From Actinokineospora inagensis DSM 44258 (GTDB taxonomy: Bacteria > Actinomycetota > Actinomycetes > Mycobacteriales > Pseudonocardiaceae), in assembly GCF_000482865.1 (NCBI RefSeq), contig NZ_AXWW01000028.1:45728-109727 (forward strand): DNA of 64,000 bases, in the 5' to 3' direction. Both the position numbers and the translations under genes were made by a program. Positions 1-64,000 of the stretch are shown piece after piece. How positions within the stretch are numbered: the stretch's first letter is position 1; each line of letters starts with the position of its first letter. The notes under the pieces are model-generated. The model made no database searches and was not told the DNA's origin. It saw only the letters and a program-made list of their open reading frames with translations.

Positions 1-108
1 CGCGTGGCACCCGAACCAGACGCCCTCCCCGACGCCGACCCCCGCACCCGCGACCGCTGGCTGTCCCGCCTCGCCCGGGTCACCGCCCTCAGCTCCCGGG
101 GCGCGTGA
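1..108 (+). CDS. C-terminal end of an unidentified protein (partial)
   Basis: An open frame enters from the left edge and ends at TGA 106-108, giving the last 35 residues of a protein rich in Asp, Pro and Arg. Its GC3 is high, as in true genes here. The segment is too short to assign a family. It converges on the CapA-like gene, whose stop lies at 89-91, so the two 3' ends overlap by about 20 bp. Confidence 0.5.
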   Translation, partial: RVAPEPDALPDADPRTRDRWLSRLARVTALSSRGA

Positions 109-1197
109 GACCGTCCTTGGCGGCGCCCCGGCTGAGGACGAAGCCGTCGGTTCGGGTGAGCGCTTCCGCCTTGCGGGCGGCCGGGGTGGCGGGGTCGGTG
201 CTGAGGTCGCGCAGCCGGATCGGCGGGCCGAGGTCGACCAGGATGGGGAGGTATTCGGCGCGGTCCGCGGTCCAGCCGGTGGCGGACTTGGTGAAGTGGA
301 AGCGGGCCAGGACGCCCTCTTCGGTGTCGCCACGGGGTTCTTCGTGGCGGGCGACCATGTTGCCGAGGCCGTAGGTGACCCACTTGCCGTTGACCTTCTC
401 GATGGGCTGCACGACGTGCGCGTGGTGGCCGATGATCAGGTCGACGGCCGGGTCCGCCAGCAGCGCCTTCGCGGTCCGTACCTGGTCGGCGGTCGCCTCG
501 TGCCTGCCCTCGACACCCCAGTGCAGGCTGGCGACGACGACCTCCGCGCCCGCCGCTTTCGCGGCCTTCGCCGCGGCCAACACGGCGTCGGTGGTGAGCA
601 GGTTCGCCGTCCAGGGCGCACCCGGCGGGCGGGAGGTGCCGGAGTTCAGCCCGAACGTGAACGACACGAAGCCGACCTTGACACCAGCCACGTCCCGCAG
701 CAGCGGCCGGGCCGCCTCGGCAGCGGACCGCGCCGAACCGGTGTGGGTGATCTTCGCGGCGTCCAGGGTGTCGAGGGTGCTGGTGACGCCGGTCGCGCCG
801 CGGTCGAGGGTGTGGTTGGACGCGGTGGAGCACGTGTCGAAACCGGTCTGCACCAACGCGGACGCGATCTCGGGCGGGACGCTGAACCTCGGGTAGCCCA
901 GGAACGGCCCGGCTGCGGGCGCGATCGGCGTCTCCAGGTGGCAGACGGCGACATCGGCGGCCTCGGCGACCGGCTTGATCCCGGCCGGCAGCGGGGCGTA
1001 GTCGCGGGTGCCGTGCCCGTCGGCGGTGGCCTGCTCGGTGAGCGCGGGGTGGCGGGTTGGGTTGTTGTCGTGGCCTGTGGCGGGGTCGTGCCTGTCACCT
1101 CGGGGACCTGCCCGACCGTGGGATCACCGGTGCAGGCAGCCAGGAAGAGTACCCCGGCGAGTGTGGCTGAACCGAGGCGTCTGTGGGACCGGGTCAC
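89..1197 (-). pseudogene. CapA-family (PGA_cap) metallophosphatase-like lipoprotein, frameshifted
   Basis: The N-terminus, starting GTG at 1197, is a lipoprotein signal peptide with lipobox LAAC followed by a Thr/Pro linker. The catalytic body lies in a different frame and reads from about 1054 down to the stop at 89. The body has CapA-family metal-site motifs: HLET, SNHTLD, LHWG and GHHAHVVQP. The family's first metal motif (Gly-Asp before HPALTEQ) is absent, and the frame change falls exactly there, near 1050-1075. A deletion that removed this strand and shifted the frame is the simplest reading; a sequencing error cannot be excluded, but would not by itself restore the motif. The start overlaps the upstream prs stop by 4 bp (GTGA), so the genes were translationally coupled. 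CapA relatives act outside the cytoplasmic membrane in polyglutamate or envelope metabolism; the role here is unknown. Confidence 0.7.
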
Positions 1198-2132
1198 GGG
1201 GCGTCGAAGAGGGCGCTGACCGATTCACCGTTGTGGATGCGGCGGACGGCCTCGGCGAGCGCGGGCGCGACGGAGAGGACGGTGAGCTTGTCGGAGTGCT
1301 CGTGGATGGGGACCGTGTTGGTGCAGACGATCTCCAGGACCTCGGGCTGGTCGCCGATCCGCTTGAGGGCGCCGGCGGCGAACAGGCCGTGCGTGCAGGC
1401 GACGCGGACCGAGCGGACGTCGTGTTCGCGCAGCCGGGCCAGCAGCTCGATCACCGTGCTGCCCTTGGCGATCTCGTCGTCCAGGACGATGACGTCGCGG
1501 CCGTCCACATCGCCGATGACCGAGGAGATGGCGACCCGGTCGTCGGCGAAGCGCTGCTTGGCGCCCGCCGCCACCGGGACGCCGAGCAGCCGGGCGAACC
1601 GGGCGGCCTCCTTGGCGTTGCCCAGGTCCGGCGAGACGACGGTCGTGGTGGACAGGTCCAGCGTGCTGAAGTGCCCGGCCAACTCGCGCAGGGCGTGCAG
1701 GTGGTCGACGGGCACGCTGAAGAACCCGTGCACCTGCGGCGAGTGCAGGGTCATGGTCAGCACCCGGTCGGCCCCGGCGGCCACCATCAGGTCGGCCACC
1801 AGCCGCCCCCCGATGGAGATCCGCGGCGCGTCCTTCTTGTCCGACCGCGCGTACGCGTAGTGCGGCAGCACCACGGTCGTCCGCCCCGCCGACGCCCCAC
1901 GCGCGGCGTCGAGCATGAGCAGCAACTCGACCAGGTTCTCCTGCACCGGCTGCACCAGCGGCTGGATCAGGAACACGTCCCGCTCCCGGCAGTTGGCCTG
2001 CAGCTGCACCTCGAGGCAGTCGTTGGCGAACCGCTGGACCCGCACCGGGTGCAGCGGCGCCCCGAGGTGCTCGGAGATCTCCTGGGCGAGCGCCGGGTGC
2101 GCGCTCCCCCCGAACAAGGCGATGTCCCGCAC
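1194..2132 (-). CDS. prs: Ribose-phosphate pyrophosphokinase (PRPP synthetase)
   Basis: This cytoplasmic enzyme makes PRPP from ribose 5-phosphate and ATP. About 312 residues match the family: RDIALFGGSAHPALA at the start, the catalytic flexible loop HYAYARSDKKD, IGGRLVADLM, and the PRPP-binding loop VIVLDDEIAKGST, where the usual form is VDDMIDTGGT. I chose GTG 2132 because GGGAG sits five bases upstream; GTG 2138 and an ATG at 2165 are in frame. The sequence is divergent enough to be a second, accessory PRPP synthetase rather than the housekeeping copy. It is translationally coupled to the damaged CapA-like gene. Confidence 0.85.
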   Translation of the reverse strand: MRDIALFGGSAHPALAQEISEHLGAPLHPVRVQRFANDCLEVQLQANCRERDVFLIQPLVQPVQENLVELLLMLDAARGASAGRTTVVLPHYAYARSDKKDAPRISIGGRLVADLMVAAGADRVLTMTLHSPQVHGFFSVPVDHLHALRELAGHFSTLDLSTTTVVSPDLGNAKEAARFARLLGVPVAAGAKQRFADDRVAISSVIGDVDGRDVIVLDDEIAKGSTVIELLARLREHDVRSVRVACTHGLFAAGALKRIGDQPEVLEIVCTNTVPIHEHSDKLTVLSVAPALAEAVRRIHNGESVSALFDAP

Positions 2133-2253
2133 AAGCACTCCCGTCGACGCAGGCCTCACACCCACAGCGGTCGCTGCGACCCAACCCTAATGGCCGCTTG
2201 CCAACCACCCCGCGCCGACCCGGCACCGGGACACCACAACCCGATCCGCGCGA

Positions 2254-3363
2254 TCACCTCCCCCGTCGCCGAACAGCCAGCACGATCAGGGCGACCAACA
2301 CAGCGACCAACACCGGCGCCACCCGCCGAGCCAACGACGGTCCGGCGAACTCCAACAGATCGATCGGTTCAGCCTCCGGCACCGAGCGCACCGGACCCGA
2401 ACCACCACGCGACTCCGCCCCGCTCACCCCGGCTGGCGCAGCACCACCGTCACCCGATTCAACTTCCGGCACCGAGCGCACCGGACCCGAACCACCACGT
2501 GACTTCGCCGCGCTCACCCCGACCGGTAGAACCACACCCGCATCCGGCTCGACATCCGACACCGAGCGCGCCAGATCCGAACCACCACGCGACTCCGCGC
2601 CACTCACCTCGGCTGACGCGGCACCACCGTCACCTGACTCGGCTTCCGGTGCCGAGCGCACCGGAGCTCCTTGCGGTTTCTCGGCTTCGTCGTCGGCCGG
2701 TCGGGGCACGTCCGGACGCGGTTCCGGTTCGGGCTGGTCTTCTTGCTTCTCGCCAACCGGCTCGGGGCTGTCCGTCGACTCTGCGGGCGGTTGCGACTGT
2801 TCGGTGGCCGCGTCTTCGGTTGGCTCAGTCGATTCTCCTGGTTCTGGTGCGGCTTGTCCGGTGTCTTGTGCTTGCGGCGGATCGGGTTCGGCAACTGGGG
2901 TGGCGTCCTGTTCGCCCGTGGGTGGGGCGAGCTTGTCGGCGAGGCACGTGGCGAAGGTGTCGAGGATCTTGCCGCCGACCTCGCTGATCAACCCGCGGCC
3001 GAACTGGGCGGGTTTGCCGGTGATGGCGAGGTTGCTGACCACCGTGCCGCCGGTGGCGTCGCCCTCGTCGACCAGGGTCACGGTCACGGTCGCCGCGGCG
3101 GTGCCGTTGCCGCGGGAGTCCTTGCCGGAGGCCTTGATGACGAGCTTGTGCGCGTCGTCGTCGCGTTCGAGGAACTGGCCGTTCCCCTTGTACAGCAGGG
3201 AGATCGGGCCGAGCTTGACCTTCACGGTGCCCTCGAAGGTGTCGCCGGTGACCTCGGTAAGGGTGGCGCCGGGCAGGCACGGCGCCACCCGGTGCGGGTC
3301 GAGCAGGGCGGCCCAGACCTCGCCGACCCGGGCGGGGACGGTGAACCGGTGTTCCAGTTTCAC
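2254..3363 (-). CDS. coxG: CoxG-like SRPBCC protein with repetitive tail and C-terminal membrane anchor
   Basis: Residues 1-150 form an SRPBCC/CoxG domain (begins MKLEHRFTVPA; PGATLTEV; VKVKLGPISLLYKGNG). In carbon monoxide dehydrogenase operons CoxG recruits the molybdenum hydroxylase to the membrane. The domain is followed by a long acidic Pro/Glu/Gly-rich linker with a 30-residue repeat present about 3.5 times (SRGGSGPVRSVPE motif) and then one hydrophobic helix (APVLVAVLVALIVLAV) capped by Arg residues. At 369 residues it is about twice the usual CoxG length. It is the last gene of the coxS-L-M-G operon, 9 bp after coxM. The added transmembrane helix fits a membrane-tether role; that is inference. 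Confidence 0.85.
   Translation of the reverse strand: MKLEHRFTVPARVGEVWAALLDPHRVAPCLPGATLTEVTGDTFEGTVKVKLGPISLLYKGNGQFLERDDDAHKLVIKASGKDSRGNGTAAATVTVTLVDEGDATGGTVVSNLAITGKPAQFGRGLISEVGGKILDTFATCLADKLAPPTGEQDATPVAEPDPPQAQDTGQAAPEPGESTEPTEDAATEQSQPPAESTDSPEPVGEKQEDQPEPEPRPDVPRPADDEAEKPQGAPVRSAPEAESGDGGAASAEVSGAESRGGSDLARSVSDVEPDAGVVLPVGVSAAKSRGGSGPVRSVPEVESGDGGAAPAGVSGAESRGGSGPVRSVPEAEPIDLLEFAGPSLARRVAPVLVAVLVALIVLAVRRRGR
2381..2670. repeat. 90-bp in-frame tandem repeat inside coxG
   Basis: Four copies of a unit beginning accgagcgca (gccgagcgca in the last) start at 2381, 2471, 2561 and 2651, exactly 90 bp apart, so each encodes 30 residues. The first two units are nearly identical and the third more diverged. 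The repeat lies in the linker between the SRPBCC domain and the terminal membrane helix. Confidence 0.9.
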
Positions 3364-3372
3364 ATCGACCTC

Positions 3373-4227
3373 CTACGCGCCGACGGCGGCGGTGACGGCG
3401 CGCGAGGTGAGCACGCGGGCCAGGTGTTGGCGGTAGGCGACATCGGCGTCGCCGTCCGCGGTGGGGCTGGTGCCCTCGGCGGCGTGCGCGGCGGCCGCCT
3501 TGATCGACTCCGCGGTGGCCGGGCTGCCGACCAGGGCCCGCTCGACCGCGTCCGCGCGGACCGGCACCGCGGACATGTTCGTCAACGCCACCCTGGCCTC
3601 GGCGATCACCCCACCCTCAACGCGGACGGCGACCGCGACGGCCACGATCGACCAGGCCTGGGCGACCCGGCTGAACTTCTCGTAGTGCGCGCCCCAGCCG
3701 GTGTGCTTGGGAATCCGCACCGCCACCAGGAGTTCGTCCTGGCGGAGCGCGGTGGTGAAGTAGTCGGTGAAGAAGTCCGCCGCGGCGACGGTGCGGCGGC
3801 CCGCCGGGCCGTGCAGGACCAGTTCGGCGTCCAGGGCGAGGGTTGGGGCGAGCAGGTCGCCCGCCGGGTCGGCGTGGACGAGCGCGCCACCAAAGGTGCC
3901 GCGGTGGCGGACCTGCGGGTCGGCGACCGTGTCGGTGGCGGCCCGCAGCAGCGGCGCGTGCACGCGGACCAGCGGATCGCGCTGCACCTCGTAGTGGGTG
4001 GTGGTCGCACCGATCACCAGCTCGTCACCATCGTCGCGGATACCACGCAACTCGGGGACGCGGCCGATGTCGACGAGGGTGGTCGGGGCGGCCAATCGCA
4101 TGCGCAGCACCGGAATCAGGCTCTGCCCACCCGCGATCACCTTGGCATCCTCACCCGATTCGGCGAGTGCGCGGACCGCATCCTCCACAGTGGACGGTGC
4201 GGTGTAGTCGAACGCCGCCGGGATCAC
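3373..4227 (-). CDS. coxM: Molybdenum hydroxylase FAD-binding (medium) subunit
   Basis: This 284-residue FAD subunit passes electrons from the iron-sulfur subunit to the acceptor in CO dehydrogenase/xanthine dehydrogenase-type enzymes. The two FAD segments are AGGQSLIP near residue 35 and TFGGALVHADPAGD near residue 115 (families commonly have AGGHSL and TIGGN). The start is GTG 4227, which overlaps the coxL stop as GTGA; the reading frame is open far upstream on the opposite side of coxL but has no coding reason to start there. Third gene of the operon. Confidence 0.9.
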   Translation of the reverse strand: MIPAAFDYTAPSTVEDAVRALAESGEDAKVIAGGQSLIPVLRMRLAAPTTLVDIGRVPELRGIRDDGDELVIGATTTHYEVQRDPLVRVHAPLLRAATDTVADPQVRHRGTFGGALVHADPAGDLLAPTLALDAELVLHGPAGRRTVAAADFFTDYFTTALRQDELLVAVRIPKHTGWGAHYEKFSRVAQAWSIVAVAVAVRVEGGVIAEARVALTNMSAVPVRADAVERALVGSPATAESIKAAAAHAAEGTSPTADGDADVAYRQHLARVLTSRAVTAAVGA

Positions 4228-6659
4228 AGGGCACCTCCGGTCGAGTCGATGGAGCCGAGTCCGCCGCCTGCCTCGCCCCCGGGGCCACCCGCGTCGGTGG
4301 GGCCGCCGTTGATCGCTGTCCAGACTCGCATGGGGGTGCATGGCATCTGGATGTCGTCGACTCCGAAGTGGCGCACCGCGTCGACCACGGCGTTGACCAC
4401 GGCCGGGGTCGAGGCGATGGTGCCCGCCTCGCCGACGCCCTTCACGCCGAGCTGGTTGGTGGTCGACGGCGTCTCGGTGCGGTCGGTGTCGAAGTGCGGC
4501 AGGTCCACCGCGGACGGGAGCAGGTAGTCGGCGAACGTTCCCGTTGTCAACGTGCCGCTCTCGTCGTGCACGGCCTCCTCGTAGAGCGCCTGGGCGATGC
4601 CCTGCGCCAGTCCACCGTGGACCTGGCCCTCGACGATGACCGGGTTGACCACGACGCCAACGTCGTCGACGCAGACGTACTTGCGGATCTTGACGAACCC
4701 GGTCTCTGTGTCGACCTCGACCGCGCACAGGTGGGTGCCGTGCGGGAAGGAGAAGTTGTCCGGGTCGAAGGTGGCCGCCGAGTCCAGCGACGGCTCGACC
4801 CCGTCCGGCAGGTCGTGCGCGGCGAACACGGCCAGCGCGACCTCGGTGATGCCGGTGGACCGCTCGGTGCCGCGCACGGTGAACCGGCCGCCGGTGAACT
4901 CCAGGTCGTCCTCGGCGCACTCCATCATGTGCGCGGCCACCCGGCGGGCCTTGCGGATGACCTTCTCGCCCGCCTTGAGCACCGCCATGGCGCCCACGGT
5001 GAGCGAGCGGGAGCCGTATGTGTCGAGGCCCTTGGGCGAGGACTGGGTGTCGCCGTGCAGGACCTCGACGTCCTCGAACGGCACGCCGAGCTGGTCGGCG
5101 ACGATCTGGCTCCACGCCGTCTCGTGGCCCTGGCCGTGCGCGGACGACCCGGTGACCACCTCGACCTTGCCGCTGGGCAACATCCGGATCGCGGCGTGCT
5201 CCCAGCCGCCCGCCCCGTACGAGAGCGAGCCGAGCACCCGGGACGGGGCCAGGCCGCACATCTCGGTGAAGGTGGAGGTACCGATGCCGAGCTGGACCGA
5301 GTCGCCCCGGTCGCGGCGCTCGCGCTGCTCGGCGCGCAGTTCGTCGTAGCCGAACAGTTCCTTGGCGCGGGCGGTGGCGGCCTCGTAGTTGCCCGAGTCG
5401 TACTCCAGGCCGCAGACGGTGGTGAACGGGAACTCGTCGTGCTTGATCCAGTTCTGCTCGCGCAGCTCGATCGGGTCGCGGCCGAGCTCGGCGGCCAGCT
5501 CGTCCATCAGCCGTTCGATGGCGAAGGTGGCCTCCGGCCTGCCCGCGCCCCGGTAGGCGTCGGTGGGGGTCTTGGTGGTGAACACGTTGGTGCAGGCGAA
5601 CCGGTAGGCCGGGAACTTGTAGATGGCGTTGAACATGAACGCGCCCAGGATCGGCACGCCCGGGGTGACCAATCGCAGGTAGGCGCCCATGTCGGCGAGC
5701 AGGTCGACCTTGAGGCCGGTGACGGTGCCGTCCCGGCGGGCGGCCAGGGTGAGCCGCTGGAGCTGGTCGCGGCCGTGGTGCGCGGACAGCAGCGACTCCG
5801 AGCGGGACTCGGTCCACTTCACCGGTTTGCCCAGCCGGGTGGCCACCACCAGGGCGACGACTTCCTCGGGGGTGACCTGGAGCTTGCCGCCGAACCCGCC
5901 GCCGACGTCGGGGGCGATGACGCGCAGCTTGTGCTCGGGGACGCCGGTGGTCAGCGCGAGCATGAGCCGCAGGATGTGCGGGATCTGGGTGGCCGACCAG
6001 ACGGTGGTCTGCTCCCCGGTGGGATCGACCAGCACGGACCGGGGTTCCATGAACGCCGGGATGAGCCGCTGCTGCCGGTAGGTGCGCTCGATGAGCACCT
6101 CGGCCTCGGCGATGGCCTGCTCGACATCGCCGCCGGTGCCCGCCTCGGCCGAGTCGAACACCCAGTGCGCGGACCGGTTGGTGCCCAGATCCGGGTGGAC
6201 CACGTCGGCGTCCTCGGCGATGGCGGCCCGCAGGTCGAGCACGACGGGGAGCTCGTCGTAGTCGACGTCGATGGCCTCCAGCGCGTCGTGCGCCTCGGCC
6301 TTGCCCCGGGCGACGACGACGGCCACCGCCTCACCCGCGAAGTTGACCTGGTCGACAGCCAGGGACGGCGCGGCGGGCGCCACCTGGTCGGCGGTGACCG
6401 GCCAGGCGCACGGCAGGCTGCCCTGCGCGTCGGCGATGTCGCGGCCGGTGAAGACCGCGACCACCCCGGGCGCGCGTCGGGCGGCCTCGACGTCGATCGA
6501 GGTGATCTTGGCGTGCGCGACCGGGCTGCGCAGGAAGGCCAGGTGCAGCAGGCCGGGGACGGTGAGGTTGTCGGTCCACCGGGTGCGGCCGGTGACCAGC
6601 CGCGCGTCCTCCTTGCGCGGCCTGGCCCGGCCGACCTCGGGCTCGATGGTGGCGGTCAC
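4224..6659 (-). CDS. coxL: Molybdenum hydroxylase large subunit, CoxL form II type
   Basis: This 811-residue molybdopterin-cytosine-dinucleotide subunit holds the active site of an aerobic CO dehydrogenase-like enzyme. The active-site loop reads AYRGAGR at residues 368-374. True CO dehydrogenases (form I) carry AYXCSFR with the catalytic Cys, whereas AYRGAGR marks form II, whose natural substrate is unsettled. [10 protein letters not shown] and, near the C-terminus, GVKGVGEAG with the Mo-proximal Glu are present. The GTG start at 6659 overlaps coxS by 4 bp. CO oxidation should not be assumed; an aldehyde, purine or other N-heterocycle substrate is equally possible. Confidence 0.9.
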
Positions 6660-7195
6660 CGCTCACCCCCGACCAGTTCACCGGGGGTCGCAGTGGCCTC
6701 GGTGGCTTCGGTGGCCCCGGTCGGAGCCGGGTCCGGGCGCAGCCGCTGGGCGGCGTCCAGGACCGCGCGGACGATGTTCTGGTAGCCGGTGCAGCGGCAC
6801 AGGTTGCCCTTGAGGCCGTGCCGCACCGCCTGCTCGTCCGGATCGGGGTTGTCGGCGAGCAGGTCGATCGACTGCATGATCATCCCCGGGGTGCAGAAGC
6901 CGCACTGCAGGGCGTGGTTGTCGTGGAAGGCCTGCTGCAGCGGGTGCAGCACGCCGTCGCGGGCCAGCCCCTCGACGGTGGTGATCTCGGCGCCGTCGGC
7001 CTGCACGGCGAGCACCGAGCACGACTTCACGCTCTGCCCGTCGAGGTGCACGGTGCAGGCGCCGCAGTTGCTCGTGTCGCAGCCGACGACGGTCCCGGTC
7101 TTGCCGATCGCCTCCCGCAGGTGGTGGACCAGCAGTTGGCGTGGCGCCACCTCATCGCGGTAGGTGGTCCCGTCGACAGTGACGGTGATGCGCAT
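6656..7195 (-). CDS. coxS: Molybdenum hydroxylase [2Fe-2S] small subunit
   Basis: This small subunit carries the two [2Fe-2S] clusters. The N-terminal plant-ferredoxin-like cluster uses [10 protein letters not shown] plus a later Cys, and the C-terminal cluster uses CGFCTPGM and CRCTGY. ATG 7195 was chosen because GGGAGG lies just upstream and the product then begins with the conserved MRITVTVDG; an in-frame ATG at 7240 would add 15 unlikely residues. A short Thr/Glu-rich tail extends beyond the usual end. It is first in the operon; 7196-7370 upstream holds the presumed promoter and a TGTGGACAA nonamer at 7306-7314. Confidence 0.9.
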
Positions 7196-7370
7196 CCTGC
7201 CTCCCAGCCCTCGCTCGGTTCCGCCCTGACGAGCCCGCATCCGTGATCGGGCTCACAACCAGCCTGCCCTCGTTGGCCGATCCGGACAAGCCCGATCCGC
7301 CCGCCTGTGGACAACTCGGTCGCCAATGGACGAAATACCCAGGTCGGAGCCGTCAACAGGCTCGACAGGA

Positions 7371-8483
7371 CTAGCCGTGGATGCGTCCGGAAAGGACGGA
7401 CAGCCGCTGGCCGCCGCCGCCCCAGCGGGTCGCGATGATCTCCGCCGCGATCGACACGGCCGTCTCCTCCGGGGTGCGCGCGCCGAGGTCGAGGCCGATC
7501 GGCGAGGCGAGCGCGCCGAGCTCGGCCTCGGACAGGCCCGCCTCGCGCAGCCGCTCCAGCCGGTCCGCGTGGGTGCGACGGGAACCCATGGCACCGACGT
7601 AGCCCAGGCGGCTGCGCAGTGCTACCCGCAGGACGGGGATGTCGAACTTGGGGTCGTGGGTGAGTACGGCGACCACGGTGCGCTCGTCCACCCTGTCCTC
7701 GGCGAGTTCGCGTTCCAGGTAGCGGTGGGGCCAGTCGACGACGACCTCGTGCGCGCTGGGGAACCGGCTGGTGGTCGCGAAGACCGGCCGCGCGTCGCAC
7801 ACGGTGACCCGGTAGCCCAGGTAGGCACCCATCCGGGCCATCGCGGCGGCGAAGTCGATCGCGCCGAAGACGAGCATCCGGGGCGGCGGCTCGAACGAGG
7901 TCACGAACACGCCCATGCCCTCGCCGCGGCGTTCGCCGTCCGGGCCGTAGCCGATCATCGCGGTGCGCCCGGTGGCGAGCAGGCCGCGCGCGTCGTCCAC
8001 GATCGCGGCGTCGATCCGGTCGGAGCCGGTGCCACCCGTGTGCCGGTCCGACCAGACCAGTACCCGTTTGCCGAGGCGGTCCGGATCAGGGTGAGCGACG
8101 ACGGTGGCGACGGCGACCGGGACCTCGCCGCGCACCGACTCGGCGAGCAGCTCGAAGTCGGGGAACGACGCGCGGTCGACCCGTTCGACGTAGATGTCGA
8201 TGATCCCGCCGCAGGTCAGGCCGACCGCGAAGGCGTCGTCGTCGCTGACCCCGTAGCGCTGCAGCACCGGCCGCCCACTGGCGAGGACTTCCTGGCCGAG
8301 TTCGTACACCGCTCCCTCGACGCACCCGCCGGAGACACTGCCGGTGACGGTGCCATCGGTGGCGACAACCATGGCGGCGCCGGGCGCACGTGGGGCGGAC
8401 GAGAAGGTGGCGACGACGGTGCCGACGGCCACGGATTCACCCGCCTGGTAGCGGCGAAGCACCTCGTCGAGCACGTCACGCAC
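7371..8483 (-). CDS. XdhC/CoxI-family molybdenum cofactor maturation protein
   Basis: XdhC-family proteins bind molybdenum cofactor, help sulfurate it and insert it into xanthine dehydrogenase/CO dehydrogenase apoenzymes. The 370-residue product has the N-terminal XdhC_CoxI domain (GGCVEGAVYE near residue 52, TCGGIIDIYVE near residue 90) and the C-terminal Rossmann XdhC_C domain (MLVFGAIDFAAAMA; YVGAMGSRRTHADR). It is followed at 175 bp by coxS on the same strand and preceded by the VWA gene with an 8-bp overlap, so it is a dedicated maturation factor for the cox operon. Confidence 0.88.
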   Translation of the reverse strand: MRDVLDEVLRRYQAGESVAVGTVVATFSSAPRAPGAAMVVATDGTVTGSVSGGCVEGAVYELGQEVLASGRPVLQRYGVSDDDAFAVGLTCGGIIDIYVERVDRASFPDFELLAESVRGEVPVAVATVVAHPDPDRLGKRVLVWSDRHTGGTGSDRIDAAIVDDARGLLATGRTAMIGYGPDGERRGEGMGVFVTSFEPPPRMLVFGAIDFAAAMARMGAYLGYRVTVCDARPVFATTSRFPSAHEVVVDWPHRYLERELAEDRVDERTVVAVLTHDPKFDIPVLRVALRSRLGYVGAMGSRRTHADRLERLREAGLSEAELGALASPIGLDLGARTPEETAVSIAAEIIATRWGGGGQRLSVLSGRIHG

Positions 8484-9573
8484 GGCGTACCTCCCGGAGC
8501 AGGAGATCGAGTGTGGCCACGCTGTGGCCCGCGAGCAAGCTGTCGATGTGCGGTAGCGCTACCGCGATGCCGGACTGGACGGGTTGGTACACCGGCGATC
8601 CCGCGTGCGGGTTCACCCACAGGACCCGGTGGGCGAGCCTGCTCAACCGGGCCATCTGCGTCCCGAGCAGCGTGGTGTCGCCGCGCTCCCACCCGTCGGA
8701 AAACAGCACAACAACAGCTTGCCTGGCAACACCCCGTTGACCCCAACGGTCCAGGAAGGTCCTCAGGGTCTCACCGAGTCTGGTCCCACCCGCGTAATCG
8801 GGGACGGCTCGCGCGGCGGCTGCCAGGGCGAGTTCCGGATCGCGTTGACGGAGTTGCCGCGTGAGCCTGGTCAGGCGGGTTCCGAGGGTGAACATCTCGG
8901 TGGGCGACCGGCGAGCCATGGCGTGGGCGAACCGTAGGAGCGCGTCGGCGTAAGAGGCCATCGAGCCCGACACGTCAATCAGCAGGACGACTCGACGGGG
9001 CTTCCTGGCGCGGCGCTTGCGCGCGAGCCGCATGGGTTCGCCGCCGGTGGCCCGCATCAGCCGCAGGGTGCGCCGGTCATCGATCCGACCGCGTGGAGCC
9101 GGTCGCCACCGAACGGCCGCGCGTAGGGGTGGTTCGGGGCGCAAGAGGTCGATCATCTCGCGCAGGTGCGCGCGCTCGGCGGCGGTGAGATCAGCGATGT
9201 CCCGGTGGCGTAGGACCTCTTGCGAGCTGGCCAAGCGGTCGACGTGCATGGCGTTGTCACCCGTACCGGCACTTGTGGGTGAGAGAGACGCGATGTGGCC
9301 GCGCTGGGGGCGTGTCTCCTTGGTGGGTCTCGGCGCACGCGGCGTGTCGCCGGTGAACCACGCGTGGAAGGCGTTGTCGTAGCGCGGTAGGTCGTCCGGC
9401 TCCGCGCACAAGGTGAGCCTGCCTGCCCAGTACACCTGACTCACGTCGGCGAGGTCGACGAGCTCAACCGCGGCGAGGTAGGCCTGGACGCGATCCGGGC
9501 CGCAGGCCACCCCGGCGGCTCGCAACGCGGCGGCGAAGCCGACGAGACCGGGCAGCGGGTCGACCGGAGTCAC
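8476..9573 (-). CDS. VWA-domain protein of the CoxE type
   Basis: The protein, about 365 residues, has a C-terminal von Willebrand A domain with an intact MIDAS start (LLIDVSGSMASYAD). The central part is rich in Arg. CoxE-type VWA proteins act with a MoxR AAA+ ATPase (CoxD) in sulfurating or remodelling the Mo-Cu site of CO dehydrogenase. GTG 9573 was chosen because the preceding codons diverge from family-like sequence; the start is uncertain. Its likely ATPase partner lies away at 15.8 kb, with the pls locus in between. Confidence 0.8.
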   Translation of the reverse strand: MTPVDPLPGLVGFAAALRAAGVACGPDRVQAYLAAVELVDLADVSQVYWAGRLTLCAEPDDLPRYDNAFHAWFTGDTPRAPRPTKETRPQRGHIASLSPTSAGTGDNAMHVDRLASSQEVLRHRDIADLTAAERAHLREMIDLLRPEPPLRAAVRWRPAPRGRIDDRRTLRLMRATGGEPMRLARKRRARKPRRVVLLIDVSGSMASYADALLRFAHAMARRSPTEMFTLGTRLTRLTRQLRQRDPELALAAAARAVPDYAGGTRLGETLRTFLDRWGQRGVARQAVVVLFSDGWERGDTTLLGTQMARLSRLAHRVLWVNPHAGSPVYQPVQSGIAVALPHIDSLLAGHSVATLDLLLREVRRA

Positions 9574-9607
9574 CCAGGCAGTGTGCCCCAGGTCACCCGG
9601 TCGGCGC

Positions 9608-9907
9608 TCAGGCCATGTCCTCGGCCAACTCGGTGAGCACGACGCGGCAGTCGGCGAGCACGCGCTTCCCCCGTTTGGTGGTCCGGTAGCGGCGGATCCG
9701 CCTGCCGTCGACCACCTCGGTGCGCGACTTGAGCAGACCGGCCTCCTGCAGCCGGTGCAGCAGCGGGTACAGCGTGCCGGGCGACACCCGATGCCCACGC
9801 GCGGCCAGTTCCTCGGTCAGCCAGGCCCCGTGCACCTCCTCGGCCGCCGCGTACCTGAGCACCCGCAGCCGCAGCGCCCCGTTGGCGAACTCCCGGACCA
9901 CATCCAT
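9608..9907 (-). CDS. PadR-family transcriptional regulator
   Basis: A 99-residue winged-helix protein with the PadR signature: LLHRL and SPGTLYPLLHRLQEAGLL recognition region, then the wing (RRIRRYRTTKRGKRVL). I start it at ATG 9907 (MDVVREFANGALRLRVL), because an upstream in-frame ATG at 9943 would place the likely operator inside the gene. It is divergent from the Pls/PosA synthetase and separated by about 260 bp containing three TATC-N7-GATA motifs. It is therefore the likely autoregulator and controller of the synthetase. Confidence 0.85.
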   Translation of the reverse strand: MDVVREFANGALRLRVLRYAAAEEVHGAWLTEELAARGHRVSPGTLYPLLHRLQEAGLLKSRTEVVDGRRIRRYRTTKRGKRVLADCRVVLTELAEDMA

Positions 9908-9917
9908 CGGTCCACAA

Positions 9918-10013
9918 TATCGTGCCTCGATATCGCGAGCCAAGTCTGATCAAATCCGCAGCACAAGAAGCCAAAATGCTGTACTTATCGGTGGGTGATA
10001 TCTGATCTCGATA
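9918..10013. promoter_or_regulatory. Three TATC-N7-GATA motifs, candidate PadR operators
   Basis: TATC-N7-GATA occurs at 9918-9932, 9986-10000 and 9999-10013. The first is extended to a perfect ATATCG-N5-CGATAT repeat (9917-9933) immediately upstream of padR; the last two overlap by two bases. PadR proteins bind inverted repeats near their own gene, so this is a plausible shared operator region for padR and the divergent synthetase gene. Confidence 0.6.
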
Positions 10014-10164
10014 GCAAAACCGTTGGTACACAAGGATGTGAACCGCGACACGTGGGTAAGAGATCGACGAGACAGGTCGATGACATGACCGGTAACGTGC
10101 TCTGGTCGCGGGTGCCGTTGAGGCCCGTGACCGCAGGAACCGCCCACAGGGACACACCGAAAAG

Positions 10165-13100
10165 GTGAGAAATGCGTTCGCCGCGATGACGATGGTCCAC
10201 CACCCGACCCCTCTGCTGACCGCTATCGATCCGCTGGCCGAGGCCGCCGCGCGCGGGCTCGCCGTGTTCCGCGCCGGACCGGAGAGCGCCCCGCGCACCC
10301 TGGTCGACGTCCTCCGCTCGACCGCCGCGCGCCACCCGGACGCCGACGCCCTCGACGACGGCACCACCGTGCTGAGCTACCGCGCGCTGCTGGCCGAGGT
10401 CGACGCGCTGGCCGCCACCCTCACCCTGGCCGGGGTCGGCCGGGGCGACCGGGTCGGTGTGCGGGTCCCGTCCGGCACCGCCGACCTGTACGTGTCGATC
10501 CTGGCCACCCTGGTCGCGGGCGCGGCCTACGTGCCGGTCGACTTCGACGACCCGGACGAGCGGGCGGACCTGGTCTTCGGCGAGGCAAACGCTTGCGCCG
10601 TGCTCGGCGGTGGCCGCTCGGTCACCCACCGGAGCAGCCCGGTCGGGCTGCCGGGCACCCCCGGCCTGGAGGACGACGCCTGGATCATCTTCACCTCGGG
10701 GTCGACCGGCAAGCCGAAGGGCGTGGCGGTCAGCCACCGCAGCGCGGCCGCGTTCGTGGACGCCGAGGCCGACCTCTTCCTGGCCGACGAGCCGATCAAC
10801 CCGGACGACCGGGTGCTGGCGGGCCTGTCGGTCGCCTTCGACGCCTCCTGCGAGGAGATGTGGCTGGCCTGGCGCAACGGGGCCTGCCTGGTGCCCGCGC
10901 CGCGCGCGCTGGTGCGCACCGGGGTCGACCTGGGGCCGTGGCTGGTGGAGAAGGGCATCACCGTCGTGTCCACGGTGCCGACGCTGGCCGCGCTGTGGCC
11001 TGCCGACGCGCTCGACGACGTCCGGCTGCTGATCTTCGGCGGCGAAGCGTGCCCGCCTGAGCTGGCCGAGCGGCTGGCCATCGAGGGCCGCGAGGTGTGG
11101 AACACCTACGGCCCGACCGAGGCGACCGTGGTGGCCTGCGGCGCCCAGTTGACCGGCGAGGGCCCGGTGCGGATCGGGCTGCCGCTGGACGGCTGGGAGC
11201 TGGCCGTCGTCGACGAGGCGGGCGAGCTGGTGCCGATGGGCGAGGTCGGGCAACTGGTGATCGGCGGCGCCGGTCTGGCCAGGTACCTCGATCCGGTGAA
11301 GGACGCCGAGAAGTTCGCGCCGCTGCCCGCGCTGTCGTGGGACCGCGCGTACCGCAGCGGCGACATGGTCAAGGCGGAGTCGGCGGGGCTGCTGTTCCTG
11401 GGCCGGGCGGACGAGCAGATCAAGCTCGGCGGTCGGCGTATCGAGCTGGGTGAGGTCGACGCGGCGCTGCAGTCCCTGCCGTACGTGGCAGGCGCGGCTG
11501 CCGCCGTTCGCACTACCTCGGCCGGTAACCAGCTCCTGGTCGGTTATGTCGTCGTCTCCGACGGCTTCGACGCGGATGTCGCTATCGAGCGGTTGCGCGC
11601 TGAGCTGCCCGCGGCGCTGGTCCCGCTGATCGCCGTAGTGGACACGCTGCCCACGCGGACCTCCGGCAAGGTGGACCGCAACGCGCTGCCGTGGCCGCTG
11701 GACCTGGACACCTCCGACGTCGACACGGCGGCCCTGACCGATACCCAGCGCTGGCTCGCCGAGCTGTGGCGGGACCTGCTCGGGGTGTCGGTGAGCAGTC
11801 CGAAGGCCGACTTCTTCGCCAACGGCGGCGGCAGCCTGTCCGCCGCGCAACTGGTGTCCAAGATCCGCGAGAAGCACCCCAGCATCGCGGTCGCCGACCT
11901 CTACCAGAGCCCGACGCTGGGCAAGCTCGCCGACCACATCGACGCGGCCGCGTCCAGCACGCAGAGCGACCGGGTAGTGCTACCGGTGCCGCGTCGCGCC
12001 CAGGTCATCCAGGCCCTCTTGACGCTGCCGATGTTGACGGTCGTGGGTGCCCGGTGGGTCGTGGCTCTTGCCGCGTTGAACAACCTGGTCGCCCTGCCGT
12101 GGGCACCGAAGGTGTCGTGGTGGCTCGTGTTCGCGGGCTGGTTGGTGTTCATGAGCCCGTGGGGGCGTATGGCGCTGGCTGCCGTGACCGCGCGCCTGCT
12201 GCTGCGAGGGGTCGAACCAGGCTCTTACCCGCGCGGCGGGAGTGTCCACCTACGGCTGTGGGCCGCGGAGCGGCTGGTCGAGCTGACCGGTGCGGCCGGT
12301 CTGCAAGGTGCGCCGTGGATGACGCACTACGCGCGGGTGCTCGGCGCGAAGATCGGCGACGGTGTCGACCTGCACTCGCTGCCCCCGGTCACCGGCATGC
12401 TCCGGCTGGGCCGCGGCGCGGCGATCGAGCCCGAGGTCGACCTGTCCGGCCACTGGCTCGACGGCGACGTCCTGCACATCGGGTCGGTCCGGGTCGACGC
12501 GAACGCCACGGTCGGCGCGCGCAGCACGCTGTTCCCGGGTGCCCGGGTCGGCAAGCGCGCCGAGGTCGCGCCGGGTTCCGGGGTGATGGGCGCGGTTCCC
12601 GCCGGTCAGCGCTGGTCGGGCTCACCGGCCGCGCGCACCGGCAAGGCGAGCGCGAAGGGCGTGCGTCCGGAGCGCCGTCGGCGTTGGGTGGGCATCTATG
12701 CGCTGTCGTCGTTCGTGCTGAGTGTGCTGCCCGTCGCGGCAGCGGTACCGGCACTGTTTGTGCTGACGGCGTTCCTGGACGGCACGACCACCTTGAGCGG
12801 TGCCACCACCAAGGCCCTGGTCGCGGTTCCGGTTGTCACGCTGACCTGGATGGCCTCTTACGCGCTGTTGATCCTCGTGCTGGTGCGGTCGCTGTCGATC
12901 GGTATGCGTGCCGGTAAGCACGCGGTGCACAGCCGGGTCGCGTGGCAGGCCTGGGCGACGGAGCGGCTGATGGGCCTTGCCCGGTCCGGTCTGTTCCCGA
13001 TGTACGCCAGCCTGTTCACCCCGGTGTGGCTGCGCGCCTTGGGGATGAAGGTCGGTAGGCGCGTCGAGGCGTCAACGGTGTTGGCGCTACCGAGCATGAC

Positions 13101-14058
13101 CACCGTTGGCGACGGCGCGTTCTTGGCCGACGACACGATGATCGGCTCTTACGAGCTCGGCGGCGGTTGGATGCGCATCGGTGCCGCCAGCATCGGTAAG
13201 CGGGCATTCCTGGGCAACTCCGGTATGACCGCGCCCGGTAGGGCTGTCCCGAAGCGTGGCTTGGTCGGCGTTCTGTCGTCTACGCCCAAGAAGGCCAAGG
13301 CCGGTTCTTCGTACCTCGGCATGCCGCCGATGAAGCTTCCGCGCACTGTTGAGGCTGCCGACGAGAGCACCACGTTCGACCCGCCGCGGCGTCTTGTGGT
13401 CGCCCGCGCGGTGGTCGAGGTGTGCCGTGTCATCCCGGTGATGGCGTCCGCCGCGTTGGCCGTTCTGGTCGCCGCGAGCCTGACCTACGCCGGGTTCTGG
13501 CTGGGCTTGGCGATCAGCGGGCTACTGCTGTTCGGCGCCGGTGTGACCGCGTGCGCGGTGGCCGTCCTGGCCAAGTGGACCCTGGTCGGGCGGTTCGGCA
13601 CCGTGGACCACCCGCTGTGGAGTTCGTTCGTGTGGCGCAACGAGCTGGCGGACACGTTCGTCGAGATGCTCGCGGTGCCGTGGTTCGCGACCTGGGCGCA
13701 CGGGTCGCCGCTGCTGTCGGTGTGGCTGCGCGGGTTGGGCGCCAAGATCGGCCGGGGCGCCTGGGTGGAGACCTACTGGCTGCCCGAGGCCGACCTGGTT
13801 CACGTCGGCCACGGCGCCACGGTCAGCCGCGGCTGCGTGCTGCAGACCCACCTGTTCCACGACCGGATCATGAGCATGGCCCCGGTGACCGTCGGCGACG
13901 GCGGCACGCTCGGTCCGCACGGCATCGTGCTGCCCGGCGCGACCATCGGCGAGCGCACCACCGTCGGCCCGGCGTCGCTGGTCATGCGTGGCGAGTCCGT
14001 CCCGGACGGCAGCCGCTGGCTGGGCAACCCGATCTCGGCGTGGCCGAGCAAGCGCTGA
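10165..14058 (+). CDS. Pls/PosA-type membrane non-ribosomal peptide synthetase (polyamino-acid synthetase)
   Basis: The 1297-residue protein matches the unusual layout of epsilon-poly-L-lysine synthetase. An adenylation domain (residues about 30-515) has A3 FTSGSTGKPKG, A5 NTYGPTEAT, A7 YRSGDMV, A8 GRADEQIKLGGRRIELGEVD and A10 TRTSGKVDRNALP. A carrier domain follows with DFFANGGGSL, phosphopantetheine Ser near residue 557. Three hydrophobic pairs (about 613-680, 844-911, 1081-1147) alternate with three related soluble domains of hexapeptide/left-handed-helix type. There is no condensation or thioesterase domain. In Pls the tandem C-terminal domains join free amino acids iteratively through side-chain amides. 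Substrate is not deducible by eye. GTG 10165 is the first start; ATG 10186 and 10192 are alternatives. It is followed 32 bp later by an M1 aminopeptidase. Confidence 0.88.
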   Translation: MRNAFAAMTMVHHPTPLLTAIDPLAEAAARGLAVFRAGPESAPRTLVDVLRSTAARHPDADALDDGTTVLSYRALLAEVDALAATLTLAGVGRGDRVGVRVPSGTADLYVSILATLVAGAAYVPVDFDDPDERADLVFGEANACAVLGGGRSVTHRSSPVGLPGTPGLEDDAWIIFTSGSTGKPKGVAVSHRSAAAFVDAEADLFLADEPINPDDRVLAGLSVAFDASCEEMWLAWRNGACLVPAPRALVRTGVDLGPWLVEKGITVVSTVPTLAALWPADALDDVRLLIFGGEACPPELAERLAIEGREVWNTYGPTEATVVACGAQLTGEGPVRIGLPLDGWELAVVDEAGELVPMGEVGQLVIGGAGLARYLDPVKDAEKFAPLPALSWDRAYRSGDMVKAESAGLLFLGRADEQIKLGGRRIELGEVDAALQSLPYVAGAAAAVRTTSAGNQLLVGYVVVSDGFDADVAIERLRAELPAALVPLIAVVDTLPTRTSGKVDRNALPWPLDLDTSDVDTAALTDTQRWLAELWRDLLGVSVSSPKADFFANGGGSLSAAQLVSKIREKHPSIAVADLYQSPTLGKLADHIDAAASSTQSDRVVLPVPRRAQVIQALLTLPMLTVVGARWVVALAALNNLVALPWAPKVSWWLVFAGWLVFMSPWGRMALAAVTARLLLRGVEPGSYPRGGSVHLRLWAAERLVELTGAAGLQGAPWMTHYARVLGAKIGDGVDLHSLPPVTGMLRLGRGAAIEPEVDLSGHWLDGDVLHIGSVRVDANATVGARSTLFPGARVGKRAEVAPGSGVMGAVPAGQRWSGSPAARTGKASAKGVRPERRRRWVGIYALSSFVLSVLPVAAAVPALFVLTAFLDGTTTLSGATTKALVAVPVVTLTWMASYALLILVLVRSLSIGMRAGKHAVHSRVAWQAWATERLMGLARSGLFPMYASLFTPVWLRALGMKVGRRVEASTVLALPSMTTVGDGAFLADDTMIGSYELGGGWMRIGAASIGKRAFLGNSGMTAPGRAVPKRGLVGVLSSTPKKAKAGSSYLGMPPMKLPRTVEAADESTTFDPPRRLVVARAVVEVCRVIPVMASAALAVLVAASLTYAGFWLGLAISGLLLFGAGVTACAVAVLAKWTLVGRFGTVDHPLWSSFVWRNELADTFVEMLAVPWFATWAHGSPLLSVWLRGLGAKIGRGAWVETYWLPEADLVHVGHGATVSRGCVLQTHLFHDRIMSMAPVTVGDGGTLGPHGIVLPGATIGERTTVGPASLVMRGESVPDGSRWLGNPISAWPSKR

Positions 14059-14090
14059 CGCGCCCGGGTGTCGTCATGTTGAATAGCGGT

Positions 14091-15452
14091 ATGAGCGCCA
14101 AGGCTGACCCGGCACGCGCCGGGCAGCCCGGCGCGAGTACGTCCCTGGACGCTTACCTGCCCAACCACGGCAACGGCGGCTACCGGGTCCAGCACTACGA
14201 CCTCGACCTGATCTACCGCGTCGGGCCGGGCAGGCTTGAGGGCCACGCCCGCGTCACCGCAGTGGCGACCCAGGCGTTGTCGCGGTTCACGCTGGATTTC
14301 GCCGGTCTGCGGCCGACGAAGGTAACCGTGAACGGTAAGGCCGTCCGGCATGTGCAGCGCGGTAAGAAGCTGCACATCACGCCGCCGCGCGCCTTATCGG
14401 ACGGCGGTATGTTCGTCGTCGACGTCCGCTACGTGGGCTCACCCGCGCCGGTAAGCAGTCACTGGGGCGAGATCGGGTGGGACTACCTGGAGGACGGGGT
14501 GATCGTCGCCAGCCAGCCGATCGGCGCACCGTCCTGGTTCCCGTGCAACGACCACCCCAGCGACAAGGCGACCTACCGGATCGCGGTGACGACGGCTTCG
14601 CCCTACCAGGTCGTGGCGACGGGCGTGCTCGAGTCGAAGCAGTCGTCGGCCAGCACGACGACGTGGGACTTCCGGCTCTCGCAGCCGACCCCGACCTACC
14701 TGGTGAGTGTCCAAATCGGACGGTACGCGGAGCTGTCCTACGGGACGGTGCCGATGATGCACGCGGCGGTGCCCGCGCGGCTCACCGGGATGTTCGAGCA
14801 CGACTTCGGGCGGCAGCCGCGGATGCTCGACGAGTTCTCGCGGATGTTCGGGCCGTACCCGTTCGAGCAGTACGGCGTGGTGGTGGTGGACGCCGAGCTG
14901 GACGCGCCGATCGAGGCGCAGTCGTTGTCCGTGTTCGGCAGCAACCACGTGGACGGGCGGCGCGGGAGTGAGCGGTTGGTGGCGCACGAGCTCGCGCACC
15001 AGTGGTTCGGCAACAGCCTGACAGTGGCGCAGTGGCGGCACATCTGGCTGAACGAGGGGTTCGCGAACTACGCCGAGTGGTTGTGGTCGGAGGTCTCCGG
15101 GGGTGCCGCCGCGGAGGTGCACGCGCACCGGGCGTGGCGGGAACTCGCCGAGCGGCCGCAGGACATGCGGCTGGCCGATCCCGGGACGCGGTACCTGTTC
15201 GACGACCGGGTGTACCTGCGGGGCGCGGTCACGCTGCACGCCCTGCGGCTGCGCCTCGGTGACGACGCCTTCTTCGCCCTGCTCAAGGTCTGGACTTCGG
15301 CGCACCGGCACGGCGTGGTCACCACGGACGACTTCACCACGCTCGCGCAGCGGCACACGCCGTGGCCGCTGACCGATCTGTTCGCCCGGTGGCTGCACTC
15401 GCCGGTCCTGCCGGAGTTCCCACGCCGAACGCCTGGCGCGGACCGGGAGTAG
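14091..15452 (+). CDS. M1-family zinc aminopeptidase, possible polyamino-acid-degrading partner of Pls
   Basis: A roughly 453-residue M1 metallopeptidase with the gluzincin site HELAHQW at residues 299-305 and the third zinc ligand Glu322 in WLNEGFANYAE, exactly 18 residues after the second His. The usual GAMEN exopeptidase motif is replaced by PIEAQSLSVFG. It lacks a signal peptide and the C-terminal HEAT-like domain of long M1 enzymes. ATG 14091 is preferred; ATG 14076 is in frame. It sits directly behind the Pls/PosA-type synthetase; in epsilon-poly-lysine producers a polymer-degrading zinc aminopeptidase is encoded beside the synthetase, so self-protection or polymer turnover is the inferred role. 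Confidence 0.85.
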   Translation: MSAKADPARAGQPGASTSLDAYLPNHGNGGYRVQHYDLDLIYRVGPGRLEGHARVTAVATQALSRFTLDFAGLRPTKVTVNGKAVRHVQRGKKLHITPPRALSDGGMFVVDVRYVGSPAPVSSHWGEIGWDYLEDGVIVASQPIGAPSWFPCNDHPSDKATYRIAVTTASPYQVVATGVLESKQSSASTTTWDFRLSQPTPTYLVSVQIGRYAELSYGTVPMMHAAVPARLTGMFEHDFGRQPRMLDEFSRMFGPYPFEQYGVVVVDAELDAPIEAQSLSVFGSNHVDGRRGSERLVAHELAHQWFGNSLTVAQWRHIWLNEGFANYAEWLWSEVSGGAAAEVHAHRAWRELAERPQDMRLADPGTRYLFDDRVYLRGAVTLHALRLRLGDDAFFALLKVWTSAHRHGVVTTDDFTTLAQRHTPWPLTDLFARWLHSPVLPEFPRRTPGADRE

Positions 15453-15469
15453 GAGGGGTCCGCGCCAGG
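15432..15469 (+). terminator. Strong stem-loop at the end of the M1 peptidase gene
   Basis: A perfect 13-bp stem (15432-15444 with 15457-15469) closes a 12-nt loop that contains the stop codon of the peptidase. It has no U-tract, as is common for actinobacterial terminators. Confidence 0.7.
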
Positions 15470-15820
15470 TGCGCCCCCGCGGCGCGCGCGGCCTGCTGGG
15501 GCCTGGGCGCGGCGGCGCCGGAATCGGCGTTCGGGAAACCACGCGAGGCCGCCTCGCGGGAGAACCCGCGAGAGAACCGGAGTGGCCCGAGACCAGGCCG
15601 CGGCACGACCGGACCACGGCGCCGCCACGCGCCCCGATCCGGCGAACCGCCCACGCGTCCATGGACTCCGGCGCGGTTTCCCACCACCATGGTGCACTCC
15701 ACGCCCGGTCGAGCGCGACCGATTTTCCAGCGGTGCCAACGGAGATCGGGCGACCGGGCGTTCGCCCACCGCGAACACGACTACTGGATCATGGATCCGA
15801 CCGTCGACTGTGGACGGTAG
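15470..15820. other. Non-coding spacer between the pls-peptidase unit and the MoxR gene
   Basis: No convincing gene. It holds a second hairpin, CTCGCGGG-agaa-CCCGCGAG at 15553-15572. The gene on the right ends at 15821 on the opposite strand, so this is the meeting point of convergent transcription units. Confidence 0.6.
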
Positions 15821-16663
15821 TCAGCCCGCGAGGAGCGCGTCCAGCCCTGCGGCCACGACGCGGTCGATGTCCTCGCGGTACTTGAGAACAGCGCCGAGGG
15901 TGCGGGCGGCGGTGGCGGCGTCGAGTTCGTCCCGGTGGAGGGCGGTGAGGGCGGCGGCCCAGTCAAGCGTCTCGGCGACTCCCGGAGGCTTGAGGAGGTC
16001 TTGGCCGCGGAGGCGACGGACGGCGTTGACGATCTGGGCGGCAAGGCGGTCGGGCAGACCGGGGTGGCGCAAGCGCAGGATGGCCAACTCGCGGGCGAGG
16101 GTGGGGTGGTCCAGCCAGTGGTACAGGCAGCGGCGCTTGAGGGCGTCGTGGACTTCCCGGGTGCGGTTGGAGGTCAACACGACCAGGGGTGGCTCCACGG
16201 CGCGGATTTCGCCCAGTTCGGGAATCGTGACGGCGGCCTCGCCGAGGATCTCCAAGAGGAACGCCTCGAACTCGTCATCGGCGCGGTCGATCTCGTCGAC
16301 CAGCAGCACGCACGGGGTTTCGAGAGCACGAAGCAGGGGACGGGCCAAGAGGAACCGACGCGTATAGAGGGATTCGACGGCTGAGCCCGCGCGTAGTTCC
16401 AAGAGCTGCCGGGGGAAGTCCCACTCGTAGAGGGCTTGAGTGGCGTCGATGCCCTCGTAGCACTGGAGGCGGATCAGGTCCAGGTTCAACGATGACGCCA
16501 AGGCCGCGGCAAGGGCGGTTTTACCGGTGCCGGGTTCACCCTCGCAGAAGAGGGGACGGCGGAGGTTGACCGCGAGGTACGCGGCGGTCGCGAGGCCCTC
16601 GTCGGCGAGGTAGCCGACGGCCGCAAGAGCCGCGGCCATCTCCTCCGGGGTCCGGACAGGCAT
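15821..16663 (-). CDS. MoxR/CoxD-type AAA+ ATPase
   Basis: A 280-residue AAA+ protein with Walker A GEPGTGKT (about residue 40), Walker B LLVDEIDRAD (about residue 115), sensor 1 LTSNRTREVHDALKRRC and the sensor 2 region. MoxR ATPases work with VWA proteins; the CoxD/CoxE pair matures the active site of CO dehydrogenase. It is the probable partner of the VWA gene ending at 8476, with the synthetase locus lying between. ATG 16663 is chosen; GTG 16672 is an alternative. Confidence 0.82.
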   Translation of the reverse strand: MPVRTPEEMAAALAAVGYLADEGLATAAYLAVNLRRPLFCEGEPGTGKTALAAALASSLNLDLIRLQCYEGIDATQALYEWDFPRQLLELRAGSAVESLYTRRFLLARPLLRALETPCVLLVDEIDRADDEFEAFLLEILGEAAVTIPELGEIRAVEPPLVVLTSNRTREVHDALKRRCLYHWLDHPTLARELAILRLRHPGLPDRLAAQIVNAVRRLRGQDLLKPPGVAETLDWAAALTALHRDELDAATAARTLGAVLKYREDIDRVVAAGLDALLAG

Positions 16664-16759
16664 ACGGGTCACCCTAACCCGACCCCCGAAACGACCCCTA
16701 GTCCAGAACCCGGGTCGTTCCCCGATGGCAGGACGCGTGCCGCGGTCCACTCTTGAGGC

Positions 16760-16981
16760 ATGACGAACAACGTGTTCACCGAGGCCCAGACCACGGTCCG
16801 CAAGTTCCGCCGCAGTCGGTCCGACCGCATGGTCGCCGGTGTGTGTGGTGGCATCGCGAAGACGCTGAACATTGATCCGCCGTTGGTGCGCATCGGGCTG
16901 GTCGCAGCGACGCTGCTGGGGTTCGGCACTGGGGCGATCATCTACGGCGCGTGCTGGATCCTGCTGCCCGAGGAGGACTAA
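16760..16981 (+). CDS. PspC-domain membrane protein
   Basis: A 73-residue protein composed of a single PspC domain: basic N-terminus (RKFRRSRSDRMVAGVCGGIA), amphipathic segment NIDPPLVRIGLV and one transmembrane helix ending WILLPEED. PspC domains occur in the phage-shock membrane-stress response and in actinobacterial sensor proteins. Divergent from the MoxR gene across 96 bp and 22 bp before the next membrane protein gene. Confidence 0.88.
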   Translation: MTNNVFTEAQTTVRKFRRSRSDRMVAGVCGGIAKTLNIDPPLVRIGLVAATLLGFGTGAIIYGACWILLPEED

Positions 16982-17003
16982 CCGGGGTCGGTAGGGTCGG
17001 CGG

Positions 17004-17318
17004 GTGGCCGAGCAGCACGTGGTTAAGCAGCGGAGCGGGGCAGCGCGGATCGTCGTGCTGATCGCGGCGGCGGTGGTGTTCCTCGCCGGTGGGGTGGTCT
17101 GCTTCCTCGTCCTGTTGTTCGGCCCGGTGCTGGGCCACGGGAGTCCGATCGCGGCGGCGGCCGCTTACACGGGGGTGAGCGCGGTCGCCGCGGGGGTGGC
17201 GGTGGCCGTGGCGGTCCGGTCGGCGACGACCGGGCGGGTGGTGCTGTGGGGGTGCGGGACGCTGCTGGTGGGGACCTTGGCGGCGGCCGGGGCGATGGTG
17301 TTGCTGCTCACCGGGTGA
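17004..17318 (+). CDS. Small membrane protein, function unknown
   Basis: A 104-residue protein with a short charged N-terminus and three hydrophobic segments (RIVVLIAAAVVFLAGGVVCFLVLL, AAAAAYTGVSAVAAGVAVAVAV, VLLWGCGTLLVGTLAAAGAMVLLL, each given in part). GTG start at 17004. No family is recognised. Its position 22 bp after pspC suggests co-transcription and an envelope role. Confidence 0.65.
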   Translation: MAEQHVVKQRSGAARIVVLIAAAVVFLAGGVVCFLVLLFGPVLGHGSPIAAAAAYTGVSAVAAGVAVAVAVRSATTGRVVLWGCGTLLVGTLAAAGAMVLLLTG

Positions 17319-17351
17319 GGATGACCGGATCGTGCCACGTCTCAAAACTGC

Positions 17352-17391
17352 CAAGAGCCGGTGGTATCCAACCCGGGGGACGCGGCTCTTG
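17352..17391 (+). terminator. Stem-loop downstream of the small membrane protein
   Basis: CAAGAGCCG (17352-17360) pairs with CGGCTCTTG (17383-17391) around a 22-nt loop, 34 bp beyond the stop codon. It could be a terminator; it lacks a U-tract. Confidence 0.5.
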
Positions 17392-17432
17392 TAAGGGTGT
17401 CTGAGTAGAACTACTCGCCCCCGGAGCCAGCC

Positions 17433-17594
17433 ATGAGCGACCAGTCGACCACGCGGGAGTGCCCGCGGCGACCGGTGGCGACGGGGTCGGATCAGACGGC
17501 GGCGCCGCCGGTCACCGGTGGGGTTGACCGGCGAGGACATGGCTGCACCGGCCTGCTCGGCCTGCCTGGTCCAGGCGACCGGGTGTCGGTGTGA
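17433..17594 (+). CDS. Possible 53-residue peptide, unassigned
   Basis: ATG 17433 to TGA 17594 encodes a small polar peptide rich in Gly, Pro, Thr and Arg with two Cys residues. There is no good ribosome-binding site and no recognisable family. It is the only small reading frame in the 366-bp gap that ends just before the inhibitor gene, and may be spurious. Confidence 0.25.
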   Translation: MSDQSTTRECPRRPVATGSDQTAAPPVTGGVDRRGHGCTGLLGLPGPGDRVSV

Positions 17595-17684
17595 GCCCGC
17601 GGACGACCGACGGCCGGACGGGTGCAGGGGACCTGTCCGGCCGTCGGGGCGTGTGCGGCGCGGAGCGCGGAGAAGGAGCACGAC

Positions 17685-18002
17685 GTGGGGTTGGTGCGGC
17701 TGTCAGTGCAGGACGCCGAGCGGCCAACCGAGTTGCGCCGGGGGGATACCGTCGAGTTGCGGCTCCCGGAGTCCGCGACCACCGGGTACCGGTGGCGTTG
17801 GTGGTTGCCGGAGGCGCTGCGCCTGATCGCCGACGAGCACGTCCCGGCGACGGTCGGCGCGGGTGCCCCGGGCTCGGCAGGCGAGCGGCGACTGGCCTTC
17901 GACGTCACCGCGACCGGTCAGCACGAACTCCGGGCCGAACTGGCGAGACCGTGGGAAGGGCAGGCGCGGCAGGCCCTGACGTTCGTCCTGTACGCGCGTT
18001 AG
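17685..18002 (+). CDS. Chagasin-type (I42) protease inhibitor domain protein
   Basis: A 105-residue protein whose RLPESATTGYRW (about residues 25-36) matches loop L4 of chagasin inhibitors (family NPTTGY), which enters the active site of papain-like cysteine proteases. The rest has the expected beta-rich pattern, including the tryptophan-rich loop and C-terminal FDVTATGQHELRAELARPW. GTG 17685 is chosen because AAGGAG lies seven bases upstream. No signal peptide, so it would act in the cytoplasm as read. No C1 protease gene is in the window, so its target is unknown. Confidence 0.75.
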   Translation: MGLVRLSVQDAERPTELRRGDTVELRLPESATTGYRWRWWLPEALRLIADEHVPATVGAGAPGSAGERRLAFDVTATGQHELRAELARPWEGQARQALTFVLYAR

Positions 18003-18127
18003 CGACACTGATGGAGTACAGCTTCACCCGAAAGAGTGAGCAAGGATGGGTGCGGACGCACCAACCTGCCACGGGACGATGTAGCCAGTGCCACCAGGAC
18101 GCACAACCCCGGCAGACGGAGAATGGG

Positions 18128-18742
18128 GTGGGAGCGGTGACCGAGCAGCTCCACACGAGGACGAACCCGCCGTGGGACGGCCTCGAGGGGACCGAGCGCC
18201 ACGCGGCGTGCGTGCTCGCGGCGCGGGACGGGCACCCGGGTGCGCTCGACACCCTGGTCGCCGAGCTGACCCCGCTCGTGTGGCACATCGCCAGAGGCGC
18301 CGGGCTGGACCGCTCGGCCGCCGAGGACGTCGTGCAGACGGTCTGGCTGGCGCTGCTGCGCCACGTGGACGCCATCACCGAGCCGAGAGCCGTGGTCGGC
18401 TGGCTGATCACCACCACCCGCCGCGAGGCGAAGCGCACCCGGCAGCGCTCCGCCACCCAGGTCGAGCTCTCGCCCGAGGTCGTCGAGCACGTGCCGAGCA
18501 CGGAGCCGATGCCCGAGGCCGAGGCGCTGCGCACCGAACGCGACCGCACGCTGTGGTCGGCGTTCCACAAGCTGGACCAGCGCTGCCAGGAGCTGCTGCG
18601 CCTGACCGTGCTGGCCGGTCGTGCCGAGTACCGGGTCGTCGCCGAGGTGCTGCGGATGCCGCACGGGAGCATCGGGCCGACCCGGGGTCGTTGCCTCAAC
18701 GCCCTGCGGGCGCTGTACGACAATGGGGATGGTGGCAGATGA
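18128..18742 (+). CDS. ECF-type RNA polymerase sigma factor
   Basis: About 204 residues with sigma region 2 (GHPGALDTLVAELTPLVWHIARGAGLDRSAAEDVVQ, seen in part as AEDVVQTVWLAL) and region 4 (QRCQELLRLTVLAGRAEYRVVAEVL with MPHGSIGPTRGRCLNALR). GTG 18128 has GGAG six bases upstream; GTG 18137 is also possible. It overlaps the next gene by ATGA. No anti-sigma factor is adjacent; the downstream 161-residue protein may serve as its partner. Confidence 0.85.
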   Translation: MGAVTEQLHTRTNPPWDGLEGTERHAACVLAARDGHPGALDTLVAELTPLVWHIARGAGLDRSAAEDVVQTVWLALLRHVDAITEPRAVVGWLITTTRREAKRTRQRSATQVELSPEVVEHVPSTEPMPEAEALRTERDRTLWSAFHKLDQRCQELLRLTVLAGRAEYRVVAEVLRMPHGSIGPTRGRCLNALRALYDNGDGGR

Positions 18743-19224
18743 GGACCATGGACGACTACGAGATGGACCCGGCCGAGCAGGACTTCTGGCTGGCCCAGGT
18801 GGCCCACCTGGTCGACGAGCTCGACCCGGTCCCACCCGGTCTCGTCGAGCGGTCCCGGTTCGCCATCGACCTGGAGGGCATCGACGCCGAGGTGGAGCTG
18901 GAGGCGGCCAGGTGGGCCGACCAGCGGCCGCTGGCGGGTGTCCGCGGCGGGGCGCCGGGCACCATCACCTTCTTCGTCGGCGACCTCACCGTCATGGTCA
19001 ACGTGACCAGGACCGGGGAGCGGCAGCGCATCGACGGTTGGCTGGTGCCCGCCGGTGAGCACGGCGTCGAGGTCCGGGTCGCCGACCACGGCTCGACGAA
19101 CACCACCGCCGACGAGGGCGGCCGGTTCGTGCTGACCGAGGTGCCGCGGGGCACCACGCAGATCCTGGTCCGGATGAACGGCGGCAAGCCGCGGACCGTG
19201 GTCACGCCGACCGTCGAGCTGTAG
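18739..19224 (+). CDS. Conserved protein coupled to the sigma factor gene, function unknown
   Basis: A 161-residue acidic protein. The N-terminus is helical and acidic (PAEQDFWLAQVAHLVDELDPVPPGLVERSRFAIDL) and the C-terminus is beta-rich with an Ig/carboxypeptidase-regulatory look (DGWLVPAGEHGVEVRVADHG, VLTEVPRGTTQILVRM), seen in pieces. In many actinobacteria such a gene follows an ECF sigma factor and precedes a CHAT/TPR protease gene; the CHAT gene is missing here. ATG overlaps the sigma stop (ATGA), so the two are translationally coupled. Confidence 0.7.
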   Translation: MRTMDDYEMDPAEQDFWLAQVAHLVDELDPVPPGLVERSRFAIDLEGIDAEVELEAARWADQRPLAGVRGGAPGTITFFVGDLTVMVNVTRTGERQRIDGWLVPAGEHGVEVRVADHGSTNTTADEGGRFVLTEVPRGTTQILVRMNGGKPRTVVTPTVEL

Positions 19225-19236
19225 CCGTCGGACGAG

Positions 19237-21474
19237 TCAGGCCAGCCCGGTCAGCGCGGCGGGCAGGTCGGTCGCGGTGACCACGCCGACCCACTGGGTC
19301 GCCCTGGTCAGCGCCACGTAGAGGTCGTTGGGACCGCGTTCCGACTCGGCGACGATGGCGGCGGGGGCCACCACGAGCACCCCGTCGAACTCCAGGCCCT
19401 TGGACTGCCGGACGGTCAGCACGACGACCCGGCTCTCCAGCTCCGGCCGCTCCCCCACCGCGGCGTCGGGCACCTCGGCCAGCACGGCCCGGCCGATCTC
19501 CTCGACCATGGCGGCGGGCACGATCACGGCCAGCGTCCCCGGCTCGGCACGGGCGGCCAACTTCGCCACCGTGCCAGGCAGGTCCACCTCGGCCACCACC
19601 TTCGCCCACGGTTGGACGCCGGTTTCTCGCACCGAGCTCGGTGGGGTCAATCCGGTGCCCAGCTCGGCCAGGACCTTCGCGGCGACGGCCATGACCTCGG
19701 CGGGTGTGCGGTAGTTGACCGTTAGCTCTGTCTGGCGCCAGCGGTCTTCGACGTAAGGGGCGAGGATGTCCGCCCACGTGTCGGTGCCTGCGAGGTCACC
19801 TGTCTGGGCAACGTCACCGACCAGGGTCATCGACCGGGTCGGGCAGCGACGCATCAACACGCGCCAGGCCATCGCGGACAGTTCCTGCGCTTCGTCGACG
19901 ATGACGTGTCCGAACGTCCACGAGCGGTCGGCGGCGGCGCGCTCCGCGGCTGTGCGGTGGTCTTCGTCGTCGTGGCGCTCGGCGAGGCGGCCCGCGTCGA
20001 TGAGGTCGTAGGCGGTGAGGATGTCGGGGTCGGCGTCGTCCTCCATCTGCAGGATGTCGAGGACGCCTTGGGCGTAGTCGTGTTCGTCGCGTCTACGGCG
20101 CTCGGCGGCGGCACGCTCGGCGCGGTCGTCCACACCGAGCAGTTCGGCGGCCTCGTCGAGCAAGGGCGCGTCCGCGGCGGTCCAACCGAGTCTCGGGGAT
20201 CGCAGCAGCAGCGCACGCTCGGAGTCGTCGAGGTCCGGTAGGGCTGTGCGGAGGCGGTCGGCGGACGCGTAGAGGTCTGTCAGCAGCTCTTGCGGCGTCA
20301 ACTCCGGCCACAACTCGTTGATGGCGGCTTGGACCACGCCATCGGCGGCCATCTCGCGGCGGATGTCGGCCATGTCGCCCTCGTCGAGGAACTCCGCGCC
20401 CAACCGCTCGGCCTCCTGCCGGGCGAGCGCGGCAACGACGGTCTCGGCGAACAGCGGTCGGGCCTCGTTGTGCGGACGACGGGAGCGGCGGGCGCGGTCC
20501 TGGGCGGCCGCCACAATCCGCTTGTCCAGTACCAGTTCCTCGCGTTCGACGACCAAGACCATCGGCTCGTCCGGCAACTCCTGCCGGTCGCGGACCGCAC
20601 GGCGCAGGGCGTCGACCATGTCGATCCGCCCCTTGATCCGCGCGGCTCGATCCGGCTCCGGGCGGTGGCCGCGCACACCGGGGTAGAGGTCGCCGACGGT
20701 CTGCAGCAGCACACCGGTCTCACCGAGCGACGGTAGGACTTGGCCGATGTACTTCAAGAACGTCGCGTTAGGACCAACGATCAACACGCCGCGACGGGAC
20801 AACTGCTGACGGTAGGTGTAAAGCAAGTACGCGGCCCTGTGCAGCGCAACAGCGGTCTTACCCGTGCCGGGTCCGCCTTGCACCACCAGCACGCCGTTAA
20901 GACCGGAGCGGATGATCTCGTCCTGCTCGGCCTGGATGGTCTCGACGATGTCGGACATGCGACCGGTGCGGGTCGCGTTGAGCGCGGACAGCAACGCGGC
21001 CTCGCCGACCAGACCGCCGGAGGTGACGCCCGCTCCGTCGGCCAGGTCGAGGACCTCGTCGTCGATGCCGGTGACCCGGCGCTGCGAGGTGCGGATGTGC
21101 CTGCGCCTGCGCACCCCGTCCGGAGAGGCGGCGGTGGCCAGGTAGAACGGTCGGCTGGCGGGCGCGCGCCAATCCATCAGCAGCGGTTCGTAATCGCCGT
21201 CCGCGTCGAACAATCCGATGCGGCCGATGTAGCCGCGGGTGCCGTCGGTGAAATCGAGCCTGCCGAAACAAAGGCCGTTCTCGGCCGCGCCGTACTGCGC
21301 CAATTGCTCGCTGTAGTGCGAGGTCGCCGCGTCCCGGTGGGTCATCGCGGTCGGGCTGCTGCTGACCTCGCCCAGGGTCCTGGCCAGCCGGGAGTCGGTG
21401 TCGGCGCGGAGGCCGTCGAGGTGCGCGTAGAGCATGCTCACGTATTCCTGCTCCACGTCGATCTCGGTTGACAA
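19237..21474 (-). CDS. helR: HelD/HelR-family RNA polymerase recycling ATPase
   Basis: A 745-residue UvrD-like superfamily 1 ATPase lacking DNA-repair accessory domains. The N-terminal arm resembles HelD (EQEYVSMLYAHLDGLRADTD); Walker A is QGGPGTGKTAVALHRAAYLLY; motif II is VIVDEAQELSAMAWRVL; C-terminal motifs are NYRTPAEVM, VRQSKGLEFDGVLVV and YVALTRATQ. HelD proteins pull apart stalled RNA polymerase complexes; the Streptomyces HelR member also displaces rifamycins. I saw no rifamycin-associated element upstream. TTG 21474 is used because GGAGG lies immediately upstream. Confidence 0.83.
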   Translation of the reverse strand: MSTEIDVEQEYVSMLYAHLDGLRADTDSRLARTLGEVSSSPTAMTHRDAATSHYSEQLAQYGAAENGLCFGRLDFTDGTRGYIGRIGLFDADGDYEPLLMDWRAPASRPFYLATAASPDGVRRRRHIRTSQRRVTGIDDEVLDLADGAGVTSGGLVGEAALLSALNATRTGRMSDIVETIQAEQDEIIRSGLNGVLVVQGGPGTGKTAVALHRAAYLLYTYRQQLSRRGVLIVGPNATFLKYIGQVLPSLGETGVLLQTVGDLYPGVRGHRPEPDRAARIKGRIDMVDALRRAVRDRQELPDEPMVLVVEREELVLDKRIVAAAQDRARRSRRPHNEARPLFAETVVAALARQEAERLGAEFLDEGDMADIRREMAADGVVQAAINELWPELTPQELLTDLYASADRLRTALPDLDDSERALLLRSPRLGWTAADAPLLDEAAELLGVDDRAERAAAERRRRDEHDYAQGVLDILQMEDDADPDILTAYDLIDAGRLAERHDDEDHRTAAERAAADRSWTFGHVIVDEAQELSAMAWRVLMRRCPTRSMTLVGDVAQTGDLAGTDTWADILAPYVEDRWRQTELTVNYRTPAEVMAVAAKVLAELGTGLTPPSSVRETGVQPWAKVVAEVDLPGTVAKLAARAEPGTLAVIVPAAMVEEIGRAVLAEVPDAAVGERPELESRVVVLTVRQSKGLEFDGVLVVAPAAIVAESERGPNDLYVALTRATQWVGVVTATDLPAALTGLA

Positions 21475-21606
21475 CCGTCCTCCAATTGACCTATAATCCC
21501 AACAGCCGCATTGTCTCGGCTATTCCTCCCACCGATCTCCCAATGTAGCGCATCCATTCCGGCGCTGCCCAGGCGACGCCGCGGCGGAAACCTCGTGGAC
21601 ACGCGG

Positions 21607-21639
21607 AAAGGCCCGGTCCCACGCGGGGACCGGGCCTTT
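21607..21639 (-). terminator. Intrinsic terminator of groEL
   Basis: A perfect 14-bp stem (21607-21620 with 21626-21639) with a 5-nt loop and T residues at the edges. It lies 21 bp downstream of the groEL stop. Confidence 0.85.
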
Positions 21640-21659
21640 TCGGGGTTACCGGGTCGGAC

Positions 21660-23378
<1,719 letters not shown>

Positions 23379-23381
23379 CTA

Positions 23382-23408
23382 TTGGCACTCGGGGACCCCG
23401 AGTGCCAA
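23382..23408 (-). promoter_or_regulatory. CIRCE operator 1 (HrcA site)
   Basis: TTGGCACTC-N9-GAGTGCCAA, a perfect 9-bp inverted repeat with nine-base spacer, about 100 bp upstream of groEL. It matches CIRCE (TTAGCACTC-N9-GAGTGCTAA) with compensating changes in both arms. Confidence 0.93.
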
Positions 23409-23415
23409 CCCGTGT

Positions 23416-23442
23416 TTAGCACTCACCACGGCCGAGTGCAAG
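23416..23442 (-). promoter_or_regulatory. CIRCE operator 2 (HrcA site)
   Basis: TTAGCACTC-N9-GAGTGCAAG: left arm is the exact consensus and the right arm differs at two outer positions. It lies 7 bp beyond operator 1 and just after the end of the kinase gene. Confidence 0.88.
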
Positions 23443-23451
23443 AAGGGCAGG

Positions 23452-24738
23452 TCAGGGCGGGGGCACGATGGTGATCGACGGAAGCGGTTTGCGCGACGTG
23501 CTGTGCGGCGGCGTGCTGGAGCGGGGTGCCGAGGTCTCGCCGGGGCCGACCTTGATGGGCGGGGCGGTCGGGGCGGGTGTGTCGCCCGGGTCACCACCGC
23601 CGTCGAAGCCGCCGGTGAGCAGGAAGATCGCGCCCGCGATGAGGCCGATGGCGACCACGCCGACGATGACCGGCGCGATCCAGCGGTTGCCGCTCTTGCG
23701 CTCGTCGAACGCGGTTGTCCTGACCGGGGCGGGCGGGCGCAACCGCACCGGTTCCGGCTGGATGGGCGGCGGCGATCGGTACTGCGGCCGCATCGGCTCG
23801 ATGGGTGCCAGCAGTGTGGGGTTAAGGGGAGTTGGGTTAGGGGGCGTGTTGGGCAGGGACTGCGTCGGGAGTGGCCGCGACGGCGGTGGGCCCATCGGGC
23901 GCGGCGGGGCACCGGACAACGCGTGCCGGGCCGTGGCGATCAACTCGCGGCAGCTCGCGTAGCGGCGCGTGGGGCTCTTGGCCATACCGCGCCGGATGAC
24001 CTCATCGATCGCGGGTGGCAGCGCGACGTAGTCGGTCAACGCGGGGGGCTCGCGGTTGAGGTGCCCTTGGATGACCTCGGACACCTGACCGTGGAAGGGG
24101 GGCCTACCGGCGAGGCAGGCGAACAGCACGCACGCCAGCGAGTACGCGTCGGTGCGGCCGTCAACCGGCTCTCCGCGCAGGTGCTCGGGAGCGGCGTAGG
24201 TCGGTGAACCGAGGAAGTCACCGCCGCGGGTGCGGTGGCCGGTGGCACCACGCCGGGTGAGGCCGAAGTCGGCCAGGTAGACGTGCTCGGTCGCCGACTC
24301 GCGCGCGGTGACCAGCACGTTGGCCGGTTTCACGTCCAAGTGCACCAAGCCGCGCTCGTGCAGGTTGTCGAGTGCCTCGGCGACCTGGGCGAGCAGGCTG
24401 AGGGTGCGCTGCGGGGTGAGCGGGCCGTCCTTGACCAGGCTGGCCATGTCCGACCCGTCGACCAGCCGCATCGCGATGTAGAGCAGGCCGTCGACCTCGC
24501 CGAAGTCGTAGAGCGGGACGACGTTGGCGTGGTCGATCGCGGAGGTGTTGCGGGCCTCGTCGACGAACCGCTCGCGGAACTCGGGGTCCTCGGTGAGGTG
24601 CTCGGCGATGACCTTGAGCGCCACCTTGCGGCCGAGCCGGATGTCGGTGGCCCGGTACATGACGCTCATCCCGCCCTTACCGAGCACGCCGTCGATGCGG
24701 TAATGCCCTAGGCGACGCCCGGTGAGGTCCTCCGACAC
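23452..24738 (-). CDS. Membrane-anchored Ser/Thr protein kinase (PASTA-less), HLD catalytic loop
   Basis: A 428-residue Hanks-type kinase: P-loop GKGGMSVMYRA, catalytic Lys in VALKVIAEHL, DFG in LADFGLTRRG and APE in YAAPEHL. The catalytic loop reads HLDVKPANVL instead of HRDVKPANVL, so the Arg that normally contacts the phosphorylated activation loop is missing (non-RD). A Pro-rich juxtamembrane segment leads to one transmembrane helix (WIAPVIVGVVAIGLIAGAIFLL, in part) and a short Pro/Ser/Thr-rich external tail with no sensor domain. Start GTG 24738. It ends next to the CIRCE sites and is divergent from moeA. Confidence 0.85.
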   Translation of the reverse strand: MSEDLTGRRLGHYRIDGVLGKGGMSVMYRATDIRLGRKVALKVIAEHLTEDPEFRERFVDEARNTSAIDHANVVPLYDFGEVDGLLYIAMRLVDGSDMASLVKDGPLTPQRTLSLLAQVAEALDNLHERGLVHLDVKPANVLVTARESATEHVYLADFGLTRRGATGHRTRGGDFLGSPTYAAPEHLRGEPVDGRTDAYSLACVLFACLAGRPPFHGQVSEVIQGHLNREPPALTDYVALPPAIDEVIRRGMAKSPTRRYASCRELIATARHALSGAPPRPMGPPPSRPLPTQSLPNTPPNPTPLNPTLLAPIEPMRPQYRSPPPIQPEPVRLRPPAPVRTTAFDERKSGNRWIAPVIVGVVAIGLIAGAIFLLTGGFDGGGDPGDTPAPTAPPIKVGPGETSAPRSSTPPHSTSRKPLPSITIVPPP

Positions 24739-24800
24739 GCAACCGAGCCTAACGCGCGTGCTGTGACGGCCGCGTCCGGTTCTGGGAACGGCCGGGCAAG

Positions 24801-26024
24801 ATGGGCCGGGTGAACGCGGCCAGGAGCGGGCTGACCCCGCAGGAGTACCGGTCCGAGGTGGGGGCGCTGCTGCCAACGCTTCCGGTAGTGCGGCTTCCTT
24901 TGGCGCGTTGCCGGGGGTTGGTGCTCGCGGAGGACGTGGTGGCGGGTGTGTCACTGCCGCCGTTCGACAACTCGGCCATGGACGGGTACGCCGTGCGGGC
25001 GTCCGATGTGGTCGGTGCAACCGCCGCTGATCCGGTACGGCTGACGGTCGCCGATGACATCCCGGCCGGGCGTACCGACGTACAGCCTCTTACGCCAGGC
25101 ACGGCGCAGCGCATCATGACCGGGGCGCCGATGCCTCCCGGGGCAGATGCCGTCGTCCAGGTGGAGCTGACAAATGGCGGTACGGACACCGTGCGGATCG
25201 ACGCGGCGGTGTCTACGCGGACGCACGTGCGGTTCATTGGCGAGGACGTGACCGGCGGTGAGGTCGTGTTGCGCGCGGGCACTGTGCTCAACCCGCCACA
25301 GTTGGGACTCGCCGCCGCCGTGGGCGTGGCGGAGCTACCGGTGCGCAGGCCACGGGTGCTTGTGCTGTCGACGGGATCGGAGTTGGTGGCCGCGGGCGAG
25401 CCGTTGCCGCCTGGGCACATCTACGAGTCGAACAGCGTGCTCCTCGCCGCGGCGGTCGAGGAGATCGGCGGTGAGGCCATCGTGCTCCGGTTCGTACCGG
25501 ATGACGTTGAGGCTTTCCGGGCCGCGATCGCGGAACGCGCGGGTGATGCCGATTTGCTCGTCACGTCTGGCGGGGTGAGCGCGGGGGCCTACGAGGTGGT
25601 CAAAGACGCCATGTCCGGCCATGGGGTGGAGTTCGTGCGGGTGGCCATGCAGCCGGGTGGACCACAGGGACGCGGAGTGTTCGAAGGACTTCCCGTGGTG
25701 ACATTGCCGGGCAACCCGGTTAGCGCCGCCTTGTCGTTTGAGCTGTTCGTCCGTCCGACTCTTCTTGGCGCCATGGGACACCCGAACACGGAACGTCAGC
25801 GGGTCCGGGCGCGCGCTACGGCTCCGATGACCTCTCCGCCGAACCGAGTCCAATATCGACGGGGCAGGCACGACACGGGCGAGGTCGAGGTTGTTCCAGT
25901 GGGTGGGCCGGGCTCCCACCTGTTGGCATCGTTCGCGGCGTCGAACTGCCTCATCGAGATCCCGGCCGGGGTGGCCGAGGTGGCGGCGGGTGACGAGGTC
26001 GACATCATCATCCTCGATCGGTGA
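24801..26024 (+). CDS. moeA: Molybdopterin molybdenumtransferase MoeA
   Basis: MoeA inserts molybdate into adenylylated molybdopterin, the last step of molybdenum cofactor assembly, in the cytoplasm. The 407-residue product has the expected motifs: PPFDNSAMDGYAVRA, IMTGAPMPPGADAVV, VLSTGSEL, TSGGVSAGAYEVV and LPGNPVSAA. GTG 24810 is an alternative start. The gene precedes psd and pssA as in M. tuberculosis. It could supply cofactor to the cox-type molybdenum enzyme at 2-7 kb. Confidence 0.93.
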   Translation: MGRVNAARSGLTPQEYRSEVGALLPTLPVVRLPLARCRGLVLAEDVVAGVSLPPFDNSAMDGYAVRASDVVGATAADPVRLTVADDIPAGRTDVQPLTPGTAQRIMTGAPMPPGADAVVQVELTNGGTDTVRIDAAVSTRTHVRFIGEDVTGGEVVLRAGTVLNPPQLGLAAAVGVAELPVRRPRVLVLSTGSELVAAGEPLPPGHIYESNSVLLAAAVEEIGGEAIVLRFVPDDVEAFRAAIAERAGDADLLVTSGGVSAGAYEVVKDAMSGHGVEFVRVAMQPGGPQGRGVFEGLPVVTLPGNPVSAALSFELFVRPTLLGAMGHPNTERQRVRARATAPMTSPPNRVQYRRGRHDTGEVEVVPVGGPGSHLLASFAASNCLIEIPAGVAEVAAGDEVDIIILDR

Positions 26025-26124
26025 CATCAAGTAACCAACTAGAGATCACAAGTCGTCAATTCCCCACGTTCAACCATTGATCCACACTCCTGCCCCGACC
26101 TACACTGACCCAGTTCCACGATGG

Positions 26125-26180
26125 GCGCCCGACGGCCGGGTGTGTGCCGTCGGGGGGTGCACACCCGGGCCGTCGGGCGC
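26125..26180 (+). terminator. Long stem-loop between moeA and psd
   Basis: A 20-bp stem (26125-26144 with 26160-26180, one bulged G at 26167) and a 15-nt loop, followed by a T-rich stretch (tcgtgttt). It is the probable moeA terminator; because it lies about 95 bp before psd it could also act in the psd leader. Confidence 0.75.
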
Positions 26181-26275
26181 TCGTGTTTCCCAAGGTGGCG
26201 ACTACCTCCCGGTCACCGACGCCGACTGGCGTAGCGTGTGCGGAAATCCGGCCGAGACACGAGGAACCCGACCAG

Positions 26276-26989
26276 ATGACCGCTCAGCAGCCCCACAAGG
26301 CAGGCGCGCTCCAGCACGCCGTCGAGTTGACCCGGAGCATCATCCCGCCGGTGCACCCGGGCGGCCGCCCGTTCATCTTCGGCGCCCTGGGCGCCACCCT
26401 GGCCATCCGGCTGGTCTCCCGCCGGGCCGGTGTGCCCGCCGCGCTGGTGACCGCCTGGCTGGCCTGGTTCTTCCGCGAGCCCAAGCGGGTCACCCCGCGC
26501 AGGCCCGGCATCGCCGTCGCCCCGGCGGACGGCACCGTCTCGCACGTCGTAGACGCGGTCCCGCCCGCCGAGCTCGGCCTGGGCGGGGACCCGATGACCC
26601 GGGTCAGCGTCTTCCTGTCGGTGTTCGACGTGCACGTCCAGCGCTCCCCCGCGACCGGCCAGGTCGTGCGCGCGGTGCACAAGTCCGGCAAGTTCCTCTC
26701 CGCCGACCTCGACGAGGCCAGCGAGGTCAACGAGCGCAACAGCCTGCACGTGCGCACCGACGACGGCCACGACCTGGCGGTCGTGCAGATCGCGGGCCTG
26801 ATCGCCCGGCGGATCGTCTGCCAGGTGGCCGACGGCGACAAGGTCCTCGCCGGGACGACGTACGGCCTCATCCGGTTCGGCTCCCGGGTCGACCTCTACG
26901 TGCCCGCGGGCAGCCGTGTGCTGGTCGAACCCGGCCAGCGGACCATCGGCGGGGAGACCGTCCTGGCCGAGCTGCCGACGGCGGGCTGA
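26276..26989 (+). CDS. psd: Phosphatidylserine decarboxylase proenzyme
   Basis: A 237-residue type II (short) phosphatidylserine decarboxylase that forms phosphatidylethanolamine at the membrane. It autocleaves at the Gly-Ser of RFGSRVDLYVPAG to give a pyruvoyl prosthetic group; the short subfamily uses GSR where long forms have LGST. Supporting motifs are VAPADGTVSHV and SVFLSVFDVHVQRSPATG, and a hydrophobic segment lies near residues 30-60. ATG 26276 is used; the frame is open further upstream. The next gene, pssA, starts 5 bp after the stop. Confidence 0.93.
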   Translation: MTAQQPHKAGALQHAVELTRSIIPPVHPGGRPFIFGALGATLAIRLVSRRAGVPAALVTAWLAWFFREPKRVTPRRPGIAVAPADGTVSHVVDAVPPAELGLGGDPMTRVSVFLSVFDVHVQRSPATGQVVRAVHKSGKFLSADLDEASEVNERNSLHVRTDDGHDLAVVQIAGLIARRIVCQVADGDKVLAGTTYGLIRFGSRVDLYVPAGSRVLVEPGQRTIGGETVLAELPTAG

Positions 26990-26994
26990 CCACC

Positions 26995-27981
26995 ATGGCG
27001 ACCCCCGGTGTCCGCCTGCTGCCCAACGCGCTGACCGTGCTGGCCATGTGCGCGGGCCTGTCCGCGGCCCAGTTCACGCTGAACCGCCAGTACGACGCCG
27101 CGATCGCCGCGATCGCCATCGCCGCCGTGCTGGACAGCCTCGACGGCCGGATCGCCCGGCTGCTCGACGCGACCAGCAAGATGGGCGCCGAGCTGGACTC
27201 GCTGGCCGACGCGATCTCGTTCGGCGTCGCGCCCGCGCTGATGCTCTACATCTGGCGGTTCGGCGGCGACCGGGTCGGCTGGGTGTTCGCGCTGATCTTC
27301 GCCGTGTGCATGGTCCTGCGGCTGGCCCGGTTCAACACGCTGCTGGAGGACACCCAGCAACCGCCGTACACCAAGGAGTTCTTCGTCGGCGTACCCGCGC
27401 CCGCCGGTGGGCTCTTGGTGCTGCTGCCGCTGATCCTCACCAACGAGTACGGCGACCACGGGCACTGGTGGCAGTCCAAGACGGCGGTGATGGTGTGGAT
27501 GGTCGCCATCGCCGCGCTGGCCATCAGCCGCATCCCGACGTTGTCGGTGAAGACGGTCAAGGTTTCACCGCGTGCGGTGGCGCCGTTGCTGGTTCTTACC
27601 GGGCTGCTCGCCGCGGCCGTCATCACGTATCCGTTGCTGACGTTGGCCGTGGTGTTGATCGCGTACCTGCTGCACATCCCTTACGCGGTCCGGCGCAAGC
27701 ACTGGCTGGCCAACCACCCGGAAGCCTGGGACGTGCCCGCGCGCGAACGCCGGGCGATCCGGCGGGCACACGGGTCGCAGCAAGGTCGACTCGGTGTGCG
27801 GCCACCGCTGCGCCGGGTCGCGGGCGCGGCTCGGCGGGCGGTGCTGCGGCCGATGCGCAACGCCGACTGGCCACGGTTCTCCCTGCCCAACGACCCACGT
27901 CCGCCGGGTGCCCGGGGCCGGGCATGGCGGCGCACCGGCATCCGGAAGAACCAGCGCCCGGGGGAATCCAAGCCCAGATAG
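26995..27981 (+). CDS. pssA: CDP-diacylglycerol-serine O-phosphatidyltransferase
   Basis: An integral membrane CDP-alcohol phosphatidyltransferase that makes phosphatidylserine for the upstream decarboxylase. The signature D-x2-DG-x2-AR-x8-G-x3-D-x3-D is present as DSLDGRIAR, then G and DSLAD, near residues 43-65. Several transmembrane helices follow. The C-terminus carries a long Arg-rich cytoplasmic extension of about 75 residues (to residue 328), a feature also seen in actinobacterial PssA. It forms an operon with psd. Confidence 0.93.
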   Translation: MATPGVRLLPNALTVLAMCAGLSAAQFTLNRQYDAAIAAIAIAAVLDSLDGRIARLLDATSKMGAELDSLADAISFGVAPALMLYIWRFGGDRVGWVFALIFAVCMVLRLARFNTLLEDTQQPPYTKEFFVGVPAPAGGLLVLLPLILTNEYGDHGHWWQSKTAVMVWMVAIAALAISRIPTLSVKTVKVSPRAVAPLLVLTGLLAAAVITYPLLTLAVVLIAYLLHIPYAVRRKHWLANHPEAWDVPARERRAIRRAHGSQQGRLGVRPPLRRVAGAARRAVLRPMRNADWPRFSLPNDPRPPGARGRAWRRTGIRKNQRPGESKPR

Positions 27982-28034
27982 GGGCTGTGGACAACTTTCG
28001 CCGCGATCTTGGGCGAACCTCTACTCTCGACGCC

Positions 28035-30266
28035 GTGGACACCCAGATCACCCTGACCGCGCGGCTCTCCCCCTCCGCGCTCGACACCCGCCGCGGCGTC
28101 GTCCGGCTGCACCCCGAGGTGATCGACGCGCTCGGGCTGCGGCAGTGGGACGCTGTGCGGCTCACCGGCGCCCGGGTCAGCGCCGCGCTCGCCGCCGAGG
28201 GCGACCACGGCGGGTCAAGCGGCGTGGTGCTGCTCGACGACGTCACCATGTCGAACCTCGGCGTCACCGAGGGCGCCGAGGTGGTCGTCTCGCCGGTCGA
28301 GGTGGCGGCGGCGCGGTTGATCACGGTGTCCGGGTCGCGGCTGGCGTCGACCTCGCTCACCCCGGAGACGGTCCGGTTGGCGCTGATCGGGAAGGTGTTG
28401 ACGCTGGGCGACGCCGTGTCGCTGCTGCCGCAGGACCTGGCGCCGCCACCGGGGGCGGACGTGCCCGCCGTGCGCGGCAGGCTGTCCCGCGCGATCGGGA
28501 TGACCTGGACCAACGAACTGCTGACGGTCACGGCGGTCGAGCCTGCGGGCGCGGTCACCGTGCACCCGTCCACTGTGGTCGGTTGGCGGGACGGCGTGCG
28601 CACCGGGGAGCGCGCGGCGGTCGCGGTCGGCGGCACCGAGGTGGCGGTGCGCACCGAGCCGCCGGTGGAGTCCGTTGTGGCCACTCCCCCGCCGGAGGTC
28701 GTGCCGCTGGCGGACCTGGTCGGCGCGCGGGAGGCGGTCCGCACGCTGGGCGAGTGGTTCGAGTTGGCGTTCGTCCGGCCGGACCTGTTGGAGCGGCTCG
28801 GCGCCGCCGCCCGGCTCGGGGTGCTGGTGACCGGGCCGGAGGGCGTCGGCAAGGCGAGCGTGGTGCGCGCGGTGGCGGGCTCGGTGGACGCGGCCGTGGT
28901 CGAGGTGGCCGGGCCGACGGTGGCAGTGCTGGAGGCCAACGCCGCGGCCGCCCGGCTCGACGCCGCCGTGCGGGAAGCGCGGGCGCGCTCGGCCGAGGGC
29001 GGGTCGGCGGTGTTGATGATCAACGACGTGGACGCGTTGCTGCCTGCGACATCGCCACCGCCGCTGGCCACCGTGGTGCTGGACACCCTGCGGGCCGCCA
29101 TGCACATCCCGCGGGTCGCCCTGGTCGCGACGACCGCGCACCCGGAGGCCGTCGATCCCCGGCTGCGCGGGGTCGAACTGGTCGACCGCGAGCTCCGGTT
29201 GACGCCACCGGACGCCAAGACCCGCACCGACCTGCTGCGGGTGCTGTTCCGCGACCTGCCGGTCGAGTCCGGAGTGGACTTCGCCGCGGTCGCCGAGCGC
29301 ACCCCGGGGTTCGTCGCGGCCGACCTGATCGCGCTGCGCCGGGAGGCGGCGATCCGGGCCGCGCTGCGGCAGAGCGCGAACATCGGCTCGGACGACGTGT
29401 TCGGGGCGCTGGGGACCGTGCGGCCGACCTCCGTCAGCACCACGTCGCTGCGCACCGGCGACGTCGCGCTGGACGACGTCGGCGACATGGTCGAGACCAA
29501 GCAGGCGCTCACCGAGGCCGTGCTGTGGCCGCTGCGCTACCCGGACTCCTTCGCCCGCCTCGGCGTCGACCCGCCGCGCGGGGTGCTGCTGTACGGGCCA
29601 CCCGGTGGCGGCAAGACGTTCCTGGTGCGCGCGCTCGCCGGGACCGGGCAACTGAACGTGCTCGCCGTCAAGGGCGCCGAACTGATGGACAAGTGGGTCG
29701 GCGAGTCCGAGCGAGCGGTGCGGGAACTGTTCCGCAAGGCCAGTGAGGCGTCCCCGGCGCTGGTGTTCCTCGACGAGATCGACGCGCTCGCCCCCCGCCG
29801 CGGCCAGTCCGCCGACTCCGGCGTCGCCGACCGCGTGGTCGCCGCCCTGCTCACCGAACTCGACGGCGTCGAACCACTGCGCGACGTGGTCGTCGTCGGC
29901 GCCACCAACCGCCCCGAACTGGTCGACCCGGCCCTGCTCCGTCCCGGCCGCCTCGAACGCCTCATCTACGTCCCCCCACCGGACGCCGAGGGCCGCGCCG
30001 CCGTCCTCCGCGCCGCGGGCAAGAACACCCCCCTCGCCGCCGACGTCAACCTCGACACCTACGCCGAGTCGCTCACCGGCTACTCGGCCGCCGACTGCGC
30101 CGCCCTCATCCGCGAAGCCGCCCTCACCGCCATGCGCGAGTCACTGGCCGCCACCGAGGTCACCGCCCAGCACCTGGAAACCGCCCGCGCCAACGTCCGC
30201 CCGTCCCTCGACCCCGCCCAACTCGCCGACCTGGAGGCCTATGCGCACAACCGCCAAGCGCACTAG
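28035..30266 (+). CDS. CDC48/p97-like tandem AAA+ ATPase
   Basis: A 743-residue protein with an N-terminal double-psi barrel (CDC48-N like) and two AAA modules. D2 is intact: Walker A GPPGGGKTFL, Walker B LVFLDEIDAL, arginine-finger region RPGRLERLIY. D1 is degenerate: GPEGVGKAS lacks the Walker A Ser/Thr after Lys and Walker B reads LMINDVDAL, so only D2 probably hydrolyses ATP. GTG 28035 is preferred: TACTCT at 28021-28026 would place a transcription start at or near it (leaderless), with a TGTGGACAA box at 27986-27994. Same order (pssA then ATPase) as Rv0436c-Rv0435c. Confidence 0.88.
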   Translation: MDTQITLTARLSPSALDTRRGVVRLHPEVIDALGLRQWDAVRLTGARVSAALAAEGDHGGSSGVVLLDDVTMSNLGVTEGAEVVVSPVEVAAARLITVSGSRLASTSLTPETVRLALIGKVLTLGDAVSLLPQDLAPPPGADVPAVRGRLSRAIGMTWTNELLTVTAVEPAGAVTVHPSTVVGWRDGVRTGERAAVAVGGTEVAVRTEPPVESVVATPPPEVVPLADLVGAREAVRTLGEWFELAFVRPDLLERLGAAARLGVLVTGPEGVGKASVVRAVAGSVDAAVVEVAGPTVAVLEANAAAARLDAAVREARARSAEGGSAVLMINDVDALLPATSPPPLATVVLDTLRAAMHIPRVALVATTAHPEAVDPRLRGVELVDRELRLTPPDAKTRTDLLRVLFRDLPVESGVDFAAVAERTPGFVAADLIALRREAAIRAALRQSANIGSDDVFGALGTVRPTSVSTTSLRTGDVALDDVGDMVETKQALTEAVLWPLRYPDSFARLGVDPPRGVLLYGPPGGGKTFLVRALAGTGQLNVLAVKGAELMDKWVGESERAVRELFRKASEASPALVFLDEIDALAPRRGQSADSGVADRVVAALLTELDGVEPLRDVVVVGATNRPELVDPALLRPGRLERLIYVPPPDAEGRAAVLRAAGKNTPLAADVNLDTYAESLTGYSAADCAALIREAALTAMRESLAATEVTAQHLETARANVRPSLDPAQLADLEAYAHNRQAH

Positions 30267-30430
30267 CGCCCAGCACAACTGAACAGAACCGCCACGCCAA
30301 GCGCACCCCCCCACCGGTCGAAGTGCGGGTCCTGGACACGCTCGGGCCGACCACCAGCGCCCACAGCCAACCCGTGCTCACCACAAGCAGGCGGGTCACT
30401 GCGACCGCAGGCGCGCGGGTGCGGAGAGTG

Positions 30431-30936
30431 GAGTGCACCGTTGGTGCGGGCGGGTGCTCGGTCCAAGCGGTGGGTGCTAGACGCTGCGCGGACTGCGGGC
30501 CGGGACACGACGCGGAACGCACCAACGGCGCAGGTGAACGCCTGCTCCAAGCAGGGCGGGGCGCGGCCGGGCGCGCGGACCGGGGACGCCACGCGGAGTC
30601 CACCAACGGTGTGGGTGAACGCCTGGTCAAAGCGGCGGGGTTGCGGCCACCGCACGGATCAGGGCTGGGACACGACGCGGAACTCACCGCCAGCCCAGGT
30701 GAGCACCTGGCCCAAACCGAGCGGGGCGCGGCCGGGCGCGCAGATCGCGCACCCGAACACGGCGCAGAGTCCACCAACGGTGCGGACGAACGCCTGGTCA
30801 AAGCGGCGGGGTTGCGGTCGCCGCGCGGGTCGTGGGCTGGGGCGCGGCGTGGAATGCATCGTTGGTGCGGGTGGGTGACCGGTCCACACAGTGGGTTGTG
30901 GCCGGTGCGCGGGTCGTGCACCGGGGTAGGGCGTGG
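30431..30936. repeat. Six-unit degenerate tandem repeat, period 81-87 bp
   Basis: Units begin near 30431, 30515, 30596, 30680, 30767 and 30852 with a gag/gaa-tgc/tcc-acc-AACGGTG-type motif. Alternate units resemble each other more (ggtcaaagcggcggggttgcgg-like versus cggggcgcggccgg-like), giving a 171-bp higher-order period. Spacings 84, 81, 84 and 87 are multiples of three, but GC3 is lower than in real genes here and no frame has a credible start. The whole 30267-30938 gap otherwise contains no gene that I can support. Confidence 0.75.
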
Positions 30937-30938
30937 GG

Positions 30939-31562
30939 CTACTTGTTGTTGTTCTTGTAGTCGTTGGTGACTATCAAGATCAGGCCTGGGGAGGCGCTCT
31001 TGATGCCTGCGAAGCGTTCTTCCACGCGGAAGCCGAAGCGGGCCGCGAGGGTGTGGGCGTCGGCTTCCTCGGTGGTGCCCGGTTCGTAGTAGACCGTGGT
31101 GGTGGCGATGCGGCCTTGGCCGTTGGCCTGCTCGGCGTAGTTGCCGACCTCGGTGACCGTCCAGCCCGCGTTGCGGATGTCCTTGGCGGCGTCGGCGGCG
31201 AGGCGGGGGATGGTGCTGTTGTTGTAGATGCGCAGCGGGCCGGTTGACTGGGGTTGGGTGCCCGGCGGGACCGTGGTCGCGGGCGGTGGGGCGGCGGCCG
31301 TGGTGGTTGTGGGCTGCTGCGTCGTGGACTGCTGCGTTGTGGGCGCCTGGGCCGAGGTGGGCGCGGGCGACGCCGCCGTGGTGGCGGGAGGTGGGAGCTG
31401 GGCGGTGGTCGTGGTGGCCGCGGGGGGTTGGGCCGTGGGCTGGCCACCGCCGCCGTCGAAGAGGGTGATGACGCCGATGACCGCGGAGGCGGCGGCGACG
31501 GCGAGCAGGGTGAGGCCCGCGACCCGGGCGGTACGGGGGCGGACGCCGGTCTCGGTGGTCAT
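30939..31562 (-). CDS. LytR_C-domain membrane protein (Rv0431-like)
   Basis: A 207-residue protein with a short cytoplasmic N-terminus, one transmembrane helix (ARVAGLTLLAVAAASAVIGVI, in part, residues about 11-33), a long Thr/Pro/Ala/Gln-rich external linker and a C-terminal LytR_C domain (LRIYNNSTIPRLAADAAKDI, in part; TTVYYEPG). The LytR_C domain is linked to cell-envelope proteins; function is unproven. ATG 31562 overlaps the upstream DUF3263 gene by ATGA. Confidence 0.83.
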   Translation of the reverse strand: MTTETGVRPRTARVAGLTLLAVAAASAVIGVITLFDGGGGQPTAQPPAATTTTAQLPPPATTAASPAPTSAQAPTTQQSTTQQPTTTTAAAPPPATTVPPGTQPQSTGPLRIYNNSTIPRLAADAAKDIRNAGWTVTEVGNYAEQANGQGRIATTTVYYEPGTTEEADAHTLAARFGFRVEERFAGIKSASPGLILIVTNDYKNNNK

Positions 31563-31870
31563 CGCGGGTCCATCCCCAGGCGTCGGGCAGCGCGGGCGCG
31601 GTGGCGGGTGGCGCGCATCCGGCGCAGCCGCTTGACCAGCATCGGGTCGGCCTCCATGGCCTCGGTCTTCTCGATCAACTCGTTGAGCACCTGGTAGTAG
31701 CGGGTGCTGGACAGCTCGAACAGCTCCCGGATGGCCTGGTCCTTGGCGCCCGCGTACTTCCACCACTGCCGCTCGAAGGCCAGCATGGCCCGCTCGCGGT
31801 CGCTGAGGCCCGCCCGCCGGGCACGGCCGCGCGGGACCGGCTGCTCGGGCGGCAACTCAGCGGCGTCCAT
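31559..31870 (-). CDS. DUF3263 helix-turn-helix-like protein (Rv0430-like)
   Basis: A 103-residue basic protein. The DUF3263 core includes [20 protein letters not shown] and [21 protein letters not shown], which resembles a sigma-type helix-turn-helix, followed by an Arg-rich tail. ATG 31870 with GGAG upstream is used. Translationally coupled to the LytR_C gene and divergent from def, as in M. tuberculosis. Confidence 0.83.
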
Positions 31871-32004
31871 CGGGCTCCTCGCCTCACGGGTCGGCTCCTG
31901 GCGGGCGAAAACCAGGCGCCCGGGGCCATTACACCACGTCACCGTCGGAAGTGATCGTCATGTCGGCGGCGCGTCCGGCCCGGCTCCCTTCTACGCTTGC
32001 CGCC

Positions 32005-32574
32005 ATGACAGTTCACCCGATCCGCATCGTCGGCGACCCGGTGCTGCACAACCCGACGCGGCCGGTGGAGCGGTTCGACGACGAGCTCAAGACCCTGGTC
32101 GAGGACATGTACGAGACGATGGCCGCCGCGAACGGGGTCGGGCTCGCCGCGAACCAGATCGGCGTCGACCTGCGGGTGTTCGTCTACGACTGCCCGGACG
32201 ACGAAGGCACGCGGCACCGCGGCGTCGTGGTGAACCCGGTGCTGGAGACCTCGGAGGTCCCCGAGGGCATGCCCGATCCGGACGACGACTACGAGGGCTG
32301 CCTGTCCGTCCCCGGCGAGACCTACCCGACCGGGCGGGCGAACTGGGCGAAGGTCACCGGGCAGGACCTGGACGGGTCGGCGATCGAGGTGGAGGGCACC
32401 GGCTACTTCGCGCGGTGCCTGCAACACGAGACCGACCACCTCGACGGCTACCTGTACCTGCACCGGCTCGTCGGCAGGCACCAGCGGGCGTCGAAGAAGA
32501 TGCTCAAGTCGAACAAGTGGGGCGTGCCCGGCCTGTCGTGGGACCCGGCCGAGTCGGACGACCCGTTCGCGTAA
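32005..32574 (+). CDS. def: Peptide deformylase
   Basis: A 189-residue metal hydrolase that removes the formyl group from nascent protein N-termini. All three signature motifs are present: [18 protein letters not shown] (metal Cys) and QHETDHLDG (two metal His and catalytic Glu). ATG 32005 is used. Confidence 0.96.
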
Positions 32575-32617
32575 CTCGGTCGCCCTGGGCAGCCGCCGGG
32601 GCGCATCATCTCCGGCC

Positions 32618-33220
32618 ATGACCTGGTCCGGTTTCCTCGCGTTCCTGTTGGCGTCCGTCGTGCTCGCCATGGTCCCCGGTGTGGGGACGGCGATGCTGCT
32701 GCGGCAGTCGATCCGGGGTGGACGCCGGGGTGCGCTGGCGACGGTGGCGGGCATGGAGGTCGGTGTCGCGGTGTGGGCGGTCGCGGCGGCGCTGGGGTTG
32801 TCGGTGCTGCTGGTGGCGTCGACCGTGGCGTACGAGGTGTTGCGGGTCGCCGGGGTCGGGTTGCTGCTGTGGTTCGGTGGGAAAGCGCTGTTCGGCAAGC
32901 ACGAGCCGGCCGAACCGGCGGCACCGGCGAAGGGGTCCGGGTTCCGGGCGGGGTTGGTGGTGAACCTGGCGAACCCGAAGCTGGCGGTGTTCGCGATCTC
33001 GTTCCTGCCGCAGTTCGTCGAGCCGGGGGCGGGCCGCTGGGCGCTGGTGCTGCCGGCCGGGTTGTGGGTGGTGGTGGACACCCTGTGGTACCTGCTGGTG
33101 ATCGCGCTGCTCACCCGGGTCATGGGTTGGCTGCGGCGGGACCGGGTGCGGGTCCGGCTGGAGCGGCTGTCCGGCGTGGTCCTGATCGGGCTGGGCATCC
33201 GGCTCGCCATCGAGTCGTGA
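32618..33220 (+). CDS. LysE/RhtB-family amino-acid exporter
   Basis: A 200-residue membrane protein with about six hydrophobic segments, the conserved N-terminal MVPGVGTAMLLRQSIRGGRR loop and NLANPKLAVFAISFLPQFV of LysE translocators. It exports amino acids or derivatives; the substrate is unknown. It sits 43 bp after def on the same strand. Confidence 0.87.
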   Translation: MTWSGFLAFLLASVVLAMVPGVGTAMLLRQSIRGGRRGALATVAGMEVGVAVWAVAAALGLSVLLVASTVAYEVLRVAGVGLLLWFGGKALFGKHEPAEPAAPAKGSGFRAGLVVNLANPKLAVFAISFLPQFVEPGAGRWALVLPAGLWVVVDTLWYLLVIALLTRVMGWLRRDRVRVRLERLSGVVLIGLGIRLAIES

Positions 33221-33242
33221 ATCCGAGTCGCGAACCCGAGTC

Positions 33243-33857
33243 CTATTCGGACCGCCAGGGCAGTTCGGCCAGGGCCGCCATCGCGGCGAACCCGTCCGCC
33301 TCACCGAGTTCGTCCACCCGGCCCGCGATCAGGTGCACCCGGATGCGGCTGGTCTGCACCGGCGTCGGCACCGCGCCGACCAGCAGGAACGGCAGGGCGA
33401 GCCGCCAGAAGCCGGTGACGTTGGCGCGTTGTTCGCCCGCCCCGCGCAGGGCGGCGACGGCGAGCCGGAGGGTGTGTTCGTTGCCGGTCATCGCCGTCGC
33501 GGGGGCGCCGTGGTCCCAGGCCCAGCGGGACTGGTCGGTCTTCGCGCAGTGCACGCAACCGGCCCCGGTGCCCAGTTCGGCGCGGCAGACCGGGCAGGCG
33601 ATCAGCCGCATGGCCCAGTCGGCGCAGGTCCACGGGTGGGTGCCCGCGGGGGCGGCGAGCACGGTGGCCGCCAGTTCGCGCTCGTCGGTGTCCCCGCGCA
33701 GGGCGACCCAGTCCGCCAACCACAGCTCGTCGACCCGTTCGGCGCAGGTCAGGCACGCCGGGTAGCCGCGGCCGACCGGGTCACCGCAGGTCGGGCACGG
33801 CTCGACCCGCTGGGGGCGGGCCGCGAGCCTGGCTCCGGGCGGGTACGGCAACGGCAT
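33243..33857 (-). CDS. Zinc-ribbon-like protein with four CxxC motifs, unknown
   Basis: A 204-residue protein with two CxxC pairs, CPTCGDP with CLTC (residues about 21-38) and CPVC with CVHC (about 87-103), suggesting two zinc ribbons in an N-terminal half. The C-terminal half is helical and Leu/Ala-rich. No known family is recognised. It converges on the lysE gene and is divergent from thiC. Confidence 0.6.
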   Translation of the reverse strand: MPLPYPPGARLAARPQRVEPCPTCGDPVGRGYPACLTCAERVDELWLADWVALRGDTDERELAATVLAAPAGTHPWTCADWAMRLIACPVCRAELGTGAGCVHCAKTDQSRWAWDHGAPATAMTGNEHTLRLAVAALRGAGEQRANVTGFWRLALPFLLVGAVPTPVQTSRIRVHLIAGRVDELGEADGFAAMAALAELPWRSE

Positions 33858-33931
33858 GCCGGGAACCTTAGTGGCTCACTTGGCAGCCTCGGCGCCGCTG
33901 GCTAGTGTCGGTCCGGACCACAACTGAACAC

Positions 33932-36529
<2,598 letters not shown>

Positions 36530-36609
36530 CCGCTCGTGCGCACCGACCCGCCTGCGCCACCCGGGGGACCTGGTCACCGCGACGGGGCGCGCTCCCGGCA
36601 CAATGAGGT

Positions 36610-37044
36610 ATGACGACATCGGCCGAGCCAGCCGCTGGTGACGTGCCTGCCCGGCTCTACCTCGCGATCGGGCGGCTGTCCCGCGCGCTGCGCCGCTCCG
36701 GCGCCCCGGGCCTCGGGCACGGCTCCATCTCCGCGCTGTCCACTTTGGTCAACTGCGGCGAGCTGCGGCTCGGCGACCTCGCCACCAAGGAGGGGGTCGC
36801 CGCGCCGACCATGTCCCGGATCGTCGCCGGCCTGGTCGACGCGGGGCACGTCGCCCGGGAGCCGGACCCGGCCGACCGGCGGGCGTGGCTGGTCCGGGCC
36901 ACCGAGTCCGGCGAGCGCATCGTGTCCGGGGTCCGGTCGTCCCGCGTGCACGAGTTGGGGCGCAGGCTGGACCGGCTGAGCCCGGCCGACCGCGACCGGC
37001 TGGTCGCCGCCATCCCGGTGCTGGAGACACTGCTCACCGACTGA
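36610..37044 (+). CDS. MarR-family transcriptional regulator
   Basis: A 144-residue winged-helix protein with helix-turn-helix LGDLATKEGVAAPTMSRIVAGLVDAGHV and the MarR wing DPADRRAWLVRATESG. It lies between thiD and the convergent thiG, so is inserted within the thiamine region; the target genes are unknown. ATG 36610 is used; an out-of-frame ATG precedes it. Confidence 0.85.
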   Translation: MTTSAEPAAGDVPARLYLAIGRLSRALRRSGAPGLGHGSISALSTLVNCGELRLGDLATKEGVAAPTMSRIVAGLVDAGHVAREPDPADRRAWLVRATESGERIVSGVRSSRVHELGRRLDRLSPADRDRLVAAIPVLETLLTD

Positions 37045-37062
37045 CTGCTCACCGGCTGATCG

Positions 37063-37821
<759 letters not shown>

Positions 37822-38022
37822 TCAGCCCCCCTGCACGGCGGTCAGGACTTCCAGCTCCGCGCCCGGGTCGAGCAGGGTCGCGGCGTGTGCGGCACGGGGG
37901 ACGACCTCGCCGGCGAGGGCGACGGCGATCCCTCCCACGGGCATGGCAAGGGCGGCGAGGACGTCGGCGACGGTGGAGTTGTCGGGGACCTCGTGCCGGT
38001 TTCCGTTCACCACGACGATCAC
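37822..38022 (-). CDS. thiS: Sulfur carrier protein ThiS
   Basis: A 66-residue ubiquitin-fold sulfur carrier ending in the required Gly-Gly (TAVQGG). It begins VIVVVNGNRHEVPDNSTVADVL; GTG 38022 is preceded by GGAGG and overlaps the thiO stop by 4 bp. Too small to be detected safely without its context between thiO and thiG. Confidence 0.93.
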   Translation of the reverse strand: MIVVVNGNRHEVPDNSTVADVLAALAMPVGGIAVALAGEVVPRAAHAATLLDPGAELEVLTAVQGG

Positions 38023-39131
38023 CTGGGCACCTCCGGGAAGCGGGCGGGGTCGGCGGCTCGGACGACGTCCGCGACTTCCGAGCCGGTGACGAGCGATACG
38101 ACGGCGGCCGCGGTGATCGGGGCCAGCAGCAGACCGTTGCGGTGATGGCCACTGGCGGCCAGCACGCCGGGCTCGATCCAGCCGATGAGCGGGAGGTTGT
38201 CCGGACTGCCCGCGCGCAGACCCGCGGCGGTCTCGACCAGTTCGTACTCGGCGATCCCGGGCAGCACCTGCTCGGCGTCGCGCAGCAGGTCCCGGACCCC
38301 GCCCGCGGTCACCGTCTCGTCGAAGCCGACGTCGAGTTGGGTGGCGCCGAGCACGAGTTCGCCGGTTGTCCGCGGGACCAGGTACACCGGGCGGGATTCG
38401 ACGTGCGCGCGGATGGTGCGGGTGGGTACCGGGAGGGCGCCGGGGCGGGACCGCAGTCGCAGGATCTCGCCCTTCACCGGGCGCACCAACGACATCCGCG
38501 GGTGTAAGCGGCCGCTGCGGGCACCGGCGGCGATGACGACCACCGAACACTCCACAGTGGACTCGTCGGCGAGGTCGACCGCGCCGCCGCGCACCGACCG
38601 GGCGGCCGTGGTGACGAACCGCACACCCGATCGGCGGCAGGCGTTGTGCAGCGAGGCGAGCAGGGCCCGGTTGTCCACGGCCAGGTCACCGGGCACGTGC
38701 AGTCCACTTCGGACTCCACGACCGAGGCCGGGTTCGATGGCGCGCAGCTCCCGGGCGGTCAGCCGCCGCACCTCGCGACCCAGCGCGGCCAGGTGGCCGG
38801 CGAGCAGGTCTTGGGTACCGACGTCGGCGGAGTCCACCGCCACGGCGAGGGTGCCGTCCAACCGCAGCCCCGGATCGCCGCCAACGGGGGTGAGCCGGGC
38901 GGCGAAGTCGGGCCAGGCGGCCAAGGCGGCGGTGCCCAGTTCCAGGGCGTCCTCCTCGCCGGGCCACGACTCGGTGACCGGGGCGAGCATGCCGCCCGCC
39001 ACCCAGGACGCGCCGCGACCCGGGTCCGGGTCGACCAGGGTGACCCGGCGACCGGCGTCGGCCAGCGCCCACGCGCACGACAGCCCGATGACGCCGCCGC
39101 CGACCACGGCGACGGACCGATCAACTCCCAT
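38019..39131 (-). CDS. thiO: Glycine oxidase ThiO
   Basis: A 370-residue FAD-dependent amine oxidase that converts glycine to the dehydroglycine used by ThiG. Features are the N-terminal Rossmann motif AVVGGGVIGLSCAWALADAGRRVTLVD (in part), ASWVAGGMLAP, and C-terminal AAGLRAGSPDNLPLIG and ASGHHRNGLLLAP. ATG 39131 has AGGGA upstream and lies just after a TPP riboswitch. Confidence 0.94.
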   Translation of the reverse strand: MGVDRSVAVVGGGVIGLSCAWALADAGRRVTLVDPDPGRGASWVAGGMLAPVTESWPGEEDALELGTAALAAWPDFAARLTPVGGDPGLRLDGTLAVAVDSADVGTQDLLAGHLAALGREVRRLTARELRAIEPGLGRGVRSGLHVPGDLAVDNRALLASLHNACRRSGVRFVTTAARSVRGGAVDLADESTVECSVVVIAAGARSGRLHPRMSLVRPVKGEILRLRSRPGALPVPTRTIRAHVESRPVYLVPRTTGELVLGATQLDVGFDETVTAGGVRDLLRDAEQVLPGIAEYELVETAAGLRAGSPDNLPLIGWIEPGVLAASGHHRNGLLLAPITAAAVVSLVTGSEVADVVRAADPARFPEVPR

Positions 39132-39139
39132 GTCCCTCA

Positions 39140-39226
39140 CGCTCCCTGCGCCGGCATGACCCGGATCAGGTTCGACGGTCGGAGCGGCAGCTCCCTCTCA
39201 GCCCGTACCCCGGACTCCCGTGCGAC
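39140..39226 (-). ncRNA. TPP riboswitch upstream of thiO
   Basis: On the minus strand the element reads ACGGGAGTCC, GGGCTGAGAGGGAGC, GTCGAACCTGATCCGGGT, CATGCCGGCGCAGGGAGCG, the full THI-element order. It ends 8 bp before the thiO ATG, the same distance as at thiC. Confidence 0.94.
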
Positions 39227-39279
39227 CGGTGCCCACCGTAGCGCAGGCGCCCGCGGTTCGACCCACTAGCGTCACCTCC

Positions 39280-39960
39280 ATGCCAGGACTCGACGGGGAC
39301 CGGATCAGGGCCAGGCTGGCCGACGCGCGGCTGTACCTGTGCACCGACGCGCGCACCGAGCGGGGCGACCTCGCCGACTTCGTGGACGCGGCGCTCGCGG
39401 GCGGGGTCGACATCGTCCAGTTGCGGGACAAGCGCGACGGCGTGCCGCTGGAGGCGGGACCGGAGCTGCGCGCGCTGGCGGTGATCGGCGAGGTGTGCGC
39501 GGCGCACGGCGCGCTGCTCGCGGTCAACGACCGGGCCGATGTGGCGCTGGCCGCCGGGGCCGACGTGCTGCACCTCGGTCAGGACGACCTGCCGGTGTCG
39601 GTCGCGCGCGGCATCCTCGGCGACCACGTGGTGATCGGCCGGTCGACGCACGACTTCGCGCAGGCCATCGCCGCCGAGAACGAGCCGGGGGTGGACTACT
39701 TCTGCACCGGCCCGTGCTGGCCGACCCCGACCAAACCCGGTCGCACCGCGCCCGGCCTCGACCTGGTCGTGGCCACCGCGGCGGCCGCGCCGAGCAGGCC
39801 GTGGTTCGCCATCGGGGGCATCGACGCCGCCCGGTTGCCACGGGTCACGGCGGCGGGCGCGCGCCGGGTGGTGGTGGTCCGGGCGATCACCGAGGCGGCC
39901 GACCCCAAGGCGGCGGCGGAGGCGCTCGCCGCGGGCCTGCGGTCCGGCACAGTGGACTGA
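39280..39960 (+). CDS. thiE: Thiamine-phosphate synthase ThiE
   Basis: A 226-residue TIM-barrel enzyme joining HMP-PP and thiazole phosphate. Motifs include [39 protein letters not shown] (in part), [27 protein letters not shown] and [11 protein letters not shown]. It is divergent from thiO across about 150 bp occupied by the thiO riboswitch; it has no riboswitch of its own that I can see. Confidence 0.95.
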
Positions 39961-39994
39961 GACTTCGGGCAGACTGGGACTTCGGGCAGACTGG
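39961..39994. repeat. 17-bp perfect tandem duplication
   Basis: GACTTCGGGCAGACTGG occurs twice head to tail (39961-39977 and 39978-39994) directly after the thiE stop and 5 bp before the next start codon. Likely a slippage duplication in the leader. Confidence 0.9.
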
Positions 39995-39999
39995 GGTCC

Positions 40000-40947
40000 G
40001 TGAACCTGGTCACCATCGAGGACATCCGCGCCGCCGCCGACCGGATCGCCGGGACGGCGGTGCGCACCCCGCTCGTGCCCGCGCCGTGGGCCGACCGGCC
40101 ACTGTGGATCAAACCGGAGAACCTGCAGCCGGTCGGCTCGTTCAAGATCCGCGGCGCGTTCAACGCCGTCGGCCGGATCGACCCGGAGCGCCGCGCCCGG
40201 GGCGTCGTGGCCTACTCCAGCGGCAACCACGCCCAGGCGGTCGCGTACGCGGCGAAGGTGTTCGGCGTGCCCGCGTGGATCGTGGTCCCCGAGGACACGC
40301 CGCGGGTGAAGGTCGAGGCCACCCGCGCGCACGGTGCCGAGGTCGTGCTCTCGCCCATCGGGCAGCGCGAGGTGCTGGCGAACGAGATCGTCGAACGCGA
40401 GGACGCGACGCTGGTGCCGCCGTTCGACGACCCGGGGGTGATCGCCGGTCAGGGCACGATCGGCCTGGAGATCGTCACGGACCTGCCCGACGTCGACCTG
40501 GTGCTGGCCCCGGTGAGCGGCGGTGGGTTGATCTCCGGGATCGCGGCGGCCGTCAAGGCGCTGCGACCCGCGGCGCAGGTGTGGGCGGTGGAGCCGGAAC
40601 TGGCGGCGGACACCGCGGCGAGCCTGGCGAAGGGCGAACTCGTGTCGTGGCCGGTCGAGGACCGGAACCGGACCATCGCCGACGGCCTGCGCAGCCAGCC
40701 GTCCGAGCTGACCTTCCGGCACCAGCGGGCGCACGTCGACGGGATCATCACCGTCAGCGAGGACGAGATCCGCGACGCCGTGGCCGTCTTGGCGCATCGG
40801 GCGCACTTGGTCGCCGAGCCAAGCGGGGCGGTGACCGTGGCCGGTCTGCTGCACCACGCCGACCAACTCCCGGCCGGGAAGACGGTGGCCGTGCTCAGCG
40901 GCGGCAACGTCGACCCGAGCGCGCTGGCGGACCTGCTGAAGGTCTGA
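40000..40947 (+). CDS. PLP-dependent threonine/serine dehydratase
   Basis: A 315-residue fold-type II PLP enzyme of the threonine ammonia-lyase/serine racemase group. The Schiff-base Lys lies in VGSFKIRGAFNAV, the substrate loop is SSGNHAQAVAYAAK, and the phosphate-binding Gly cluster is VSGGGLISGI. There is no C-terminal ACT regulatory domain, so it resembles the catabolic type. GTG 40000 is used. Confidence 0.87.
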   Translation: MNLVTIEDIRAAADRIAGTAVRTPLVPAPWADRPLWIKPENLQPVGSFKIRGAFNAVGRIDPERRARGVVAYSSGNHAQAVAYAAKVFGVPAWIVVPEDTPRVKVEATRAHGAEVVLSPIGQREVLANEIVEREDATLVPPFDDPGVIAGQGTIGLEIVTDLPDVDLVLAPVSGGGLISGIAAAVKALRPAAQVWAVEPELAADTAASLAKGELVSWPVEDRNRTIADGLRSQPSELTFRHQRAHVDGIITVSEDEIRDAVAVLAHRAHLVAEPSGAVTVAGLLHHADQLPAGKTVAVLSGGNVDPSALADLLKV

Positions 40948-42399
40948 TCACGACGACCGGTCGGCGACCTGGGCCGGTGGGGCGTCGATCCCACACGCGG
41001 GTGGGATCGGCGCGGCGAGGACGTTGTCGCGGATGCTCAACGCCATGAGGCCGCCCGCGGTGGCGAGGGCCGCGCAGATCAACAGGGCGACCCGCCACCC
41101 GTGGGTCAGGGCGGTGGGGTCGGTGTAGGCCGCGCCGGTGAGGCCCGCCGCCGCGGGCAAGACGGCGACGGCGAGCAGGTTCCCGGTTCGCGCGACGGCG
41201 TTGTTCACCCCGGAGGCCAGGCCCGCGTACCGGTCGGGCGCCGCGGCGAGGACGGTGGCGGTCACCGGGGCGACCACGATGGAGAGTCCGAGGCCGAACA
41301 CCACGACGGCGGGCAGCACCGAACCGAGGTAAGACGCTCCCGGGGCCACTCTGGTCAGCAGCAGCATGGCGCCCGCGACCACGAGCGGACCCAGGACGAG
41401 GAACCAGCGCGGCCCCCAGCGGGCCGCCAGCCGGCCGGACCGGGAGGACAGCACGAGCATGATCACGGTGATCGGCAGGCTGGACACCCCGGCCTCGGTC
41501 GGCGTGTAGCCGAGCGAGGTCTGCAGTTGCATGCCCATCAGCATCAGCACACCACCGAGCGCGGCGTACACGACGAACGTCAGCGCGTTCGACACGACGA
41601 AGGTGTGGTTGGCGAACAACGCGGGCGGCACCAGCGGCGACTTCTGGCGGCGTTGCAGCAGGACGAACGCGGCGAACGTGCCGACCCCGAGCACACCCGA
41701 GCCGACCACGAGCCAGTCCAGCCCGCGCCCCGGCAGCTCGACCAGGGCGGCGGTGATGCCCGCGAGACCGAGCGCGCCCAGCACCGAGTCGAGGACGTTG
41801 ACGTGGCCGGTGCTCTCCTCGTCGCGCGTCTGCGGCACGTACCGCAGCGCCAGCCACACGCAGACCGCGGCGACCGGGATGTTCACCAGGAACGCCAACC
41901 GCCACGACCACGCCTGCACCAGCAGACCACCGACGAACGGACCGATCGCGGCCGCGATGCCACCCAGGCCGGACCAGGCGCCGATGGCGCGGGCGCGGTC
42001 CTCGCGGTGGAACACCGACTGCAGGATGGCCAGCGAGCCCGGGGTGAGCAGCGCGCCGCCAATTCCCTGGAAAACCCGGGAAACGACCAGCATCAGCGTG
42101 TTGGCGGCCAACCCGCACAGCACCGAGGCGGCGCCGAACCAGACCACGCCGACGATGAACACGGTCCGCCTGCCGTAGCGGTCGCCCAGCGAGCCCGCGA
42201 CGAGGATCAGGGCGGCGAGGGCCAACAGGTAGCCGTCGAGCATCCACTGCAGACCGGCGACGGAAGCGTCGAGCTCGCGGCCGATCCGCGGCAGCGCGAC
42301 GTTGACGACACTGCTGTCCAGCATGGCCATGCCGGAACCGAGGATGGTGGTCGCCAGCACGCCCCGGGCGCGGGCGGTACCCCAGCGGACGTCGGTCAT
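40948..42399 (-). CDS. DHA2-type (EmrB/QacA) MFS drug exporter
   Basis: A 483-residue major facilitator with about 14 transmembrane segments, motif A GSLGDRYGRRTVF, antiporter motif GPFVGGLLVQAWSWRLAFLVNIPVA (in part) and N-terminal MLDSSVVNVALPRI. This family exports hydrophobic cations and antibiotics by proton exchange. It ends immediately beside the dehydratase (adjacent stops) and lies 4 bp after the GntR gene on the same strand, so the regulator may be co-transcribed with it. Confidence 0.9.
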   Translation of the reverse strand: MTDVRWGTARARGVLATTILGSGMAMLDSSVVNVALPRIGRELDASVAGLQWMLDGYLLALAALILVAGSLGDRYGRRTVFIVGVVWFGAASVLCGLAANTLMLVVSRVFQGIGGALLTPGSLAILQSVFHREDRARAIGAWSGLGGIAAAIGPFVGGLLVQAWSWRLAFLVNIPVAAVCVWLALRYVPQTRDEESTGHVNVLDSVLGALGLAGITAALVELPGRGLDWLVVGSGVLGVGTFAAFVLLQRRQKSPLVPPALFANHTFVVSNALTFVVYAALGGVLMLMGMQLQTSLGYTPTEAGVSSLPITVIMLVLSSRSGRLAARWGPRWFLVLGPLVVAGAMLLLTRVAPGASYLGSVLPAVVVFGLGLSIVVAPVTATVLAAAPDRYAGLASGVNNAVARTGNLLAVAVLPAAAGLTGAAYTDPTALTHGWRVALLICAALATAGGLMALSIRDNVLAAPIPPACGIDAPPAQVADRSS

Positions 42400-42403
42400 C
42401 CGG

Positions 42404-43159
42404 TCAGGACGGCCGGTTCAGCGTGGCGACGAACTTGTACCGATCGCCCCGGTACACCGAGCGCACCCACTCGACCGGTCGCTCCTCGGTGTCGAACGAG
42501 TGCCGGGACAGCAGCAGCATCGGCATGCCGACGTCCGCGCCGAGCAGCTCGGCCTCGTGCGGTCCGGCCAACGCGGTCTCGATCGTCTCCTCGGCGTGGC
42601 CCATCTCGACGTCGAACCGCTCGCGCAGCACCTGGTAGAGCGAGCCGCCGCCGCTGACGTAGCGGCGCAGGCCGCGGAAGCGACCCAGCGGCAGGTGCGT
42701 GGTCTCCATCGCCATCGGCTCGCCGTCGGCCAGCCGCAGCCGGTGCAGCCGCAGCACCTTGGCGCCCGCCCGGATACCCAGCAGCCGGGCCAGGTCGGCC
42801 TCGGCGGGGATCTCGGACACCTCCAGCAGCTTGCTGGACGGCTCGCGGCCCTGGGCGCGCATGTCCTCGGTGTAGGAGGAAAGCTGCAGCCGCTGCGCGA
42901 CCTTGGGCTCGGCGGCGAAGGTGCCCTTGCCCTGCACCCGCAGCAGCCTGCCCTCCACGGTCAGCTCGGCGAGGGCCTGGCGGACCGTGGTGCGGGAGAC
43001 GTCGAACTCGGTGGCGAGCGAGCGTTCGGTCGGGATGGGCGAGCCGGGTGGCAGCGACCCGAGCAGGTCGAGCAAGTGGCGCTTGAGACCCCAGTACTTG
43101 GGTTCCCGTTGCACGCGCGCCACGGTGTCCGACCCGTCGGCCGTGGACATCTCCAGCAT
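42404..43159 (-). CDS. GntR/HutC-family regulator with UTRA domain, DasR-like
   Basis: A 251-residue regulator: N-terminal winged helix ([25 protein letters not shown], in part; [20 protein letters not shown]) and C-terminal UTRA sensor domain ([23 protein letters not shown], in part; LNRPS end). DasR of Streptomyces, of the same family, senses glucosamine phosphates. ATG 43159 has AGGAGG six bases upstream. A dre-type palindrome GGTCTAGACC lies 135 bp upstream, and a GlcNAc-kinase-like gene and a decayed SIS gene lie nearby, supporting an aminosugar role. Confidence 0.85.
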
Positions 43160-43291
43160 GGCGTCCCTCCTGAGTATTGCGCCCGACCCGTACAGAATGC
43201 CTTGTCGGGGGTACCTCACGCGATCACACCCCGCCTGTTTGGCCCGACCGTGACCGGCGGGGGGCGGGCGGGGACCCGCCCGCACGGTACA

Positions 43292-43307
43292 ATTGGTCTA
43301 GACCTTA
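43292..43307. promoter_or_regulatory. dre-like operator (DasR-responsive element)
   Basis: ATTGGTCTAGACCTTA has a perfect 10-bp core palindrome GGTCTAGACC (43295-43304), matching the dre consensus A[C/G]TGGTCTAGACCA[C/G]T at 12 of 16 positions or better. It lies between the GntR gene and the decayed SIS gene, so it could control both directions. Confidence 0.8.
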
Positions 43308-43325
43308 CCGCTCGCGGAGCGGCGG

Positions 43326-43840
43326 ATGGCGAACCAGCGGCGATCCGGTGACCGCGTGCGGGCCGAGATCTCCGCGCAACCGGCTGCGGTGGCATGGTGG
43401 CCTGGCGCGGCGGTCGCCGGTTCGCCGGATGCCTTCACCGAGGTCTTGCTGTCTGACGGACTCGTGTCGTCGTCCACGACTTGTTGTGGTGCGCGGCCGG
43501 ATTTGTCCGATGTGCTCGCTGTGAGAGTCAGCCAATCGGGTGGTTCTCAGATCTGGTCGAGGAGATCTGCGACGCACTTGCCGTGGCGGCCACCAACATG
43601 CCGGGGGCGCCGCTGGTCGAGCCGCCGAGTCGGCCGTCGCGCGCGGTCGCGGCCACCAAGATCCACACCGCGTTGTACCTGCTCGTCGACGCCGTGCGCG
43701 GCGGTCGCGGGGGCTTTGGCGGCCGAGAACGCGGACGAGGCGGTCGCCGGGCCGCGGTCCGCCGACCAGGTCGTGACCACCGGCCAGGGCTACTTTCTCG
43801 GCGACCGCCGCGCTCAAGCTCGCCCCCAAACGTCACCCAT
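43326..43840 (+). pseudogene. Decayed SIS-domain (GlmS/NagB-II-like) aminosugar isomerase/deaminase
   Basis: Fragments of one SIS protein are spread over frames. First, RVRAEISAQPAAVA at the N-terminus (frame of 43326). Then LVEEICDALAVAATNMPGAP and PSRAVAATKIHTALYLL (43553-43702, frame of 43481), where active homologues have a SVAATKTYTAQL motif. Then SADQVVTTGQGY, back in the first frame; after another shift, ATAALKLAP. At least three frameshifts and lost segments prevent a full product. Intact homologues convert glucosamine-6-phosphate and are commonly beside DasR-like regulators and GlcNAc kinases. The dre palindrome sits 20 bp upstream of this remnant. The 43841-44133 stretch beyond holds nothing I can support. 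Confidence 0.65.
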
Positions 43841-44133
43841 CTCAGCGACAGAAGTTATCCACAGGAGAACCCCTCCGTCGGCCTCGTCAAGACCCACTGT
43901 CGGTGCCCACCGGTAGACTGGCATCGAGGGCTGCCCCGGGAGGGTGGGGGCCGCCCGTAGGGCGGTGGGGGTGGCTTGGCAAGCAGGTGGGGGCGGGTTC
44001 GGCGGATCGGGTGAGTGGGGGACTGGGGGTCCGGCCGAACTGCCTATCGAGGTGCCCCGGGTGGCCGAGGAGGTCGTGTCGATCCTGGAGGTGCTGCGGT
44101 GGCGACCCGGGGGTGCCGCGGGGGGTTCAAGAA

Positions 44134-44154
44134 GATCACCCGCATCCGGTGATC
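44134..44154. promoter_or_regulatory. Perfect inverted repeat upstream of hxlR-type gene
   Basis: GATCACC-N7-GGTGATC, 22 bp before the HxlR start codon. Placement fits an autoregulatory operator. Confidence 0.5.
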
Positions 44155-44175
44155 GCGGTTTCCTAGACTGGGTCG

Positions 44176-44703
44176 ATGCGGAGGACATCGTTCGCGCAGT
44201 GGCCGTGCTCGATCGCGCGGGCGATGGACCTGCTCGGTGATCAGTGGACGCTGCTGGTGCTGCGGGAGGTCTACCTCGGTGAGCGCCGGTTCGACCGGAT
44301 CCAGGCCGAGTTGGGGATCGCCCGCAACACGCTCACCGAGCGGCTGGACCGGCTGGTCGGCGCGGGGCTGCTGGTCCGCGAGCGCTACCAGGACCGGCCG
44401 ACCCGCTACGAGTACGTGCTCACCGACATGGGCCGCGACTTCTGGCCCGCGCTGGCGGCCATCATGCGCTGGGGCGAGCGGTGGCTCACCGAGGACCGAC
44501 CGGTGCGGCTGCGGCACAGCACCTGCGGGCACGAGACCGAGGCGGTGGTGACCTGCTCGGCCTGCGGCGACCCGCTGGCGGTGCGGGAGGTGGAGGCGGA
44601 GCACCTGGGCGCCCGGTCGATGCCGGGGGGTGCCCGCTCCGCCGAGGGGGTGGAGCGGAGCGGGCAAGCCCATGTTACGCCGAACGGAGTAGCGGGTCGA
44701 TGA
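44176..44703 (+). CDS. HxlR-family transcriptional regulator
   Basis: A 175-residue winged-helix regulator with the family start CSIARAMDLLGDQWTLLVLREVYLGERRFD (in part), IARNTLTERLDRLVGAGLL and RYEYVLTDMGRDFWPALAAI. A C-terminal zinc-ribbon-like segment has CGHE and CSACGDP. The last 25 residues are Gly/Ser-rich and coincide with a 12-bp hairpin. The stop overlaps the kinase start (ATGA). Confidence 0.87.
   Translation: MRRTSFAQWPCSIARAMDLLGDQWTLLVLREVYLGERRFDRIQAELGIARNTLTERLDRLVGAGLLVRERYQDRPTRYEYVLTDMGRDFWPALAAIMRWGERWLTEDRPVRLRHSTCGHETEAVVTCSACGDPLAVREVEAEHLGARSMPGGARSAEGVERSGQAHVTPNGVAGR
44631..44666 (+). other. 12-bp hairpin inside the 3' end of the hxlR-type gene
   Basis: TGCCCGCTCCGC (44631-44642) pairs perfectly with GCGGAGCGGGCA (44655-44666) around a 12-nt loop, 33 bp before the kinase start. 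It could attenuate transcription or stabilise one part of the message. Confidence 0.55.
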
Positions 44704-45587
44704 CCGGGGTCGCGCTCGGCATCGACGTCGGCGGGAGCAGCACGCGCGCGCTGGCCGTCGACGCCGGGGGCGCGGTGGTCGGTCGGGGGACGGCGGGCGG
44801 GGCGAACCCGAACACCAACGGTCCCGCGCACGCGGCCGCGCAGGTGCTCTCGGCCGCCTGCACGGCGCTGGGTGAGCGCCCGGTGGCGGCCTGCGTGATC
44901 GGGATGGCCGGGGTGTCCACGATGAAGGACCCGGCGGTGGCGGCGGAGTTCCAGCCGGTGTTCGAGTTGCTGCGGCCGCGGCTCGTGTCGGACGCGGAGG
45001 TCGCGTTCGCCTCGGGGACGGCGGCGCCGCACGGCACGGTGCTGATCTCGGGGACCGGGTCGATCGCGATGCGGATCGTGCACCGGGCCAGGGACGCGAC
45101 CTCCGGCGGGTTCGGGTGGTTGTTGGGGGACGAGGGGTCGGCGTACTGGATCGGCCGGGAAGCCGTCCGGGCCACGTTGCGGATGCTGCAGAGCGGCGAC
45201 GTGCTGGGGCCGCTGGCGCGGAGCGTGGTCTCGTTCCTACCGGCGGAAGACGACCAGTTGGCGTTGTTCGGGAAGCTGATCCGCGCGGTGAACCGGGAGG
45301 CGCCGATCCGGTTGGCGCGCTTCGCGCCGCTGGTGTGCGAAGTGGACGACCCGGTGGCGGCGGGCATCGTCGAACGGGCCGCGCAATCGTTGTCCGGTCA
45401 GGCGATCGCGGTGCACGACGGCGGGCCCGTGGTGCTGGCGGGCGCGGTGATGCGGACGATCGTGGGAACGCGGGTGCGGGAACTGCTGGCCGGGCGGGAG
45501 GTGGCGGAAACCCGGGACGGGGTGCTCGGGGCGGCCTGGCTCGCGGCGGTCGACGCGTTCGGCGAGGACGCGATCCCGCCTAGTTGA
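44700..45587 (+). CDS. BadF/BadG-type kinase, probable N-acetylglucosamine kinase
   Basis: A 295-residue actin-fold kinase: phosphate-1 motif GIDVGGSSTRALAVD, phosphate-2 motif VLISGTGSIAMRI, GGFGWLLGDEGSAYWIGREAVRA (in part), and adenosine motif GGPVVLAGAVM. This layout is that of eukaryote-like GlcNAc kinases. Coupled to the hxlR gene by ATGA overlap and 1.4 kb from a DasR-like regulator with a dre site, which supports aminosugar phosphorylation. Converges on the DUF3159 gene with an 8-bp 3' overlap. Confidence 0.85.
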   Translation: MTGVALGIDVGGSSTRALAVDAGGAVVGRGTAGGANPNTNGPAHAAAQVLSAACTALGERPVAACVIGMAGVSTMKDPAVAAEFQPVFELLRPRLVSDAEVAFASGTAAPHGTVLISGTGSIAMRIVHRARDATSGGFGWLLGDEGSAYWIGREAVRATLRMLQSGDVLGPLARSVVSFLPAEDDQLALFGKLIRAVNREAPIRLARFAPLVCEVDDPVAAGIVERAAQSLSGQAIAVHDGGPVVLAGAVMRTIVGTRVRELLAGREVAETRDGVLGAAWLAAVDAFGEDAIPPS

Positions 45588-46212
45588 CCGGCTCGCGGAC
45601 CCGCGGGTGGCGGATGCCGGGGTGGTCGTCCGGGAGAGACTTCCGGAGCACGGCGGCGCTGACCGCGACAACGACCGCGACCAACGGCCACGACAACGCG
45701 ACCCTGGCCACGGCGAGCGCGGTGACCTGGCCGATCGACCACAGGAACCCGTAGACGACGGTGCGCAGCACGTACTGCAGGACCCACACCCAGCTCGCAC
45801 GGTTGTACGCGCGCAGTAGCCACGGGTCCTTGCGCCAGCGGAACCGTTGACCCAGGAGCAGGCCGACAACAACGCCGAGCAGCGGCCAGCGGATCAAGAT
45901 GCTGACCGCCCAGGCGAGCGCGCTGGCGACGTTCGACAGCAGTTGGATCAGGAAGAAGTCCTCGGCGTGGCCGGTGTGCAGCACCACGACCGCGGCGACC
46001 ACGACCGCCGCGATGCTGCCGATCACCGCCGTCGGCCTGTCGCCGCGGGCGAGCCGGGTGACGGCCACCACGGCGGCCGACCCGATGGCCGCCGCCGTCG
46101 CCCAGCCGACGGTTGACGTGAGCAGCCACACCAGGGCGAACGCCACCGGCGGCACCGTGGCGTCGAACGCGCCACGGCGACCGCCCAGGACGTCGGACAG
46201 CGAGTCGGTCAC
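45580..46212 (-). CDS. DUF3159-family membrane protein
   Basis: A 210-residue protein with about six hydrophobic segments and the DUF3159 features DVLGGRRGAFDATVPPVAF, FFLIQLLSNVASALAWAVSILIRWPLLGVVVG (in part) and AYNRASWVWVLQYVLRTVVY. Actinobacterial family of unknown function. Confidence 0.82.
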   Translation of the reverse strand: MTDSLSDVLGGRRGAFDATVPPVAFALVWLLTSTVGWATAAAIGSAAVVAVTRLARGDRPTAVIGSIAAVVVAAVVVLHTGHAEDFFLIQLLSNVASALAWAVSILIRWPLLGVVVGLLLGQRFRWRKDPWLLRAYNRASWVWVLQYVLRTVVYGFLWSIGQVTALAVARVALSWPLVAVVVAVSAAVLRKSLPDDHPGIRHPRVREPVN

Positions 46213-46350
46213 CCCTCCAGCCTGCCCGATCCCGGTCGCACACCGGAGTGTCGGGGGGCGGCACTACCGTAATCCGGTGACCGGGCGGGAATGCGCAGGC
46301 ATACTGTGCGCGTTTGGTCGGTGAAAGCAACGGTCCCTGGGGAGGTCACT

Positions 46351-47136
46351 GTGCACGGCTGGGCGAGTTGGATCGCGATCGGCGACAGCTTCACCGAGGG
46401 GATGAGCGACCTCGACCCGGACGGCCGCTACATCGGTTGGGCCGACCGGCTCGCCGACATCATGGCCGCCCAGGAACCCGACTTCCGCTACGCCAACCTC
46501 GCCCTGCGCGGCAAGATGCTGCAGGAGATCGTCGAGGAGCAGATCCCGGTCGCCCTGGCCGCCCGCCCGTCCCTGGTCACCCTGTGCGGCGGCGGCAACG
46601 ACATCATCACCCCCGGCACGGACGTCGACGACGTGGCCGCCCTGTTCGACACGGCCGTCGGGGCCCTGCGCGCCGCCGGGTCCGAGGTGGTCATCTTCAC
46701 CGGCCCCGACCCCAAGGTCCAACCGCTGATCCGCCGCTTCCGCGGCAAGGTCGCCATCTACAACGGCCACCTGCACGCCATCGCCGACCGGCACGGCGCC
46801 CGCCTGGTCGACCTCTGGTCCATGCCCGCCCTGCACGACCGCCGCTCCTGGTGCGACGACCGCCTGCACTTCTCCACGGAGGGCCACCGGCGGATCGCCC
46901 TGCGCACCGCCGAGGTGCTGGACGTGCCGGTCACCGAGGACTGGCGCGAGCCGCTCCCCAGCGAAGACCGCAAACCCTGGCTGCAACTGCGCCAAGACGA
47001 CCTCGCCTGGACGACCACCCACCTGATCCCCTGGGTACGCCGCCAAATCCGCGGCGAATCCCTCGGCGATGGCCTGCAACCCAAACGCCCCGAACTGACA
47101 CCGTGGCGAGCGGACGACCACACGGCCGGGGTGTGA
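46351..47136 (+). CDS. SGNH/GDSL-family hydrolase
   Basis: A 261-residue SGNH esterase/lipase-type hydrolase. Block I is AIGDSFTEGMSD with nucleophile Ser, block III is CGGGNDI, and block V is DDRLHFSTEGHRR with the catalytic Asp and His. No signal peptide. GTG 46351 is preceded by GGGGAGG. The last 60 residues are rich in Trp, Asp and Arg and extend past the catalytic domain. Substrate is unknown. Confidence 0.87.
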   Translation: MHGWASWIAIGDSFTEGMSDLDPDGRYIGWADRLADIMAAQEPDFRYANLALRGKMLQEIVEEQIPVALAARPSLVTLCGGGNDIITPGTDVDDVAALFDTAVGALRAAGSEVVIFTGPDPKVQPLIRRFRGKVAIYNGHLHAIADRHGARLVDLWSMPALHDRRSWCDDRLHFSTEGHRRIALRTAEVLDVPVTEDWREPLPSEDRKPWLQLRQDDLAWTTTHLIPWVRRQIRGESLGDGLQPKRPELTPWRADDHTAGV

Positions 47137-47862
47137 GTGTCGAACCCGGCTGAGCAGCCCCCGAATCAAGCCTAGTCGAGGCCACCGACGAACTGGGGCT
47201 CTCGGACGCGGCCTGTGGACAACCAGTGGCTGTGTGGAGCGCGGTCGTGGCTACGCCGGTGTCGACCCCAACAGACCAGTGGACCCTCCGGCGTGATCAG
47301 CAGGATCGGGGAGCGACGGGGGCGTGGTGGACGACCTGCCGATCAGACTGTCGCCGTGCGGAAGGGCACCGTAGGTCAGCCGACCTGAGCAGCCCCCGAA
47401 TCAAGCCTAGGCGGGCTGGGCGACAAAGTGGGACGTCGCGATGGCAGTTGTGGACGAACAACCGCCCTGTGGACAATCCACGAACACAACCGGCGATCAA
47501 CCGGCCCACCGGTGAATCGGTTGTCCACAAACAAGACGGCTGTCCACAGCGGCCAAGCAGCCTGCACTCTCCACACCCGTCCGGCCATACGTTGGGCCTC
47601 GGGGGATCCCGGTGTCGGCGGGGAGCAGGGCAGGGGTCAGTTGAGTGTAGTGGCAGGCGCGGCAGTGTGGGGGCGGGGCGAGTGGGGGTGTGGACAAACG
47701 GGGGGCATATGACGCACCGGCCGGCTCTCCCTCCCCCGAGAGCGCCGGCCGGTGCGTCGGGCCGCACCCCCAATTTCTCCCGCCGCGGCCCAGGGTGACG
47801 GTGAGTCGGTCACCCTGCGGGGGGAGGATGCCGGCATACGGCCGGGTCCGGCTAAGCGTTCA
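47137..47862. other. Non-coding region with DnaA-box-like nonamers and a 25-bp direct repeat
   Basis: No supported gene. TGTGGACAA/TTGTCCACA occurs perfectly at 47214-47222, 47468-47476, 47521-47529 and 47689-47697, with one-mismatch copies at 47449-47457 and 47540-47548. A 25-bp sequence ending CGAATCAAGCCTAG is present at 47151-47175 and again at 47386-47410. The same nonamer is the repeated box of the 140-bp elements at 50.9 and 57 kb. Confidence 0.7.
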
Positions 47863-50664
47863 CTAAACGTCGGTGGGGAGGGCGGCCAGTCCGGCTTGGA
47901 CGGCGTCGGCGGCCGGGGATTGGACCAGGCGGTAGAGCTCCAGGGCGAGGGTGAGTTCGACCCGGGCCTCGGCGATGTCGCCGCGGTCGCGGTGGACGCG
48001 GGCGAGGACTTCGCGGGCGAACGCCTCGGTGAGGTCGAGGCCGTTGGCTTCGGCGAGGTCGACGGCTTCGCGGGCGTGGGTTTCGGCGGCTTCGAAGATG
48101 GTCAGCTCGTGTTCGAGTTCGGCGAGGTTGGCCAGGGCGATGCCGACGAAACCGAGGTCGCCGACCTGCCGGTAGAGGGCCACGGCGCGGGCCTGCGGGC
48201 CGACGGCTTCGGCGGGGGCGCCCAGGTTCCGGTGGACCTGCGCGATGTTGTTGAGCAGGTTGGCCTCGCCGAGCCGGTAGCCTGCGCGGTTGGACAGGTC
48301 GAGGGCTTTGCGGTAGCCGGCGAGGGCCTCGACGTAGCGTTTTTGGCCGTAGAGGGCGCTGGCCACGGTGTTGAAGCCCATCGCCATCAGCTTCGTGTCG
48401 CGCAGTTCGGTGGCGATGGCGACGGCGCGTTCGGCGTCGGCGACGGTCTCGTGTTCGCGGTCGAAGCGGGTGAGCAGGACGCAGCGGCTCAACCGCATCA
48501 GCACCTCGCCGCGGCGGTCGGCGGCGGCCTGGGCGGCGGCGAGACCGAGGCGCAGCACGTGTTCCCAGTCGTCGCGGCGGGAGCGGACCCGGCGGTACTC
48601 GCTGGCCATCCTGGCCAACTGCCACACCTGGGTGTGCAGCCCGGCCTTCGCGCCCGCCTCGACGGCGGCGACCACGTTGGGCCACTCGCGTTCGAACCAG
48701 GCGAGGGCGTCTTCCCGGCTGTCCAACTCGGGGCGCGGCACGTCGACGTCGGTCGTGGCGTGGTCGAGGTCGTCGGCGGCGTCGCGCAGGTGGCGGCGGC
48801 TCTGGTCGGCGGCGACCAGGTAGTGCCGGAGGACGGCGGGCAGCGGGTCGGTGCCGGTGCCGAGTTCGCGGGCGTAGAGCCGGACCAGGTCGTGCGCGCC
48901 GAACACGTCCGGGTCGGTCTCGGTGACCAGGAACAGCGCGGCCAGTCCGCGCAACCGCTCCCTGGCCGCGGCCACCGGCAGGTCCCCCATGGTGGCCAGC
49001 AGGTGCGGGCCGAAAGTCGGACCGGGCACGGCGCCGACCAACCGGAGCACGTCGGTGTGGCCCCGGTCCAGCCCCCGGACGGTGAGGTCGAGGGCCGCCC
49101 GCACCCCCGTGTCGACGTCCTGCACGCGCAGCGCGCCCAGCCGGGTCCGCTCGTCGGCGAGCTCGGCGACCAGCTCGCGCAGTGACCACTGTGGACTGAC
49201 GACCAGCCGGGCGCCCGCGATCCGCAGCGCCAGCGGCAGGTGGTCGCAGAGCCGGGCGAGGCGGGCCCGCAGGCCGAGCTCGTCCGGCGCGGGCGGGCCA
49301 GCGGCGTGCGTGATGACCGCCTCGGCCTCGTCCGGCGGCAGGGTGCCCAGCACCCGCGGCGCGGCGCCGTGGGTGACCAGGCCGTCGAGCCTGCGCCTGC
49401 TGGTGACCACCACCATCGACCCCGGTGAGCTGGGCAGCAGCGGCCGGACCTGGTCGGAGTCGCGGGCGTCGTCGAGGACCACCAGCACCCGCCGCGCGGC
49501 CAGCAGGGACCGGTAGAACGCGGCGCGCTCGGCCTGGTCGTCCGGGATGTGCTCGGCGGCCACCCCGAGCGCGAGCAGGAACCGGGCCAGGACCTCGGCG
49601 GGTTTGGCCGGGTCGTGCCGGGGGTCGAAGCCGCGCAGACCGGCGTAGAGCCGCCCGTCCGGGAAGTCCGCCGCCGCGCGGGCACCCCACACCAGGGTGA
49701 GCGCGCTCTTGCCGACCCCGGCGGGACCGACCAGCACCCCGATGGCGGGCGCGGTGCCGTCCGCGTTGTCGCGGATCTGGTCGAGCCACTTGAGTTCCTC
49801 GGCGCGGCCCGCGAACCCCGGTGGCGCGGCGGGCAACTGGGCCGGGGTGAGCACGCCGACCCGTGGCGCGATCACCGGCGCGGGGCGGGATTCGAGCAGC
49901 GTCGAGTCGTCGCGCAGGATGCGGCTGTGCAGTTCGCGCAGGCCGGGACCGGGGTCGAGGCCGAGCTCACCGGCGGCGCGGTGCGCGAACCGCTGGTAGA
50001 TCTCCAACGCGGCCGCGCGCCTGCCCGAGCGGTAGAGGGCCAACACGAGTTGACCAACCAGGTGTTCCCGGAACGGGTGCGTGTCGACGAGGGCGGCCAG
50101 CTCACCGATGACCTCGTCGTGGCGGCCGAGTTCGAGGTCGGCGTCGATGCGCGCCTCCAGCACGGTCAGCCGCAACTCGGCCAGTTCCGGCGCGCGGACC
50201 CGACCGCCGATGCCGGAAAGCTCCGGACCGCGCCACAACGCCTGCGCCCGACCGAGCAACTCGGCCCGCGCCGCGGCGGGCCGGTCGCGCGACTCGGCGA
50301 GCAACGCCCTGGCCAGCGCCACATCAATGCGTGCCTCGTCGACGACCAGCCGGTAACCGGGACCGGCGGTCTGGATCCTGGTCGCCCGCGATGAGTCCAC
50401 TGTGGACAGCCAGCGGCGCAGCCTGGACACGTAGCCCTGCACGATGGTGCGGGCCGTCGCGGGCGGTTCGTGGTCCCACAGCACATCCATCACGTGCTCG
50501 ACGGAGACCACCTGGTTCGGCTCCAGCAACAGCAGCGCCAGCATGCCACGCAATCCCGGCCCACCCGGGACCACCGTGTTCGCCCCCACCAGCGCGCACA
50601 CCGGGCCCAGCACGCAAAACCGCGGTCCGCTCTGCTCCGGATCCGCGAGCGCGACATGCGCCAC
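47863..50664 (-). CDS. SARP/AfsR-type regulator with NB-ARC and TPR domains
   Basis: A roughly 933-residue regulator. Residues about 15-100 form an OmpR-like winged helix (LVGANTVVPGGPGLRGMLALLLLEPNQVV, in part). The bacterial transcriptional activation domain follows (VLEARIDADLELGRHDEVI; HPFREHLVGQLVLALYRSGRR). Then comes an NB-ARC ATPase with P-loop GPAGVGKSALT, Walker B LVVLDDARDS and LRIAGARLV, and C-terminal TPR repeats. AfsR-like proteins activate secondary-metabolite genes in response to ATP-dependent oligomerisation. GTG 50664 is favoured; the frame stays open to 50766. It stands alone here; its targets are not apparent. Confidence 0.87.
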   Translation of the reverse strand: MAHVALADPEQSGPRFCVLGPVCALVGANTVVPGGPGLRGMLALLLLEPNQVVSVEHVMDVLWDHEPPATARTIVQGYVSRLRRWLSTVDSSRATRIQTAGPGYRLVVDEARIDVALARALLAESRDRPAAARAELLGRAQALWRGPELSGIGGRVRAPELAELRLTVLEARIDADLELGRHDEVIGELAALVDTHPFREHLVGQLVLALYRSGRRAAALEIYQRFAHRAAGELGLDPGPGLRELHSRILRDDSTLLESRPAPVIAPRVGVLTPAQLPAAPPGFAGRAEELKWLDQIRDNADGTAPAIGVLVGPAGVGKSALTLVWGARAAADFPDGRLYAGLRGFDPRHDPAKPAEVLARFLLALGVAAEHIPDDQAERAAFYRSLLAARRVLVVLDDARDSDQVRPLLPSSPGSMVVVTSRRRLDGLVTHGAAPRVLGTLPPDEAEAVITHAAGPPAPDELGLRARLARLCDHLPLALRIAGARLVVSPQWSLRELVAELADERTRLGALRVQDVDTGVRAALDLTVRGLDRGHTDVLRLVGAVPGPTFGPHLLATMGDLPVAAARERLRGLAALFLVTETDPDVFGAHDLVRLYARELGTGTDPLPAVLRHYLVAADQSRRHLRDAADDLDHATTDVDVPRPELDSREDALAWFEREWPNVVAAVEAGAKAGLHTQVWQLARMASEYRRVRSRRDDWEHVLRLGLAAAQAAADRRGEVLMRLSRCVLLTRFDREHETVADAERAVAIATELRDTKLMAMGFNTVASALYGQKRYVEALAGYRKALDLSNRAGYRLGEANLLNNIAQVHRNLGAPAEAVGPQARAVALYRQVGDLGFVGIALANLAELEHELTIFEAAETHAREAVDLAEANGLDLTEAFAREVLARVHRDRGDIAEARVELTLALELYRLVQSPAADAVQAGLAALPTDV

Positions 50665-50865
50665 TCGGTACCACCCCCCGATCGGACCGACTCCCCTAAG
50701 CCGGTTCTTTCGCGCTCCCGCGACAAACCTAGGGCGTATCGGAACCCGTGGGCGCCGTTGTGGCACTAGTCAACCGGATGGCCTAATGACTATGGACCGG
50801 CGATATGCCCCGCCCAACGGAATTCCCCGGATGAACGGCCCAACACCACCGCCGCTGGCCCGTGG

Positions 50866-51005
50866 TTGTCCACAACCAGTTGAGTTGTCCACAGCCGGCG
50901 CCCACCCCCTCTTGACAGTTCCCGTTCCGCGCTATCGTCAGGAATGGGCGACCGGCCCCCGGGTGGGTGGGGTCTGGCTTGGGGGCGGACGGGGCTGAAG
51001 TCAAG
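50866..51005 (+). promoter_or_regulatory. Repeated 140-bp promoter/leader element, copy 1
   Basis: TTGTCCACA at 50866-50874 and 50885-50893 (19 bp start to start), TTGACA 50912-50917, 15-bp spacer, TATCGT 50933-50938, CAGGA, ATG 50944, a GC-rich hairpin region (GACC pairing with GGTC) and a terminal GTCAAG at 51000-51005. Same order and spacing as the copies at 56916 and 57096. The rest of 50665-51844 holds repeats but no supported larger gene. Confidence 0.7.
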
Positions 51006-51138
51006 CGCTGGATCGGGGGATGTCGGCGGGCGGGATGTCCGCGGCCAGTCGGGATGTCGGCGACCGAGAGATGAGGCGGGATCGGGAAGGTGTCGGGTCG
51101 GGTGGCCTGAGCTACGCGCGTGGCGGCCAGGTTATTGA
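50944..51138 (+). CDS. Micro-ORF of element copy 1, 64 residues
   Basis: ATG lies five bases after the -10-like hexamer, so any transcript would be leaderless. The peptide begins MGDRPPGGWGLAWGRTGLK, resembling the peptides of copies 2 and 3 in the first 13 residues, but reads on to 64 residues because it lacks their stop after residue 28. Expression is not demonstrable from sequence. Confidence 0.35.
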   Translation: MGDRPPGGWGLAWGRTGLKSSAGSGDVGGRDVRGQSGCRRPRDEAGSGRCRVGWPELRAWRPGY

Positions 51139-51290
51139 CCAGCGTCCACGCGCAGCGGGCACCCCGTAGTCCCACGTCCGGGCATAGCGGCGTGTTGTTG
51201 GCCCACGCCCACGCCCAGTGGCCGTCTTATTGGCCCGCGTCCACGCGTAGCGGGCATGTTGTTCACCCGCATCCCTCTTGGCGGGGCTTG
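51131..51290. repeat. About five imperfect 31-32-bp tandem repeats
   Basis: Units starting near 51132, 51164, 51195, 51227 and 51259 share ttattggcccgcgtccacgcg-like sequence and agcgggca-like ends. No credible gene covers them. Downstream, 51291-51844 shows no supported gene. Confidence 0.6.
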
Positions 51291-51844
51291 GGCCGCACCG
51301 GCGTGGGTGGCCGCCTGTCTGCTTGTCGAGATGGTGATGCTTCTTGGCAGGCGGAGAAGATTCCGCGTCAATGCGAAGTCGGGCTCCGAGTTCGGCGGGC
51401 TCGGGTACGGCGCGGAATGACCGGGTGTGACACTTCCGCCGCACTTGTGGCCCACCGGGTCCGGTCTCGTGGTTGCATTGGACGTCCGGGAGGAGCGCGC
51501 CATGGCGGCTGTACCCGGCAAGACCTTGACCTCGCACGGCTGGCCGTCGCGGACAACTCGGCCACGTCCGCCTCGTGGGTTCCCCGCGCGGCGACCGAAT
51601 TGTCGAACTAGGCCTTGACCTGCTGGACGAAGTCGCCGCGGGGGCCAGCGGCCGAGGTCGGGTGAGCTGGATCGGCCCCGCGGCCCGACCGATCCCGACT
51701 CGGTGGGCGCGGGGCCGTACTCCGCGTGAGTTGGTCCACAGCACGTCGGGCTCACCCCGAGTGGGAACTCGACCAGCTCTTGATCAACCGTGCGCGAAGC
51801 GCGGGGCAATGGTAACAGATGGGTCACACGTGATCACGGACGGG

Positions 51845-52744
51845 TCACCTGGTTAGCGCTGCGAACGTTCTCGCGGCGATGAAGTCCGGGCGGGGTGCGG
51901 GCGCGGCGTACGGGGTGACCAGGGGGTTCTCCACCGAGTTGAAGACCACGAAGATGTTGGACCTCGGGAACGGGGTGATGTTGTTGCCGGAACCGTGCAT
52001 CAGGTTCGAGTCGAACAGCAGCGCCGAACCGGCCGGGCCGGTGAACTGGTCGATGCCGTGTTCGGCGGCCAGCGCGGTGATCGCGGCGCGGCTGGGGACG
52101 CCGATCTCCTGTTCGGTCAGCGACACCTTGTAGTGGTCGGACGGGGTCTCGCCGACGCAGGGGACGAAGGTGCGCTGGGAGCCGGGCAGCACCATCAGGC
52201 CGCCGTTGAACGGGTGGTTGTCGGTGAGCGCGATGGACATGCTCACCGCGCGGGGCAACGGCATACCGTCCTCGGCGTGCCAGGTCTCGAAGTCCGAGTG
52301 CCAGTAGAAACCCTTGCCCTTGAAGCCGGGCATGTAGTTCACCCGGCTCTGGTGCACGTAGACGTCCGAACCGAGCACCTGGCGAGCGCGGTCGAGCACC
52401 CGTGGGTCGCGCACCAACTCCGCGACGAGGTCGCTGGTCCGGTGTACCTCGAAGATCGAGCGAACCTCGTTGGACTCCCGTTCGACGATGGTGCGTTCGT
52501 CGGCGCGGATCTCGTCGTCGCTCGCGAGGCGGTCGAGTTCGGCGCGGAACGCCTGGACCTCGCCGGAGCTGAGCAGATCGGTGTACCGGGAGTGGCCGCG
52601 GGTGTCGTGCGCGGCGACGGTCGCGGCGTCGATCGGGCCGTCGATTCCGCCCCACACGGTCGGTTCCGGTCGCTCGACGGTCGGTGCGGGCTCGGGCGTG
52701 CGGGTGCGGTAGTGGTCCTGGACCCGGGTTTCGGTGAGCGTCAT
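51845..52744 (-). CDS. ectD: Ectoine hydroxylase EctD
   Basis: A 299-residue Fe(II)/2-oxoglutarate dioxygenase that converts ectoine to 5-hydroxyectoine. The iron facial triad is visible as H-x-D in [11 protein letters not shown] and the distal His in [14 protein letters not shown]; the ectoine-binding region [17 protein letters not shown] matches EctD. It overlaps ectC by 4 bp and is last in the operon. Confidence 0.95.
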
Positions 52745-53136
52745 CGGGTCTCCTCGGTGATCAGCGGGTAGACCCCGTTCTCGTCGTGCACCTCCCGGCC
52801 GGTGACCGGCGGGTTGAAGACGCAGACCGTGCGCATCCGGCTGCGCACCGTCAACTGGTGGTGTTCGTGCCCGTCGAGCAGGTACAGCGAACCCGGCGCC
52901 AACCGGTGGATCTGGCCGGTTTCCTTGTCCAGCAGCTCACCCTCCCCCTCGACGACGAACACGGCCTCGACGTGGTTGGCGTACCAGAACTCGTTGACCC
53001 TGCCCGGGTACAGCACGGTCTCGTGCACCGAGAACCCGACGGCGTCCTTGGCCAGGATGATCCGCTTGCTGCGCCAGTTCTCGGCCTGGACGTCGCGGTC
53101 GGTGTCGGTGATCTCGTCCAGCGTGCGGACGATCAT
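52741..53136 (-). CDS. ectC: L-ectoine synthase EctC
   Basis: A 131-residue cupin that cyclises N-gamma-acetyl-diaminobutyrate to ectoine. Begins MIVRTLDEI; contains [21 protein letters not shown] (in part), and [16 protein letters not shown] with cupin metal residues. Fourth-to-last step in an intact ectABCD operon, 24 bp after ectB. Confidence 0.95.
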
Positions 53137-53160
53137 CGGTTGCCTCCTCCAGGATGGGCT

Positions 53161-54408
53161 TTACCGGGTGGCGGCCACGGACTCGGTGAGGATCCGCAAG
53201 CCGTCGTCCAACTCGTCGTCGGTGATGGTCAGCGGCGGCATGACCTTGGCGACCTCGCCGTCCGGGCCGGAGGTCTCCATCAGCAGGCCACGCTGGAAAG
53301 CGGCCGAGCAGACGGCACCGGCGGTCGCGCCGTCGGCGAAACGCAGGCCACGGGCCAGACCACGGCCCTTGGCGCGCAGGTCGGCGTCCGGGTGGGCGTC
53401 GGCGATGCCGAGCAGGACCCGTTCGACCTGTTCCCCCTTGGCCAGCGTGCTTTTCTCCAGGGTGTCGTCGGTCCAGTACGCGCGCAGGGCCTCGGTGGAC
53501 GCGACGAACGCCGGGTTGATGCCGCGGAAGGTGCCGTTGTGCTCGCCCGGCTCCCACACGTCCAGGTCCGGCCGGATCAGGGTGAGCGCCAGCGGCAGGC
53601 CGAAACCGCCGATGGACTTGGACAGGCACACGATGTCCGGGGTGATGCCCGCGACCTCGAAGCTGAAGAACGGGCCGGTGCGGCCGCAGCCCATCTGCAC
53701 GTCGTCAACGATCAGCAGGATGCCGTGCCGCTCGCACAGTTCGGCCAAGCCGCGCAACCACTCCACACGCGCGGCGTTGATGCCGCCCTCGCCCTGCACG
53801 GTTTCCACGATGACAGCGGCGGGCTCGTTCAGGCCGCTGCCGCTGTCGGCGAGCAACCGCTCCAGCCACAGGAAGTCCGGGACCCGGCCGTCGAGGTAGT
53901 TGTCGTAGGGCATCGGGGTGGCGTGCACCAGCGGGACGCCCGCGCCGCCGCGCTTCATGGAGTTGCCGGTGACCGACAGCGCGCCCAGCGTCATGCCGTG
54001 GAAGGCGTTGGTGAAGTTGACGACCGACACGCGGCCGGTCACCTTGCGGGCCAGCTTCAGCGCGGCCTCGACCGCGTTCGCCCCGGCCGGACCGGGGAAC
54101 ATGACCTTGTAGTCCAGCTCGCGCGGGGTGAGCACCAAGTCCCGAAAGGACTCCAGGAAGTCGCGCTTGGCCACGGTCTGCATGTCGAGGGCGTGCGTGA
54201 CGCCGTCGCGCAGGATGTAGTCGACCACGGCCTGTTTGAGCACCGGGTTGTTGTGCCCGTAGTTGAGGGCGCCCGCACCGGCGAAGAAGTCCACATAGGA
54301 CTTCCCGGACTCGTCGTAGAGGTGGCTGCCGACCGCGCGGTCGAACACGACCGGCCAGCCCCGGCTGTAGCTGCGAACCTCGGATTCGAGCGTCTCGAAC
54401 ACGGTCAT
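53161..54408 (-). CDS. ectB: Diaminobutyrate-2-oxoglutarate transaminase EctB
   Basis: A 415-residue class III PLP aminotransferase making L-2,4-diaminobutyrate from aspartate semialdehyde. Features are FDRAVGSHLYDESGKSYVDFFAGAGALNYGHNNP (in part), VDDVQMGCGRTGPFFSFE and the PLP Lys in CLSKSIGGFGLP. ATG 54408 is used. It lies 41 bp after ectA. Confidence 0.95.
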   Translation of the reverse strand: MTVFETLESEVRSYSRGWPVVFDRAVGSHLYDESGKSYVDFFAGAGALNYGHNNPVLKQAVVDYILRDGVTHALDMQTVAKRDFLESFRDLVLTPRELDYKVMFPGPAGANAVEAALKLARKVTGRVSVVNFTNAFHGMTLGALSVTGNSMKRGGAGVPLVHATPMPYDNYLDGRVPDFLWLERLLADSGSGLNEPAAVIVETVQGEGGINAARVEWLRGLAELCERHGILLIVDDVQMGCGRTGPFFSFEVAGITPDIVCLSKSIGGFGLPLALTLIRPDLDVWEPGEHNGTFRGINPAFVASTEALRAYWTDDTLEKSTLAKGEQVERVLLGIADAHPDADLRAKGRGLARGLRFADGATAGAVCSAAFQRGLLMETSGPDGEVAKVMPPLTITDDELDDGLRILTESVAATR

Positions 54409-54449
54409 CGGAAATGCCTCCCCAGCAGTGGTTCGGGCCATGACGGGCA

Positions 54450-54962
54450 TCAAGCGAGGACAGGTCGCCGCACCAGCGGGCCGATCCGGTAAAGGTCCTC
54501 GGCCGCGTGGTCGTCGGGGAAGTGGTCGGCGGCGAACAGGTCTCCCCGGCGCAGCAGTGCCCCGTGTCGCTGCGCCAGCGCGCGGAACAACGCGATCGAG
54601 GCGGCGTTGTCGGCGGTGATGGTGGTCTCCAGGTGCCGCACACCGCGCGGGGCGAGCCGCTCCAAGAGGTGGTCGAGCAGACTGCCCGCGATGCCGCGTC
54701 CGCGCTGGCTGTCGTCGACCGCGATCTGCCACACCACCACGGTGTCCGGCGCTTCCGGCCGGACGAAGCCGATGACGAACCCGACCGGTCGACCGGCGAC
54801 CCTGGCGACGGCCGAGGTGGCGGCGAAGTCGCGGCACCACAGCAGGTAGGCGTAGGACGAGTTCAGGTCGAGCGTGCGCGAGTCGCGGGCGATCCGCCAC
54901 AGCTCGGAACCATCCTCAGTGGACGGCTCGGTGATCGCGATGTCGTGCGTTTCCCCGGACAT
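54450..54962 (-). CDS. ectA: Diaminobutyrate acetyltransferase EctA
   Basis: A 170-residue GNAT acetyltransferase that acetylates diaminobutyrate at the gamma nitrogen. Contains LDLNSSYAYLLWCRDF and acetyl-CoA loop DSQRGRGIAGSLLDHLL, typical of EctA. First gene of ectABCD; no EctR regulator is adjacent. Osmotic induction is expected from other actinobacteria but no specific operator was recognised. Confidence 0.95.
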   Translation of the reverse strand: MSGETHDIAITEPSTEDGSELWRIARDSRTLDLNSSYAYLLWCRDFAATSAVARVAGRPVGFVIGFVRPEAPDTVVVWQIAVDDSQRGRGIAGSLLDHLLERLAPRGVRHLETTITADNAASIALFRALAQRHGALLRRGDLFAADHFPDDHAAEDLYRIGPLVRRPVLA

Positions 54963-55048
54963 ACCTCAGGAACGTAACAGCGATGGACGGCCGCGTCCGA
55001 ACGAGCGGATCGCGGAACCCGGTGCTCACCTGGGGATTCGGCGGATCA

Positions 55049-55088
55049 CCGGTGAGGAGGGCAACAGTGCGGTTGTCCTCCTCACCGG
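55049..55088 (-). terminator. Terminator of the aldo/keto reductase gene
   Basis: A 17-bp stem (55049-55065 with 55072-55088, one G-T pair) and 6-nt loop, 16 bp beyond the reductase stop. It separates that gene from the ectoine operon on the same strand. Confidence 0.85.
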
Positions 55089-55103
55089 CGTCGTGTTAAC
55101 GGG

Positions 55104-56132
55104 TCAGCCCGCTTCCCGGGACTGCGCCCAGATATCGATGCCGGAGTCGACCGCGTGCCGGTCGATCTCGGCCAGTTCGCCGTCGGTCAGCGGCGGCGCG
55201 TCGACGGCGGCCAGGTTCGCCTCCAACTGGGCCACGGAACTGGCGCCCACCAGGGCGGAGGTGACCCGCGGATCGCGCAGCACCCACGCGATGGCCAACT
55301 GCGCCAAGGATTGGCCGCGCTGCTTCGCGACGGCGTTCAGGCCGCGCACCCGGGCCAGGTTCGCCTCGGAGATCAGGTCGGGCGAGAGCGATGAGTGGCG
55401 GCTGGCGCGCGAACCCTCGGGGATGCCGTCGAGGTAGCGGTCGGTCAGCAGGCCCTGGCCGAGCGGGGAGAACGCGATGCAGCCCGCGCCGACGTCGTCC
55501 AGGGTGTCCAGCAGTTCCGGCTCGATCCAGCGGTTGAGCAGGGAGTACGACGGCTGGTGGATCAGCAGCGGCACACCGGCGTCCTTGAGCAGTTCCGCCG
55601 CTTCACGAGTCGCGGCGGGCGAGTACGAGGACACGCCGACGTAGAGCGCCTTGCCCTGCTGCACGGCGGTGACCAGCGCGCCAACGGTTTCCTCGAGCGG
55701 GGTGTCCGGGTCGAAGCGGTGCGAGTAGAAGATGTCGACGTAGTCGAGGCCGAGCCGGGCCAGCGACTGGTCCAAAGAGGACAGCAGGTACTTGCGCGAG
55801 CCCCACTCCCCGTACGGCCCAGGCCACATGTCGTAGCCCGCCTTGGTGGACACGACCAACTCGTCGCGGTACGGCTTGAAGTCGGTGGCCAACACCCGAC
55901 CGAAGTTGGCCTCCGCGCTGCCGTACGGCGGTCCGTAGTTGTTGGCGAGGTCGAAGTGCGTCACCCCCAGGTCGAACGCCCGGCGCAGGATGGCCCGGCC
56001 CGGCTCGAACGGGCGGTCACCCCCGAAGTTGTGCCACAACCCCAACGACACCGGCGGCAGCTTCAACCCGCTGCGGCCGACCCTGCGGTACGCGGTGCGG
56101 TCATAACGACTGTCCTCGGCCCGATACGACAT
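55104..56132 (-). CDS. Aldo/keto reductase, YghZ/glyceraldehyde-3-phosphate reductase type
   Basis: A 342-residue TIM-barrel NADPH-dependent reductase. It has the catalytic Tyr loop in THFDLANNYGPPYGSAE, DLVVSTKAGYDMWPGPYG with the catalytic Lys (read as ELVVSTKAGY), YSHRFDPDTPLEETVGAL and the NADPH segment VGASSVAQLEANL. The WPGPYGEWGSRKYLLSSLDQSL stretch is typical of the YghZ subgroup, which reduces L-glyceraldehyde 3-phosphate and methylglyoxal. ATG 56132 with GGGAG upstream. Confidence 0.88.
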   Translation of the reverse strand: MSYRAEDSRYDRTAYRRVGRSGLKLPPVSLGLWHNFGGDRPFEPGRAILRRAFDLGVTHFDLANNYGPPYGSAEANFGRVLATDFKPYRDELVVSTKAGYDMWPGPYGEWGSRKYLLSSLDQSLARLGLDYVDIFYSHRFDPDTPLEETVGALVTAVQQGKALYVGVSSYSPAATREAAELLKDAGVPLLIHQPSYSLLNRWIEPELLDTLDDVGAGCIAFSPLGQGLLTDRYLDGIPEGSRASRHSSLSPDLISEANLARVRGLNAVAKQRGQSLAQLAIAWVLRDPRVTSALVGASSVAQLEANLAAVDAPPLTDGELAEIDRHAVDSGIDIWAQSREAG

Positions 56133-56163
56133 GGGACTCCCTTCGGTTCGACCCCATTCTCGC

Positions 56164-56757
56164 TCAGGAGTCCACATCGGTTCTGCGCGCGTACAGCACC
56201 TCTTCGTTGAGCTCGAGCCCGTTGACCACCCGCAGCGCGGCGACGACGGCGTCACCCACCAGGCTGGACGACACCTCGGGGTACTCGATGAGCAACGCGG
56301 TGTGGCCGTGATCCGCCGGGGTCTCGGTGACCGCGCCACGCAGGAAGCCGAACACGGCGGCCTTGCGGTCCGGGAGCGTGAGCGTGAGGCGGTCGCGGCG
56401 GATCGGGGTGAGTGTGGGGCTGAACAGGAGCGCGTAGAGGAGGTCTTTGGCGTGGCTGAGCAGGTCCTCGCCGGTGGTCGTCCGCTGCGCTGGGCTGATC
56501 ATCAGGCCGGGTGGTGGGGGTGTCGCCAGGCACTCGCCGCTGTCCCAGGCGCCCAGGTGAGCGGTGTGCTCGGCGAGGGTGGTGGTGTCCAGGTCGACTG
56601 GACGGGGGCGGTGAGGCGTGGACTGCGGGGCGACGGTGGCGAGCAGTTGGTCGACCAGCCACTCCCGGGGCTGCGCCATCAACTGGCTGCGCAGCGTGGA
56701 CGCGATCTCGCCGGGACCTGCGGATGCCTGGCGAACCATGTCGTCGAACCCGGACAT
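56164..56757 (-). CDS. Unknown actinobacterial protein, 197 residues
   Basis: ATG 56757 gives a 197-residue protein with a helical N-terminal part (MSGFDDMVRQASAGPGEIASTLRSQ, in part) and a C-terminal alpha/beta part (RDRLTLTLPDRKAAVFGFLRGAV; TALLIEYPEVSSSLVGDAVV). No signal peptide or membrane helix, and no family recognised. The frame is open upstream to 57054 but that part overlaps the repeated element and lacks coding bias. Divergent from element copies 2 and 3. Confidence 0.6.
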   Translation of the reverse strand: MSGFDDMVRQASAGPGEIASTLRSQLMAQPREWLVDQLLATVAPQSTPHRPRPVDLDTTTLAEHTAHLGAWDSGECLATPPPPGLMISPAQRTTTGEDLLSHAKDLLYALLFSPTLTPIRRDRLTLTLPDRKAAVFGFLRGAVTETPADHGHTALLIEYPEVSSSLVGDAVVAALRVVNGLELNEEVLYARRTDVDS

Positions 56758-56915
56758 GACCGGGAAGGTAGGCCGGGAGGACCACCGGACTCCAGCCACT
56801 TCACCCGATGGTGGCTGGTCGGCGCCTGACCTGCGCTCGGCTGTGCGCGGACCCGACGACCGTCGCGGGCTCGGTCTCACCGACCGAGATGAGGAGCGCG
56901 TCGCGCTTGGGCACG

Positions 56916-57055
56916 TTGTCCACAACCGGTCAAGTTGTCCACAGCCCGGTGTCGGGCGCTCTTGACAACTCGTTGTTCGCGGTACGTTCAGGAATGGGCC
57001 CCCGGCCCCCGGGTGGGTGGGCCCCTGCCTGGACCACGACGGCGGTTCCGTCAAG
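56916..57055 (+). promoter_or_regulatory. Repeated 140-bp promoter/leader element, copy 2
   Basis: TTGTCCACA at 56916-56924 and 56935-56943, TTGACA 56962-56967, 15-bp spacer, TACGTT 56983-56988, CAGGA, ATG 56994, GC-rich hairpin (GGGCCC pairing with GGGCCC) and GTCAAG at 57050-57055. Spacings are identical to copy 1. It lies tandem to copy 3; the 56758-57315 gap contains nothing else that I can identify. Confidence 0.72.
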
Positions 57056-57080
57056 CCAGCGGCGGGCCACGATCGGCTGA
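56994..57080 (+). CDS. Micro-ORF of element copy 2, 28 residues
   Basis: Leaderless-type ATG five bases after the -10-like hexamer. Peptide begins MGPRPPGGWAPAWTTTAV and ends after 28 residues, the same length as copy 3. Hydrophilic, Gly/Pro/Trp-rich, no membrane segment. Confidence 0.4.
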   Translation: MGPRPPGGWAPAWTTTAVPSSQRRATIG

Positions 57081-57095
57081 AGGCGGGCGCGGTGA

Positions 57096-57236
57096 CTGTC
57101 CACAGGCGGTCGGATTGTCCACAGTCCTGGGTGGCCCTCTCTTGACAAGCCGCGACCCGCGCTAGTTTCAGGAATGGGCCCCGGCGCCCCGGGTGGGCGG
57201 GCCCCTGGGGTGGGGCGGGGTGCGGCGAATGTCAAG
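57096..57236 (+). promoter_or_regulatory. Repeated 140-bp promoter/leader element, copy 3
   Basis: CTGTCCACA at 57096-57104 and TTGTCCACA at 57115-57123, TTGACA 57142-57147, 15-bp spacer, TAGTTT 57163-57168, CAGGA, ATG 57174, GC-rich hairpin and GTCAAG at 57231-57236. Spacing is the same as in copies 1 and 2 up to the ATG and differs by one base at the end. Confidence 0.72.
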
Positions 57237-57260
57237 GGCGGCTGGGGTGCGGTCGGGTGA
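57174..57260 (+). CDS. Micro-ORF of element copy 3, 28 residues
   Basis: Peptide begins MGPGAPGGRAPGVGRGAAN and ends after 28 residues. It shares M-G-P-x-x-P-G-G with copy 2 and lacks its Trp residues. Confidence 0.4.
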   Translation: MGPGAPGGRAPGVGRGAANVKGGWGAVG

Positions 57261-57315
57261 ACCTGGGTGGAGGAACCCTGGCCGGGCGAATGCGGGCGAG
57301 AGGAATGCGGCGGGG

Positions 57316-57645
57316 TCAGGGGTTGGTGGCGGTCACGGCGGCGGAGAGGTCGTTGACGGCCTTGGCGACGGGGTCGACGGGGGCGGTGACCTTGGCCAGG
57401 TGGTCGAGGAGGCGCTGGAGTTTGCGCTTGTCGGGTTTTTCGGCGGTGAGTTCGGTGGCGACTTCGTCCGTCACTGCCGTGGCCTCGGTGGGGGTCTCGG
57501 GGTGGGCGGCGAGGAGGCGCTGAATGGTGTTGACCAGAGCTAGCGGGTCAACACCGTTTTGGACGGCGTGGGCGTTGTCGCCGATGGCGGTGGGGCCGGT
57601 GTGTACGGTGCCGCCGAAGACTTGGAAGCCCTTGTTCACGTTCAC
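57316..57645 (-). CDS. Small protein with N-terminal GGT-type motif, paired with the upstream membrane protein
   Basis: GTG 57645 (GGAGG upstream) gives 109 residues. The first 35 contain FQVFGGTVHTGPTAIGDNAHA, a Gly-rich beta-type motif, followed by helical segments (ALVNTIQRLLAAHPETP; KRKLQRLLDHLAKVTAPVD). The motif matches the C-terminus of the preceding membrane protein (GGTNTVGALAVGSGAEA), pattern GGT-x3-G-x2-A-x-G-x2-A. The two genes overlap by 4 bp. Such paired short motifs resemble amyloid-type signalling motifs of STAND systems, but this is an inference; no effector domain is recognised. Confidence 0.6.
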   Translation of the reverse strand: MNVNKGFQVFGGTVHTGPTAIGDNAHAVQNGVDPLALVNTIQRLLAAHPETPTEATAVTDEVATELTAEKPDKRKLQRLLDHLAKVTAPVDPVAKAVNDLSAAVTATNP

Positions 57646-59561
57646 GGGCGGGTCGCCTCCACGTTGCCGCTGGTGGCTTCGGCGCCGCTGCCGACGGCGA
57701 GGGCGCCGACGGTGTTGGTGCCGCCGGTTTGGATGAGGCCCTCGTTGAGGATGGTGGTGGAGCGGCGGCGGAGTTCGTCGGTGTCGACGTTGTGGGACTC
57801 CAGGAAGTCGATGACGGCCTCCAGGATGTGCCGTTCCACCAGTTTCAGGTGCTTGCCCGCGTCGCGCAGTTGGAACTGGCTGTGCCAGCCGCCCGCGGCG
57901 GCCGTGTCGCGCACGGAGTACCCGGTGCCGAAGTCGAAGCCGAGGTCGTCGAGGGCGTCCTCGGTCTCCTCGTCGGCGAAGCGGGTCATCCGGTGGCCGT
58001 AGCGCAGGTAGGAGACCAGGATGAACGGGGCGGCGACGAGCCTGCCGATGACGCCGCGCACCGCCTTGCCGAAGGCGTCCGCGATGTCGCTGAACGACGG
58101 TTCGAAGGTGCCGCGCTCGTCGACGCGCAGGTTGGTGCCGATGGGGCGGGTCGCGGAGCGCTCGCACTCGGCGTAGAGCATGTGGCCGTTGGTGGAGAAT
58201 CGGAGGAACGTGCTGGCCACGATATTCCCGCCCCACGACGGCACGTGCACCGCCAGGTAGTGGCGCAGCGTGTCCTCGGGGTTCCCGGCGATCGCGGCGA
58301 GCACCTCTTGGTCGACCTCGGCTGCGGGCGCCCCCTCACGGCTCGCCAGCAGCCGGTCGTCGAGGGAGGTGCCCTCGGCGAACACGCGGTCCTCGATGAG
58401 CACGGCGGCGAGCCGCTCACCGACGCCGGGGTCCGCGGTGAGCGTGGCGAGGCGGGCGCGGACGTGCTCGGTCAGCTCGGTCGCGGTGAACGGGGTGATG
58501 TCGCCGGTGGGCTTGTGCGAGATCGGGTCACCGGTCGGTCGCACCGGCAGCGCCCACGACCAGCCCGCCTCGGCGGTCCCGTGGCCGATGAACGGGTAGA
58601 AGCCGCTGAACACGGTCACGTTGCCGCGCTCGGCCCGGTCGACCTCCTCCAACCGGTCGGCCGCCCACACCGGTATCTCGTCGGGTCGACCGAAGTGCTC
58701 GGCGAACCGGTCCGGTTTGAACAGGTGGAACACCCGCCGCCGCATCGCGAAGTGCTGGTACGTGAGCAGGGCCGCGCCCGCGAGCAGCCCGAGCAGGATC
58801 AGCCACGGACTGGCGAACGCGAGCAGCACCGTGGCCAGCAAGATCCCGGCCAGTGCCCCCTCCAGGTCGCGGCGCAAGCGGACCGCGGTGATGCCGTGCT
58901 GCAGCACCAGTGAGGTGGACAGCCCCGGGGACGCCGCGATGGCGCGCACCCGGCTGCCCAGCACCCCGCTGACCACCGAGTTGGCGAACCAGTCCTCCAG
59001 GTACACCGCGCCGCACAAGGCGCGGGTGACGGCCGATGTCCTGGGGTCGCCGGGCCAGCCGGTGACGTCCCCGGCGGGACCGGACCCGGACGAGTAACCC
59101 CCTCGGGACCTCGACGTGTAGGTCCCCCGGGACCCCATGTGATCGACCACCCACATCACCCCCGCCGCAACCATGCCCATCACGACACCAGCGGAGGCGG
59201 CGTTCAGCAGGGCATCGGACAATTCGCCGCCGTCGCCGATGTAGATGTCCTTGGCCACCTCGGACTCGTAGACCAGCCAGGCCGCGCGGCCGAGCAGACC
59301 GGCCACGCCGAACGAGACGACCAGCACCACCACCTGGCGCCGTGGCACGCCGCCCACCAACTGCTCGGCCACGATCAGCACAAACGCGGTGACCACCAGG
59401 AACGCGATCAGCGGGCTGAGCCACACCTCGGGATCGACCCACCAGGCCGCGGGCGCGAGGTACGAGGGCCAGCCTGGGCCGATGTCGCGGACCAGTTGGT
59501 TGCCCAGCACCAACTCGTAGAGCAGGGCGAACAGCATCCCCTTGGCCACGAGTGTGCGCAC
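57642..59561 (-). CDS. Multi-span membrane protein with C-terminal GGT-type motif, unknown
   Basis: A 639-residue protein. Residues 1-150 contain four hydrophobic segments (for instance AFLVVTAFVLIVAEQLVG and AASAGVVMGMVAAGVMWVV), then a Ser/Gly-rich linker, a second hydrophobic pair at about 240-275 (ALAGILLATVLLAFASPWLILLG, in part), and a large soluble C-terminal domain of about 330 residues. The last 35 residues carry GGTNTVGALAVGSGAEA. No enzymatic motif recognised. Immediately upstream of, and overlapping, the small GGT-motif gene, so the pair probably works together. Confidence 0.65.
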   Translation of the reverse strand: MRTLVAKGMLFALLYELVLGNQLVRDIGPGWPSYLAPAAWWVDPEVWLSPLIAFLVVTAFVLIVAEQLVGGVPRRQVVVLVVSFGVAGLLGRAAWLVYESEVAKDIYIGDGGELSDALLNAASAGVVMGMVAAGVMWVVDHMGSRGTYTSRSRGGYSSGSGPAGDVTGWPGDPRTSAVTRALCGAVYLEDWFANSVVSGVLGSRVRAIAASPGLSTSLVLQHGITAVRLRRDLEGALAGILLATVLLAFASPWLILLGLLAGAALLTYQHFAMRRRVFHLFKPDRFAEHFGRPDEIPVWAADRLEEVDRAERGNVTVFSGFYPFIGHGTAEAGWSWALPVRPTGDPISHKPTGDITPFTATELTEHVRARLATLTADPGVGERLAAVLIEDRVFAEGTSLDDRLLASREGAPAAEVDQEVLAAIAGNPEDTLRHYLAVHVPSWGGNIVASTFLRFSTNGHMLYAECERSATRPIGTNLRVDERGTFEPSFSDIADAFGKAVRGVIGRLVAAPFILVSYLRYGHRMTRFADEETEDALDDLGFDFGTGYSVRDTAAAGGWHSQFQLRDAGKHLKLVERHILEAVIDFLESHNVDTDELRRRSTTILNEGLIQTGGTNTVGALAVGSGAEATSGNVEATRP

Positions 59562-59630
59562 GCACCGAAGCTAGGGGCGGCGGTGATCTTGGTCAACCGC
59601 GGTCACCCGGTTGCCGAGCCCGACGCTTGA

Positions 59631-59650
59631 TAGGTAAGGCTAGCCTAATT
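59631..59650. promoter_or_regulatory. Iron box (IdeR/DmdR) 1
   Basis: ATAGGTAAGGCTAGCCTAA (19 bp from 59630) matches TTAGGTTAGSCTAACCTAA at 16 of 19 positions. It lies at the promoter of the NRPS-remnant gene, so iron repression is expected. Confidence 0.82.
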
Positions 59651-59659
59651 TACTATCGG

Positions 59660-60496
59660 GTGACGTCCGGCGAGGAGATTGGTCTGTCCACCGTGGATAC
59701 CCTGGATGCGCTGCCGGGCCACCGCGCCCTGGTCGCCCGGCCGCGACTGCGCCGGGTGCTGCCCGCCGACGAGACCAAGGTGCTGCTCACCGACGCGCCC
59801 GCCTTCTACGCCGCCGATACGGCCGACCTGCTGCGATCCGCATTGGTCGTCGCGTCGCGCGGCGCCGTGGACGCACCGGGTGGACTGTCCCGGATAGTTC
59901 GTCGGTTCACCTACGACAACCGCCATCCGTCTATGGGTTTCCGGTTCGCGAGAGAGAGTGAGCCGGACTCGGAGGAGCACGACATCGACGTCGCGGTGCG
60001 GGTTTTAGGCGGGCAGTTGACGTCAACGTGGTCGTGGCGCGCGGAAGCGACAACTGAGCGCGCGGTCGCTGGCCTGGCGCGACTGTGGAGTGCGGCGCTG
60101 ACCGGGATTGTCAAGGAAGTCCGCTCGGCGACTCCGATTCCGAGCGTCTTGGAGCAAGAACCCGTCGAGGTCCAGGTAGATCTACCGGCGACCGTTAGTC
60201 CTGACCGGGTGCGGATAGCGGTAACCGCACTGTTGAGCCGTTACCCCTACCTCGCCACCCGGCGGCACGTCGGCGACGTCGCGTTCGCGGTACCGGACGC
60301 GGACGCGGCATTGGTCAAGGTGGACCTGACGCGCACCAACTCGGCCCGCGCGCGGCTGACGATCGCGGCGAACCCGTTGCTCGTCGGCGACCTGGTCGGG
60401 CTCGCCAGGGAGCTATGCGGGGAGATCCAGGCCACGTCTGGCGGCGGACCGTGGACTCCCCCACGATGGCTAATTAGGTTAGCCTTACCTGCCTAG
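59660..60496 (+). CDS. NRPS condensation/epimerization-domain remnant in the siderophore locus
   Basis: About 278 residues from GTG 59660 (GTG 59693 is possible; GAGGAG at 59672-59677 favours neither well). The N-terminal part recalls the second half of an NRPS epimerization/condensation domain (LLTDAPAFYAADTADLLRSAL; QLTSTWSWRAEATTERAVAGLARLW, in part), and the C-terminal part resembles the start of another condensation domain (RIAVTALLSRYPYLATRR). The HHxxxDG catalytic motif and adenylation/carrier domains are absent. Codon use is less GC-biased than its neighbours. It may be a cut-down or acquired piece, or a stand-alone accessory. Iron box 2 overlaps its last codons. Confidence 0.5.
   Translation: MTSGEEIGLSTVDTLDALPGHRALVARPRLRRVLPADETKVLLTDAPAFYAADTADLLRSALVVASRGAVDAPGGLSRIVRRFTYDNRHPSMGFRFARESEPDSEEHDIDVAVRVLGGQLTSTWSWRAEATTERAVAGLARLWSAALTGIVKEVRSATPIPSVLEQEPVEVQVDLPATVSPDRVRIAVTALLSRYPYLATRRHVGDVAFAVPDADAALVKVDLTRTNSARARLTIAANPLLVGDLVGLARELCGEIQATSGGGPWTPPRWLIRLALPA
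60474..60492. promoter_or_regulatory. Iron box (IdeR/DmdR) 2
   Basis: TTAGGTTAGCCTTACCTGC matches the iron-box consensus at 16 of 19 positions, 30 bp before the ornithine monooxygenase start. It overlaps the last codons of the upstream gene. Confidence 0.85.
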
Positions 60497-60521
60497 CTGC
60501 CTAGTCGATGAAGGGACCGCG

Positions 60522-61835
60522 GTGACCAGCGACGCTCAGCCCGAGGTACGCGATGTGGTCGGGATCGGCTTCGGGCCGTCCAACCTCGCCCTGGCCATCG
60601 CCGTGCACGAGCACAACCGGCGGCACCCGGACCGGCCGGTCGACGCGCTGTTCCTGGAGCGGCAGGCGGACTTCGGCTGGCACACCGGGATGCTGATCGA
60701 CGACGCCACCATGCAGGTGTCGTTCCTCAAGGACCTGGTCACCATGCGCGACCCGGCCAGCGACTTCAGCTTCCTGTGCTACCTGCGCGACCGGGACCGG
60801 CTGGCCGAGTTCATCAACCACAAGACGATGTTCCCGCTGCGCACCGAGTTCCACGACTACCTGAGCTGGGCCGCGGCCAGGGTCACCGACCAGGTCCGCT
60901 ACGGCGCCGAGGTCGTGTCGGTGCGGCCGGTGGAGACCGACGGCGTGGTCACCCACTTCGACGTGATCGCCAAGGACGCGGCCGGTGCGATCGGCACGGT
61001 CCGCGCGCGGGACATCGTCGTCGCGACCGGGCTGCGGCCGAAGCTGCCTGCGGACGCCGTCCCGTCCGACCGGGTGTGGCACAACATCGACCTGATGCAC
61101 CGGCTGCCAGGGCTCGCCGCGAGCGACCCGCACCGCGTGCTGGTCGTCGGCTCCGGGCAGAGCGGCGCCGAGGCCGTCGCCGAGCTGCACACGGCGCTGC
61201 CGCGGACCCAGATCTGCTCGGTGTTCGCCCGCTACGGCTATGCCCCCGCCGACGACAGCCCGTTCGCCAACCGCATCTTCGACCCGCGCGCGGTCGACCA
61301 CTTCCACGGCGCGCCCGCCGAGGTGAAGCGGATGTTGCTGGACTACCACCGGAACACGAACTACTCGGTGGTCGACATGGATCTGATCGAAGACCTCTAC
61401 CGACGGGAGTATCGGGAGCGTGTCCTCGGCCGCAAGCGCCTCGACATCCGCAACTCGTCCCGGGTGACGTACACGCGCGAGACCGACGAAGCGGTGTACG
61501 CGACCGTGGAGTTCCTGCCCACGGGTGAAGTCGAGGTGCTTGAGTGCGACGCGTTGGTGTACGCGACGGGCTTCCGGCCGCTTGACCTGTTCGGCCTGCT
61601 CGGGCGCGCTGCCGCTGTCTGCGAACGCGACTCGACGGGGCTACCTGTCGTCGGACGGGACTACCGGGTGCGCACGGTCGACAACGTCACCGCGGGCGTG
61701 TACCTGCAGGGCGCCGAGCACAGCCACGGTCTCACCGCGACTCTTCTGTCGACGACGGCGGTGCGGGTCGGCGAGATCCTGGAATCGATCCTCGGTGTTC
61801 AGGCAGTTGCACCGGAACGGGTGGCTGTCCACTGA
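60522..61835 (+). CDS. L-ornithine N5-monooxygenase (siderophore hydroxamate synthesis)
   Basis: A 437-residue flavin-dependent N-hydroxylating monooxygenase of the SidA/PvdA/CchB family. FAD motif GIGFGPSNLALA, substrate/FAD segment MQVSFLKDLVTMRDP, NADPH motif VVGSGQSGAEA, and the C-terminal D-x3-YATGFRP. It supplies N5-hydroxyornithine for a hydroxamate siderophore; lysine as substrate cannot be excluded. GTG 60522 has AAGGGA upstream. Iron box 2 lies just upstream. Confidence 0.93.
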   Translation: MTSDAQPEVRDVVGIGFGPSNLALAIAVHEHNRRHPDRPVDALFLERQADFGWHTGMLIDDATMQVSFLKDLVTMRDPASDFSFLCYLRDRDRLAEFINHKTMFPLRTEFHDYLSWAAARVTDQVRYGAEVVSVRPVETDGVVTHFDVIAKDAAGAIGTVRARDIVVATGLRPKLPADAVPSDRVWHNIDLMHRLPGLAASDPHRVLVVGSGQSGAEAVAELHTALPRTQICSVFARYGYAPADDSPFANRIFDPRAVDHFHGAPAEVKRMLLDYHRNTNYSVVDMDLIEDLYRREYRERVLGRKRLDIRNSSRVTYTRETDEAVYATVEFLPTGEVEVLECDALVYATGFRPLDLFGLLGRAAAVCERDSTGLPVVGRDYRVRTVDNVTAGVYLQGAEHSHGLTATLLSTTAVRVGEILESILGVQAVAPERVAVH

Positions 61836-61867
61836 AGAATGTCACTGCCCTTCAGTACCTTGGAGGC

Positions 61868-62647
61868 ATGGCAACACTGGTGACCTTCCACGCCCACCCC
61901 GACGACGAGTGCATCCAGTGCGGCGGGGTCATGCGCAAAGCCGCCGACGAGGGGCACCGCGTGGTCCTCGTCGTCGCCACCCGCGGTGAGCTGGGCGAGG
62001 TCGAGGACGGTTTCCTCGCGCCCGGCGAGGACCTGACCACCCGCCGGGTCGCCGAGACGCACGCCGCCGCCGAGATCCTCGGCGTCTCCCGCGTGGAGTT
62101 CCTCGGGTACACCGACTCCGGCATGATGGGCGAACCCACCAACGAGATCCCCGGCAACTTCTGGACCGCGTCGGTCGAGGAAGCCGCCACCCGGCTCGCC
62201 GCGATCCTCACCGAGGAGTCCGCGGACGTCCTGACGGTGTACGACGACAACGGTGGTTACGGGCACCCCGACCACATCCAGGTCCACCGGGTCGGCCTGC
62301 GGGCGGCCGAGCTCGCCGGGACACCCCGCGTGTACCAGGCGACGGCCAACCGCGACGAGATCGACGAGCGCCGGGCCGCCGCGCGCGCCCAGGGGGAGGA
62401 CTTCGGGCCACCGGAGGACATGAAGATCGGCAAGCCCGCCGTCGAACTGACGGCCCGGGTGGACGTGACGGCGTACGCGGGCGCCAAGCGGGCCGCCATG
62501 CGGGCGCACGCGAGTCAGATCGCCGAGGACAGCTTCTTCCTGGCCCTGCCGGACCCGGCGTTCGCGCTGGCGTTCGGGACGGAGTGGTTCATCCGGGACG
62601 GGCAGGGCCCGGGGATCACCGAGACGGACATCATGGCCGGGCTGTGA
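61868..62647 (+). CDS. PIG-L family deacetylase (GlcNAc-deacetylase type)
   Basis: A 259-residue zinc deacetylase with AHPDDE at residues 9-14 and the second metal motif YGHPDHIQVHR. The family includes MshB and Mca of mycothiol metabolism and deacetylases for natural products; the Mca-like EDFGPPEDMKIG region favours a mycothiol-S-conjugate-amidase-like enzyme, but its role next to siderophore genes is open. It begins 32 bp after the monooxygenase gene and ends at a bidirectional stem-loop. Confidence 0.85.
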   Translation: MATLVTFHAHPDDECIQCGGVMRKAADEGHRVVLVVATRGELGEVEDGFLAPGEDLTTRRVAETHAAAEILGVSRVEFLGYTDSGMMGEPTNEIPGNFWTASVEEAATRLAAILTEESADVLTVYDDNGGYGHPDHIQVHRVGLRAAELAGTPRVYQATANRDEIDERRAAARAQGEDFGPPEDMKIGKPAVELTARVDVTAYAGAKRAAMRAHASQIAEDSFFLALPDPAFALAFGTEWFIRDGQGPGITETDIMAGL

Positions 62648-62655
62648 CCGCCGCC

Positions 62656-62686
62656 GCTGTGTGGGCATCGCGTGTGCCCACACAGC
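62656..62686. terminator. Bidirectional stem-loop between convergent genes
   Basis: GCTGTGTGGGCA (62656-62667) pairs perfectly with TGCCCACACAGC (62675-62686), loop 7 nt. It serves the PIG-L gene and the convergent formyltransferase gene. Confidence 0.8.
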
Positions 62687-62695
62687 AGACGGCCC

Positions 62696-63637
62696 CTACG
62701 GACGGGAGGTGAGGTAGCCACCCATGTGCTTGAAGTACTCGTGCGCCGGGAGCTCGGTGCCGTCGGCCGTGCGGACGCTGGTGACCAGCAAAGCGTGGTT
62801 ACGACCGCGCCGAGCGTCATGCCCGGCGACGATGGCGACCCCGTCACCCTCCCGGTAGAAGACGCGCCCCGGGGTACCGCCGTACTTCGCCTCGGACACC
62901 CGCGCGGTGACAATCTCCAGGCGCTTGCCCCGGTGGAAGCAGAACGCACTCGGGTACGGAGCGGACTGGGCGCGAACCAGCCGGTCCAGTTCCTCCGCCG
63001 ACCAGGCCCAGTCGATCCGAAGGTCCTCCTCGGCGCGCTTGTGGAAGAAACTGGCCTTCGACCGGTCCTGCGCCGTGAACTCCTTACCCGCCTCGATCGC
63101 CGCCAACCCATCGATGGTGATAGGCCCGAACAGGGCAAGGGTCTTCTCGAACAGGTCCGCCGAGGTGTCCCGAGGCCCCACCGGCACCGCCCGCTGCTCC
63201 ACGATCGGCCCCGCGTCCAACGTCTCATCCATCATGTGCGCCGTGACCCCGACCTCCTCCTCACCGTTGATCAACGCCCAGATGAGCGGCGAGAACCCGG
63301 CGTACGCGGGCAGCAGGGCGTCGTGGACGTTCAGCGTCCCCTTGGCCGGGAGGGTGAAGATCCGCGGCGGGATCCACGTCCGCCAGTTCGTCGCCACAAT
63401 GACATCCGGCTGGATCTCCTCCAACCTCGCCAACAACCCGTCATCCGCCCGCTCCCGCACAATCACCTCAACCCCGTGCCCCTCGGCCAACTCGGCAACC
63501 GAGTCACTCCACACCTTCTCGTAGGCCCCCTCCCCCGGCGGATGAGTGACCACACCCACAACCTCGTGCCGAGACGCCAACAACGCCTCCAACGTCCGAT
63601 GCCCCCAAGTCTGAAACCCGAACATGACGACACGCAT
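62696..63637 (-). CDS. Methionyl-tRNA-formyltransferase-like enzyme, probable hydroxyornithine formyltransferase
   Basis: A 313-residue formyltransferase using N10-formyl-tetrahydrofolate, with NVHDALLPAYAGFSPLIWALINGEEEVGVTAH (in part) and DAGPIVEQ and the C-terminal OB-like domain (PGRVFYREGDGVAIVAG). In coelichelin- and rhodochelin-type loci such a protein formylates N5-hydroxyornithine. It is too diverged and not beside def, so a translation-initiation role is unlikely. An iron box lies 15 bp upstream on the same strand. Confidence 0.88.
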   Translation of the reverse strand: MRVVMFGFQTWGHRTLEALLASRHEVVGVVTHPPGEGAYEKVWSDSVAELAEGHGVEVIVRERADDGLLARLEEIQPDVIVATNWRTWIPPRIFTLPAKGTLNVHDALLPAYAGFSPLIWALINGEEEVGVTAHMMDETLDAGPIVEQRAVPVGPRDTSADLFEKTLALFGPITIDGLAAIEAGKEFTAQDRSKASFFHKRAEEDLRIDWAWSAEELDRLVRAQSAPYPSAFCFHRGKRLEIVTARVSEAKYGGTPGRVFYREGDGVAIVAGHDARRGRNHALLVTSVRTADGTELPAHEYFKHMGGYLTSRP

Positions 63638-63651
63638 GGATCCTCCCGATG

Positions 63652-63670
63652 TTTGCTTAGCCTATCCTTA
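63652..63670 (-). promoter_or_regulatory. Iron box (IdeR/DmdR) 3
   Basis: On the minus strand TAAGGATAGGCTAAGCAAA matches the iron-box consensus at 15 of 19 positions, immediately upstream of the formyltransferase start. The three iron boxes of this locus define one iron regulon. Confidence 0.8.
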
Positions 63671-64000
63671 CCACGGGTGGGGTGGGAGGGGTTATTGGAG
63701 GTGTGGAGGCCCCGCTGTCAAGCCGCCATCAGGAGTGGATCTATGCACAGGCCCATCCCCAGCCTGTGGATCAACGGGGGACAGACCGAAGGACCAACAC
63801 CCGCGCGCGAAGACCCAACGGCCAGAGCCCCTAGACCGTGACGACCGTTCAGCGCCAACGCCCCAGCCCACACCGGCACCGCGCCCAAAAGCCCGCCCGA
63901 AATCAACGAAGCCCCACTCCCGCACCGCGCGCCTCGAAACCCCCTACACCAACTGCCCGCTGGGCTAAAGCACCACAACACGCTCGCGCCGCGCGCCTCG
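63671..64000. other. Right edge, no supported gene
   Basis: The last 330 bp hold only short Pro/Arg-rich reading frames without coding bias or ribosome-binding sites. The siderophore NRPS and transport genes, if present, should lie beyond this edge or before iron box 1 on another locus. Confidence 0.5.

Follow-up and report, generated by a model that had tools for sequence, protein, structure and literature searches.

Paired DnaA-type boxes and a promoter-like box as a recurrent intergenic cassette in Actinokineospora inagensis and other Pseudonocardiaceae

Twin-box units at the locus

The window, a stretch of 64,000 nucleotides from Actinokineospora inagensis DSM 44258, carries three forward-strand copies of an element in which two nonamers precede promoter-like boxes and a conserved core. 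In copy 1, identical boxes TTGTCCACA at 50866-50874 and 50885-50893 (unit 50866-50893) are followed by promoter-like boxes at 50912-50938, i.e., a -35 box TTGACA (50912-50917) and a -10 box TATCGT (50933-50938) separated by a 15-bp spacer, and by a core running from ATGGGC to GTCAAG (50944-51005), with the predicted transcription start at about 50944. Copy 2 has its twin boxes at 56916-56924 and 56935-56943 (56916-56943), a -35 box at 56962-56967 and a -10 box TACGTT at 56983-56988 (56962-56988), and the same type of core at 56994-57055. Copy 3 starts exactly 180 bp after copy 2, with boxes CTGTCCACA (57096-57104, one mismatch) and TTGTCCACA (57115-57123; unit 57096-57123), a -35 box at 57142-57147, a -10 box TAGTTT at 57163-57168 (57142-57168) and the core at 57174-57236.

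The order and spacing that an earlier note had described for these copies were confirmed. Box starts are 19 bp apart (50866/50885, 56916/56935 and 57096/57115), leaving a 10-bp gap; TTGACA begins 46 bp downstream of the start of box 1, TANNNT lies beyond the 15-bp spacer, and then come CAGGA, ATGGG and, 56, 56 and 57 bp past the A of the ATG, GTCAAG. Five of the six boxes are exact copies of TTGTCCACA, the high-affinity DnaA box given for S. coelicolor and M. tuberculosis in Table 1 of PMC4285127. With up to one mismatch allowed, the window holds 21 occurrences of this nonamer where 7.4 would be expected, and none of 100 shuffles reached that count. A simple consensus scan found no sigma-70 promoter with a spacer of 16-18 nt, the spacer of these units being 15, and a T-run scan of the window found no terminator downstream of the cores.

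Further units lie nearby. Two on the reverse strand (class B, see below) share a different core: one at 47385-47476 with boxes at 47468-47476 and 47449-47457, a -10 box TAGGCT at 47404-47409 and then TGATTCGGGGGCTGCTCAG, and one at 47150-47241 with a weak box at 47233-47241, a box at 47214-47222, TAGGCT at 47169-47174 and again TGATTCGGGGGCTGCTCAG. A forward-strand pair (box starts 47521 and 47540; 47521-47593) has TACGTT at +67 and none of the cores of classes A, B or C.

Genome-wide set and conserved cores

Within the genome to which the window belongs, we found 152 twin TGTCCACA pairs when up to one mismatch was allowed, whereas the reversed control gave none. Of the 71 exact pairs, 70 carried a TANNNT box at an offset of 65-68 bp, counted from where box 1 begins, against a background of 0.1% per offset. 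Judged by this pattern, the three copies are members of a much larger group, with more than 100 cassettes in the genome. The copy counts are lower bounds, since scoring took at most 36, 30, 27 or 150 candidates and the contig scan covered 106 stretches. Three different cores, A (that of the three copies), B and C, are found on the one layout. The earlier note had recognized the three copies correctly. It had missed the two other classes, the number of copies across the genome and the way that elements crowd at dnaA in relatives.

Units of the three classes were gathered with regular expressions that required TA...T and, for class A, also ATGGG, and boxes were accepted at up to 3 or 5 mismatches; the identity of the boxes, the -10 and ATGGG is therefore partly by construction. 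The -35 box, the spacers and the remainder of the class A core were not fixed by selection. The -35 did not differ among the 45 class A units compared, and the class A spacers had mean pairwise identities of 0.40, 0.47 and 0.59 (expected 0.31-0.35). The earlier observation that spacing is kept while the filler varies is borne out by these nearly random spacers, and the units are not alike over their whole length as REP or MITE elements would be. Class C has no clear -35. The GTCAA motif at the end of class A appears again in some class C units, and tandem arrays with a 180-bp period are present. GGG runs with variable one-base loops, resembling G-quadruplexes, were also noticed.

The units are intergenic: with a simple gene caller, 101 of 104 units from the window's own genome and 103 of 107 named units fell outside predicted genes, so that these are non-coding DnaA-box sites outside oriC, as titration sites are. 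Class C mostly faces the 3' end of an opposite gene (64/91 named, 24/28 own) and less often a gene start (27/91 and 4/28), and the genome's own class A has no orientation preference (26 same-strand, 29 opposite). For this reason, a role as leader of the downstream gene was rejected for class C only. In some relatives, twin-box promoter-like layouts do lead into genes, with the start codon 77-81 bp beyond the first base of box 1. One copy is shared as an ortholog by five genomes within a single genus; 7 of its 131 columns vary, compared with 106 of 130 directly upstream.

We also examined the earlier proposal that the copies drive leaderless micro-ORFs. In each of the 58 class A copies, the ATG lies at a distance of 11 nt from the first -10 base (ATGGG was required by the pattern itself), a geometry that fits a leaderless start. 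The reading frame spans 64 codons in copy 1 and 28 in each of the other two, and over the 58 class A copies it ends after 3 to more than 40 codons, with 8 copies at 28. The frame shifts within the first ten codons in two copies and stops at codon 4 in one, and differences among the copies alter the encoded residues. Such a start is missing from classes B and C, and in class C there is no ATG at this place. With neither frame nor stop conserved, the peptide reading was rejected.

The hairpin fared no better. The earlier note had pointed to one pair that changes from C-G to A-T between copies with pairing retained, but no RNA covariation beyond shuffles was found: RNAalifold on class A gave four pairs, with a single both-sided change, seen in one of the 57 sequences, and the eight-pair outer helix of the copy 2 fold (columns 14-21 pairing with 34-42) had no both-sided change and did not exceed shuffles. 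Folding energies were mostly ordinary, with z < -2 in 2 of 9 stretches folded in the right orientation. The search against Rfam gave a single chance-level match to an unrelated family (E 1.3) and no 6C match, in agreement with the earlier statement that no such family was known. Lacking both a model match and a covarying helix, a structured RNA or attenuator was rejected.

Family-wide occurrence and position around dnaA

The earlier suggestion to look for the pattern in related genomes gave a divided answer. Twin boxes of this pattern were found in 88 of the 150 Pseudonocardiaceae genomes sampled, with high and patchy copy number, and therefore is no local duplication; the class A core is almost private to the window's genome, with strong model matches there and weak ones in 6 of 149 others. 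Class C is the widespread form, found in 69 of these 150 genomes and 26 of 46 genera of the family, whereas the 196 genomes sampled elsewhere in the same class (Actinomycetes) had none. TANNNT occupied the fixed place in just 15 of the 54 twin pairs examined in other genomes, and a second box within 10-49 bp was missing from 40 of the 105 named class C elements. At some loci the E. coli-type box TTATCCACA replaces the nonamer. Phage or plasmid origin was rejected, as the class C core had no match in viral contigs and copies 2 and 3 had no plasmid match; the twin pair itself is present in 32 viral contigs. Our literature search, in the texts it could reach, returned nothing describing these cassettes.

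Class C elements gather around dnaA. Among 98 elements on seven single-contig chromosomes from six genera, 58 were within 10% of the half-chromosome from dnaA, 78 within 25%, and only 5 beyond 50%. Tests against random origins gave p values of 0.012, 0.006, 0.002, 0.007, 0.023, 0.044 and 0.10, i.e., significance in six of seven chromosomes, the exception being G034 (p 0.10). In G057, G022 and G023, analyzed after the pattern had been noticed, all 19 class C elements lay no more than 1.35 Mb from dnaA. Exact twin boxes also crowd at dnaA in G013, G022 and G034 (KS p 0.002, 7e-5 and 6e-4). Measured against tRNA loci (150 of the 177 tRNAs were listed), class C lay closer to dnaA in two genomes, G027 (p 1.4e-3) and G085 (p 1.1e-4), whereas in G142 the difference did not reach significance (p 0.13). 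The nearness to oriC expected of titration sites was thus found for class C in the chromosomes of relatives, the window's genome being a draft. The main caveat is that this bias could partly follow the core genome, because core genes surround oriC in Pseudonocardiaceae (PMC4210621, PMC3469384). Boxes in 40 sampled stretches of G085 had no origin bias (6 in 340 kb versus 5 in 460 kb, small numbers). A replication-strand signal was rejected, since no strand bias relative to replication was seen (19/35, 15/27 and 9/13 co-directional).

DnaA, which had been put forward as one candidate, is the best candidate binder, given the match of the nonamer to the box in PMC4285127, and we predict that it binds the twin boxes. 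In the window's genome, five box-like sites, one of them exact, lie 0.67-0.90 kb downstream of dnaA. Twin boxes also precede the cell-division gene ssd in all five candidates tested (five genomes, four genera), which hints at a wider DnaA regulon. On the other hand, the pairs favored by E. coli DnaA have a gap of 2-3 bp (PMC11317965), while the cassette boxes are 10 bp apart, and PMC4210621 reports a K. albida oriC without classic DnaA boxes.

Possible functions and relation to known systems

The explanation that we prefer, with about an even chance of being right, is that the cassettes are bound by DnaA and serve mainly in origin-centered titration, with gated non-coding transcription as the likely second half of their function. 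It builds on features read from sequence, namely the nonamer, the 19-bp pairing, the fixed -10 distance, the three cores and the intergenic position, and for class C in relatives on the family-wide occurrence and the crowding around dnaA. Because 19 bp is close to two helix turns, the two DnaA molecules held by a pair would sit on the same side of the helix. Transcription would start 5-7 bp past the -10, and the promoter would depend on bound DnaA through the 15-bp spacer of class A or the missing clear -35 of class C. Replication would reach the cassettes near oriC shortly after initiation, which would bring an immediate drop in free DnaA, and the output of the promoters would signal or tune the DnaA level. 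A bolder version, which we put forward tentatively, is that the whole family uses an origin-centered array of DnaA-gated promoters as an initiation governor. Each chromosome would then carry dozens to more than 100 cassettes of one geometry, each acting as a sink for two DnaA molecules and as a switch for non-coding transcription. A sink that is also a switch would report its own occupancy and double right after the origin fires.

Alternatively, the units may be stand-alone small RNA genes under the control of DnaA or another regulator, the conserved core being the RNA, its C-rich and G-rich runs pairing with targets and the clustering reflecting dosage or a side effect. The conserved block does begin near the predicted +1, class C is kept across 26 genera, GTCAA recurs between classes and most class C units do not face a gene start. 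We nevertheless consider this unlikely in view of the missing Rfam match and covariation, the mostly ordinary folding, the lack of a T-run terminator in the window and the presence of three different cores behind one promoter layout.

Less plausible still are dispersed mobile repeats of REP or MITE type that carry DnaA boxes by descent, spread, and build up where the intergenic DNA of the core region tolerates them. Such repeats would fit the high and patchy copy number, the 180-bp arrays, the near confinement of class A to one genome and the preference of class C for the 3' ends of opposite genes. Near-random spacers, unrelated cores at the same box-to-promoter distance, the conserved orthologous copy in five genomes and the lack of matches to viral contigs (class C core) and plasmids (copies 2 and 3) argue against them.

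That the nonamer pair is the operator of another regulator activating these promoters is, in our judgment, improbable. The 10-bp gap, the unbiased boxes sampled in G085 and the K. albida oriC could be read this way, but the nonamer is identical to the actinobacterial DnaA box, an E. coli-type box takes its place at some loci, and the sites are positioned around dnaA and at ssd. Finally, leaderless micro-ORFs for a Gly/Pro peptide are hardly credible given the variable frames and the absence of such a start in classes B and C, even with the constant ATG position in class A and the twin boxes that lead into genes in relatives.

The cassettes would bear on how actinobacteria restrict replication to once per cycle; mycobacteria, for example, have no identified homologues of known DnaA regulators (PMC5720831). 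The cassettes are a natural, countable and deletable set of sites with a promoter-like box built in, in an antibiotic-producing family, and would make titration and DnaA-dependent transcription directly testable.

Several known systems resemble the cassettes in part. The 6C RNA of actinomycetes contains runs of six cytosines, and six-cytosine runs in an actinobacterial intergenic element are the likeness here, although the 6C model gave no match. Clusters of DnaA boxes close to oriC have reportedly been described in B. subtilis by Okumura et al. in 2012 and in Streptomyces by Smulczyk-Krawczyszyn et al. in 2006. These too are non-coding DnaA-box sites outside oriC, and there they take part in controlling initiation; they consist of a few clusters of several boxes each, whereas here many two-box cassettes carry a promoter-like box. 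The E. coli loci datA and DARS carry IHF or Fis sites. Like the cassettes, which are predicted ones, datA, DARS1 and DARS2 are non-coding chromosomal DnaA-binding sites, but as described in PMC12371093 they are single loci with several boxes and without a repeated cassette or a fixed promoter. Boxes upstream of a promoter are also typical of DnaA as a transcription factor; the accessible part of the review on this subject (PMC8203912) makes no mention of sRNA, small RNA or non-coding, and the E. coli pairs have the narrower 2-3 bp gap (PMC11317965). The closest parallel is titration in E. coli, where single DnaA boxes are enriched toward oriC (PMC12371093) and a DnaA titration model has been formulated (PMC9640692). 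In both cases boxes gather toward oriC, but E. coli has single boxes spread over the genome, while each cassette joins paired boxes to a promoter-like box and a conserved core, and dozens of such units lie between genes in this actinobacterial family.

Layout and conservation of the cassettes

The elements at 50866, 56916 and 57096 (copies 1, 2 and 3) have the order and spacing that were claimed for them. The two boxes start 19 bp from each other, TTGACA lies 46 bp past the start of box 1, and a 15-bp spacer, TANNNT, CAGGA and ATGGG follow; GTCAAG, placed 56-57 bp after the ATG by the earlier note, was measured at 56, 56 and 57 bp in copies 1, 2 and 3. The sole deviating box among them is box 1 of copy 3, CTGTCCACA. 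Copy 3 follows copy 2 at a distance of exactly 180 bp, a period that recurs in other tandem arrays of class A units in this genome (C4:165533 to 166253). Copy 1 sits between ORFs at 51845-54962 (minus strand), which from their translations we take to resemble the ectoine genes ectD, ectC, ectB and ectA, and a large, presumably AfsR-like regulator at 47863-50766. ARAGORN called a 96-base tRNA-Asp at 55988-56083, within a presumed aldo/keto-reductase-like ORF; this call is probably a false positive.

With at most one mismatch, the nonamer occurs 21 times in the window, a count reached in 0 of 100 shuffles. In a published table, the high-affinity DnaA box given for both Streptomyces coelicolor and Mycobacterium tuberculosis is TTGTCCACA (PMC4285127, Table 1). 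In the window's genome, dnaA is followed downstream, at 0.67-0.90 kb, by five nonamer-related sites, one of them exact. The cassettes are predicted DnaA-binding sites, judging from sequence.

In the 7.28-Mb draft genome, the twin pair TGTCCACA-N11-TGTCCACA (at most one mismatch) was found 152 times and its backward-read control not once. Of 71 exact pairs, 70 carry TANNNT at an offset of 65-68 bp from where box 1 starts (0.1% per offset elsewhere), so that an exact twin box in this genome is practically always accompanied by a promoter-like box at constant distance. Three cores share this box-to-promoter layout. Class A, that of copies 1-3, has TTGACA, CAGGAATGGGC, a stretch that is first C-rich and then G-rich, and GTCAAG; class B, two members of which fall in the window (47476 and 47241, minus strand), has TAGGCT-GGATTCGGGGGCTGCTCAG; class C has TAGACTGG..TCGGGG.CGCCCCCCGGGA.GGGTGGGGGC and neither TTGACA nor ATG. 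The stretches read gave 60, 24 and 33 pattern matches for A, B and C, not all with good boxes; 56, 11 and 31 had at most three mismatches over both boxes together. At four loci of one relative of the same genus (L032, L101, L105 and L110 of genome G119), a further core, AGGGGTTCCCC..GGGGACCCCTCGCGGGCG, forms a strong hairpin behind twin boxes and may replace class C there.

The motifs are kept while the intervening sequence varies, as had been proposed. An alignment of 45 class A units shows a -35 without any variation and a mean pairwise identity of 0.88 over the first part of the core; the 10-, 18- and 15-bp spacers reach 0.40, 0.47 and 0.59, near the composition expectation of 0.31-0.35. 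Class C spacers behave alike (0.40 and 0.49; 29 units). Box identity is 0.86-0.98 among the units compared; for boxes, -10 and ATGGG such identity is partly by construction, since units were collected by these motifs. Five genomes of a single genus share one copy at the same position, which in G085 is about 10 kb from dnaA. Only 7 of this copy's 131 element-block columns vary. The intergenic DNA immediately upstream has 106 variable columns of 130 and the sequence immediately downstream 22 of 101; the neighbouring genes have 61 of 240 (upstream) and 21 of 268 (downstream). A conserved palindrome, CACAACCGGTTGTG, lies about 100 bp past the -10 at this locus (L137, L138, L140, L141, L146).

Peptide and RNA readings

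The suggested Gly/Pro micro-ORF did not hold up: class A frames end after anything from 3 to more than 40 codons, with 8 of 58 copies at 28, and given these variable ends a peptide is unsupported. The ATG is not independent evidence here, because the collecting regex required ATGGG. A structured RNA fares no better. The hairpin had been credited with kept pairing, and RNAalifold gives four pairs in each class, among which compensatory changes are all but absent; a hand-chosen outer helix for each class shows no excess over shuffles, two of nine single folds have z below -2 while the rest are ordinary, and Rfam returned no match at or near threshold. A T-run scan found no terminator after the cores in the window. 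Frame, covariation, folding, Rfam and terminator results therefore support neither reading. The window showed no promoter whose spacer measures 16-18 nt; transcription from a promoter needing help is possible.

Range and gene context

The spacing pattern extends to related genomes, with exact twin pairs in 88 of 150 sampled Pseudonocardiaceae (1 to 75 per carrier). Across 296 genomes sampled from the class, seven have them: the window's own, one congener and five with a single pair each. The class C covariance model matched 69 of the 150 family genomes and 26 of 46 genera, with at least 36 copies in 12 of the 69 carriers and 74 in G030; it had no match in a sample of 196 other genomes of the class, and none of the 20 listed among these is from Pseudonocardiaceae. 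Strong matches to the class A model are confined to the window's genome, with weak ones in 6 of 149 other family genomes. At least 106 stretches of named genomes matched a pattern scan; the matches listed include Kutzneria, Goodfellowiella, Kibdelosporangium, Prauserella, Streptoalloteichus, Lentzea, Allokutzneria, Actinokineospora, Saccharomonospora, Amycolatopsis, Actinosynnema, Umezawaea, Labedaea and Pseudonocardia. Among 105 distinct named elements, when up to one mismatch per site is allowed, about 60 have a second box 18-20 bp upstream, and for 40 no such box turns up within 10-49 bp. TTATCCACA substitutes for TTGTCCACA at some loci, such as the five of one genus. Class C cassettes also occur in contigs labelled Rhodococcus rhodnii NRRL B-16535 (L224, L256; JOAA01000035.1) and Melainabacteria (L289; CAJCJE010000381.1); these contigs are as long as two (G093:C35, G011:C381) from genomes placed in Pseudonocardiaceae by kinship, and the labels are probably wrong. 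Twin TGTCCACA pairs are present in 32 viral contigs (L302-L333), two of which hold three pairs each.

Judged by a simple gene caller based on GC position, units mostly lie outside predicted genes: 101 of 104 in the window's genome (own units) and 103 of 107 in named relatives. Class C tends to point at the 3' end of a gene on the opposite strand rather than at a same-strand gene (64 vs 27 of the 91 named units with a downstream gene; 24 vs 4 own units), as does own class B (10 vs 4); own class A has no preference (29 vs 26). Five of five candidates picked by eye behind twin boxes match septum-site protein Ssd, TIGR03815 (L031, L043, L044, L118, L122). Genes for ssd with DnaA-type boxes 19 bp apart upstream occur in four genera, one from another family of the order, and L033, L045 and L046 resemble them by appearance. 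Other genes after twin boxes in relatives encode DUF4192, YraN and a polyprenyl synthase. At L053-L056 twin boxes stand immediately 5' of a gene (DUF4192 in L053, the others looking alike), and in L053 and L054 the start codon follows box 1 by 79 bp; this arrangement is possibly a leaderless DnaA-box promoter.

Position around dnaA and proposed role

We located dnaA by TIGR00362 and measured class C elements in seven single-contig genomes of six genera, leaving out the draft G030. Of 98 elements, 58 lie within 10% of the half-chromosome from dnaA, 78 within 25% and 5 beyond 50%. Median distances, with p from random rotation of the origin, were 0.36 Mb in G027 (0.012), 0.66 Mb in G142 (0.006), 0.37 Mb in G085 (0.002), 0.35 Mb in G057 (0.007), 0.15 Mb in G022 (0.023), 0.07 Mb in G023 (0.044) and 1.41 Mb in G034 (0.10, not significant); the combined p is 1.4e-7. 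G057, G022 and G023 were run after the pattern had emerged in the first three, and all 19 of their elements lie within 1.35 Mb of dnaA. Exact twin boxes likewise crowd near dnaA in G013, G022 and G034.

Pseudonocardiaceae core genes are themselves reported to surround oriC (PMC4210621, PMC3469384), and tRNA loci, our core-like control (150 of 177 used), are also origin-biased. Class C is nearer the origin than these loci in G027 (p 1.4e-3) and G085 (p 1.1e-4), and not significantly so in G142 (p 0.13). No bias toward the origin was seen for boxes in 40 G085 stretches (6 in 340 kb vs 5 in 460 kb), and elements have no strand bias relative to replication. Given the tRNA, G085 box, strand and G034 results, the case for an origin-centred position of class C and of exact twin boxes in relatives is strong, yet the core-genome confound remains.

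We propose that DnaA would bind each twin-box pair, that near-oriC cassettes would serve as an initiator sink doubling soon after origin firing, and that an occupied pair would gate the adjacent weak promoter; binding, transcription and initiation control are all proposed from sequence. A modelling study states that titration prevents premature re-initiation at high growth rate only with sites near the origin, adding that the E. coli data then available disagreed with this (PMC9640692); a later paper describes E. coli boxes enriched near oriC (PMC12371093). DnaA-box sites that lie beyond oriC and restrain initiation are already known as a kind. A literature search covering few subscription papers found no description of a family-wide array of two-box promoter cassettes centred on the origin.
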